Assembly: GCF_001945665.1 (NCBI RefSeq)
Contig: NZ_CP015793.1
Coordinates: forward strand, 1 to 45,035
Reading direction: 5' to 3'
Length of the DNA: 45,035 bases
DNA from: Borreliella mayonii
GTDB taxonomy: Bacteria; Spirochaetota; Spirochaetia; Borreliales; Borreliaceae
A program made the position numbers and the translations under genes. Below, piece by piece: positions 1-45,035 of the stretch (position 1 is its first letter; each line of letters opens with the position of its first letter). Under the pieces are notes generated by a model. It was given only the letters and a program-made list of their open reading frames with translations, was not told where the DNA came from and ran no database searches.

Positions 1-26
1 AAAATATTTTTAATTAGTATTAAGCC
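1..26. other. Left hairpin telomere (linear plasmid end)
   Basis: The first 26 bases are almost pure A/T and carry ttagtat at bases 14-20. Counted inward, this is exactly the position of the same motif at the other end of the window. Borrelia telomeres, the substrates of the ResT telomere resolvase, have a conserved TAGTATA-like box about 14 nt from the hairpin tip. The left copy reads ttagtatta, one base off the usual final A. I infer that the sequence starts at or within a few bases of the hairpin turn. Confidence 0.85.
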
Positions 27-960
27 ATATAAGATTAAAGAAAAAATAAAATTAATAAATAAGGCCATTTAAACTAGATCTTATAAAGAAAATGTTTTAG
101 TAACATTATTCTCTAATAATTTTAAAACAAAAATTAAACCAGTATCAACGGTGTTTACAGTGGATAATTAGTTGCTATTTTTCCTTAGTTAATAAATTTT
201 GTATTTAAAATTCCACTTATACATATTGGTTATATAAAGGATTTTCCAGACATTGGTTCATTTTGTATTCCGAATATTTCATCTTGCAACCCACTGATAT
301 AGAAGAAGTTATAAAAAGCCAGCATCTTTTGAATTAGAAAGTAAAATAATATTAGCAAATAAATACCATCAAGTTCCTTCTTCTTTACTAATAATAGAAT
401 TATATTTTCGTCAAAATTGTCTGCTATTTATCCATTTTTTTGGGGGTTTTTCAGTCAAATTTTGCCAAGATACTTCTAAGGTATATCTTTGTGCTTTATT
501 ATAAGTTCTATATTTTTATGTAATATATAACACTTTTATGTCCAATTTTATATCTTTTAAATTTTTTTAGTTTAGTTTGGATTAAATTCGGCTACATTAA
601 GCATTTTTATATCACGCTGTATGGATCCGCAATCAACTTTTTTGCTCTCTTTTTTGATAAGTTTGTCAATTATTCTGTAAATATCACATGCTGTGCATAC
701 GTAGTAGTATCATATATATTTTTATGTCAATTTGACAAAGTAGTATTTTTTTAATCAAAAAACTTGAGATTTTTTAAAATAAATAATATATGCTTTAGCT
801 ATGTTGAGTAAATATCTATAAAACAAAATAATTTATTTTTGATTTGCAATAAATTATTTCTAAAAATTACAAAATTTAAGAAATTTATTACTTGTCAATG
901 TTGGCGTTAATTTTTGGGTTGTTTTTTTTGGTAAATGTATATTGTATATTTCTAACCTAA
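27..960. other. Subtelomeric stretch without intact genes
   Basis: No open frame of useful length is present on either strand. The stretch has the patchy look of old coding debris, but I could not assign any part to a family. Confidence 0.5.
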
Positions 961-1504
961 AAACTGCAGAATTAGAAGATAAAACAAAGCATCCTGATAG
1001 AACTAATTTAGAAAATTTACTTAATAAACTAAACCCAGGTCTATATATTACTATTCAACATGAACCTAGGCGAAGTAAATAGGGGCTTAGATCTCCTGAC
1101 TATGTAGTTTAAATAAATGAAAGTATATTGGGCTATATTGAAGTTAAAAGAATTGAACAAAACCTAGATGAAAATCTAAAAAGTAAGCAGATTAGGAAAT
1201 ATAAAGAACTTTCAGGTAATATAATATACTTACAAACTATATTGAGTTTGTTTTAATACAAAATAAGAGGTTATAGAAAGAGAAGTATTAATATTTAAAC
1301 ATGATCTTGAAAAACTAAGCTTTAAGATTAACGACATTAAAGTAAATAAAATTATAAATATATTAAATAAATTTTTGAGCACTATACCTCAAAGAATTCG
1401 AAATATTGAGGAACTTGCTAGTTTTCTTTCGTATAGAACAAGAACATTGAAAGAATTAATAGAAGAGAATTTAGAGTTGAATATGTCTTCTAAAAAGACA
1501 AATA
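961..1504 (+). pseudogene. Restriction-modification enzyme fragment (nuclease-like N-terminal part)
   Basis: Read through stops, the plus strand gives RTNLENLLNKLNPGLYITIQ, then SPDYVV, then GYIEVKRIEQNLDENLKS. After a frame change it continues IPQRIRNIEELASFLSYRTR and LKELIEENLEL. The PD...ExK arrangement is that of the PD-(D/E)xK nuclease part at the front of large single-chain restriction-modification enzymes. At least two in-frame stops and one frameshift kill it. A diverged second copy lies at 32890-33358 and ends at the same YRTRT...ELIEENL block. Only the N-terminal part remains here and no methyltransferase motif follows. The nuclease family is inferred from the motif, and the exact enzyme class is uncertain. 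Confidence 0.6.
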
Positions 1505-2052
1505 CCTTGATTGCAACTTATAATATGTGTATAGTTTTTTGTTTTTTTGTTAATTTTTTCTTCTTTTATATTTGATACGTATTATTATGAATTATTATAA
1601 ATTATAAAAAGAGAAAAAATTCTTTAATGTTAAAAGAGCTATACAGGAATTAAATATGGGAAGTGTTTAAGTATATAAAAATAGAAAAACCATTTATTCA
1701 ATGCAACAGTAAATATAGTTTTATAAAGATTGAAGTAGAAAATGATAAAACAATGTATCATGCAAAAATAATGATGGAAGTTTACAAATTGGAGTTCATG
1801 ATAAAAATATGTTTAGCTTATTATTAAGGGCTTTAATTAATCGATTAAAAGTTGAATAGATTTTTTTATATCCCATAAAATAATTAATAACTTTAATAAG
1901 TTTTAAAAATGTTCAGCAATCTAAGCTTTTTGTTACTAATGTTATTTTACTTAATATCATTTTCGTATATCTTTCTCATAAAGAAATAAAAACTTCACTT
2001 TACTTTACAAGTTTACCTTCACCTAAATTCCATAGAAATTATAAATGGAGAA
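1505..2052. other. Decayed DNA with a short coding trace
   Basis: Between about 1669 and 1858 the plus strand reads IKIEKPFIQCNSKYSFIKIE and, after a frame change, MFSLLLRALINRLKVE. This looks like the tail of a broken small plasmid gene that I cannot name. The rest shows nothing recognisable. Confidence 0.35.
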
Positions 2053-2946
2053 TTATTTTTTATTGAGACTTGCTAAAACAGTTTTTGCATGTTTAATAAT
2101 TTTTTTTATTTCTTCTTTTTTCCCTATTGCCTCAATTCTTCTAAAAGAAAAAGATTCTAAATTGCTCAAAGCATTTTCTGCGTCAATTAGAGCTTGTCTA
2201 GATAATGCTAATGCATAATATTTATTATTTTTACTCTCTAATCTTTTAATAATACTTTCTTTTAGCCTTTTCTGAGCGCTATCAAAAAATAAAGCAGCAG
2301 ATCTTATTATATTTTCTGCAATATCAATATTATTTAGAAGCTTCTCAAGTTTAATATCTATCTTTAAATTATTTTGCAATTGTGTTAGTTGATTTATCTT
2401 ATCTCTATTTTCCCTATGATTTCCCATTAGTGACATTTTTTTATTTTTAATCTTTTCTTTCACATCAGACAAATCAGTTTCTATTAAAGTGTATTCATCT
2501 TTGAGTTCACACGCTTTTCCAATTAATTCAGAAAATTTAGAGTTTTCAAGAACATTCTTTAAACGTTTAATTGCTTCATCTGCTTTCTTTTCTTCGTTAG
2601 TATAAGGAATTAAATCCTCTTCTTTTATCTCTTTTTTTTGATCCTGCTTAATCGGTATGTTTGATATACCAACTTCATTATCAAATGATCCTGAATTCAT
2701 CATCGCAGGTTTTACGGGAATAGCTAAATTTTTATATTCTTGCTCTCCAAGATTTTTAGTAAAATCTTTTTGCTCTTTTTGATTGCTATATAAATTATTA
2801 AAAGCATCTTTTTGAACACTGTCCAAAACCCTTTTTGCACCACCATTATTATTTTTTTGTTCTTTATTGTCTAATAATTTAGAATCCAGATTACAAGACA
2901 TCAATCCTACAATTAATGGTATATATAAAAACAAATTTTTTATCAT
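2053..2946 (-). CDS. P37-like surface lipoprotein
   Basis: 297 residues. The signal peptide ends in a lipobox with Cys18 (VGLMSC), so the mature protein should be lipidated and exported. Residues about 20-105 are polar and low in complexity. Residues 110-297 are strongly helical and charged, and end in IIKHAKTVLASLNKK. This architecture and tail recall the P37 immunogenic lipoprotein family of lp36 (BBK45/48/50 group). I assign the family with moderate confidence and know of no biochemical role. The start is supported by a GGTGGA ribosome site upstream of the ATG. A 20-bp perfect palindrome lies 29-48 bases before the start and may be an operator. The gene stands alone and points towards the left telomere. 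Confidence 0.75.
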   Translation of the reverse strand: MIKNLFLYIPLIVGLMSCNLDSKLLDNKEQKNNNGGAKRVLDSVQKDAFNNLYSNQKEQKDFTKNLGEQEYKNLAIPVKPAMMNSGSFDNEVGISNIPIKQDQKKEIKEEDLIPYTNEEKKADEAIKRLKNVLENSKFSELIGKACELKDEYTLIETDLSDVKEKIKNKKMSLMGNHRENRDKINQLTQLQNNLKIDIKLEKLLNNIDIAENIIRSAALFFDSAQKRLKESIIKRLESKNNKYYALALSRQALIDAENALSNLESFSFRRIEAIGKKEEIKKIIKHAKTVLASLNKK

Positions 2947-2974
2947 AAAATATCCACCTTTCCACTAATCAATA

Positions 2975-2994
2975 ATTATCATTATAATGATAAT
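2975..2994. promoter_or_regulatory. Perfect 20-bp palindrome upstream of the P37-like gene
   Basis: The sequence attatcatta followed by taatgataat is a perfect 10+10 palindrome with no loop, 28 bases before the start codon at 2946. It resembles Fur/PerR-type boxes: 2982-2996 matches the PerR consensus ttataatNattataa at 13 of 15 positions. A role as operator for a Fur-family regulator such as BosR is inference. Confidence 0.4.
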
Positions 2995-3599
2995 ATATCA
3001 TTATATTTAAATTACAATTTTTCTATAAAAATGTTTTTTACGTATTAATCATTCATAAAATATCCAATAAATCGTGAATTACTATTCAATAATCAATGAT
3101 TATTGAATTATTCAATTTTTTAATTTAAATATAATAAACTACATATGCACTATGTTTAAAAGCAGGTGTTATGCAAATTTTTATTAAATCCAAAAGAAAA
3201 TAAAATTTATTTTTTTATTTATCTTTAATAAGATTTAAAAGGATACTTAAAACAAATGAAACCGTAGATAATTAAGATATAAAAAAGTAAAAACTAAATC
3301 AACTGCTTTATTTGAGCTGATTATATTTAAGCCATGGATTTTGTACCTAAATATACCAAATTTATAAATAAAATAGTGCTATAAAAGTAATTCCTACTTA
3401 TTTATTATGTAACTTAAAACACGGAATTTATTCTTTGAAGTAAAAAAATTTTAAACCTAGAAGATAAAAAAATGTAAAAATATTTTGTTTTGATTTTTTT
3501 AAATTTTCAACATTAATACTAAGCTAGGGCTAGCTGTATTTTAAGCCCACAACCCCCATCTTTATTTCATATTGTTATAGTGAAAAATACTCCCCCCCA
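2995..3599. other. Intergenic AT-rich stretch with a hairpin
   Basis: I see no gene. A perfect 11-bp inverted repeat with a one-base centre (ttcaataatca / tgattattgaa) lies at 3085-3107. C-runs near 3545-3597 stand out in this AT-rich DNA but carry no recognisable signal. Confidence 0.5.
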
Positions 3600-3905
3600 T
3601 ATATTTTCATATTTTATAAGATAACCTATGACATCAATGGCATCTAAAAACGTGCTTTTTTCTTTAATTCCAATTTTCTTAACCGCCCCCTAATTATTGG
3701 GGCATAGGCAAAAGATACACTTTTATCATATTCATTTTTAAAATCATAATTATCTAATATTTTATCAAGCAGGATAAAATCTTCTTTAGAAAAAGTTTTT
3801 TTGGCTTTTGCATAATTATGTTCTTTACGCTCTTTTCTAAGCTTATCTATATCTATGCCAGCATTTAAATTAAAGATTAAAAGCAAAAATAAACTTATTT
3901 TTTTA
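3600..3905 (-). pseudogene. Secreted-protein gene fragment, copy B
   Basis: The minus strand encodes a signal-like run ISLFLLLIFNLNAG, then KKTFSKEDFILLDKILDNYD, then APIIRGRLRKLELKKKARF and a stop. Read past that stop, it continues DAIDVIGYL. The same block (APQIRGRLRKFRIKEKVFF) recurs at 24541-24961, where it is followed by a KAITCFIDG... domain. Here that second half is missing, so this copy is truncated. No convincing ATG or ribosome site precedes the signal sequence. I do not recognise the family beyond noting that it is a repeated Borrelia plasmid gene. Confidence 0.55.
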
Positions 3906-3936
3906 TATAAAACTCTACAGATTTATTATTTACTAC

Positions 3937-4330
3937 TTAATCTTTAGGTAAGTCAGCTAAAACTTGTTCTAATATTTGTTTAACCGTATCGTATTTACTT
4001 TATTTTTAGAATAAGATTCTTCAAACTTATCTCTAACTTTGTCTCCATATTTTTTAGCATAATCAATTTTATCAGAATCTAATTGTATTAAATAATCAAA
4101 AATTTGATCTGGATCACCATCTATAAGATTAGTTATTGCCTCAAACTGCTTGAATACAGGCATTTCAGAGTTTATTAATTTATTTTTTTAAGATATCCAA
4201 TGATATCAACGGCATCTTAAAAAAAATACCTTTTTCTTTAATTCCGACTTCTCATAAACCCTGTTTAATTGCGGCTTTTCGAAGAATTAAGACATTAATA
4301 TTAAAAATCAAAATTATCTTAAAATTAATA
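3937..4330 (-). pseudogene. Secreted-protein gene fragment, copy A (C-terminal half)
   Basis: The minus strand begins with a degraded RGRLRK-like block, then reads FEAITNLIDGDPDQIFDYLI, QLDSDKIDYAKKYGDKVRDK and FEESYSKNKVNT. After a frameshift it ends KQILEQVLADLPKD and a stop at 3937. It matches the second half of the plus-strand remnant at 24541-24961 (FIDGCPDRIFNYLIQLN ... QILKQVLVDLSKD). The 64-residue open frame inside it is therefore a piece of a broken gene, not a small gene. Copies A and B are tandem remains of one gene type. Confidence 0.6.
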
Positions 4331-4346
4331 AATGAGGTTAATTATC

Positions 4347-4889
4347 TTAAAACACCCTTTCTATTTCTTTTTTTAATTTAAAATATTGTTGATCAATAGT
4401 AGGTCTGGGCATAAAAACAATATATTCATATGAATCTTCGCCAGAATACTTAATATCTGAAGAATATGATTCTCTTATACATGAATACAAAAAATACACT
4501 TTATTTTTAAATTTATTATTATGATCATTTTTTACCCCACCAAACAATCTAATCAATTCTCTAGATCACCCAGAACCTAAATCTAAAAAGAATTTGTCAA
4601 AATACTTCTCATTATAGTCAGGCAATGGGGGTATCTCCGGATAACTGCCATATTTTAAGTTATAGAGAGTCTTCTTTATATTATCCAGCAAACGATGTTC
4701 AGATGCGTATAATTTTAAATTAGAAAATTTGCCCTCAGTAATATATCATCAGCGCGCATACCACAATCTTCTAAATCATTAAAATCTATCAAAAAAAGTT
4801 TTAACAGCTTGTTCTTGTTTATCAGGCAAATAACAACCCAATAAAATTAGGGCTAATATTATTATACAAATTCTAAACGAAGTCTTCAT
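4347..4889 (-). pseudogene. Lipoprotein pseudogene, unassigned family
   Basis: The start at 4889 gives a signal peptide with lipobox ALILLGC (MKTSFRICIIILALILLGC). The reading then passes through frameshifts to KFSNLKLYASEHRLLDNIKK, YGSYPEIPPLPDYNEKYFDK and FFLDLGSG, and after a stop to RLFGGVKNDHNNKFKNKVYF and YSGEDSYEYIVFMPRPTIDQ. The intact ancestor would be about 180 residues. A more decayed copy, with the lipobox cysteine lost, lies at 37330-37905, again followed by a plus-strand lipoprotein gene. The family is a small predicted surface lipoprotein that I cannot name. Confidence 0.6.
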
Positions 4890-5228
4890 ATATACCCTTG
4901 CTCATCTGAATACCAAAATAAACTATAGAAATTTATTAAAGAACTATTCTTGCCAAACTTAAAAAGTTTTACTAATAAGATAGATTACACTAGAACTAAC
5001 AAACATAATGTGCAAGCTTACACCAATTTTATCTTTTCCCAAGATTTATAAATACCAAAGCATTCTATTTTTATATAAGAGTATAATAATTACGCTTAAT
5101 AAAAAAATTATTAACACATATAAAAATAATATAAACCTTTTCACAATAAAAATATTGGATATAACACAATATTATATTCTATTTAATATTAGATTATAAA
5201 TCTTAGATTTTAATTAAGGAGAATATTT
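4890..5228. other. Divergent intergenic region, duplicated at 37.9-38.9 kb
   Basis: This is spacer between the minus-strand lipoprotein remnant and the plus-strand lipoprotein remnant. The block caccaattttatcttttccc around 5020 has a close counterpart near 38035, so the spacer belongs to a larger duplication. The last 20 bases carry an AAGGAG ribosome site for the gene that follows. Confidence 0.55.
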
Positions 5229-6072
5229 ATGAAATATAACATTATTGCGAGCTTATTTGTTTTTTTATTTTTAGCTTGCAATCCAGATTTTAACACTAAT
5301 CAAAAAAATATGAAGTGTCAATCTAGTAAAAAAGGGTTAAAATCTAATAAAAAATACTAAAATCCAACAAAAAAGGATTAATCCCTAAAACAGAAATAAA
5401 CCCAAATCAAGAAGAATTCTCAAATCAAGAAGCAAGCTCCAAAAAAGAAGAAGACATTAATACCCAAACAAAAAACACACTGTTTGATGATTTAAGAAAT
5501 TTAATAGAAAAAGCTAAAGCAGATAATGATAAATATGTACAAAAATTGAAAGAAGAATCTTCAAACCAATATGGAATACTGGCTTTCAAAAGAGCTGTTC
5601 TGGCTAGACGGAACAAGTGAACAGTTATCCTCAAATACCGAAAGATCTAAAACCTACAGAAAACGAGCTTATAGCATCTTAAATGCTATTGATGACGATG
5701 CCTTAAAGAATTTTTCAGAAATTGTAATGGCATCAGGCCAAACACAAGGAATATTTAACAATCTTAACTCACTTGGAGGTGCTTTTGAAAAGATAGTTAA
5801 TTTTCTGCATCCCAAAAAAGACAATCTAGAAAAATCAGAGATTTCGGCCTTAAAAAGGCTTAAAGATTCTTTGGAAAATTTTTTAGAGACAAAAAAATCG
5901 CTTCAGAAATGCTGTACAAGTTCTTATTAGACTATAAAAATAATATAAATCGTATACAAACAGATGCAAATGAACTTAAATCTCATGCAAACATACTTTT
6001 TAATCAACTGACAAAAAAATAGAAGAAGCAGAAAAGCTAAAAAATGACATATGTTCAATAGAGAACCTTTAA
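5229..6072 (+). pseudogene. Lipoprotein pseudogene (PFam12-like, BBK01/BBH37/BBJ08 type)
   Basis: The gene starts with an intact ribosome site and signal peptide (MKYNIIASLFVFLFLACNPD, lipobox LFLAC) but stops after about 50 codons in the KKGLKSN repeat area. Frames then shift several times. Recognisable blocks are NTQTKNTLFDDLRNLIEKAK, then NTERSKTYRKRAYSILNAID (inside 5571-5930), then KDNLEKSEISALKRLKDS and the end at IENL. It aligns along its length with the intact gene at 38936-39739. The damage is in the linker and near the C-terminus. The mature family is helical, surface exposed and of unknown function. Confidence 0.8.
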
Positions 6073-6108
6073 TTTATCTATTATAGATTGAAATTGTCAT
6101 AATGTAAG

Positions 6109-6134
6109 GGCCTATCTTTTATTAAAGATAGGCC
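6109..6134. terminator. Hairpin after lipoprotein pseudogene
   Basis: Inverted repeat ggcctatcttt / aaagataggcc with a 4-base loop, 37 bases after the end of the 5229-6072 pseudogene. There is no clear T-run, so it is a possible rather than typical intrinsic terminator. Confidence 0.5.
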
Positions 6135-6724
6135 TAAGTTGTAGTAAACTGCTATTTTTATAATCACTGATTATCGAAATAGCTTATTATCTCATCCCAT
6201 GATGGCTTTTTAAGCTCTACAAAAACAGCAATCCAACAGCGCGAATATAAATCCTATAAGCCTTGCTTCAGACGATTTTTGCCTTAGTTTTTATTTTTTT
6301 CATAAGAAGAAGACTTAGAATTTAGAGTTGCATTTTATATTTCTATCATGCAAATCGATTACAACTACCTACAAGTCCACAATAATATTGCTTGATTTTA
6401 GAATGATATTTTTAATATCATAATTGCTACATAGTTTGCTTTATGGAAACTGAATCATCAATACTTTCCCCAAAACATCCATTTTTGAATGCCTTTAATT
6501 GATAAGCTCTTTATTGCCAATATCCAAGCGCTGCCCTACTACTGAAATGTAATATTCATTATAAGCAACTTTCTCTACTACTACATTTTTATTATGTATT
6601 AAACAAAAAATTAAAAACCTAATATATTATTTTAGTTTTTCAGGCATTCTTGATAACAAAGTTATTTGATATTAGTTTGAATTCTTGTAAATTATTTGTG
6701 CATACCATTTACTTTATTATAAAA
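6135..6724. repeat. Decayed repeated module (copy 1 of 3)
   Basis: No open gene is present. The stretch around 6350-6560 resembles 18349-18620, with shared blocks such as caagtccac, tagtttgcttt and ttaattg.caagctct. It partly resembles 24150-24300 as well. Minus-strand translation gives only scraps full of stops. I read it as debris of a gene type present three times on the plasmid. Confidence 0.4.
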
Positions 6725-6803
6725 TAAAATTTCCCTTTAATATATTTACCGTACTTATCTAATTTAATTTTCTGTGTTTTTAAAGCATTTTTGTTTTTCA
6801 TGG
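6725..6803 (-). pseudogene. PF-32 (ParA) C-terminal trace
   Basis: The minus strand reads KNKNALK, nine residues, then KYGKYIKGKFYF. The intact ParA at 20725-21474 has KNRNTLK, nine residues, then KYGKYIKGKIHF at the same spacing. The match spans 28 residues without a gap. It would be a third PF-32 relic on this plasmid. The length is short, so chance similarity is not fully excluded. Confidence 0.5.
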
Positions 6804-7305
6804 TTTGACTTTCAATCATAGATAATAATAAGCTTATTTATAATATTGAGAACATTATCTAAAATAGAATATTAAATATATAAAAGTTAGTTACAAAAAA
6901 TTACCATAGTGGCATAAATAATAAAATTGAACTGATAGGATTTATATAAAATATAAACAAAAACTTTATAAATTTGATTATTATAAAAAATTTGAAGATT
7001 TTCTTAAAAAGTTTATCATAGAAAGAAGATAAGCATTATTAATGTTTATTATTATAAAAACCCAAAATAATACAAATTTAATCCTAGCAATAAAGCTGGG
7101 TGGGATCTTGTTTTTTAGATAAAGTTTTAAAAAACTTTAAAAATATCTTAAAACTTATAAAATTAAAAGCCTATAATGCCACACTTTTGTTATCAAAAAT
7201 TACTTATTTAACCTAATAAAAGTATCTTTTTATTCTGTTAAGCTTATTGTATATTCTCTAATATAAGACTACAATTAATCTATACCAATTGAGGAGAATG
7301 TTTTT
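6804..7305. other. Upstream region of the 7306 lipoprotein
   Basis: No gene is seen. From about 6980 to 7190 there are scraps of lysine-rich coding sequence in several frames, similar in character to the DNA before the related lipoprotein remnant at 8937. The ribosome site GAGGAG ends 9 bases before the ATG. Confidence 0.4.
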
Positions 7306-8013
7306 ATGAAAAACAAAATAATTTTATTTATCTATGTTTTTTTACTTTTAACCAGCTGTACTGCCAACCATGACATTGAAAAGGAAATAAAAAAACATGT
7401 TGATAAAACAAAACATGTTGATAAAACAAAACATGTTTATAAAACAAAAAACGAATATATTAATGAGATAAAAAATTTAATATCAGCAACTAAAGAAAGC
7501 ATCGACAAACGCAAACTACAACAAACTGAGCCAACGGATCAAAGCCCTGTAGATGGTAAAAATGGGGAGAAAGTTTTTGAAATAGATAAAAGAGCTTACG
7601 ACTTTATAAATAGTTTTTTAACAGATGATGAATTTGATCAATTTGCAACAATATTTAATAAACCAAAACTATCACCAGGCAAAGTATTAAATAGCATAGC
7701 AATTTTAGAACTTAATCTGGAACAGATAATTAATCACCTAGACTCAAAAAAAGATACCTTGGATAAGGCAAATACCATGGATTTAGAAAAGATCAAAAAT
7801 TCTCTTAAACAATTGTTTTCTATAAGGAATTTTTTTTCAACAATCATAAAAAAGACCTTATTAGATCATCAAAACAATAACGGTTCTATAAAAACGGATG
7901 ATTCTAAATCAGAATCCTATTTCAATACAATATTTAATCAGTTTAATGAAAAAATTCAAAAGGTTAGAAGTCTGAAAAAAACCATATTAGCAATACCTAT
8001 TCCAGCATTATAA
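7306..8013 (+). CDS. Lipoprotein with tandem HVDKTK repeats
   Basis: 235 residues. The signal peptide has lipobox LLLTSC with Cys18. Residues 31-48 are three 6-residue repeats (HVDKTK, HVDKTK, HVYKTK). The rest is a helical domain. Its second half (KKDTLDKANTMDLEKIKNSL ... LLDHQNN) lines up with KKDTLDKLETLELENLKNSF ... LLDYQND of the lipoprotein at 38936, so both belong to one superfamily (PFam12-like). ELNLEQIINHL precedes this block as IDEVIVYLYF does in the other gene. ATG with GAGGAG nine bases upstream. The gene is alone in its operon and a hairpin follows at 8065. A surface location is inferred from the lipobox; function is unknown. Confidence 0.85.
   Translation: MKNKIILFIYVFLLLTSCTANHDIEKEIKKHVDKTKHVDKTKHVYKTKNEYINEIKNLISATKESIDKRKLQQTEPTDQSPVDGKNGEKVFEIDKRAYDFINSFLTDDEFDQFATIFNKPKLSPGKVLNSIAILELNLEQIINHLDSKKDTLDKANTMDLEKIKNSLKQLFSIRNFFSTIIKKTLLDHQNNNGSIKTDDSKSESYFNTIFNQFNEKIQKVRSLKKTILAIPIPAL
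7396..7449 (+). repeat. Three 18-bp tandem coding repeats
   Basis: Three in-frame units of the type catgttgataaaacaaaa encode HVDKTK. The third differs by one codon (Asp to Tyr). The unit lies just after the lipidated N-terminus, where copy number could change tether length. Confidence 0.8.
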
Positions 8014-8064
8014 ATAAAAATTTATTAATACAGGGGTTAAAGTAAATTAGGCCTTTAAATATAT

Positions 8065-8092
8065 GGGTCTAATAAAAAAGTTTATTAAACCC
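8065..8092. terminator. Hairpin downstream of the 7306 lipoprotein
   Basis: Stem gggtctaataaa / tttattaaaccc with one mismatch and a 4-base loop, 52 bases past the stop codon. It is a plausible transcription end. Confidence 0.5.
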
Positions 8093-8936
8093 TTGTTAAT
8101 ATTACTTTAATCAAACACATTAAAATTTTTACACAAACATAAAAACAAATTATACTTGAAATTAATTAAGAAATGGTAAATAATTAAACCTTAAAAAAAA
8201 TAAAAATTTCAAAACCAATTATTTTAATAATAAAACAAACCCAATAACAGATTTACTTATAAAATAAAAATCTTTACTGTTAATTTCGAAAAGATTAAAT
8301 AGACATTAAAAGATAAAATTTAATAAATAATGTTTATTGGCTTCAAAAGTATTCTGGAAACTGCCAAAATTAAAATCTAAGATTTAAATGAACCAGAGGG
8401 GTTTTTAGAAAAACTGAAAAATATCTTAAAAGGATAAAGGATTTAAGAACAATTAAAGAATCTGCAAAAAGCTTGAAAGAATAGTACACTTGTTTTATTA
8501 AAATAATCAAGTATATCTAAATTTTTGAACCGGTATTACTAAATTAGTATATTAATTTATAAAAATTAAATTTTTAAAAATGTAGCAAACAATTTATAAA
8601 TAAGTACATTAAATACTCCTAATTTTTTGTAAAATTACAATCAAATAAAAAATAATAAAAAAGTGCAAATGATAGAAGTAATCAAATGCACAACGTTATT
8701 TGCTTTACAAAAGTATCCTATAAAGATTATTTATGCTCTCAAAGTTTTTGAATTTTGAAAAAATAAATATTAAGAATCTACTTCACAAATGAAATATGCT
8801 ATTTTGGAAATGAACAAATTTGGTAAAAATTAATAGTGGATATATAGAATAGATTCTAAAACAGTTCAAGCTGCAATAAATTATTTAATTTCATTAATTA
8901 AATAATTTATATTTAATTAGATAAAGGAGAGTATTT
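8093..8936. other. Decayed DNA upstream of lipoprotein pseudogene
   Basis: There is no intact gene. Around 8350-8500 the plus strand reads broken fragments such as FKSILETAK and AKSLKE. The last 250 bases resemble the DNA before 38936 (atgctatt.tgga-type blocks), so each copy of this lipoprotein family seems to carry its own upstream sequence. Confidence 0.4.
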
Positions 8937-9696
8937 ATGAAATACAATATAATTGCAAATATATTTATTTTCCTATTTTTAGCTTGCAATCCAAATTTTA
9001 ACACTGAATAAAAAGATATTAAATATCCACCTACAGAAGAATCAAAGCCTAAAATAGAAGAATCAAGGCAAGAAGAAGCAGAACTTAAGAAAAAACAACA
9101 AGAAGAGGAAGAACTAAAAAACACACTACTTAATGATTTTAAAAATTTAATCGAAACAATTAATGCGCATAAAGAAAAGTATATAAAAAGAATGGAAGAA
9201 GAACCCGAAAATAAATACGGAGTAGAGGCTTTTTGGAAATTGAATTGGGGAGAAGGGACTGAAAGACTATCTGACAACACCGAAAGATCTATAAAATTTA
9301 GAGACGTACCTATACTATTTTAAGCACACTGGATATTGATGAATTAAAGGGATTCTCTGATATTATTATGAAGCAGCGCCCAATATACGGAACATTTAGT
9401 AGCTTTAGCATTCTTGGAGAAGTTCTTGACATAGTAAGTGACCGACCTATACCCCAAAAAAGACAATCTAGACAAGCTAGATATTTCAGATTTAAAGACG
9501 CTTAAAAATTCGGTTGACAAAATATTATCTATCATAAAAAGTGTCTCAGGAATGTCAAAACAACTTATATTGGATTATAAAAACAATAAAGATCTTATAC
9601 AAACAGACATCAATGGGGCTTAAACCCCATGTAAGTAAATTTGCCAATGAATTTAAACAACAAGCTGCAGAAGCAAGAAATCTACAAGACTTATAG
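8937..9696 (+). pseudogene. Lipoprotein pseudogene (PFam12-like), second broken copy
   Basis: Ribosome site AAGGAG, then the same signal peptide type as 5229 and 38936 (FIFLFLACNPNFNTE), and then an in-frame TAA after about 24 codons. Reading through it gives a Glu/Lys/Gln-rich linker, KNTLLNDFKNLIETINAHKE, KYGVEAFWKLNWGEGTERLS, a frameshift, YTILSTLDIDELKGFSDIIM, a frameshift near 9440, then KKDNLDKLDISDLKTLKNSV and a stop at GA*. Three or more lesions rule out expression of a full product. Confidence 0.8.
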
Positions 9697-10043
9697 TGTC
9701 AACATATATCCCTTAAATTTAACTTTTAAAGTTTATTAAAAAAATTTAAAAACAGTATATTTAAGTTTATGTGAAAAAATATTTTATCTATTTGAGTAAT
9801 TATTAGTATTAATATTGTTTTTGGCTTAGAAATTCTTGCATTCCTTTCTACTGAAAGAGTTTTCACAGATATAATAAAAAATATATTTAAACCCGATAAA
9901 TTAATTTAATTACATCTATTTACAGTTCATATAAATTATAGGTTAAAAATTATTTTACTTTCATTAAACAAAGAATCTTTTATCATTTATAGAGATGAAT
10001 GATAAAAGATATACGGTTTAATCTTACGCAAACTATAATCTAT
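9697..10043. other. Convergent intergenic region with hairpin
   Basis: No gene. A perfect 13-bp inverted repeat (atcttttatcatt / aatgataaaagat, 10-base loop) at 9975-10010 sits between the end of the lipoprotein remnant and the end of the minus-strand transporter remnant. It may have served as a shared terminator. Confidence 0.5.
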
Positions 10044-11220
10044 CTATTTTTCAGCTTTTTCTATTATTTCTAAATTTATACACCACAATAATAGATAATG
10101 TACAAAAAAATAAGTATTAATAAAACAAATGTTATTTATAGCACTTAGAAAATTAGTTAAAACCGAACATGTGGCTAATGCTAAAAATGAAAATATACAG
10201 GATATTATACTATTAATAGAAGTTATAATTCCTAAAACCTTTGAATCTATATTTTTTCTTAAAAAGTATTCTAAATTATTAGAATAAATAGCAATTAAAA
10301 TTACTAAAAATGTGATTGTTGCAACAAATATGTAAATATGCGAAACTATTTTTATTAAAACTGATAATAAAGATATTATGGTTAAAATAAAATAAATATC
10401 ATATTTTGAATTTTTAATTTTTCTAAATACCCATGCTCTCAAAATATCTGATAAACGAAATAGCACATAGATAATTCCAATTATACTAATAGATATGGGT
10501 TTGTCAATAAAAATTGCTTGCTAGTATAAATAAAAGGGTTGATAAAAAAATTGAATAGAGCCAATCAAAATAAATAATTCTAAAAGTTCTTTGGATTTTA
10601 ATAATGTTATTATAATTTTTTTAAACTTTATAAAGATACAAAATTAAATCTTCTTTACTATGATTATGATCTGTATTTTTATCATTTGGTATAAAAAAAA
10701 TTGTAATTAAAGACGCTAGAAAATATATTAATAATTAAATTAGGTAAATCTTTATATCAATGCACGAATATAGTACACTTCCGATGTATCCTCCTAAAAT
10801 AGCATCAATACTTAGGATTATTTTTGTAAATGATATAAAAGCTTTTAGCTTTTTTGAGTTATTTTGATATATTTTGGTAAAGCTAATGGCAATCGTACCG
10901 TTAATAGCAGCCGACATCCCATATATAAACCATGAAACACAAATAAATACAAATGAAGAAGTTTCAAAAACAATAAAATAAGAAGCCATTGATAGAAAAA
11001 TTGATACCAAGTAAACAATTTTTCTATCAAAAATATCTGATATTATGCCTGATGGAAATTCAAAAATAATAATTGCTGCCATATAACAAATTTGTACCAT
11101 AGTAATATCTTTTAGTGATAAACCCTTGTTTATTAAAATAATAGTTAATACAGCATGCGGCAAAGTTCTTGCAAGTTCTAACAAAAATAAGGAATAAAAA
11201 TAATGTTTGCTTTCTATCAT
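10044..11220 (-). pseudogene. MFS transporter pseudogene
   Basis: The first 161 codons are open. They give hydrophobic segments and the major-facilitator motif A loop between helices 2 and 3 (FPSGIISDIFDRK), typical of drug and solute exporters. The frame then stops (IKIYLI*) at 10735. Hydrophobic segments such as LLELFILIGSIQFFINPF follow in shifted frames, and a last open piece of 140 codons (10466-10044) has four or five membrane segments. The intact ancestor would be about 390 residues, normal for a 12-helix MFS protein. It lies downstream of adeC on the same strand with about 560 bases between them. The substrate cannot be inferred. Confidence 0.8.
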
Positions 11221-11779
11221 AAATCTTTATTATAATCTAAAAAATTAATTTTTTAGATTTATTGTTAAGGCAAAAATAATATCAACAATAATAATAATCA
11301 ATGTAATTATATAGTTTTAAAACCAAAATCCATTAATACTATCAGCAATTCTATTAAAAGAAAAAATGCAAATATTAGTGTTTGTAAAACACAATATCAC
11401 ATGATGCAACTTAGTATATTTTTAATAAAACTGTATTATTAAATATGAATAAGTTACCTTATTGCTTTTTAAAAAAGATTACTTTTTTGATTTTAATAAA
11501 AATTATTATTTTTAATATTTAAATTCCTATCTTATTGCTATTATTGCTTTTAAATATACATCAAAATATAGGACGGCTCTTAATGAATAATCAAATTAAA
11601 TTATTAGATTAATAATTTAATTTTTAACACCTTTGTCATTTTCTTTTTTTAACAGAGCCTTGCCAAAAGAAAATGCTTATAACACCGCAATGTTATCGCC
11701 AATTTAGAAAAAAGTATTGGGAAATTTTATCAATTAATTTTTTAATCCTTTACCGCCTTTTTATAATAATTTGAAATTA
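11221..11779. other. Spacer between adeC and the MFS pseudogene
   Basis: I see no gene or clear terminator. The stretch around 11600-11760 has scraps of minus-strand coding character but too many stops to assign. Confidence 0.4.
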
Positions 11780-13426
11780 TTAATAATCTAAAAAACAAAA
11801 AGAATCAACATCAAGCAATCCTTTGTCATTTATCTTTAAATGGGGAACCACCGTTAAAGACATAAAAGATAAAGTCATTAAAGGGTCATCAAGCTGCGAG
11901 CCTAAAACATTTTTACAAAAATCATTTAATATTATATATTGTGAAGCTATTTCTTTGGCTGGAAGAGTACTCATTAATCCAGAAATGGGAAGTTTCATTA
12001 TTATCGTTTTTTCATTGTTTAAAGCACATAAACCTCCTTTATTTTCGATAATTATATTTGCCGCTTTACACAAGTATTCATCGCTAGTTCCAACAACTAT
12101 AATATTATGAGCATCATGAGCAACTGTACTCCCTATGGCACCTTTTCTTATTCCAAAATTTTTTATAAATCCTATAGAAATTTTACTATTGTCTTTATAT
12201 CGATTTATTACAGCTATTTTTAAGATATCTTCGGCAATATTAGATTGAAAATCTGGAGCCAATAAATTGCTATCAATCATGGTTTTATGAGTAATAATTT
12301 GATTGCTGATGCAATTGATTACTGGAATCATTTTATTTTTAGTGGAAAATTTAAAATCCAAAATAGATTTTTGACTACAATTAAAATTGTTTATAGGAAT
12401 CTCATTTATTAATGGAATTAATGATATGCCATCATTAAACACTAATTTGCCATTAATATAGGTTTTATCTATTTTGAATGTCTTAATGTCTTTAGTAATT
12501 ATAAAATCAGCAGGATCCCCTATTCTCAATAATCCCACTGGGATTTTATAGTGTAAAACGGGATTAATGCATGCTATTTTTAAAACATCAAAAAAGTCGT
12601 GCCCATACTCTATTGCGCGAGCTACTATTAAATTAATATGTCCATGCAGTATATCATTTGGATGTACATCATCAGAACAAAACATTAAAGAATCACAATA
12701 TTTTTTAGAACATTCACTAATCAAGGGATGCAAAGATTCAAAATTTTTAGCAGCACTTCCTTCTCTAATTATTATTTTCATGCCCAAAGATAATTTATAT
12801 CTTGCATCTTCTATTGTTAAGCATTCATGATCAGTGCTAATCCCCGAAGACACATACTTTAAAATTGAATTGGAGGACAAATCAGGAGCATGCCCATCAA
12901 CAACCTTATTGCGCTTTAATGCAGAATTTATTTTATTTATAATTCCAACATCTTTGTTAATCACGCCTTTAAAATCCATTACTTCAGCCAAATAGTAAAT
13001 ATCATCTAATTCCATCAACTCATCTATATCTTTATCATTTAATACATATCCCGAGGTTTCAAATTCCGACGACAAAGCGGGCACACAAGAAGGAGCTCCA
13101 AAAAAAATTTTAAACTCGGTTTTTTTAGAATTATTTATCATAAAATTAATGCCATCAATACCATTAACATTCGCTATTTCATGAGGATCGCTTATTGTCG
13201 CTACAGTGCCATGTTGAACTACTAAATGAGCAAAGTTTGACGGAATAAGAAAAGAACTCTCTATATGTATATGTGAATCAATAAATCCTGGCAGCACATA
13301 TTCATCCAATTTTGTATTAATTTTTTCTATACTCACAATATGACCATTTGCAATTGCTATACTAGCTGGATAAATTTCTTTATTAAAGATATCAATATAA
13401 TTGGCTTCAATTTTAAATAAATCCAT
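11780..13426 (-). CDS. adeC: Adenine deaminase
   Basis: 548 residues, the full family length. It converts adenine to hypoxanthine in the cytoplasm, feeding the purine salvage on which Borrelia depends. Amidohydrolase landmarks in order: HxH metal site at residues 52-54 (PGFIDSHIHIESSF), DPHEIANVNG, DGHAPDLSS, STDHECLTIEDA, then FCSDDVHPNDILHGH carrying the catalytic Asp region, NPVLHYKIPVGLLRIGDPAD, and a C-terminal HDAHNIIVVGTSDEYL block typical of AdeC. No lesion is visible. The start is supported by AGGAGG before the ATG and a promoter-like pair at 13457-13484. On B. burgdorferi lp36 the homologue (BBK17) is needed for full mouse infectivity. The MFS remnant downstream could once have been part of a nucleobase cluster, but this is only positional. 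Confidence 0.97.
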   Translation of the reverse strand: MDLFKIEANYIDIFNKEIYPASIAIANGHIVSIEKINTKLDEYVLPGFIDSHIHIESSFLIPSNFAHLVVQHGTVATISDPHEIANVNGIDGINFMINNSKKTEFKIFFGAPSCVPALSSEFETSGYVLNDKDIDELMELDDIYYLAEVMDFKGVINKDVGIINKINSALKRNKVVDGHAPDLSSNSILKYVSSGISTDHECLTIEDARYKLSLGMKIIIREGSAAKNFESLHPLISECSKKYCDSLMFCSDDVHPNDILHGHINLIVARAIEYGHDFFDVLKIACINPVLHYKIPVGLLRIGDPADFIITKDIKTFKIDKTYINGKLVFNDGISLIPLINEIPINNFNCSQKSILDFKFSTKNKMIPVINCISNQIITHKTMIDSNLLAPDFQSNIAEDILKIAVINRYKDNSKISIGFIKNFGIRKGAIGSTVAHDAHNIIVVGTSDEYLCKAANIIIENKGGLCALNNEKTIIMKLPISGLMSTLPAKEIASQYIILNDFCKNVLGSQLDDPLMTLSFMSLTVVPHLKINDKGLLDVDSFCFLDY

Positions 13427-13456
13427 TATTTATTCCCTCCTAAAAACTTTTTGTTC

Positions 13457-13484
13457 ATAATATACTCTAACTTAAAATTTTCAA
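13457..13484 (-). promoter_or_regulatory. Candidate promoter of adeC
   Basis: On the minus strand: -35 TTGAAA, 16-base spacer, -10 TATTAT, about 30 bases before the ATG. The AGGAGG ribosome site follows. Good sigma-70 geometry, unproven. Confidence 0.55.
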
Positions 13485-13749
13485 CTTCAATTATAGTGCA
13501 AAGTGTCGTTATATTTAATTGCAATTATACTTAGAATAAAAAAACACCGATATTTGTTGTATACAATAAAAATCAAAGATAATTTTTGGAGAAAAATTAA
13601 TAAACAAGGAGTTATTACCAGCGGTTAAAAGAAAATTGTTTTTACAATAAAAAAGAAAAAATAATTTTAATTCTCTTTATTTGAAATTAAATAACAATAA
13701 TATTTCCAATCTCTTGTTCTAAATTTATAGGGTTTTATCCATACTTAAA

Positions 13750-14230
13750 ATAACTTCTGAAAAAACTTTGTTTAAATAATCTCCCAATTTTACTATTTTA
13801 AGGCTTTATGAAATCTTTATTACTAATATAATCATTTAATAATCACTTAACAAGTCCTTTAAAAGTTGTTCTTAAAGCTAAAAATTTTCAAGACAAATTT
13901 AAACCCTTTTAAGATCAGGAATATCTAATAACATTAAGTTATTTTTTTTAGCAAGCAACAATCTAATTATTGCCTCAAATATAAATTAAAATTCTATACC
14001 CGCATTTTGCATTATTTTATTAGCAATCTTCTTAATACTATATACATCTAAATTTAAAATTAATCCTAGTTCTTTCAACTCACTTTAATTGTAATCTAAA
14101 ACTGCATACAAACATCTTCTAGCTATTTTAAATTCTTCTACATTATCAGCAAGTGTTTTCTTTAATATAGACCAGCTAGCATTTTTAAATGGAAAATTAT
14201 ATTGATTAGATGGCTCACTCTTGAATTTTT
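13750..14230 (-). pseudogene. Decayed PFam12-like lipoprotein on the minus strand
   Basis: The minus strand reads SEPSNQYNFPFKNASWSILK, KTLADNVEEFKIARRCLYAV, LDYN, stop, SELKELGLILNLD, then FIFEAIIRLLLAKKNNLMLL and DIPDLKRV. Placed under the intact lipoprotein at 38936, the blocks match in order and spacing: EEPSDQYGILAFKELGWGNL, IADNTERSKRYRQCIYGILN, KLKELSKVIM, IVYLYFKKDTLDKLE. Identity is low and no signal peptide is found, so this is an old, distant relic of the same family. Confidence 0.5.
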
Positions 14231-14965
14231 CATAAGAATATTATATTAATATTATTATTTTCATAAATACAGCCCTTAAAATGATTCCATAATAAATCCT
14301 TAAAGCCATAATATAAACTTATTATAAGTAATAAATAATAATAACAAAATAAAATATAATTTAAAAATGATTTTTTCAATATTTCAAAATTTTAAATAAT
14401 TGTATGCTATCCCTAAACACAAGATTATAGAAATAACTTCTTGCTTTACTCCATGATGAATTTTAATTGCTTTAACTAGCTTAACTTATGTAACTGTCTT
14501 GGCTTTTATTTTTTTATAATAACAATAATTTTTAAGATTAACAGCTGTATTATATTTATATCATACGAAATATAACAATTAACACAAGTTTATTTAATCT
14601 CAATATACTTTGTTTTGTAACTTGGCATTTTATTATATAAAAATTTCATACGTCCAAATATCTTATAATATATATGACAAATAAATTAATTTTTAATAAT
14701 CATTATACATTCTATTAACCCTCCCTACTTTCAATGCCCACATATAGACATAAATGTATAAATTAAGAAATTTTGTTATGTCTTTATTAAAAACATTTAA
14801 TTTATATTTTTTATAAAACATCATACTTGATGGATTCATAAAATTTTGACCTACTAAAATGTATTCGTATTTATTAATATTAAGCAATATGTTAAAATAA
14901 ATTTAAATATAACAATTCTAATATATCTAATATATTATTTATTATTGATTTTAGGAGACTAATTT
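14231..14965. other. Spacer upstream of the SIMPL-domain gene
   Basis: No convincing gene. A 64-codon minus-strand frame (14693-14887) lacks a ribosome site and a family match, and I leave it uncalled. The last 40 bases contain an AGGAGA ribosome site for the next gene. Confidence 0.4.
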
Positions 14966-15661
14966 ATGTTTAGGGGAAAAGAAATATCTTTCTTATTATT
15001 TTCGTTACTTTTGTTTATATCATCAATTATAATTTCTCACGGAATAAAAAACATCGGCACTAAAAATGGAAATTATATTACGGTTAAGGGACTTAGCGAA
15101 AGAGAAATTTTATCAACATCTTCTAGTTGGGAGCTTAGATATAGATTAACTGGCGATACTATTAATGATATTAATAAAGAAAATAATTTAAGCTTGTCTA
15201 AGATTAAAAGCTTTTTTTTAAAGCATGGATTTAGCGAAGACCATATAAAAATGGGATTTATGGAATTTCATGAAGAGAATTACAAAGAATCTCTTTATAA
15301 GTATAGAGCACATATCTCTTTAACTGTTAATACAAAAAATATTGAGAAAATGGAAGCAGCAGAAAAAAATATTGCTGAGCTTTATAATCAAGGCATATTA
15401 ATTAGCAATAGCGGGGGCCCAAGATATTACTTTGATAATATTAATGATATAAAACCCGAAATGTTAGCAGATTCAATTAAAAATGCAAAATTGGCAGCTT
15501 TAGAATTTACAAAACATTCAAGTTCAAAATTGGGAAAAATTAAAAATGCAAATCAAGGATATTTTGAATTTCTTCCAATCGATAGAAGCTTAGGTGATCA
15601 AGAGCGTTATCCAAAAAAAATATTAAGGATCGTTACAACTGTTTCTTATTATTTGGATTAA
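14966..15661 (+). CDS. SIMPL-domain (DUF541) envelope protein, BBK13-like
   Basis: 231 residues. Residues about 7-25 form one hydrophobic segment (FLLFSLLLFISSIIIS) that would anchor or export the protein; no lipobox is present. The rest matches the SIMPL/DUF541 layout: ITVKGLSEREILSTSSSWEL, the strand-rich middle with KSFFLKHGFSEDHIKMGFME, and LADSIKNAKLAALEFTKHSS towards the end. The lp36 gene bbk13 encodes such a protein and has been linked to spirochete expansion in skin. The molecular activity of the family is unknown. ATG preceded by AGGAGA at 8 bases. The frame is intact and the stop is followed by a hairpin. Confidence 0.88.
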   Translation: MFRGKEISFLLFSLLLFISSIIISHGIKNIGTKNGNYITVKGLSEREILSTSSSWELRYRLTGDTINDINKENNLSLSKIKSFFLKHGFSEDHIKMGFMEFHEENYKESLYKYRAHISLTVNTKNIEKMEAAEKNIAELYNQGILISNSGGPRYYFDNINDIKPEMLADSIKNAKLAALEFTKHSSSKLGKIKNANQGYFEFLPIDRSLGDQERYPKKILRIVTTVSYYLD

Positions 15662-15701
15662 TATTTGGCAAAGCTATTATTTCTAAATAAAATCATTGAA
15701 A

Positions 15702-15743
15702 TAACTTATAGTTTCATTCCGTGATGACGCGATCTATAAGTTA
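15702..15743. terminator. Possible terminator of the SIMPL-domain gene
   Basis: Perfect 10-bp stem (taacttatag / ctataagtta) with a 22-base loop, 41 bases past the stop. The long loop makes it only a fair candidate. Confidence 0.35.
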
Positions 15744-15938
15744 GATATTTACTTTCTTTGTATACACATAATAGAAAAAACAATTCCACCTAAATTTATA
15801 TGTTTTTATAATTAAATCACGGGTGGATAATCCTTTTGCTTTTAGTTAATTAGTTAAAACCATTTTTAGAAAATTTAATTTCCATGCCCAAAAGACCATT
15901 TAAATTCCCTACAAAAATTATTTGTAATACAAATAACT

Positions 15939-16079
15939 TTATGGTGCTGGTTTTTCTGTGGAAGCTTTTGTATGTTTAATTTCAGCTTTAGTATCTTGAT
16001 TCTTAATATTTCTTTCAGTCTGCTTACAAGCAATTATTAAAAATAAGGAAAGGAAAATATAATTAAATTATATTTTCCT
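15939..16079 (-). pseudogene. Small lipoprotein remnant
   Basis: The minus strand reads YIFLSLFLIIACKQTERNIK, then NQDTKAEIKHTKASTEKPAP and a stop. This is a lipobox (LIIAC) followed by a short polar tail. The frame runs back into a stop inside a long perfect palindrome (16044-16086), exactly where the start codon and ribosome site should be. So the 5' end has been lost or overwritten. The mature part would be only about 30 residues. Confidence 0.5.
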
Positions 16080-16086
16080 TTCCTTA
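16044..16086. repeat. 21-bp perfect palindrome with one-base loop
   Basis: Arms 16044-16064 and 16066-16086 are exact reverse complements (aaggaaaggaaaatataatt type) around a single A. It overlaps the 5' end of the small lipoprotein remnant on the minus strand. Confidence 0.9.
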
Positions 16087-16799
16087 AGATAATTTTACTA
16101 CATTCTTTATAACTTTTATATGTTTGATTGAAGACAAAATAGCATTTTAAAAACATTTTGATTTGTATTTAAACTTTTACACCTTGCAGCATTATATTAA
16201 ACTAAAGATTGCAAAGAATCTTCTACCTATAATTTATATTAAATTTGAAAGGATATGAATTTGCAAGCAAATTATTGGCTTTAAATACGTTTTTTAATGA
16301 TACTAATAGAAATTTTTCAACAAAAATAACACAATAACTTATAGATAAAAATAAAATTTCTAATAATACTTGCTTAAATAAGCTAGAATGCTTTTTATTA
16401 TAAGTTTAAGAATACTATTTTTAAATTATTTTTAAATCTAAATATTGAGATTAAATTTTGCAATAAATTAACATCATTCTTATTGTAATTAAACTTATCA
16501 AAGATGATTTTTTGTAAATAATATAAATTAAATATTTTAAATAAAAAAACTAAATTTCTTCATTTATGGATATAAAGAAAGAAATATTTGCTTTTAATAT
16601 AAAAATTGCTTCTTGCATGAGAAAATTTTAAATCAAATAAAAATTTTTTACATAAATCAATTTTTTACCTTGTAAATAACTATAAAAATATGTAAATAGA
16701 AGATCTTTCATAATAGAGAATAAATGCAGATATTCATCTTAAAATTATTATAAAGAAATCAAATATTTTCTGCGCATAAAATATTAAAATTTAGTCACG
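16087..16799. other. AT-rich stretch without genes
   Basis: Stops are dense in all frames and I see no repeat or gene match. Confidence 0.5.
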
Positions 16800-17060
16800 G
16801 GTAAAGAGTTGGAAAATTTAGGATTTAGAAAGTTTATTAAAGCACAGGGTGACAATATTGCTGTTTTATATAAAAAATAAGCTAATGGCGTTGACAAATA
16901 TAAAGGTGATTTAGAGCTTTTAGAAATTAAAAGCAATGATTCTAATTATATGAGCAACACTATTGCTAAGTACAATAAAAATGGCAATTTTTTAATTAGT
17001 AAATATTTGGTTTTTCTTTTTATAGTTCTTCTTTTTTTAATCTATTACATTTATTTCTAA
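16800..17060 (+). pseudogene. Remnant of a small membrane-anchored protein
   Basis: 87 codons in one frame with one internal TAA: GKELENLGFRKFIKAQGDNI, AVLYKK, stop, ANGVDKYKGDLELLEIKSND, then a C-terminal hydrophobic segment YLVFLFIVLLFLIYYIYF and a stop. No start codon or ribosome site remains. GDLELLEIK resembles a D...ExK nuclease signature, but the fragment is too short to support that. The family is not recognised. Confidence 0.4.
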
Positions 17061-17641
17061 ATTTTTCTGGAATTTATCGTCTAGTGCAGGATCATTGATG
17101 GCTTTGGGTTTTGATCAATAATTAAATTAGCATTCTTTTTTGAGCATTAATATTTGATATTTTTTGTTTATTAAATTTACAACTAAAAAAGAACAATACG
17201 AATAAAAATTTTAATACTATTGAGGAAATTCATCAATAATCCTGGGTTTTTGTTTTTTTAAGTTATCTTATTTAAATTAAGAATATAAAGACGAAAACAC
17301 ATTTGATATTCAAACCGAAGTTGTAATTGCTATTTTTAATAAATATAAAGAAAACAAACACACTAGCCAGTATTTACTAAGGTAGTATTAAAGGTAAAAG
17401 AGATTATTATATTCTTTGTGACTTTCTTTAAAAACAAAATCATCATTTTTTTGCTTTGCTATTTCATTTTGTTCAGTTTTAATAGCCTATATTTTTACAC
17501 CTACATCTTTATTACCGCTATAAAAATTTTATTTTAAAAAAAGATATTTATTAATTATAATAACAATATTATTAGAAAATAGTTAATAAAAATTTAATGT
17601 ATACTTTTAAACAAAGAATATATTAAATTAAGGAGTATAAA
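17061..17641. other. Spacer upstream of the 17642 lipoprotein
   Basis: Short broken coding scraps (for example FDIQTEVVIAIFNKYKENKH near 17300) but no gene. It ends with the AAGGAG ribosome site of the next gene. Confidence 0.4.
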
Positions 17642-18277
17642 TTGAAAAAATATATTATTAATTTAAGTTTATGTTTATTATTATTTTCATGTGATCTTTT
17701 TTCAAAGGATTCCAGATCAAGCCAAAAATATAATTTTAAAGTAAAAGCTAAATCGATTTTAAATCCCACTAATAAAGAAAATATAGATAATGAAAAAGGT
17801 GCCAATACTACACTATATATAAAAGAAGAAGATAGCAGGATTATAGTTAAAGATTGTACTAATAATCAAGAACTTTTTAAAGTAAAATCTAAAAGAAGAC
17901 ATGATTTTAAAAAAGCTATGCTTCTTGGTGTTAAAACAGATCTAAAAGTTATAAATATTGGCAATAATAATAAAAAATTAAATTCTATAAAAAAACAAAA
18001 AGATAATATTTTATTAGAATTTAAAGATAATAAGATATATGTAATTCGAATATCTGAACTTAAAAAACATTTACTAAAAAGTAAGAAAAAACCATTATTA
18101 GGAAGCCCTGTGCCGGGAGGAGGAGATGCAGAATTTGTAGATGACCCTGATGGCAGAATAGAAGCAGAATTAGAAGGAGAAAAAGAACAAGAAATAATAG
18201 ACAGAGAAGATTTCGGGGACGAAGAAGACGAAGAATTAGAAGAAGAAATAATTGGAAAAGAAAAATCTAATGATTAA
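17642..18277 (+). CDS. Lipoprotein with acidic C-terminal tail, BBK19-like
   Basis: 211 residues. It starts at TTG (TTGAAAAAATAT) nine bases after AAGGAG; no ATG is in a better place. Lipobox LLLFSC with Cys17. The middle is lysine-rich and probably strand-forming. The last 50 residues are extremely acidic (FGDEEDEELEEEII). Position between the SIMPL-domain gene and the partition cluster matches the BBK19 lipoprotein of lp36; that assignment is from synteny and general likeness. Function unknown, surface location inferred from the lipobox. A very strong hairpin follows 12 bases after the stop, so the transcript should end sharply here. Confidence 0.8.
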   Translation: MKKYIINLSLCLLLFSCDLFSKDSRSSQKYNFKVKAKSILNPTNKENIDNEKGANTTLYIKEEDSRIIVKDCTNNQELFKVKSKRRHDFKKAMLLGVKTDLKVINIGNNNKKLNSIKKQKDNILLEFKDNKIYVIRISELKKHLLKSKKKPLLGSPVPGGGDAEFVDDPDGRIEAELEGEKEQEIIDREDFGDEEDEELEEEIIGKEKSND

Positions 18278-18289
18278 AAATAAGATTTT

Positions 18290-18345
18290 GCATTTTAATA
18301 AAAAAGAAGCTCCTATTAATAGGAGCTTCTTTTTTATTAAAATGC
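18290..18345. terminator. 27-bp perfect hairpin terminator
   Basis: Arms 18290-18316 and 18319-18345 are perfect reverse complements with a two-base loop (core gaagctcctat / ataggagcttc), with T-runs on one side and A-runs on the other. It should work as an intrinsic terminator in both directions. Confidence 0.85.
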
Positions 18346-18348
18346 AAA

Positions 18349-19900
18349 GTACTACAACTGCCACAAGTCCACCTAACATAACTTAATTTTAGAGGTATAT
18401 TTTGATATCACAATTAAATAGTTTGCTTTCTGGGAAAATATCTATCTATCTTGTATAAAGAAAATCTACAACACGAGCATTTATAAGACAATCGCATTAC
18501 AAGATCATACCATCTTAAATTATTGATACTTTTCCTAAACATTCCTTTTTACATGATTTTAATTGGCAAGCTCTCTATTGCTATGTTTTTATAATTAGCT
18601 GCAAAGTAATAATATAATAAAAGATCTCTTTTTGTTATTTTGATAGGGTTTTAGCATTTCATAAGTTCATTTTCATTTTTAAATAAATATTTAAGATGGT
18701 TAATTTTATCGCTTTTGCTACTTATTAAAAAATGATTAATGATCATATCAATAACAACTATCCCCTTTTTTATTATCTTTAGTTTTATTGTCATTTTTAG
18801 TGTCTAAATATTCAACTGCTACTGAAATAACTATTGTTTCTTTTAATTTGCCTGGCTTGAGCTTTTAATTCATATATTTGGATGCCTTATACTTCTAATA
18901 AAGAGACAAATTGTCAAGCTCAGAAAGTGATTTACTATGGGAAATGCCCTTGTTTTTATTCATCAAGCTACTACAAATATTCAATATTAAAATTAAGTGA
19001 TATAAACTCTTTACAATAGAACTACTTGATATTGAAAGTATAAAAAATTCAGCAATTTAATTTTGCTTAAAACATAAATTATTTACCATGTTAAAAACAA
19101 AAGCGGTTTTATCAACATTGGAAAATACTCTAATTATTAAAAAATTCAACTTATTAAGCCTAACAACACTAATAGCTTATCGCCCTATGCTATATTCCCT
19201 TATAATAAATACGAACACCAATTTTTATTATAGATCCACCCGCAGCATATTTTAACGCACTTTCAATATATTTATTTTTATATTTACCTTCAACTTTGTA
19301 AAATATGCCACTTACAAAATAACCTTTTGTTCTCTAAAAAGAACATTTGATTTATCTATTTCAAAATTGTTTTTTTCTGAAGTAAAGTTTTCTTCACTCA
19401 CTTATAAGTATTTTTATGCCTATCTTTAAACCAATCCACTAAATCTATAAAATCATTGACCTTAAAATTAGGACTCATAAACCATATTTTATTTTTTTAT
19501 TTTAATTTGAATTTAGCTAGGTAATTCCAATATGCCTTTTTTATATAATATTAATTTATGATATACATATAGCATTCAAGATTAATCGGCATATTTTTAT
19601 AAGCAATTAAGTTATTTAAATACTTCTTTAGTTTTAATTAAGTAGCAATGGAATTTTTATTTGATAGTTGGCATGTTTTTCTTATACTCTTCAAAACTTT
19701 TTTTGTAGCTAAATTTAACTTTTCTTTTTCTTTTTTTGTTTATTGAATCTAATTTAATAATTTTTAATTTCTTTTTTTGATCATTTTTTTGCATTATTTG
19801 AAGTATTTTTTTGTTTCGTTTTTTTTAGAAAAGCTTTCTACAGGATTCTTATTTATCTTATCATTACCTTCTATATATTTATTGGACATGAAATTTGATA
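18349..19900 (-). pseudogene. Decayed minus-strand coding region (module copy 2 of 3)
   Basis: There is no intact gene. Minus-strand translation gives pieces in shifting frames: GNDKINKNPVESFSKKNETK near 19850, KLKIIKLDSINKKRKRKVKF near 19720, KSFEEYKKNMPTIK near 19670, EENFTSEKNNFEIDKSNVLF near 19360. The 18349-18990 end resembles 6350-6800 and 24150-24500. The ancestor was a lysine-rich protein of perhaps 300 or more residues that I cannot name. Confidence 0.45.
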
Positions 19901-20724
19901 GGAGTGAATTTAATAAACAAGAGCTTTAAAAAACAAAGTTATCAATATCTTATTTAAAGATAGAAACTATTATTTTATCTTATACATATTCTTTAATTTT
20001 ATTTTCAATAAAGTTTATTATAATTGCTATTATATTTTTCCAAATGTTGAAATTCATCTTATAAAATGGAAACTCCAATTAGCTTTGTCTAAGCCTTTAT
20101 AAAACGAAATCACTAAATTTATTTTTACAAGTTTTTTAATGTCTTTTCACATTATTATTTTAGCAACCTATTATACGCTAGCATTAAATTAGCGCTATCT
20201 ACCATATCTCTAATAATTGATTTTTAGTTTTTTAATTATATATACCCGTCTTATCTTGCCTTAATAAAACCAAGATACTTTTAGAAATTTATAGCATTCT
20301 ATTTATTTTTGGTAATATTGGAACTACGCCTAGCATTAGATTTTTTTAGATTCAAATTATATTTTTCTGATTATCGACAATTTGAGTGTTGTTTACTATA
20401 ATAACAGCATTATATCTGTTATATAAAAATCAAAATAAGGCTCTTTTGTTTTCATGGAGTATAGATACCTTTTTGCAAATATCAACTCTTTGGTTTAAAT
20501 ATTTTTAAAGGGGGCTTGTAGTCTTGATTTTTAAATTGATTTTAAATATTTAAGATTTTTTTATGAGTTTAAATCAATTGTGTTTTTTAGCTTTTAACAT
20601 TTAAATCCATACAGTAAAAATAATTAATTTATAGATGCCTTGAGCTTTAAAAAAAGAAAAACTAACTAGTTAAAATTCTTTATAATTTTTATTTGAAAAA
20701 CCCAGCAATTAGCGAAACAATAGA
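19901..20724. other. Region downstream of the parA gene
   Basis: No open gene on either strand and no clear terminator directly after parA. Short repeated-looking AT tracts only. Confidence 0.45.
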
Positions 20725-21474
20725 TCACAATATACCTTTTAAGGCATTTTCGGCCTCTCTATAATAAATTTCTTTCAAAGAAGGCTCTAAAAGGTCATTT
20801 ATAAAAACTTTTATACTATTTGAAAAGTGAATTTTACCTTTTATATATTTACCATATTTTTTGTACAGCACATCCTCCACCTCCTTTAGGGTATTCCTAT
20901 TTTTAATAAATTGGTTTTCTATAATAGAAATATTATATTTTTTATTTTTAATGTTTTGAATATTATTAATGGTTTCCGTTAAAATAGAAAAGCTTTCTAT
21001 TGACCATCTTTCTACTTGAACTGGGATTATAATATGGTCTGTAACATTTAAAGCATTCTTTAAAAGGAAATTTCTACTAGGAGAAGTATCTATTATAATA
21101 TAATCAAAATCAAAACTTTTAGTGCTTTTATTTAATCTAAATTCTAAAATAATTTCTTTATAATCTATATCATCTGTGTTAAATTTTTCTAAAACAGGAT
21201 GAGAAGGAATTATAGAAATGTATTCATTAACTTTGTTTTCACATTTATCAAAATAGGCATTTCCCTTCAAAAATTCATAAATATTATGTTTTTTAATATT
21301 AGAAATATATTTATTAAAATAAGAGGTTAAAGAATTTTGTGGATCTAAATCAATTAATAAAACTTTTTTACCTAATTCTTTTAAGACATAAGAAAAAAGT
21401 ATAGAAAGTGAGCTTTTCCCGACCCCTCCTTTTAAGCTTGCAAGTGTAATTATAATTGGTTTTTTTTGATCCAT
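20725..21474 (-). CDS. parA: Plasmid partition ATPase ParA (PF-32)
   Basis: 249 residues, normal for Borrelia PF-32. Deviant Walker A KGGVGKSS at residues 15-22, A' motif LLIDLDPQNSLTSYF, Walker B YIIIDTSPSRN, and VQVERWSIESF. This ATPase separates plasmid copies and its variant decides plasmid compatibility. The start ATG lies inside the end of the PF-50 gene (25-base overlap) behind a GGAGGG ribosome site, pointing to translational coupling. It is the third gene of a PF-57/62, PF-50, PF-32 operon. All key motifs are intact, unlike the second locus. Confidence 0.95.
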   Translation of the reverse strand: MDQKKPIIITLASLKGGVGKSSLSILFSYVLKELGKKVLLIDLDPQNSLTSYFNKYISNIKKHNIYEFLKGNAYFDKCENKVNEYISIIPSHPVLEKFNTDDIDYKEIILEFRLNKSTKSFDFDYIIIDTSPSRNFLLKNALNVTDHIIIPVQVERWSIESFSILTETINNIQNIKNKKYNISIIENQFIKNRNTLKEVEDVLYKKYGKYIKGKIHFSNSIKVFINDLLEPSLKEIYYREAENALKGIL

Positions 21475-21992
21475 TTATTTATAATCCCTCCATCTTTTAC
21501 TTTTTTATCATAAAATTCATATACTTTTTTTTCCATTTTTTTTAAGTGTGATAAATTAAATTGATAATAATTAGTGTTTTCTTTATTTTTTCTTAGAAGT
21601 GTTCTCAAGGACTGAACATATGCTTTAATAGAGCCATTTTTAAAAGCAAATTCTATATAATAGAGTTTTTTTATTGCATAAGTTTTATTATTTTCTTTTT
21701 TAAGAAAAAAGGGTTTATCGAGTCTATCATGCCTATATTTTATTTCTAAGAACTTGTCGTCTTCTCTTAAAGGAAAAAGATTAAAAAAAAGAAAATATCC
21801 ATTATTGTTAAATTCTTGGAAAGTAAGTCTCAGTCTTTCCCCTTTGTTTGTAATTTTAAAACCAACCAGGTGTTTAAATATTTTTGTACAGTATATTTTT
21901 CTACTATTTATTTCTTCTATTTTATTAAATATAATTCTTTTTTCTATATTATTTTTTTCGTTTCTGAGTTTTTCAAGTAAACTACTGCTCAA
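21450..21992 (-). CDS. Plasmid partition/maintenance protein PF-50
   Basis: 180 residues. The family is found beside PF-32 on nearly every Borrelia plasmid. Visible blocks: KIYCTKIFKHLVGFKI, YFLFFNLFPLRED, KPFFLKKENNKTYAIKKLYY and AYVQSLRTLLRK, all shared with the copy at 34403-34993. The start is TTG and overlaps the PF-57/62 stop by 11 bases, with AAAGGGA upstream. The exact biochemical role is not established; it is required or helpful for stable maintenance in tested Borrelia plasmids. Confidence 0.9.
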   Translation of the reverse strand: MSSSLLEKLRNEKNNIEKRIIFNKIEEINSRKIYCTKIFKHLVGFKITNKGERLRLTFQEFNNNGYFLFFNLFPLREDDKFLEIKYRHDRLDKPFFLKKENNKTYAIKKLYYIEFAFKNGSIKAYVQSLRTLLRKNKENTNYYQFNLSHLKKMEKKVYEFYDKKVKDGGIINKWIKKNQL

Positions 21993-22902
21993 ATTTTAAT
22001 CCCTTTGTCAAAATGTTAGACAAAATATTATTAGCTATTATTCCAGCATGCCCCAAAAAGCTTGTTATTTTATTTGATTTCCATTTAGTAATATAATTAT
22101 CTTTAAATTTTCTTGCAAGAATGTAAAAATCGGTTTTATATGGCACGACTTTTCTCATAAAGTGTATTTTATGTTTATAAAGGTTTAGTTTGGATAAGAA
22201 AAATTCTTTAATATCTTTTACCTCATAATCATGTTTTAGATAATTTTTAAAATCTTTATAGTTTGATAGTTCATTTTTTAGCATTCTAATTGGTTTTTTA
22301 GTATTAAAAATTATTGATTTAATTCGTTTAAAGAAAGAGCTTTCTATAGAATTCTTGCCATTTATATTTATATATTTTTTATTATATACAGTGACATTTT
22401 TAATGATATTTTGAGGCTTAGAAGATTCTTTATTTTTTCTTAAAGTATCTTTTTCTTCCTTTATTTTTTTAATTAAGTCTGTTTTAGTGATGCTAAAATA
22501 TGCTTCAATCAATTTATGTGCAATAGGTGACACTTTATATATACAAAGCTTTCCTTTGAATTCTCCAAAGTTACTTGAAAATGTTAGTATTTTTTTTTCT
22601 AATGCTTTTAGCTTGACTAAAAATCTTAAATCTGGTCTTAGGGTATTAATTGTAGTTTCTTTTTTATTTTCTTTATGTATATTTGAGTTTAGTGCTCGAA
22701 GTATATATCCTTGATGATGATGATATAGAATTCCTTTTAGTTCATCAGAACTAAAAGGAATTCTATATATTGATACATTATATTTTTCCCCAAATTTTTT
22801 ATTTAAGTAAGCAATAACTGAATTTTTTTTAAGTTTGCAGTTTTTTGAAGGTGGTTTATTGGCATTAATTTGGTGATTATGATTAGATATGGCAGTTTTC
22901 AT
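21982..22902 (-). CDS. Plasmid replication protein PF-57/62 (Borrelia orfA family)
   Basis: 306 residues. N-terminal part with VIAYLNKKFGEKYNVSIYRI, HHQGYILRALNSNIHKE, then KGKLCIYKVSPIAHKLIEAY. The C-terminal half is rich in lysine and probably helical, with HKIHFMRKVVPYKTDFYILA. In Borrelia, PF-57/62 proteins are the best candidates for replication initiators. It is the first gene of the PF-57/62, PF-50, PF-32 operon; ATG preceded by AGGAGA. The divergent region to PF-49 holds multiple inverted repeats. The protein is full length and collinear with the 325-residue copy at 33433. Confidence 0.92.
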   Translation of the reverse strand: MKTAISNHNHQINANKPPSKNCKLKKNSVIAYLNKKFGEKYNVSIYRIPFSSDELKGILYHHHQGYILRALNSNIHKENKKETTINTLRPDLRFLVKLKALEKKILTFSSNFGEFKGKLCIYKVSPIAHKLIEAYFSITKTDLIKKIKEEKDTLRKNKESSKPQNIIKNVTVYNKKYININGKNSIESSFFKRIKSIIFNTKKPIRMLKNELSNYKDFKNYLKHDYEVKDIKEFFLSKLNLYKHKIHFMRKVVPYKTDFYILARKFKDNYITKWKSNKITSFLGHAGIIANNILSNILTKGLKFEQ

Positions 22903-23376
22903 TTTTTGTCTCCTAGTTTAATGTGTATTTAATTATTAATTAACATAAATTATAATATATAAAATATTTAATTTCAACCTCTGTTAAAATTAAATCTAAA
23001 AAATCATTTTTAAGAATATTTAAGCCAAGGGACTACAGTTTTTCTGTCAAAAAACTGTAGTTTTATATAAATAATTAGTATGAAACTTTTTAATAAATTT
23101 GATTAGAAATAGAATGACAAATAATATTCAAATTGTCATGAATCTAAAAAATATATTTTCTTGACCTGCTATTTTTAAATCAAAGAGCATAGAAATAGCG
23201 TCTTACATCGTTCAGAACTGAACGATGTAATTTATTGTTAATATTTATTTTTTACCAAAAAAATAAATATTAACACAAATTTTAATTTGTGTTAATATTT
23301 ATTCACAGATTGGCGGCATAAGATTTATAAATAGAAATGCGTGCTTTAAATCAAAAAATAAATATAGAAGGACAAA
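22903..23376. other. Putative plasmid origin: divergent region with nested inverted repeats
   Basis: This lies between the divergently read PF-57/62 and PF-49 genes. It contains, in order, a 12-bp repeat at 23032-23061, a 13-bp repeat at 23203-23230 (ttacatcgttcag / ctgaacgatgtaa), a 17-bp repeat at 23237-23274, and a 19-bp repeat at 23262-23303 that shares its left arm with the previous one. The core gttaatatttatt therefore occurs three times in alternating orientation. The 5' intergenic region of PF-57/62 is where minimal replicons of Borrelia plasmids have been placed. The same DNA must also hold the two divergent promoters. Confidence 0.65.
23237..23303. repeat. Overlapping 17-bp and 19-bp perfect inverted repeats
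   Basis: 23237-23253 pairs with 23258-23274 (4-base loop acca). 23262-23280 pairs with 23285-23303 (4-base loop ttta). The middle arm can pair with either side, so two exclusive hairpins are possible, a switch-like arrangement. Confidence 0.9.
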
Positions 23377-23976
23377 ATGGGGAAAAAAGAAAATAAAAAA
23401 GAAATGATTTTAAATGACAGATTTGAAGATTTCATTGACAAAAGTCAAGATTTAAATAATAATCAAGATGAAAATTTAATAATTTATAAAGATTTAAAAG
23501 ACCAGTTAAAGCTTAATTTAAAAGATGATATTGACAATAAAATTCAAAGAATGAAAATATTATATGAAATTAAACAAAAAGAACTTTATAAATACGATGG
23601 GTTTAAAAGCTTTGAACAATTTATAAAATCTTTTATAATTGCAAAAACTCAAGCTTATACATATTTAAAAGTTTATGAAAAGGTTTTAGAAGGTATTATT
23701 TCTATTGATAAAATTAAGGAAGTGGGTTTTAATGGCGTATATCATGCCATACAAAAACAAGAGCTATCAACAATAAATCAAGAAAATATGAATAAAAACA
23801 ACAAAAAAAATGCCCCAATTAGAATTTTAATAAAAGATAATGAATTATATGATTTTTGTAAAAAAGATATTAAAAGGGTCTATTTTATTTTAGAGGAGAT
23901 TTTTAAAAATAAAAAAGATATTTTATCGGAGATCATAATTAAATATGCTAATTCTAAAAAGAAAAGGAATAAATAA
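23377..23976 (+). CDS. Plasmid partition protein PF-49
   Basis: 199 residues. The family sits beside PF-32 on Borrelia plasmids and is often considered the ParB-like partner. Blocks: KDDIDNKIQRMKILYEIKQK, KYDGFKSFEQFIKSFIIAKT, QAYTYLKVYEKVLEGIISID (helix-turn-helix-like), KEVGFNGVYHAIQK, and a lysine-rich tail ending in NSKKKRNK. ATG behind AGAAGGA. It reads away from the rest of the cluster, as BBK24 does on lp36, with the putative origin between. A hairpin terminator follows 97 bases after the stop. A broken copy lies at 35744-36330. Confidence 0.9.
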   Translation: MGKKENKKEMILNDRFEDFIDKSQDLNNNQDENLIIYKDLKDQLKLNLKDDIDNKIQRMKILYEIKQKELYKYDGFKSFEQFIKSFIIAKTQAYTYLKVYEKVLEGIISIDKIKEVGFNGVYHAIQKQELSTINQENMNKNNKKNAPIRILIKDNELYDFCKKDIKRVYFILEEIFKNKKDILSEIIIKYANSKKKRNK

Positions 23977-24072
23977 ATTTTCAAGGTTTATTGACTTTAA
24001 TGTTTGATTAATGGTAATCTATTATTTCTAATAGGCTTAAGTTTATTTTGCCTAGTTTAATGTCGAAGAGAT

Positions 24073-24092
24073 GCCCATAAAAGGGCTTTTTT
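24073..24092 (+). terminator. Terminator after PF-49
   Basis: gccc / gggc stem followed by a run of six T. The same element follows the broken PF-49 copy at 36419-36437, so it travelled with the cluster. Confidence 0.7.
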
Positions 24093-24540
24093 CATTTTAA
24101 AATCTAAATTTTGTGAGGCTCAGCATTAAATACTGAGTTTTCTTAGCTTTAAATCCCTTTTATATATCTTGTACTGATAAGTTTTCTATTACTATGTTTT
24201 TATATTTAGATATAAAGCAATAGGATAATTTATGTAAAAGTCTTTTATTTGATATGAAATTTTCTCATGTAGCTTGCTTTTAATCTAGAGTAATTCTATT
24301 AATAGAATATTTTTGTTTTTTTAATGGTTTTCTTTGGAATTTATTAAAGTTTATTTTTTAGTAAAATATTTAGGATTATTGGTTTTCTCATATTTACTAA
24401 TTACTAAAAAATTGCAAATAAAGAACTTTAATTTATTTTTTAATTTTGGAAGGGGATAATTATAAACAAAAAATGTTTATTTACGATGTTTTTGTGCCGA
24501 TAAGTTTTTTTAATGATTTTTGAATCTTTATTGCTTTCAT
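24093..24540. repeat. Decayed repeated module (copy 3 of 3)
   Basis: No gene. The stretch 24150-24300 shares blocks with 18553-18680 (aagttttctattactatgttttt and neighbouring bases) and more weakly with 6490-6560. Confidence 0.4.
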
Positions 24541-24961
24541 AATTCTGAACAAGATATTTCTAAAGAAGGAATTAATAAAAGACTTAATAATTATTATTTT
24601 GAAAATTAAAAGGATAAATACACTTTTTTGCCCATGCTCCACAAATTAGAGGACGCTTAAGAAAATTTAGGATTAAAGAAAAAGTGTTTTTTAGATGCTC
24701 TTGAATTATGGATTACTTCATAAAAAATAAATTAATGCCTCTGATTATATTTTAAAGCTTAAGGCAATCACTTGCTTTATAGATGGTTGTCCAGATCGGA
24801 TTTTTAATTATTTAATACAATTGAACCGGTATAAAATTGATTGTACTGAGGAATATAGGGGAAAAGCTAAAAATAAGTTTGAACAATCTTATTTTAGAGA
24901 TAGAGTAAATACAATCCAACAAATATTAAAACAAGTTTTAGTTGACCTGTCTAAAGACTAG
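24541..24961 (+). pseudogene. Secreted-protein gene fragment, copy C
   Basis: Plus strand in shifting frames: QDISKEGINKRLNNYYFEN, FFAHAPQIRGRLRKFRIKEK, then KAITCFIDGCPDRIFNYLIQ, EYRGKAKNKFEQSYFRDRVN and QQILKQVLVDLSKD with a stop at 24961. It preserves the order of both halves of the gene, which are split into separate partial copies at 3600-4330. At least four stops or shifts. The family is not named. Confidence 0.6.
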
Positions 24962-25062
24962 TTTTTAAATTTAAAACCTAGCTAGTCTTTGAATATATTT
25001 GAGCATCAAGAAGGGCTAAAAAGATTTTCAAACAACATAAATGATTTTTGTAGGCATAAATA

Positions 25063-28000
25063 ATGAAAACTAATGACATTGTAAAAACAAATGATCCAAA
25101 TATATCTCTTTATAAAAAACCATCAAAAGACTTTATAAAAAAGGAAAATATTAATAGTCTAAAATACTTTTTCATTTTTGTAAAAAATAAACTTTCTTCA
25201 ATAGATGATAATTCAACAGAAGCAAATACAGAGTCTTTGCTAAAGTATATATTTGAAGAACTAAATTATTCAGGAGAACAATAAAAAGCCGGGCAAATAG
25301 AAGGAGCTAAGTCTAGAGCAGATATACTGCTTTTTGAAAAAGATAAAGTAGCTTTTAATAATAAATTAAAAGAAGCTAAAAAAATAATAAACCTATTCCT
25401 GTCGAAGATATCTTGCTTATAACAGAAGTTAAGCGTTCAATATTTAGTTTTGACGCTAAAGATAAAGTAAAAGAAGCAGAAGATAAGCTATATAGATATC
25501 TAAATCAATATCAAAAACATTATGGGATACTTTCTAATGGAAAGGTATGAAGATTATATGACAAATCGAAAGTGCTTTATGGAGAAAAAAGACATATTGA
25601 ATTTAATTTTTCTAAAATTGAAGAAAAAGAAGAGTACAAAGAACAAGAATGGTTTGTTTTATTCATTTACCTTATAAGAAAAGAAAGATATCTAAAGACA
25701 AGCAATGTAATAGAGGTTAAAAAAAGAACAAATAGCCAAAGAAAAAGAGATAATTAAAAAAACCTTAAGAGAGATACTTTATGAGAGACCCGACGACTCT
25801 ATAGTATTTAAATTGCAAAAAATATATATAACAAAGAATTAAAACTATCAGGCAAAGAAATTGCTCAGCACATTTTAGCTAGCATACTTGAAGAATCAAT
25901 TATTTTTATTTTAAGAATATTTTTTATTGCATATATTGAAGATAACGATATATTTAAGAAAATATTAGAAGAAAATAAGCTGTACAGATCTTCCATATCT
26001 TTTGGGTATTTTTTTTATGATGAAAATACAAAAAAGAAATTAGGATATAAAAAAATAATAACAATTTTTAATTTACTTGATAAAGGAAGTGATGCAATAA
26101 AGTTTCCCGTATTTAATGGAGGGTTATTTTCAAAAGATAAGGTTAAATATTTATAATGAAAGTTTGCTAAGTATTAGTGAACTTGAAGAAATACCGATTA
26201 AAATACTTTTCTTTTGAAGAAAAAAATATTAAAGATGAAAAATTTGTAGAGTATTCAAAGTTAGATCCAAAAAGTTTTGGAAATCATACGAAACTCTACT
26301 TGAATATGACCTAAGAATTGCAGATACTACTGTTCATCGTATTATTGAAGATGGAGTTTATCTCATTCGTGCTGAAGAAGAGCTTGCAAACAAGCAGGTA
26401 AACAAAGTTGCTACATACTATAAAGGAAATATTTATCTTACATCTAGATAGCTGCTTGATAGAAAGAAAAGTGGAGCATATTACACACCAGATGACCTAA
26501 CTGATTTTATCGTCACATCGTCAATTGAAGAATAGCTCAAAACCAAGTCTCCCTTAGATATAAAAATCATTGATAATTCTTGTAGATCATGGCATTTCTT
26601 GATTTCTTGTCTAGATTACTTAACAGAAAAAGTATGGTATCAGCTAGATAAATTTGAAGATGTAAAAAAAAGAGCTTGATAAAGAATATAGAGTTATTAT
26701 CAAAGAAAGTGAAGAATATGATGTTCAAGATAGTATAAGTAAGGAATTAGTACTTAAAAGGATGTTGCTAAAGAAGTTATTTATGGCGTTGATATTAATC
26801 CTATTTCAGTTGAAATTACCATGCTAAGTTTATGGATTAATCCCTTTATTTTTGAAACACCACCAAGCTTTATTGAGCACCATATAAAAGTAGGAAATGC
26901 CTTACTGGGATATGCCAAGGACGAATTTTTTATATTGCAAAAAAGAAATTTTAAAGTGGATTTTCTTTGTTTAAAAAAAGAATTAAAGAAATTACAACTA
27001 TTTTAGAATATATCTATCAAAAAATTAAAGGTATTAATGATACTACTAAAGAAGATATAGAAAAATCTAAAAAGATATACAAAGAATATGAGGAAAGTGA
27101 AGATATAGGTAATTTAAGAACAATATTTTCTTTAATTAAACTTTATTCATTGTCTTTTTGATAAATCTTTAAATATAGAATTTAGTGATATTACAGCTGT
27201 AATTAGTTTAATTGAAGATATTTTGGGCAATAAAAAAACTTCTAGTGAAGATAAAGAAAAAATAGAAAAAATTAGAAAATTAAGTAGCTACTATAAATTT
27301 TTTCACTATGGAATTGAATTTCCATATATTCAGGAAGGATTTGATATTGTAATTGGAAATCCCCCATGGGAGAAAACTAAGTTTAATGAATCTGAATTTT
27401 TCTCAAAACATGTTCCTGGCTACAGAAAACTAAGCATAAAAGAACAAAATAAAATAAAGTAAGAAATACTCAGCAAAGACAATCATTTTTTAAATAATGA
27501 ATACAATAAAGGAAAAAACATTATAAGTTCTATTAACAAGATTTATAAAAGTAATTTTGCATATTTTACTAATGGTAGTGATCCAAATCTTTTTAGATAC
27601 TTTGTTACATTTAATTTAAAATTAATGAAAGAAAAGGGTAATTTAACTTATTTAGTTACTTTAGCTATTTGGAATGAATATAGTTCTAGAATACTAAGAA
27701 AACATATGTTTGCTAACTATAAACTTAATTATATTTATCAATTTGAAAATAAAAAAAGATTTGAAGATGTACATTCAAGTTTTAAATTTGCAATATTTCA
27801 ACTTAGCAATGCTAAACCTCCTACATCAAGCTTTAAAGCAAAATTTATGATTCAAAGTAGTGACAATATTATTAAAAAAATAACTAATGACTTAAAAGAC
27901 AATAAAGAGAATCCTTATAAAGGGATTGAATTAAATATAAATCAAATTAAAAAACTATCTCCTATTCAAGAATCAATAATAGAATTCAAAGACAATGAAG

Positions 28001-28850
28001 AATTTACTCTTATTAAGAAAATGTTTGGCCAATTTAGTACTCTTAGTATAAAATATATTGATTTTAAAAAAGGCTTAGATCCAAGCATTAAGAATCGTAA
28101 ATCTTTATTAAAAGAATATAATAATGAAAACTTTGTATTTCTTTATTCTGGAACCAATATTCATCAGTTTAATTCAAGATTTTTTAAAGATAAAGATACA
28201 AAAGAAAGTGCTAAATTACTATGGATAGATAAAGAGAATTTAGAAAAGGTATTGGCTAAAGATAATTAATATCAAACCAAAAGAGTATTCTATAGAACAA
28301 TTGCAAGAAATATAGATGAAAGAACCATGATTAGTACTTTATCTCCTGGAAATTGTTATTGTGTGAATTTAATGTATATAAATTATAGGAAAACACCAAT
28401 ATCACTTTATAAAAAATTATTTATTATATTTATTTTTAATTCATTTGCATTTGACTTTTTGTTAAGAAGATTTGTTGACTCAAATGTGCTAAAATCATGC
28501 CTTTATCAATGCCCAATGCTCCAACCCCAAGAAAAAGATATTTTAGCTAATCCACCATACTTAACTCTAGTAAAAATGCTTCCTTGCTAATAGCCAAAAA
28601 TGATCCCGAGAACTTTAAATATTTACTTTACTTAGAATATTTTGAGTTTAGCAAAGAAAAAGTTAATAAAATACTAAATCTAAATGCGGAAGATGAATTT
28701 TTTAAAGAAAAAGAAAATTAAAATGACTTTATTGTAGCGAATATTTATTCACTAGCCAAAGAAGATTTTAAGATTTTGCTTAACGACTTTGAGGTACTAA
28801 AAAATAAAAAAGGAGAAGACCATATTTTTGTCTTTAATAAAAAGATATGA
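25063..28850 (+). pseudogene. Type IIG-like restriction-modification enzyme pseudogene
   Basis: One ancestral gene of about 1,250 codons in many frames. N-terminus 25063: SLKYFFIFVKNKLSSID. Nuclease-like part GAKSRADILLF ... LLITEVKRSIFSFDAK (D...ExK). Methyltransferase motif I near 26570 is damaged: KIIDNSCRSWHFLISCLDYL where the family needs a CGSG-type glycine loop. Motif IV is intact near 27350: DIVIGNPPWEKTKFNESEF, the NPPW box of N6-adenine methylases. A target-recognition-like region follows (27625-28590), then NDPENFKYLLYLEYFEFSKE and KILNLNAEDEFFKE. I count more than ten stops or shifts. Borrelia plasmids carry related enzymes (BBE02, BBQ67, BBH09) that limit foreign DNA entry; this copy must be dead. 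Confidence 0.85.
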
Positions 28851-29439
28851 GAATTATTCAAGAACAAATAAACTTACTAAATCTTAACAATTCAAACCTA
28901 GTTTATTATTATAAAGAGATTTATATCTATTTGATGAAATATATATTTTTACTAAAAACATCACACTATAAAATTATGGGAAAGTTATTCTTGGTGAAGT
29001 GCTTTTTAAAGAAAGCAAGAGATAAGCTAAAAAACTTTTCAAAATTGAAGAAAATAATGTTTATAGATTTAAAAATGTAGAATTGTATTATGGTGAGTGT
29101 TTTTTAAAAAAGCTAAATACATTAGAAATAAAAAGTTTTTAGCCTACATAGAAAGCATATATTAATGATATTTTGAAATTCTTTTTATACTACACATTAA
29201 ACACTTTCCCTTATATATTTTATTAAAATATTATTTTCTATACTTTGAAGCTTGTTTTTAAAAATTTTATCAGGTGCAAAAAAATCAAACTTAAAATTAC
29301 CAAAACAATATTCAGTATGAATACTTTCTATTTTATATATGTATAGCCTTACATCTTTTTTAAAAGAAAATAAACTAATATTTGCTAAAAAATGAATAAT
29401 AACCTTAACATACAAAAATTAACTAATAAATCTTAAACA
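28851..29439. other. Mixed gene debris after the restriction-modification remnant
   Basis: The plus strand around 28970-29100 reads KIMGKLFLVKCFLKKARDKL and, in another frame, GKVILGEVLFKE and NNVYRFKNVELYYGECF. A related scrap is at 32400-32633. A 72-codon minus-strand frame (29197-29415) has no ribosome site or family match and I do not call it. Confidence 0.4.
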
Positions 29440-30400
29440 AGTTATATCCCACCTATTTAACTAATTCTTATAGGAAAAAATCTATAAACAAATTTCCGCC
29501 CTTGTCTTGCTCTAGAACAATCTTGTAAAAAGTTCCATTTTGGAAAATATTTCACCAAAGATTAAGCATGTATTAAGGCTTTCTTTTTTGTTTTTAAGAA
29601 GGAAATAGATCTGACCTTATCCTATGCGAAACTACATATATTTTATCATGTTAAATTCCTAATTGAGTAAATGATAAAGTTTTATTTGGATCTCCTCCTG
29701 CAATCCTTGTAGAATACAAATACCAACTTGCGATAGAAGTACTATCAAATCAGTTTTTACTATTAATTTTTAAAGCCTTTTCAAAACATTTTCTAGTCTC
29801 ATTTGCAAGCTTAATTAAGGCTGCAACACCTGTAGCCTTAATAGCATTAAATTGACATCTCCTAAGACTTTATAAATATCACTTTGAACAGCTTTTCTAA
29901 GCCTTAAGTTTAATGAGGCAATGAGCTCTAAAAAAGATTTTTAAGCAGATTTTAAAATAGAATAGCTTTTAGAAGGGCTATTTATTCCTTTTTTATTTTA
30001 AAGAAGTCTGGTGATTTGATAATCAATAAGATCAATAAAATGCCTTGATACCGGGACTCATTTCACATAATATTTCTTTAAACTTACTAAATCTATATAT
30101 GTAAGCATCTTAGGCATTTTTGTTGACAGTTCTTCAATTTTGCCCGAATAATAGCCTTATAATTTTCTATTTGAAACATCAAATTAATATACATAAGCAA
30201 CGCTAACGGTTAATAATAAAAACAATGACCAATCCCCTTTATAATTACTTCATTAAAGTTTTCGCTCAATAAATTATACTTTTAAGGAAATTAGAAAAAA
30301 ATAAATTTATGATGTACACTTTTTTCTAAAATTTGTTTTTCAGTATTCATCAAAACATCTTCATAAACAGTAATTTTATGAGACATTCATTTCTTTGATT
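29440..30400 (-). pseudogene. Decayed minus-strand gene, family unknown
   Basis: Translation through stops gives AIKATGVAALIKLANETRKC, FEKALKINSKNW, DSTSIASWYLYSTRIAGGDP and NKTLSFTQLGI between about 29860 and 29640, then KSDLISFLKTKKKALIHA. These form a coherent protein-like run, so a real gene once lay here. Further scraps continue to about 30100-30380. I do not recognise the family. Confidence 0.4.
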
Positions 30401-30580
30401 ATTGGAGAAATACATTTTACAAAATCAATATATCTAATATAAAAAAGCTATAAATAAAATATGCTAAGCCTATACTATCTAAGCAATTGAACATTTAAAC
30501 TTTAAGGGGAATATTCATGAGCAAATGTTTTTGAATTTAAAAAATTTAAGAAAAGTTGTTAATTAATGTATATTAACTTT

Positions 30581-30610
30581 TTTTGATAAAAATATTGATT
30601 TTTATCAAAA
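30581..30610. promoter_or_regulatory. Perfect 13-bp palindrome in the promoter of the HSDR_N gene
   Basis: ttttgataaaaat / atttttatcaaaa with a 4-base spacer ends 30 bases before the start codon at 30641. A -10-like TATAAT lies at 30631-30636. A smaller repeat gttaat / attaac lies at 30558-30577. The position overlaps where RNA polymerase would bind, as expected for a repressor operator. Which protein binds is unknown. Confidence 0.5.
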
Positions 30611-30640
30611 TTTTTCAAATTTATTGCTAATATAATTTAT

Positions 30641-31792
30641 ATGTCAAATAAAGATAAAACTATAAATGTAAATTTTATAGAAAAAATAAAAGCTGTAAGT
30701 GTGAAAATACAAACTTATAAGGATAGCATTAAAAGTGAAGCTGAAACAAAACAATTTTTTATTAATCCATTTTTAGATGCAATGGGCTATTGTCACACTG
30801 ATCCTTCATTTGTTCAAGTTGAGGTTGCAATTAGTTTTGCTAAAAATGAAATAAAAGCTGACTATGTTCTTTGTTCTAAAGACAAAAAGCCCACTATTTT
30901 ACTAGAAGCCAAGCATTATAAAGAAAACCTTGAAAATCATTTTAGTCAATTATCAGGTTATTTTTATAATCTTCGTTCTAAATATGCAATTGAATTTGGT
31001 ATATTAACAAATGGTATAGAATATAGATTCTATATTGATTTAGATAAAGACAATTTACTAGACAAAGAGCCTTTTTTAATTATTAATTTAGAAAAATTAA
31101 CATCTAAAGATTTTGAATATCTTAAAAAGTTTTATAGAAATTCTTTAAATACTGAAGAAGTTAGATTATTTGCATTAGAAAAAAAATATACAGACAAACT
31201 TTTAGCTTATTTAAAAAAAGAAAGAAAAAATATAAGTAATGATTTTCTTGATTTTTTTAAAACTAAAATTGGCTTTAAAGAAACATATTCAAATGAAATA
31301 TGTAAAAATATTATTAAAAATACTTTTAACATGTTTGATGAAAAAAGCGATACATTGGTAAACAATACAAAAAATAATAAAAAATTTACTAAAGATAGTA
31401 TCAATAGTAACAATATTGAAACTGAAAATTTAAAAATCTTTGAAAAGCTAAATTTTAATATGAAATCAATATATCAAAACTTAGAAAGCTTTATTTTTGA
31501 TTTAAATCCTAATGAAATTAAAAAAGCTGAAACAAAGTGGTATACAGCATTTAAGGTGAATAATAGATGTTTTGTAGATTTTAGTTTTAAAGCAAATAAA
31601 ATAAATATTACTGTTACTCTAAATCAAATAACTTTAAAAGAAGGCTTTATTAGAGATGTTAGCAGTATTGGCAAGCTTGGTAATGGAAATATTCAGATTT
31701 TTTGCACAGGAAGTTCTAATATTAAAGAAATTAAAGACCTTATTAAGCAAAGTTATAATAATATTTTTTCAAAATATAGAAAAATAGATTAA
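30641..31792 (+). CDS. Stand-alone HSDR_N nuclease-domain protein with DUF5655 tail
   Basis: 383 residues, intact. Residues 30-160 match the N-terminal nuclease domain of type I restriction HsdR subunits: SEAETKQFFINPFLDAMGY, Asp74 in IKADYVLC, Glu89-x-Lys91 in ILLEAKHYKE, then HFSQLSGYF. The D-ExK set is complete. Residues 175-270 are a charged linker. Residues about 280-380 match DUF5655 (KWYTAFKVNNRCFVDF ... RDVSSIGKLGNGNIQI ... IKDLIKQSYNNIFSKY). There is no helicase, methylase or specificity gene nearby that is intact. The ATG has no Shine-Dalgarno sequence and a TATAAT ends only five bases before it, so the mRNA may be nearly leaderless. A DNA-acting or nucleic-acid-sensing defence role is plausible but inferred. 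Confidence 0.85.
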   Translation: MSNKDKTINVNFIEKIKAVSVKIQTYKDSIKSEAETKQFFINPFLDAMGYCHTDPSFVQVEVAISFAKNEIKADYVLCSKDKKPTILLEAKHYKENLENHFSQLSGYFYNLRSKYAIEFGILTNGIEYRFYIDLDKDNLLDKEPFLIINLEKLTSKDFEYLKKFYRNSLNTEEVRLFALEKKYTDKLLAYLKKERKNISNDFLDFFKTKIGFKETYSNEICKNIIKNTFNMFDEKSDTLVNNTKNNKKFTKDSINSNNIETENLKIFEKLNFNMKSIYQNLESFIFDLNPNEIKKAETKWYTAFKVNNRCFVDFSFKANKINITVTLNQITLKEGFIRDVSSIGKLGNGNIQIFCTGSSNIKEIKDLIKQSYNNIFSKYRKID

Positions 31793-31940
31793 ACAATTAT
31801 TAATTTAATTAAATATATATTTAAATCTATACCTTAAGTAGTTAAATTCTCATACCTAACAAGCATCTATCGATATCTATTTTTCTTATATTTCTTTTCT
31901 AATTCATTGTTTATTTTAAATTACTAAAAACTGTTTTAAA

Positions 31941-31984
31941 AAACTTATTTGAATTTTTAGTAAACTAAAAATTCAAATAAGTTT
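31941..31984. terminator. 21-bp perfect hairpin downstream of the HSDR_N gene
   Basis: Arms 31941-31961 and 31964-31984 pair perfectly with a two-base loop (aaacttatttgaatttttag type). It lies about 150 bases after the stop and is a possible terminator. Confidence 0.7.
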
Positions 31985-32399
31985 GATTGCTCTAATTTAC
32001 AAAGTCTTTTTTATATACTCTTGGGTTCATAACACAAGAAAACGGATATTTACTTAGTTGTTTTTTAGGATTATATTCTTTATTTTTATGGTCCACAATA
32101 TTATGTTCTTATATAGAATCTTAGTATGAAGATTTTTTTTATAGTGCTTTTTTAGTATTTTTATATATTTTAGCCTTCATATTAAATATATTAATAAAAA
32201 CCATATACTATATCTATTTTTTATAAAAAAATATTAACCAAATAATCAACCAAGCATATCGGATAAATAAAAAACAGAAAAATATTAAAAAAGTGAATCT
32301 CAAATAGATATTCAAGTTTTAAATGAAATTTAAGACTTGGAAGATTCAAACTAAAGTAGTTGCAAATATAATAAAACAATTTTTATTATGGCCAACTTT
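31985..32399. other. AT-rich spacer
   Basis: I see nothing recognisable in this stretch; all frames carry dense stops. Confidence 0.5.
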
Positions 32400-32633
32400 T
32401 GTTCAAACTATCCTTAAAATAGTAAAAAGATAATGAAAAAGTTATTCTTAACTAAGCGTTAAAGAAAGCAGTAAATAAGCTAAAAACCTTTTTAAAATTG
32501 AAAAAGAGAATGTTTATAGATTTAAATATAAATCAATACGGAATAGTTTTTAGAGGCAAAGATGTTAAAAACCAAGAAACAAGAGGATTTAATATTAAGA
32601 CAAGTGGCTTTGAAGAATATAGGCATTTATAAA
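32400..32633 (+). pseudogene. Short gene tail remnant
   Basis: The plus strand reads KVILN, stop, ALKKAVNKLKTFLKLKKRMF, then QYGIVFRGKDVKNQETRGFN and IKTSGFEEYRHL with a stop at 32633. The first part resembles the scrap at 28980-29090. It is the end of a gene whose family I do not recognise. Confidence 0.4.
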
Positions 32634-32876
32634 TGCCTATCATTATACCCTAATAATGCTACTACTGGTAGTGGTAGTGGCAATTATTTTTTATAATTGC
32701 ATACATAATAAAAGTAGATGATTTGGTGAAAAATATTATCAATTTATAAAGGTTTTTATAAATTGATAATAGCTATAAATATACAAAAATCATAAAAACC
32801 AATTAAAAATCTTGTTTTAAACAAAAACATACTTAAAAGATATATAGTTTTAGAACTATATATCTTTTAAGTATGT
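32619..32876. repeat. Cluster of three perfect palindromes near replicon 2
   Basis: 32619-32640 is an 11+11 palindrome without loop (ataggcattta / taaatgcctat). 32734-32769 has 16-bp arms around a 4-base loop. 32827-32876 has 23-bp arms (32827-32849, 32854-32876) around 4 bases. The cluster lies upstream of the second PF-57/62 gene and may be the old origin region, now separated from it by a restriction-gene fragment. Confidence 0.7.
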
Positions 32877-32889
32877 AAAAATAAATAAT

Positions 32890-33358
32890 AAAGAGCCCAT
32901 ATTTAGGGAACATATAGATAATCTTAAAAAACTTTAAAAGATGTAAAAACCGAACATTTTGATAAAACTAATTTAGAAAATCTACTTAATAACCTTAATA
33001 AAATTAATCAAACTTCAAGTATTAGTATTCAACATGAAGCAAAGCAAAGTAAAAAAGGGTTTGGATAACCCAATTACGTAGTTAAAATAAATGAAAGTGT
33101 GGCAGATTATATAAAATTAAGAAAATTGAACAAAGCCTATTTAAATTTGATCTTAAAAAACCAAAACTTGCTGTTAATGATGCTAAAATAAATAATGTTA
33201 TGAGTGTTTTTAGGATTTTTTTTAGCATTATACCTCAATAAATTTAAAAAACATAGAAAAACTTGCCAATCTTCCTTCATATAGAACAAGAACGCCAAAA
33301 GAATTAATAGAAGAAAACTTGGTATTAATTACATTATCTATAAATAATAAAAAATATT
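32890..33358 (+). pseudogene. Restriction-modification N-terminal fragment, second copy
   Basis: The plus strand in shifting frames reads TNLENLLNNLNKINQTSSIS, IQHEAKQSKKGFG, NYVVKINESVADY, then FDLKKPKLAVNDAKINNVM and YRTRTPKELIEENLVL. It parallels 961-1504 block by block (TNLENLLNKL, IQHEPRRSK, PDYVV.INESI, YRTRTLKELIEENL). Here the EVK block is also lost. Both copies end at the same point, which suggests one break event followed by duplication. Confidence 0.6.
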
Positions 33359-33432
33359 AAAAATAGGGGTTGAAATTTTTACATATTTTATACATAATAA
33401 TTATTATTAATACGAACAAATAGGAGATTGAG

Positions 33433-34410
33433 ATGGTATTAAATTTACTTAACTGCAAAACCAATACTAATAAGCCCAATAAACTACTTTCAAAAGACTC
33501 TAGACTTAAAAAAGTTATTTCAGTAATTAATTACTTAAATAAAAGTTTTGAAGAAAAATATAACATTTCAATACAGAGGATTCATTTTAATTCTGAAAAA
33601 CTAAAAGACCTTTATCCTCATCATCAAGGAGATATCCTTAGAGTTCTAAACTCAAATATAAATAAAGAAGGTTATAAACCAACCGTAATAAGAACTTTAA
33701 GAGAAGACTTAAGATTTTTAATTAACATAAAAGCAATTGAAAAAAGAATACTAACATTCTCAAATAACCTAGGAAAATTTAAAGGAAAACTATGTATATA
33801 TAAAGTATCACCTATTGCATATAAGTTAATAACTACTTATTTTAGTGGCCATAAGGTAGCCCTTTATAAAAAAGTAAAAGAAGGAAAAGACACTCTTAGT
33901 ACTCAAAATGTCACTGAAAATGTTACTGTATATATAACCCCTTATAATAATATATATAATAAGAATTCTATTAAAACTATTTTTAAAAAAAAATCTAATG
34001 CAGGAGAAATTAAAAATAAAAAATCCGCTATGGAAAAAAAAATGAAATTATCTAAAGAAATAACTAAAGAGATAAAAAATATAGTAAAAAATACTAAAAA
34101 TCCAGAAAAAACATATAAAAATACACTTTTTAATTATAAAGACTTCTTTAACTATTTATCATATGATTATAAAAAAGAAGATATTTTATCTTTCTTTTTA
34201 AGTAAACTTAAAGAATATAAAAATAAAATTCACTTTATGAGACAATATGCTCCTTATAAAACAGACTTCTACTTGCTTGTAGGAAAATTTAAAGATCTAT
34301 ACAATTCTAAATGGAAAACTAATAAAAAAACCAATTTCAGTGGACATGCAAAACATATAGCTAGCAATATTTTAAATAAAATTTTAAAAAAGGATTTAAA
34401 GTTTGAGTGA
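33433..34410 (+). CDS. PF-57/62 replication protein, second replicon
   Basis: 325 residues, open from ATG (behind GGAGA) to stop. Clearly related to 21982-22902: VINYLNKSFEEKYNISIQRI, HHQGDILRVLNSNINKEGYK, KFKGKLCIYKVSPIAYKLIT, and NKIHFMRQYAPYKTDFYLLV. The lysine-rich middle is longer and carries a KK-rich insertion around residues 185-215. It starts a PF-57/62, PF-50, PF-32 order like that of the first locus, but on the plus strand. Whether it still initiates replication is unknown; its partners PF-32 and PF-49 are broken. Confidence 0.88.
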   Translation: MVLNLLNCKTNTNKPNKLLSKDSRLKKVISVINYLNKSFEEKYNISIQRIHFNSEKLKDLYPHHQGDILRVLNSNINKEGYKPTVIRTLREDLRFLINIKAIEKRILTFSNNLGKFKGKLCIYKVSPIAYKLITTYFSGHKVALYKKVKEGKDTLSTQNVTENVTVYITPYNNIYNKNSIKTIFKKKSNAGEIKNKKSAMEKKMKLSKEITKEIKNIVKNTKNPEKTYKNTLFNYKDFFNYLSYDYKKEDILSFFLSKLKEYKNKIHFMRQYAPYKTDFYLLVGKFKDLYNSKWKTNKKTNFSGHAKHIASNILNKILKKDLKFE

Positions 34411-34993
34411 ATTACTAGAAAAACTAAAAGCAAGAAAAAAAGAAATAATAAATAAAAAAGAACTAGAATATAATGAAAACACAAACAAAGTAGCAAAAGA
34501 AAAAACTGCTTTTTCTAAAATTGAAGAAATAGATAATAAAAAAATATATTATACAAAAATCTTTAAACATTTGATAAAATTTAGAATTACCAGTAAAGAC
34601 AATAAGTTAAGTTTAACTTTTCAAAAGCTTAATAATAAAAAAAATTATTATTTATTTAATCTCTTTCCCCTAAAAGGGGATAATAAATTCCTAGGAATAA
34701 AATATGGATGGGACAAATTAGAAAAGCCCTTTTTTTTAAAAAAAGATAATAAATCTTATGTTATAAAAAAACTTTATTATTTAGAATTTAAATTTAGTAA
34801 AGGCTCTATTAAGTGTTATATTCAGTCTCTTAGAACGTTATTAAGAAAAAAAGACAAAGAAAGCACTAAATATTATAGGTTTAATTTAGAACATATAAAA
34901 AGAATGGAAAATACGGTATATAAATTTTATAGTAAAAAGCTAAAAAATACAGGAGTAATATATAAATGGATAGAAAAAAATCAAATATCATAA
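34403..34993 (+). CDS. PF-50 plasmid maintenance protein, second replicon
   Basis: 196 residues, TTG start overlapping the PF-57/62 stop by 8 bases, AAGGA upstream. Shares KIYYTKIFKHLIKFRI, YYLFNLFPLKGDNKFLGIKY, KPFFLKKDNKSYVIKKLYYL, CYIQSLRTLLRKK and a KWIEKNQ tail with the 21450-21992 gene. The frame is intact. The broken PF-32 start codon lies inside its last 28 bases, the same coupled arrangement as in the first locus. Confidence 0.87.
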   Translation: MSELLEKLKARKKEIINKKELEYNENTNKVAKEKTAFSKIEEIDNKKIYYTKIFKHLIKFRITSKDNKLSLTFQKLNNKKNYYLFNLFPLKGDNKFLGIKYGWDKLEKPFFLKKDNKSYVIKKLYYLEFKFSKGSIKCYIQSLRTLLRKKDKESTKYYRFNLEHIKRMENTVYKFYSKKLKNTGVIYKWIEKNQIS

Positions 34994-35699
34994 CAATAGC
35001 AAATCTTAAAAGAGGTGTGGTGTAAATAAAAGCATATTATCAATCTTATTTTCTTATGTATTAAAAGATTTGGTTAAAAAAGTTTTGCTCATTGATATGG
35101 ATTCGCAAAACGCTTTAGCTCCATATTTTAGAAAATATATTTTAATTTCTATAAAAACAACATTTATAATTTGTTAATAGGCAATTTTTATTTTGATCAA
35201 TATGTAAACAAAGTTAATGCCTATATTTTTATAATTCCGCATCACCTTTTTCCTGATGAATTTAATTATAAAAATATGGATAATGAGGAAAATTTATTGC
35301 GGTTTTGCTTAGATAAAAATGTTTTAAGTTATAATTTTAATTATATTTTGCTTGACAAATATCCTAGTTTTAGTTTAAAAGATGCATTAAATGCTACAAA
35401 TCACATTTTTATTCCAGTTTAGCTTGAAACATGGTCAATAAAAAGTTTATAAATATTGATACAAAAAATTATAGACAAAAGCTATAATTTTTCAATTATT
35501 GTAAATCAATTTATTAAAAATAGGAATATACTTAAGGAGGTTGAAGATGCCCTATATAGGCGATATAGTAATTATCTAAAAGCAAAATTCATTATTATAA
35601 TATCATAAAAGTTTTTATAATAAATCGTTTGGAGCCAGATTTAAAGAGCAAGTATTATAAAGAAGTAAGAATGCATTAAAAAATGTCTTAAGTTTATAA
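34966..35699 (+). pseudogene. PF-32 (parA) pseudogene, second replicon
   Basis: Starts MDRKKSNIITIANLKRGVV and stops. The Walker A loop KGGVGKSS seen in the intact copy is destroyed (KRGVV*). Later pieces are recognisable in other frames: VLLIDMDSQNALAPYFRKYI, then FNYILLDKYPSFSLKDALNA and TNHIFIPV, a stop, LETWSIKSL, IIVNQFIKNRNILKEVEDAL, and NALKNVLSL at the end. Walker B Asp survives, but with several stops and shifts no ParA can be made. In a normal replicon, loss of ParA would destabilise the plasmid, so this one must rely on the 20.7 kb locus. Confidence 0.9.
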
Positions 35700-35743
35700 C
35701 ATTTTTTAATATTCCCTGGGGGAAATTAAGTAGGGAGTTTGGA

Positions 35744-36330
35744 ATGAAAATAAAAGCTAAAAAAGATAAAGAAGAATTATTTAGCAATCGTTTTGGAAAT
35801 TATAACAAAGAGACAAGTTTAAATGATGATCAAGATAAAGAATTAGTAAATTATAATAATCTAAAATAGCAACTTAAATATAACCTAAAAGATGATATTA
35901 ATAATAAAATTCAAAGAATGAAAATATTATATGAAATTAAACAAAAAAATTATATAAATACGATGGTTTTTTCCGCTTTAATGATTTTATAAAATCTTTT
36001 GAAGTTGTAAAAAGTCAAGCTTATAGATATTTAAAAATTTATCAAAAAGCTCTAGAGGGTAAAGTAGTATCTATTGATAAAACAAAGGAGGTGGGCTTTA
36101 AAGTTGTGTTAAGAGATATAGAGAGTAAAAATTTTTTAAACGAAGACAACTATAGTGAATCTAAAGAGACCAATGAAAGTATTCTTATTAGAATTTTAGT
36201 AAAAAAAGAATTATGTGGTTTTTGTAAATAAGATACTAAAAGATTGTATTTTATTATTGAAAAAATTTATAAAGACAAGAAAAATATATTGTCTGAGCAT
36301 ATAATTAAATATGAAAAAAATAAAAAATAA
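35744..36330 (+). pseudogene. PF-49 pseudogene, second replicon
   Basis: ATG at 35744 behind GGGAG. MKIKAKKDKEELFSNRFGNY, then a stop after NNLK, then NLKDDINNKIQRMKILYEIK, a frameshift, FNDFIKSFEVVKSQAYRYLK, KALEGKVVSIDKTKEVGFKV, a stop near CGFCK, and IIKYEKNKK. About 45 bases around 35910 (from ataaaattcaaagaatgaaa) are identical to the intact copy near 23540, a hint of recent exchange. In this locus PF-49 follows PF-32 on the same strand instead of diverging. Confidence 0.85.
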
Positions 36331-36418
36331 ACTTATTGATTTATAATATATATTATGATACTATTCAATTAAGTTAGGATTTAATTTCCTATGCTATTTG
36401 TTCGTCATAGACGGAACT

Positions 36419-36437
36419 GCCCATATAGGGCTTTTTT
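36419..36437 (+). terminator. Terminator after the PF-49 pseudogene
   Basis: gccc / gggc stem and six T, the same as the element after the intact PF-49 at 24073. Confidence 0.65.
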
Positions 36438-37329
36438 GCTATATACAATCTCAATTCAAAATATTTATTAACTATACTTTATAATAAACTATTGTTTATT
36501 ATAAGCTTAAGGTTTTTATCTAATTTAATTTCTAAGCGATGGTCTCAAAAGTAATTTTTTGTTAAAAATGTTGCTAGGGTATTTATTATTTATTAATGGA
36601 GATACTTTAGATTTAATGCAATTTCATAGGTTTTATCTTTATTGGTTTATCTTGCTTTTATAGAAAGATAAACCAATAGCTATATTCACTTTTCTTTTAA
36701 AGAAGTTGGAAAGAATTTATTGCGTCATAATAAAAGCCTTAAAATTATATGAATTAATGTATCTGGCTTTTAAGCTAATTGGTAGTAAAACTAATTCTAT
36801 ATTGCTCAAAATTAATATTCTAGGACACCCTTAAAATAGTTTTCTACATTTCTAATAATAATTTTTATACACTTTTCAATTTTAATTTTTTAGAGATTGC
36901 TTAAATTTTCCAATAATACTTTTATTGACGAGCCTTCACTATTAAATTTGCCTGTCTACTACTAATTTAAGATTTTATAATTGGCTTAATTATTATCAGA
37001 CCATCGGCCGCTGCTGCGCCTGCCCGCAGATATTTTTCAACAAATCATAAAATAAATTTATTGTTTTCAGTCCATTTTCTAGATTAATCTTAACTGCATA
37101 TAAAAAATTTGGCTTGCTTATTTTTATTTGCTTCGATGACAACTTTCATCCCCATAAATTAAATAATGATTATTAGTATAATAATCATTATTTAATTTAT
37201 TCGACTATGTCCAATCCCCTTTTTTAAAAGATATAGAAACTATAATCTAGTATTAATTTTATTTTAATCTTATCCCCTTATTAACAGATAAGCCCATTGT
37301 TTCTATTAAAGTAATGAAAAATTGAAAAC
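36438..37329. other. Non-coding stretch with two long palindromes and a GC-rich patch
   Basis: No gene is open. It holds a 14-bp inverted repeat at 36640-36678, an unusual GC-rich patch at 37001-37029, and a 21-bp perfect inverted repeat at 37154-37200. The minus strand across the patch reads KYLRAGAAAADGLIIIKPI, an alanine-rich run unlike neighbouring debris. Confidence 0.5.
37154..37200. repeat. 21-bp perfect inverted repeat
   Basis: Arms 37154-37174 and 37180-37200 are exact reverse complements around agtat (ataaattaaataatgatta type). No gene end is adjacent on either side. Confidence 0.9.
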
Positions 37330-37905
37330 ATTTTCCTTTAAATCGTCGTTAAAACAGCCCTCTCACATATTTTTACCCCAAATAATTTCCATTATTGGTT
37401 ATACTTTTCATTTTTTACCCACATATTTATCAATACTTAAATATAAAGCACAATATAATCAAAACATACCCATAATGTCGTTGATTTTAGAAACCATACC
37501 TTATTTATCAATTAGTTATTCCGTAGAATAAAAAACACTAATATAAAACCGCTCATTTTTTACCCTGTCAAACAACTTGATCAATTCTTTAGATTACTCA
37601 GACCCCAAATTTAAAAAGAATTTGTTAAAATACTTATCATTATAGTCTAGTCAATGGGGAGAAACTCGCAACTTTTTAACCTTGTAGAGCATATTATAGG
37701 GGCTTTTCCATATCAACCAACAAATAATGTTCAGCCATATACATATTAATTTTAAATTAGAAAATATCCCTTCAGCAACAATCTCTTCAAGCCCATATCA
37801 TTACTTTCCGAGTTCTCATCAAAAAAGTTTTAACAGCTTATTTCTACTCATTAGACAAATAATCCACCCAATAAAGCTAATATTATTGCAAAACCAACCA
37901 AAATC
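37330..37905 (-). pseudogene. Lipoprotein pseudogene, second copy of the 4347-4889 gene
   Basis: The DNA parallels 4347-4889, for example around 37560-37660 against 4537-4625 (caattctttagattactcag versus caattctctagatcacccag). The minus-strand signal region reads IILALLGGLFV; the lipobox cysteine is replaced by Gly and the frame is broken throughout. It is more decayed than the left copy. Confidence 0.55.
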
Positions 37906-38935
37906 CTGATATATCATTCTTACATACTGTACTACCAAAAATACAAAAGTTCATACAAATACTATCTTTACTAAACTTTTAAAAACTCTGCTAAAATAAA
38001 TTACTCTAGAACAAATAAAAATATGGTCAAATATATACCAATTTTATCTTTTCTTAAGAATTGTTAAATACTTAAGAATTAATATTGATTTATGAAAATT
38101 AAATATTTAAATAATATCCTTATAAAATTAAATAATAATTTAAATAAAATCAGATCTTATTATATTGCAATACACATAAAAGAATTATAAGGTTAAATAC
38201 TTGCTTCTGTAGAAGAAGATAATTTAAATTGGAATGTTTTGACTTTAAATTAACGCCTTTATTAGATTTTTAGCCCAATTATTATATCTTTAATTATTAA
38301 TTCTTAACATATTTGTGTTTTTTAAACATAACATTTGATTTAAAATCCTTATTATCATCTATTAAGGCTTTAAAAACCAATAAAAGGCAACTTGGATTAT
38401 GTTTATTTTAATGTTGCCATACCTTTTAAGGCTAAAATTCGCTTATTTTTTAATAGATCTATATCTAAACAACACCATAGATACTAAATAAAAATTTTTC
38501 TATAAAGAAATTAATATTACATCAACACGGTAGCTACCTTTTAGCTTATCTTTAAAATACTTTGATTAACCTAAGAATATTTCTTCACAGAACCATTCTA
38601 TAATACCTTAAATACTCTACAAATTGTTTACAACTTCAAAGTTTTTAAATCTTTAAGACAAGAATTATTAAAAATCTATTCATAAATAATACATGCTATT
38701 ATTAAAATAAATAAATTTGATTAAAAATATATCAAAATAGATTTAAAAAAAACTCAAATACTATAAAACTTCTCACAATGAAAACATTATTATGATTATT
38801 GCAATAATCTATATTTAATGCAATATATAATTATATTAAAGATAATATAATTATATTATTAATATATAATAAATATTGTATTATATTTATTATTGCATTA
38901 TATTAAATATTAGATTTTAAGTAAGGAGAATATTT
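37906..38935. other. Duplicated intergenic region upstream of the intact lipoprotein
   Basis: No gene. It begins like 4890-5060 and ends like 8600-8936. Bases 38810-38910 are a dense mix of AT palindromes (ataatataattatatt type) that may hold the promoter of the next gene. AAGGAG lies 9 bases before its ATG. Confidence 0.5.
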
Positions 38936-39739
38936 ATGCAATATAACATTATTGCGAGCTTATTTGTTTTTTTATTTTTAAATGCTTGTACCCCAGATTT
39001 TAACACCAATCAAAAAGATATAAAGTATCAATCTAGTAAAAAAGGACTAAAATCTAACAACAAGGGATTAAAAACAGAAATAAACTCAGATCAAGAAACA
39101 AGCTCAAATCAAGAAGAAGGCCCTAACAAAAGAACAAAAAACACACTGCTTGACTATCTAAGAAATTTAATAGAAACGGCTAACGGAGACAGAGAAAAAT
39201 ATGTAAAAAAACTGGAAGAAGAGCCTTCAGACCAATATGGAATATTGGCTTTCAAAGAATTGGGTTGGGGGAATTTACAAGGGGAAAAGATAGCCGATAA
39301 TACCGAGAGATCTAAAAGATATAGACAATGTATTTATGGCATCTTAAATGCTATTGACACTAACAAATTAAAAGAACTTTCAAAAGTTATAATGTTATCA
39401 GAACAAACACAGGGCTTATTTAACATCTTTAACGGACTTGGAAGTACTATTGACGAAGTGATTGTTTATCTATATTTCAAAAAAGATACTCTAGATAAAC
39501 TAGAAACTTTAGAATTAGAGAATCTTAAAAATTCATTTGAAAAATTATTATCTACAAAAACAATCATCTCAGAAATGTTAAACCAACTTTTATTAGATTA
39601 TCAAAATGACAAAAATCTTATAAAAACAAATGTCACTAAGCTTAAATTTCATGTAATTGAACTTTACAAACAAATTGTAAAAAAAAGTGAAGAAGCAGAA
39701 AAGCTAAAAAGTGATATATTTTCAATACATAACCTTTAA
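38936..39739 (+). CDS. Lipoprotein, PFam12-like (BBK01/BBH37/BBJ08 type), intact copy
   Basis: 267 residues. Signal peptide with lipobox LFLNAC, Cys18. Residues 19-75 are a flexible linker with two KKGLKSN-like repeats and NQE repeats. Residues 76-267 are a helical domain: NTLLDYLRNLIETANGDREK, ADNTERSKRYRQCIYGILNA, QTQGLFNIFNGLGSTIDEVI, KKDTLDKLETLELENLKNSF, and a tail KKSEEAEKLKSDIFSIHNL. It is the only undamaged close copy of a family with relics at 5229, 8937 and (distant) 13750. Members are surface lipoproteins without a settled function. Strong ribosome site, no operon partner. Reading continues to a spacer with a decayed gene on the other strand. Confidence 0.88.
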   Translation: MQYNIIASLFVFLFLNACTPDFNTNQKDIKYQSSKKGLKSNNKGLKTEINSDQETSSNQEEGPNKRTKNTLLDYLRNLIETANGDREKYVKKLEEEPSDQYGILAFKELGWGNLQGEKIADNTERSKRYRQCIYGILNAIDTNKLKELSKVIMLSEQTQGLFNIFNGLGSTIDEVIVYLYFKKDTLDKLETLELENLKNSFEKLLSTKTIISEMLNQLLLDYQNDKNLIKTNVTKLKFHVIELYKQIVKKSEEAEKLKSDIFSIHNL

Positions 39740-39759
39740 GGTATGTATTGAAATTGGCA

Positions 39760-40320
39760 TGAGGATTTTCTTTTGCTGCTTCTTCCCTTTCTTTTCTTCT
39801 TTTTTCTAGTTGTTTTTTTCTTTCTTCTATTTTTATCTCATCTTCTATATATTTCTATCTTCTTTTTCTTTTTAAGTACTCTTCTCTAATTTCTCTAGCT
39901 TTTTCTTCTTCTGATTTTTCTGCTGGCAAATTAATAACTGACTTTTGACACTTCCATTGCTTTTACCACTATTATCTTTGGTTTAGAATCTGGTTTTACT
40001 AAAACTTTGGGCATTGATTCTGATTTATTTTCTTTTGAAGATTCTTTTTTTCTTCTACTTTCTTCTCTTTGTCTTCTTTTAAATCGAGTCTTTTTGGATT
40101 ATCTATAGCTTATATTACTTCATATACTATTGGATCATCTAGTATCATTTTATCTGGATCTGATTTATTTTCAAATAACGACTTTTCTAACTTTTTTTAT
40201 TATCTTTATCTTCTTGTTTAAGTGGATATACACCCTCAATTAACTGGAGAATCTAGGGTCTCTAATAAGATTCTCTATATTTTTTAATTGCTTTATTCAC
40301 TTTTTTTCTTTCTTGGTAGA
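39760..40320 (-). pseudogene. Decayed Lys/Glu-rich gene
   Basis: The minus strand reads SDPDKMILDDPIVYEVI, stop, AIDNPKRLDLKEDKEKKVEE, then KENKSESMPKVLVKPDSKPK, then a long run rich in Lys, Glu and Arg (KKKQLEKRRKEREEAAKEN) through shifts. The start is near the KKEKK... block at 40320. The ancestor was a charged, repetitive, probably coiled-coil protein; the family is not assigned. Confidence 0.5.
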
Positions 40321-40749
40321 AGGATCCCTTTTTTTATCTCTTTTTTTGATTATGCTCAGTTGAAATGGTTAGTATCTTTATTATTTTTAAATAACACGTT
40401 TGATAAAAAAATAATAACAAATTCAAAATTTTTAGATTATATATATATATTAGCAAGATCAATCCCAACAAAACAAACAGTAACGCTTCCCAAAAAAATA
40501 CAGCATAACATCGAATAGAACATCACCAAAATCTTGAAAATTAATATCAAAATTCCAAGTCTTCAAATCATCAAAATTATCAATAAGTTGGCTACAATCT
40601 AGAAATTAGAAAAAATTGATAAAGATCTGCTCTGAAAGCCTAACATGTTCAAGAAGATGTGCAAATAGCTGAAATAATTGTTGTTCAATCCGATTTTCTA
40701 GAGATTTTTAACATCAATTCTAAATATCAGATTAGTAGGGGGAAAAACA
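40321..40749. other. Spacer with gene scraps
   Basis: No reliable gene. A 76-codon plus-strand frame at 40288-40518 is mostly an artefact opposite the charged minus-strand remnant. A ribosome-site-like GGGGG lies just before the next remnant. Confidence 0.35.
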
Positions 40750-41130
40750 CTAATGAATAGAATAATTTACTTGTCTCTAAATTATGAAATACAAAAAATA
40801 GAGATATTAAAAGAAATGCTTGAAAAACTTAATAAAAATCCTCTGAAAAAATTTTCAACTCAAAGTTTTCTTCATCAAATGGTGCTGGATATTCAATTTC
40901 AACTAGACAAGCATTTAAAAAAATATAAGATGAATTAGGCATGCTAAACCAAGAAAGATTCCTAAGAATTATTACAATACATAGAAAAGAATTTAAAGAT
41001 AAAACAAAACTTTGCGAAAACCTTAACAGCAACTATTGAAGCTTGCAATCGAAATTTTTGAGATATTAAAACAAATATAAAAAATCTCGAAGACCATTTT
41101 ATGAAAGAATGCTTAGATTTTATTCCCTAG
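40750..41130 (+). pseudogene. P35-like lipoprotein fragment (PFam54_60 type), C-terminal domain
   Basis: The plus strand reads NRIIYLSLNYEIQKIEILKE, MLEKLNKNP, then QSFLHQMVLDIQFQLDKHLK, shifts, and QNFAKTLTATIEACNRNF with EDHFMKECLDFIP. These match KRIIYPSLNYDTKKILALKE, IQLKLEDVHLKKIQ and QNFAKTLNATIDAYNKN of the intact gene at 41364. The signal peptide and linker are missing. It is a truncated, shifted upstream copy of the same gene. Confidence 0.75.
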
Positions 41131-41282
41131 ATTAAATCTATTAAATCCATACAAATTGTTGCACTTTTTATATTTTAAAAAGAAAAGAATTAACTTTTAT
41201 TCTTAAAATTCATGTAATCTAAATTCACGCTAAAAACATCAATGGAAATTAAATTTTTAATATCAAATAAGTTTAATACTAT
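41131..41282. repeat. Spacer repeated downstream of the intact P35-like gene
   Basis: The bases from about 41165 to 41280 resemble 42240-42350 (aatctaaatt.acgctaaaaacat and neighbours). So gene plus spacer were duplicated as one unit. Confidence 0.6.
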
Positions 41283-41311
41283 TTGACAACAATATTAAAT
41301 TGTAATATTAT
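41283..41311 (+). promoter_or_regulatory. Candidate promoter of the P35-like gene
   Basis: TTGACA at 41283-41288, a 17-base spacer, TATTAT at 41306-41311: near-consensus sigma-70 geometry, 52 bases before the start codon. The duplicated spacer before the third copy (42270-42396) lacks the TTGACA. Confidence 0.65.
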
Positions 41312-41363
41312 TATTTTGAAATTAAATTAATATTTAATAATTTAAATTTATAAGGAGATCATT

Positions 41364-42200
41364 TTGAAAAATTCTAAATTTAATATTATTAAGCTTAACT
41401 TTATTACAGTAATATTAACTTCAATTTGCATATCATGTTCATCTTTTGGCAAGGTTAATCCAAACAAACTAAAAAATCCTACTACTTCTAAAACCCCAAA
41501 AAAAGCAAAGCGAAGCAACAATTCTAGAAATCTAAAAAACCTAAACAGCCATACCAATTCAGAAAATTCATCAGAAAATAACAAAAATTTTGAAAATGAA
41601 TCTCAAAATTCAAAATCTTCAAATCAAAATTCCCAAGAAGAAACCACAATCTCAAAATTAGAAAACATTGGTAAAGGCTTAGAAGCTCAAAAAAAGGAAG
41701 AAGATATACAAATAGCTAAAATAGAATCTGATAGTGTTCAATATGATTTCCTAGAGGCTTTTAAACTTCAAAGAGATGATTATTTTATGTTTCATGCAAA
41801 AATGAAATTAAAAAGAATAATTTATCCATCCCTAAATTACGATACAAAAAAAATATTGGCATTAAAAGAAATTCTTGAAAAACTTGATACAGATAAGAAC
41901 CGAAGAGTAGTTGGTAAATTTCTCGAAACATTAAGGGATATTCAACTGAAATTAGAAGATGTGCATTTAAAAAAAATACAAGATACATTACGCACTCTAA
42001 GCAAAAAAGAAGCCGAAACGTTACTACAAGATGTAAAACGTGATTTAAAGATAAAACAAAACTTTGCTAAAACTTTAAACGCAACTATTGACGCTTACAA
42101 TAAAAATGTTGGTGGCATTAGAACAAATGATGAAGCGCTAGCAAACCACATAAAGGATAAATACTTTCATCCTCTTTATCTACTAAATCAAGCTGATTAA
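41364..42200 (+). CDS. P35-like surface lipoprotein (PFam54_60 type, BBI36/BBJ41-like)
   Basis: 278 residues, TTG start behind AAGGAGA. Signal peptide with lipobox SICISC, Cys25. Residues 26-95 are a Ser/Asn/Lys linker. Residues 96-278 form a helical domain: ISKLENIGKGLEAQKKEED, QYDFLEAFKLQRDDYFMFHA, KLKRIIYPSLNYDTKKILAL, DVHLKKIQDTLRTLSKKEAE, IKQNFAKTLNATIDAYNKNV. The family includes antigen P35 proteins and relatives of complement-binding CspA. Binding of host factors by this member is not shown. It has its own promoter and a terminator, and is flanked by broken copies on both sides. Confidence 0.88.
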   Translation: MKNSKFNIIKLNFITVILTSICISCSSFGKVNPNKLKNPTTSKTPKKAKRSNNSRNLKNLNSHTNSENSSENNKNFENESQNSKSSNQNSQEETTISKLENIGKGLEAQKKEEDIQIAKIESDSVQYDFLEAFKLQRDDYFMFHAKMKLKRIIYPSLNYDTKKILALKEILEKLDTDKNRRVVGKFLETLRDIQLKLEDVHLKKIQDTLRTLSKKEAETLLQDVKRDLKIKQNFAKTLNATIDAYNKNVGGIRTNDEALANHIKDKYFHPLYLLNQAD

Positions 42201-42240
42201 TCTAAACAAAAAAAATAATATGCTGCACTTGATATTTTAA

Positions 42241-42268
42241 AAAGAGAAGTTAATTCTTCTCTTTTTTT
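42241..42268 (+). terminator. Intrinsic terminator of the P35-like gene
   Basis: Stem aaagagaag / cttctcttt with a 6-base loop followed by a run of T, 40 bases after the stop. Confidence 0.8.
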
Positions 42269-42396
42269 ATTCATACAATCTAAATTAGCGCTAAAAACAT
42301 GCAATAGAAATTAAATTTTCAATATCAAATAAATTTAATATTATTATTTTGAATTAAAACTAATGTTTAGTAATTTAAATTTATAAGGAGAGTATT

Positions 42397-42540
42397 TTGA
42401 AAAACCTAAATTAAATATTATTAAGCTTAACTTTATTACAGCAATATTAAATTCAATTTTCATATCATGTTTCCCTATTGGAAAAGTCAATCCAAAACCT
42501 CATATCAATGCTAATCCAGAAAATAACCAAAATTAAAGTT
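42397..42540 (+). pseudogene. P35-like lipoprotein N-terminal fragment
   Basis: A copy of the ribosome site and the first 45 codons of 41364: the TTG start, then a one-base change of frame, LKLNFITAILNSIFISCFPI in the right frame, and NPKPHINANPENNQN. It breaks off at about 42540, where minus-strand sequence of another lipoprotein begins. This marks a recombination junction. Confidence 0.7.
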
Positions 42541-43547
42541 TAGAGAAGCTTTTCGTATAAGTTTTTATAATTTTCAGGATTATAGCTCTACTTCTAAGAT
42601 TTTTTAGTTTGCAAAACTTTATATGCTTTCTCTAATTTAAGAAGCTCTACATTTGCCTTATTCATCTTATCGTTAAGTTATTCTTGTTTGTTCTTAGCAT
42701 TCTTGATTGCTTTTTGAGCATCAGCTATCCAAATATTAAAGATAATTATACCCTAAAGAAGGTATATCTTTTATAGCTTCTTCTAAAGCCCCTTCTGCTT
42801 TTCTTTTTGTATTCTTAAAATCATCCTTAGATCTTGCTAAAGCACCAATTGCATCATTGCAATGAGATTTAGCAGAAGCATGGCTGCTATTAACCTTATT
42901 AATTTCTTGGTTCAAGTTATGTAATAGTAATGTATTGTTGTTAGTATTATATTTAGATTTTCTAGCAGTATTTAAATAAGAACGAGCACCCTCAATAACA
43001 CTTTTTATCTTATCAAGTTTTGATTTTGTTGTTTCTAAGTCTGCAGTTATTTTCTCAGTTTTTTCTAAAAAAGTTTCAGCTTCGTACATAATTTCCCTAG
43101 CAGTAATAGCCTTATTTAACTTGTTGAGATTTTTTATCAACATTATTGTTATTTACTTTACTAGTATTAGAGTGCTTTGTGTTTAAATTATTATTTATTT
43201 GTGTTCCTAAATTATTACTTTCTTTACTTTTCTTTATGATATTTTCTTTTTCCTTACTTTTATTCTTATTATTTTGTTCTTGATTATTTGCTTCTCCATT
43301 ACTAATGCTCCTAGCCTTACGATCACTTCTGTTGTTGTCTTCTAAAGAATTTAGAGAATTATTATCTAGCTTATTAGTAGAATTTATACTTTTATTATTA
43401 TTTATATCTTTATTATTATTGACAAAATACTTATTGTTGGCTAAAGCCTGTTTAAGTTTTGCCTGTAAGCTTTTCATATAGCTTACAAGAGATAGTGCTA
43501 CAAAATAAACTGGATATCATTAATACTTCTTTAATCATTAAATTCAT
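42541..43547 (-). pseudogene. Frameshifted helical lipoprotein
   Basis: ATG at 43547 behind AGAGG gives MIKEVLMISSLFCSTISC, a good lipobox. A shift near 43480 leads into LKQALANNKYFVNNNKDINN, then NNRSDRKARSISNGEANNQE. At 43112-43143 an A6 tract changes frame again: NVDKKSQQVK* against NVDKNLNKLNKAITAREIMY. The last domain is coiled coil (SVIEGARSYLNTARKSKYNT, SKDDFKNTKRKAEGALEEAI). Beyond the stop at 42736 more of it is readable (DAQKAIKNAKNKQE, KANVELLKLEKAYKVLQTKK). The ancestor was about 320 residues. Removing one A from the A6 tract would rejoin two parts, so a sequencing error or slippage is possible there. Confidence 0.65.
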
Positions 43548-43581
43548 TATATTACCTCTATCTAAAATAGAATATTATTAG

Positions 43582-43629
43582 AAACTAAAATTACTATAAA
43601 AGTATTTACTTTTATAGTAATTTTAGTTT
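43582..43629. repeat. 23-bp perfect palindrome with two-base loop
   Basis: Arms 43582-43604 and 43607-43629 are exact reverse complements around tt (core aaactaaaattactataaaa). It lies 35 bases upstream of the lipoprotein start at 43547 on the minus strand and about 180 bases downstream of the 43806 gene end. Confidence 0.9.
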
Positions 43630-43712
43630 ATTTTAAATATAACTTGACTATAGTTTAATTTTGGTTATACTATAAATTAGTTCGACGTTAGCTCGAATTA
43701 TAAAAATTAGCG

Positions 43713-43769
43713 ATGAAATAGGGCTTAAAACAAGTTTTTTTAAAATAATTTGTCTTAAGCCCTATTCAT
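43713..43769 (-). terminator. Hairpin after the PF-57/62-like gene
   Basis: aatagggcttaa / ttaagccctatt stem with one bulge nearby and a 25-base loop, 37 bases past the stop at 43806 on the minus strand. Confidence 0.5.
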
Positions 43770-43805
43770 TTTATGTAACATTAATTTTCCTAATTTACGG
43801 TTTAT

Positions 43806-44267
43806 TTATATATTTTTTAGTTTTAATTGTTCTTTATTAGGTTCATGAGGCGACATAATACATTTACAATATCTGATTTTTAATTGTGTTTTATAATTCA
43901 AAAACAGGGTAATTATAGCCCATAGTCTATTTATAGTAGTCCATAATTTTTGTGTAACTTTTACTAAAGGATAATTGACTGTGTAGTAAAGCTTGAATAT
44001 ATCTCTTTTAAAGCTAAATTTATTGGTTATGATTTTTATTTTGTTTTCTAAATCATCGAGATATTGTTCTAATAAATCTATATCAATATTTCGAATACTA
44101 TTGAGATATTTATGCAAGTTAGAATTGAATATGCGGTGTATAAAGCTCCTACTATAGTACCTCATATTGAAATTTAGGCTGTCTAGTGTGTAAATAAGAA
44201 TTAATAAGTTACAATATGTACGATTATGGCGATTAATGTTTAATATTTTTATCAAAAACTTTTCCAA
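43806..44267 (-). CDS. Short PF-57/62-like (Borrelia orfA family) protein
   Basis: 153 residues, TTG start behind GGAGA. NRTYCNLLILIYTLDSLNFN, YYSRSFIHRIFNSNLHKYLN, IDLLEQYLDDLENKIKIITN and KLYYTVNYPLVKVTQKLW follow the order of the N-terminal domain of PF-57/62 replication proteins (a long helix, a YLxxLEKxx block, and a YYxxNYP strand). The C-terminal half found in the full-length copies (306 and 325 residues) is absent, so this is probably a truncated relic that still has an open frame. Subtelomeric position. A decayed second copy precedes it at 44420-44720. Whether it is expressed is unknown. Confidence 0.6.
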   Translation of the reverse strand: MEKFLIKILNINRHNRTYCNLLILIYTLDSLNFNMRYYSRSFIHRIFNSNLHKYLNSIRNIDIDLLEQYLDDLENKIKIITNKFSFKRDIFKLYYTVNYPLVKVTQKLWTTINRLWAIITLFLNYKTQLKIRYCKCIMSPHEPNKEQLKLKNI

Positions 44268-44419
44268 TTGTTCTCCATTAATTTTTTATTATTTATTATA
44301 TAAAAATATATGTCTTTAAGATTTATATTTCTAAATTTTCTTAATTTGCAAAGAAATATTTTTTTACGATTAAATGGTAGTAGGATCGTTTTGTTCCAAC
44401 TGTTGTTTTAGGTTTATCT

Positions 44420-44720
44420 GATATTAGGAGATATTAGTCTTGTAGTGTTGAACTAAACCCTTTAAAGGGGTAATTAATTTTATAATAAATCATATATGTG
44501 GGCTTGTTTTTAAAAGATAATTTCACTATGGTTTTTGTTTTTTCTAATATATCAAGATATTTTTTCATTGTTTTTAGATCGAAAGAATTTTGATTATTCT
44601 TTTCAAGAATTTCGTTGTAAAATTTTAAGAGTTTTTTTGAGAATAATTATTCAATTTTAGATTTAAATAATGTATTGCCTCATAAAGCAGGCATACTCTT
44701 AGTAAACTCAATTTCTAATT
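44420..44720 (-). pseudogene. PF-57/62-like remnant next to the right telomere
   Basis: The minus strand across shifts reads LLYEAIHYLNLKLNNYSQKN, LLKFYNEILEKNNQNSFDLK, TMKKYLDILEKTKTIVKLSF and KPTYMIYYKINYPFKGFSST. The layout (YLDILEK, YYKINYP) is the same as in 43806-44267 and in other Borrelia orfA proteins. In-frame stops and shifts make it non-functional. Confidence 0.6.
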
Positions 44721-45009
44721 AATTGATGGAGTTGTTTTTCTATGATTTTTTTAATTTTAATTGGTTTTTTTCGAATGCCATTTCTAATTCTAATTGTTTT
44801 TTTTCGAATTTTTTTTATATACTTATATTATGAAATATTATGAAAAAAATTTTTTTAAAAAAAAAGAATAAATTGATAAATTCTTTTCAAGATTATGTAG
44901 TTTTGTGATTTTTAAGTTAAATGTTTAGGTTTTCTTGAAAATTCAAGTTAAAAATTAGAATTTTCAAGTTTAAATGATTGATTTAAAAAGTTAAAGTTAT
45001 GAGTTATAA
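44721..45009. other. Right subtelomeric non-coding DNA
   Basis: No gene. A short direct repeat (taattctaattg.tttttttcgaa) occurs near 44750-44810, and an aattttcaagtt-type repeat near 44935-44970. Confidence 0.5.
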
Positions 45010-45035
45010 TACTCTATACTAATAAATAATTATAT
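45010..45035. other. Right hairpin telomere (linear plasmid end)
   Basis: Read inward from the end: atataattatttattagtat followed by agagtatt. The ttagtata box is at bases 14-21 from the terminus, the spacing of characterised Borrelia telomeres. It matches the left end at the same offset. Confidence 0.9.

What the first reader, a model, noticed from the sequence alone, without database searches (positions are those of the whole stretch)
30581..31792. Intact HSDR_N-DUF5655 protein behind a palindromic operator, without a Shine-Dalgarno site
In a region where almost everything has decayed, this gene is fully open. It keeps the complete D74, E89-x-K91 nuclease signature and a DUF5655 tail, and is not part of any intact restriction-modification system. 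A perfect 13-bp palindrome overlaps the promoter, and TATAAT ends five bases before the ATG. Together this suggests a selected, tightly regulated single-gene system, possibly a defence or plasmid-exclusion factor.
Basis: partly seen in the sequence, partly recalled or inferred. Interest (0 to 1): 0.8.

Follow-up and report, generated by a model that had tools for sequence, protein, structure and literature searches.

The report
Phage-type nuclease gene on Borrelia plasmid
An intact gene on a Lyme-disease spirochete plasmid encodes a DNA-cutting-type protein of a family that temperate phages also carry, often near their repressor genes; the gene is real and its promoter is conserved, but the striking palindrome in front of it looks like a recent local accident rather than a conserved switch.

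Summary
The gene is real: 30641-31792 (+), 383 aa, HSDR_N plus DUF5655, with D74, E89, K91. The window matches Borreliella mayonii MN14-1420 lp36. Seventeen further intact Borrelia copies were checked. The family is under purifying selection (omega 0.22), but the mayonii branch (0.63) is not distinguishable from neutral, although its frame stayed open. D65, invariant in 87 of 87 relatives outside Borrelia, is lost here. The palindrome occurs in none of 16 other intact copies tested. An extended -10 motif close before the ATG, without Shine-Dalgarno word, is shared by the family: a predicted leaderless mRNA. Twelve of 18 intact copies lie within 4 kb of a type IIG restriction-modification gene or remnant. 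In viral contigs, 19 of 33 relatives have a repressor-like gene just upstream, against 12% of background genes. Best reading: a phage-derived stand-alone nuclease against incoming DNA, now drifting in B. mayonii. Cutting and target choice are inferred, not shown.

The parts
30641..31792 (+). HSDR_N-DUF5655 gene, 383 aa, likely true start ATG 30641 (NCBI's annotation starts at GTG 30701)
   Evidence: the 16 other annotated intact copies begin with ATG, with the promoter motif close before it
30644..31135 (+). N-terminal PD-(D/E)XK nuclease-type domain, about residues 2-165: E33, D74, E89, K91, Q103, Y107
31439..31759 (+). DUF5655 domain, Pfam match residues 267-373; YjbR/YdhG-like fold, putative DNA binding
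30624..30633 (+). extended -10-like element TTGnTAATAT, 7 nt before the ATG; predicted start of transcription at or next to the ATG (leaderless)
   Evidence: at most 1 mismatch in 15 of 18 intact copies, 2 mismatches in the other 3
30581..30610 (.). 13-nt-arm inverted repeat, not conserved; the region has a 13-nt block absent from B. valaisiana (aligner places it from 30594 on; placement is ambiguous)
25063..28875 (+). decayed type IIG restriction-modification gene (BBE02 kin), whose relatives lie near the nuclease gene in other Borrelia
32946..33339 (+). fragments of a BBQ67-type (ISP) restriction-modification gene downstream
31941..31984 (.). 21-nt-arm inverted repeat behind the gene; its central AA reads TT in isolate MN14-1539

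Best explanation
It is a stand-alone nuclease of a phage-carried family (phrog_4225). The HsdR-like PD-(D/E)XK domain (D74, E89-x-K91, Q103-xxx-Y107) would cut DNA; the DUF5655 tail, which has a YjbR/MotA-like fold, would bind DNA and help choose the target. No motor or specificity subunit is encoded with it, so it would act alone on incoming phage or plasmid DNA, most likely by sensing a base modification or structure (type IV-like). Transcription would start at or next to the ATG and give a leaderless mRNA. In Borrelia the gene travels with plasmid restriction cassettes; in B. mayonii the linked type IIG gene has decayed and the nuclease gene itself now drifts. Shown here: gene, domains, predicted fold, family constraint, promoter-motif conservation, linkage, phage context. 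Inferred: cutting, DNA binding, target choice, leaderless start, defence role.
Against: No activity, binding or phage assay is known to me for this protein; the held library has no paper naming DUF5655 or PDC-S18. PADLOC's candidate PDC-S18 matches only the C-terminal part; of 8 relatives scanned, 3 match PDC-S18 (again C-terminal), 2 only a type IIG model weakly, and 3, two of them from phages, match no PADLOC model. The mayonii copy may be failing: omega 0.63 with omega = 1 not rejected, 20 non-synonymous to 6 synonymous polarised changes against a neutral 4.6 to 1 (that count favours conserved sites), and D65 and D51 replaced. Of the 47 Borrelia and Borreliella plasmid records with a protein match, 20 cover 80% or more in one place and 17 were confirmed as intact. 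Genome loci show the repressor context in only 27%. No family recurs among the scanned downstream neighbours.
Confidence: 0.5

Rival explanations
1. It is an accessory nuclease of the Borrelia type IIG (BBE02-type) restriction-modification cassette: the IIG methylase marks self DNA and the HSDR_N-DUF5655 protein adds a second cutting activity that is blocked or guided by that mark.
For: 12 of 18 intact copies have a type IIG gene or remnant within 4 kb; in 8 it lies upstream on the same strand, 146-395 nt away in seven of them and 1766 nt in the window. Isolate MN14-1539 has type IIG genes matching in one unbroken piece on lp28-4 and lp25 (plasmid names from the accession table), which could act in trans.
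Against: The link is one-sided: among the 60 best type IIG records listed, 6 carry the nuclease gene at 80% coverage or more. No relative of either Borrelia restriction-modification family lies in the 87 non-Borrelia loci (tblastn 1e-5). Four of 5 decayed copies have the BBQ67 type downstream instead, 71-1592 nt away, a family with no BLASTP match to the type IIG one at 1e-10. The B. turicatae, B. valaisiana lp28-3, B. garinii and one B. carolinensis copy have neither within the fetched stretch.
Confidence: 0.15
2. A gene at the start of decay: a formerly useful defence gene whose mayonii copy no longer has a function and is open by chance or because too little time has passed.
For: omega on the mayonii branch 0.63, omega = 1 not rejected (LRT 0.40), higher than the rest at LRT 4.58; D65 and D51 lost; the corresponding place in B. 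burgdorferi B31 lp38 carries a broken copy.
Against: About 73 substitutions on the mayonii branch (0.0637 per site) would leave the frame without a stop in roughly 0.65% of neutral trials (68 substitutions), and no frameshift occurred where the flanks took 10 indels. The promoter motif is perfect. The valaisiana sister copy, which also lacks D65, is clearly constrained (omega 0.26, LRT 14.6 against 1).
Confidence: 0.25
3. A self-repressed DNA-binding protein with the palindrome as its operator.
For: A perfect 13-nt inverted repeat overlaps the expected -35 region, and the C domain has a DNA-binding-type fold.
Against: No such repeat upstream of the 16 other intact copies tested; the region has a 13-nt block absent from valaisiana; 18 further repeats of this arm length or longer elsewhere in the window.
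Confidence: 0.03

Closest known systems
phrog_4225 'endonuclease' of temperate phages (for example Enterococcus phage EG-TP1, Streptococcus phage Javan316, Klebsiella phage KpF5)
   Same: Full-length profile match, same HSDR_N domain; relatives keep the catalytic residues and are enriched behind repressor-like genes.
   Different: Most listed non-Borrelia relatives carry a C-terminal part that Pfam does not call DUF5655; the Borrelia genes sit among plasmid and restriction-modification genes with a promoter motif of their own.
PADLOC candidate PDC-S18 (phage-defence candidate; 'single gene' is my recollection of the S in the name)
   Same: Shares the DUF5655-type C-terminal part (E 2.1e-18).
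   Different: Only residues 243-377 make the reported match.
HsdR subunit of type I restriction enzymes; nuclease domains of type IIG enzymes DrdV and BpuSI
   Same: Same nuclease fold and HSDR_N profile.
   Different: No helicase motor, methylase or specificity part found in the protein; free-standing gene.
Shedu (SduA) single-gene nuclease defence
   Different: Different additional domain; Shedu is not among the Pfam or PADLOC hits.

Membership tests
HSDR_N / PD-(D/E)XK nuclease family | profile match above curated cut-off | tested here: met
   HSDR_N 42.1 bits against 25.1, HSDR_N_2 40.2 against 25
HSDR_N / PD-(D/E)XK nuclease family | catalytic D and E-x-K plus QxxxY on fitting secondary-structure elements | tested here: met
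   D74 in strand 72-78, E89 in strand 84-90 with K91 next to it, Q103 and Y107 in helix 97-112; the name QxxxY motif is recalled
HSDR_N-type relatives collected here | D65, present in every non-Borrelia relative aligned (an observed feature, not a published criterion) | tested here: not met
   S in mayonii, G in two valaisiana rows, D in 87 of 87 outside Borrelia and 13 of 16 Borrelia rows
Type I restriction-modification system | HsdR motor, HsdM and HsdS with it | tested here: not met
   no helicase domain in 383 aa; no such genes among the 29 annotated features of the plasmid (incomplete gene table)
phrog_4225 phage endonuclease family | full-length profile match | tested here: met
   residues 11-375 on profile 3-354 of 357, E 1.4e-48
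PADLOC PDC-S18 | match over the whole model | tested here: not met
   C-terminal part only, residues 243-377 on 189-325 of 365
Shedu (SduA) | SduA nuclease and N-terminal domain | tested here: inconclusive
Type IV restriction enzymes | cuts modified DNA only | not testable with these tools
   needs an enzyme assay
MmcQ/YjbR double-wing fold (C domain) | same fold | tested here: met

The most novel reading that the evidence does not exclude
The mayonii-valaisiana-turdi clade is a repurposed branch of a phage immunity nuclease: it lost an aspartate (D65) found in every non-Borrelia relative aligned, yet stayed under constraint in B. valaisiana, kept a leaderless promoter, and may have become a DNA-binding or altered-specificity partner of the plasmid-borne type IIG restriction enzymes, guarding Borrelia plasmid sets against DNA packaged by phage phiBB-1.
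Probability: 0.1. Interest if true: 0.7.

Novelty: new member of a known kind. Interest (0 to 1): 0.38.

Why it matters
If the nuclease reading holds, Borrelia carries a defence layer beyond the type II restriction-modification genes tabulated in a 2025 comparison of 18 species (PMC12811465; outline with abstract, passages and the results section on restriction-modification genes seen), whose table lists lp17, lp25 and lp28-4 but not lp36 for B. mayonii. Such a layer would bear on DNA exchange by phage phiBB-1, which packages Borrelia plasmids (PMC11008901, passages seen). Relatives are found in temperate phages, so an assay would put a function on an uncharacterised DUF5655 fusion. The case also shows how a lineage-specific inverted repeat can pass for an operator when one sequence is read alone.

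Tried and rejected
Operator reading: rejected. Type I system: rejected. NCBIfam: no match. Sequence search of solved structures: only two weak HP0062-type matches (E 0.15-0.16) with the single protein, none with the profile. Downstream neighbours: no family in more than one of the 67 scanned, in the 25 of 59 families shown; 81 were listed and I dropped 14, L027 and others, mostly short ones, chosen by eye. Upstream neighbours: 63 of 64 listed were scanned, L027 dropped; HTH_3 in 13, Peptidase_S24 in 5, Peptidase_M78 in 3. Of 160 loci (L027-L186), 153 had an open frame over the match and 88 remained after removing copies at 70% identity; 84 of these had two or more upstream genes and entered the context count, in which L027, a Borreliella contig, was not left out. 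The repressor set there is broad (151 ORFs, grown by iteration from three phage seeds); the home-made metalloprotease search found only 1 ORF and told nothing. The dN/dS script crashed part-way and was redone. The first codon fit had not converged and gave mayonii omega 0.27; the refit from two starting values reached a better likelihood and 0.63, so the earlier number is void. Twelve of the 18 intact copies entered that model. Pairwise Nei-Gojobori mayonii-valaisiana is 0.42. The neutral open-frame estimate uses an assumed AT-biased mutation scheme, and some 140 nt of the upstream flank in the indel comparison is coding on the other strand in valaisiana. The promoter pattern was taken from the family itself, so its fit there is partly by construction; the 71 background frames are mechanical ATG frames of 120 aa or more, and one of the three background hits is a decayed family member, L018. 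Literature: no paper with DUF5655 or PDC-S18 in the held library; that does not show that nothing is in print. PMC8713573 (passages seen) mentions an HsdR N-terminal protein of unclear role in a phage-resistant Campylobacter, with no test of it. PMC10319736, PMC5870499 and PMC5243855 (passages seen) gave nothing on this gene.

Full report
What it is. The window is 45035 bases long and identical to Borreliella mayonii MN14-1539 lp36 (NZ_CP015808.1) except for two bases, 31962-31963, AA here and TT there. Table 3 of the B. mayonii genome paper (PMC5193363, passages seen) gives AA at that place for isolate MN14-1420 and TT for MN14-1539, so the window is in all likelihood MN14-1420 lp36. The gene is identical in both sequences.

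The gene. ATG 30641 to the stop at 31792, 383 aa, no internal stop. NCBI starts the gene at GTG 30701, which would drop the first 20 residues; the 16 other annotated intact copies start at an ATG with the same promoter motif close before it, so ATG 30641 is the better start. Pfam finds HSDR_N, HSDR_N_2 and DUF5655 above their cut-offs; PHROGs finds phrog_4225, 'endonuclease', over nearly the whole length.

Relatives in Borrelia. Forty-seven Borrelia or Borreliella plasmid records have a protein-level match, 6 and 41; 20 records cover 80% or more of the query in one place. Seventeen loci, the window's record included, were translated and have one open frame, plus one genome contig, L027: 18 intact copies, some nearly identical to each other (for instance L002/L003, L011/L012), from B. 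mayonii, valaisiana, kurtenbachii, carolinensis, garinii, bissettiae, afzelii, burgdorferi, maritima, sinica, turicatae and yangtzensis. Five other loci were fetched and judged decayed from split matches and short or missing annotated frames: L016, L017, L018, L021, L022. The remaining records were not opened.

Selection. A codon model on 12 of the 18 copies gives omega 0.22 overall. Letting the mayonii branch differ gives 0.63 there (LRT against one ratio 4.58; against omega = 1 only 0.40), while the valaisiana branch is 0.26 and clearly below 1 (LRT 14.6). Against free decay: between mayonii and valaisiana the frame has one indel, of 3 nt, in 1152 nt, whereas 615 aligned flanking nt have 10; and in a neutral trial only 0.65% of frames stay free of stops after 68 substitutions, the mayonii branch being about 73 long (0.0637 per site). 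I infer that the copy was held open for most of its history and that its amino-acid constraint is now weak. Position 65, aspartate in 87 of 87 non-redundant relatives outside Borrelia, is serine here and glycine in valaisiana lp28-3; position 51, D or N in all 87, is cysteine. B. turdi (P0003) shares the mayonii-like stretch, so these changes are probably older than B. mayonii.

The palindrome. Perfect 13-nt arms with a 4-nt loop at 30581-30610; as single-stranded DNA it folds at -9.7 kcal/mol, z -5.4. None of the 16 other intact copies tested has a perfect repeat with arms of 10 nt or more in the 150 nt upstream. Aligned with valaisiana, mayonii has a 13-nt block, placed from 30594 on, that is missing there. 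That is the size of one arm, as expected if one arm arose by an inverted local duplication in the mayonii lineage; this is inference, and the placement of the gap is ambiguous. The window has 19 perfect inverted repeats of this arm length or longer. Another one, 31941-31984 behind the gene, differs between the two B. mayonii isolates exactly at its central dinucleotide, as if the hairpin loop had flipped.

The promoter. TTGnTAATAT lies 2-11 nt before the ATG in the 18 intact copies: 11 perfect, 4 with one mismatch, 3 with two (L014 and the two B. turicatae copies); none has one of the four Shine-Dalgarno-like words sought. Among 71 other ATG frames of 120 aa or more, 3 have at most one mismatch, one of those being a decayed family member, and 29 have a Shine-Dalgarno-like word. 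The pattern was read from the family, so the fit is partly by construction; what counts is its fixed place. DNA similarity to the window begins 30-32 nt before the ATG in 8 of 21 other loci, 50-60 nt before in 6, 8 nt before in the 3 B. turicatae loci, and further out or inside the gene in the other 4, so in the 8 the shared block is about the length of a core promoter. A leaderless mRNA is the natural reading, untested here. PMC10618245 (one passage seen) states that leaderless transcripts occur at high frequency in B. burgdorferi, so this is not exotic in the genus.

Neighbourhood. A type IIG gene of the BBE02 kind (1274-1278 aa where intact; Eco57I methylase domain in L010) or its remains lies within 4 kb of 12 of 18 intact copies; in 8 it is upstream on the same strand, with an unbroken frame in valaisiana lp36, afzelii PKo lp28-4 and sinica lp17. 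In the window it is a wreck at 25063-28875, 1766 nt before the gene. Remains or whole genes of the BBQ67 (type ISP) family follow 4 of 5 decayed copies and, as fragments at 32946-33339, the window gene. The link is one-sided: 6 of the 60 best type IIG records listed have the nuclease gene, and 0 of 87 non-Borrelia loci hold a relative of either restriction-modification family. I read this as shared travel in plasmid defence cassettes rather than an obligate pair. Between about 30.5 and 36.5 kb the window matches B. burgdorferi lp38 at about 83% identity in two pieces; in B31 lp38 the gene is broken.

Outside Borrelia. Relatives occur in temperate phages and in many bacteria. In Enterococcus phage EG-TP1 and Streptococcus phage Javan316 the gene lies between repressor and integrase, and in Klebsiella phage KpF5 it follows the prophage repressor; in Lacticaseibacillus phage P7.1 the neighbours are unnamed. 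By count, a repressor-like HTH gene is among the three same-strand upstream genes in 19 of 33 viral loci (background 12%) and 14 of 51 genome loci (background 6%), and an integrase is nearby in 9 of 33 (6%) and 10 of 51 (10%). Pfam sees HTH_3 in 13 of 63 immediate upstream neighbours. Genes in this position are typically expressed in the lysogen and often protect it (recalled, not tested here). In B. turicatae the gene lies 4.3 kb from a tape-measure protein gene on lp24.

Verdict. A real member of a widespread phage nuclease family for which I found no functional test, with a promoter motif close to the ATG shared across Borrelia. The operator claim fails. The mayonii copy is probably losing function, though its frame is still open. 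What would raise its interest is an enzyme assay of an intact relative.

Noticed in passing
31941-31984: A 21-nt-arm inverted repeat whose central dinucleotide (AA in this window) is TT in isolate MN14-1539, the only difference between the two lp36 sequences; it looks like a hairpin-loop flip.
   Followed up: partly
30701: NCBI's gene start at GTG 30701 is probably wrong; ATG 30641 fits the relatives and the promoter motif.
   Followed up: yes
protein P0026 (not in the window): A B. burgdorferi protein whose longest listed contig is 910 kb fuses an HSDR_N part of this kind to a ParA-type AAA_31 domain; it may be a product of end rearrangement.
   Followed up: no
20725-23976 and 33433-36231: Two plasmid partition gene sets, the second apparently incomplete; between about 30.5 and 36.5 kb the plasmid matches lp38, so this lp36 looks like a fusion plasmid.
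   Followed up: partly
927-1527, 17290-17488: Further scattered fragments of the BBQ67-type restriction-modification gene.
   Followed up: no
18287-18348: Inverted repeat with 31-nt perfect arms and no loop, the longest of 24 with arms of 12 nt or more found in the window.
   Followed up: no
L049, L053: Two Helicobacter genomes hold relatives that align over query residues 10-373 at 30-31% identity, so the full-length architecture seems to exist outside Borrelia.
   Followed up: no
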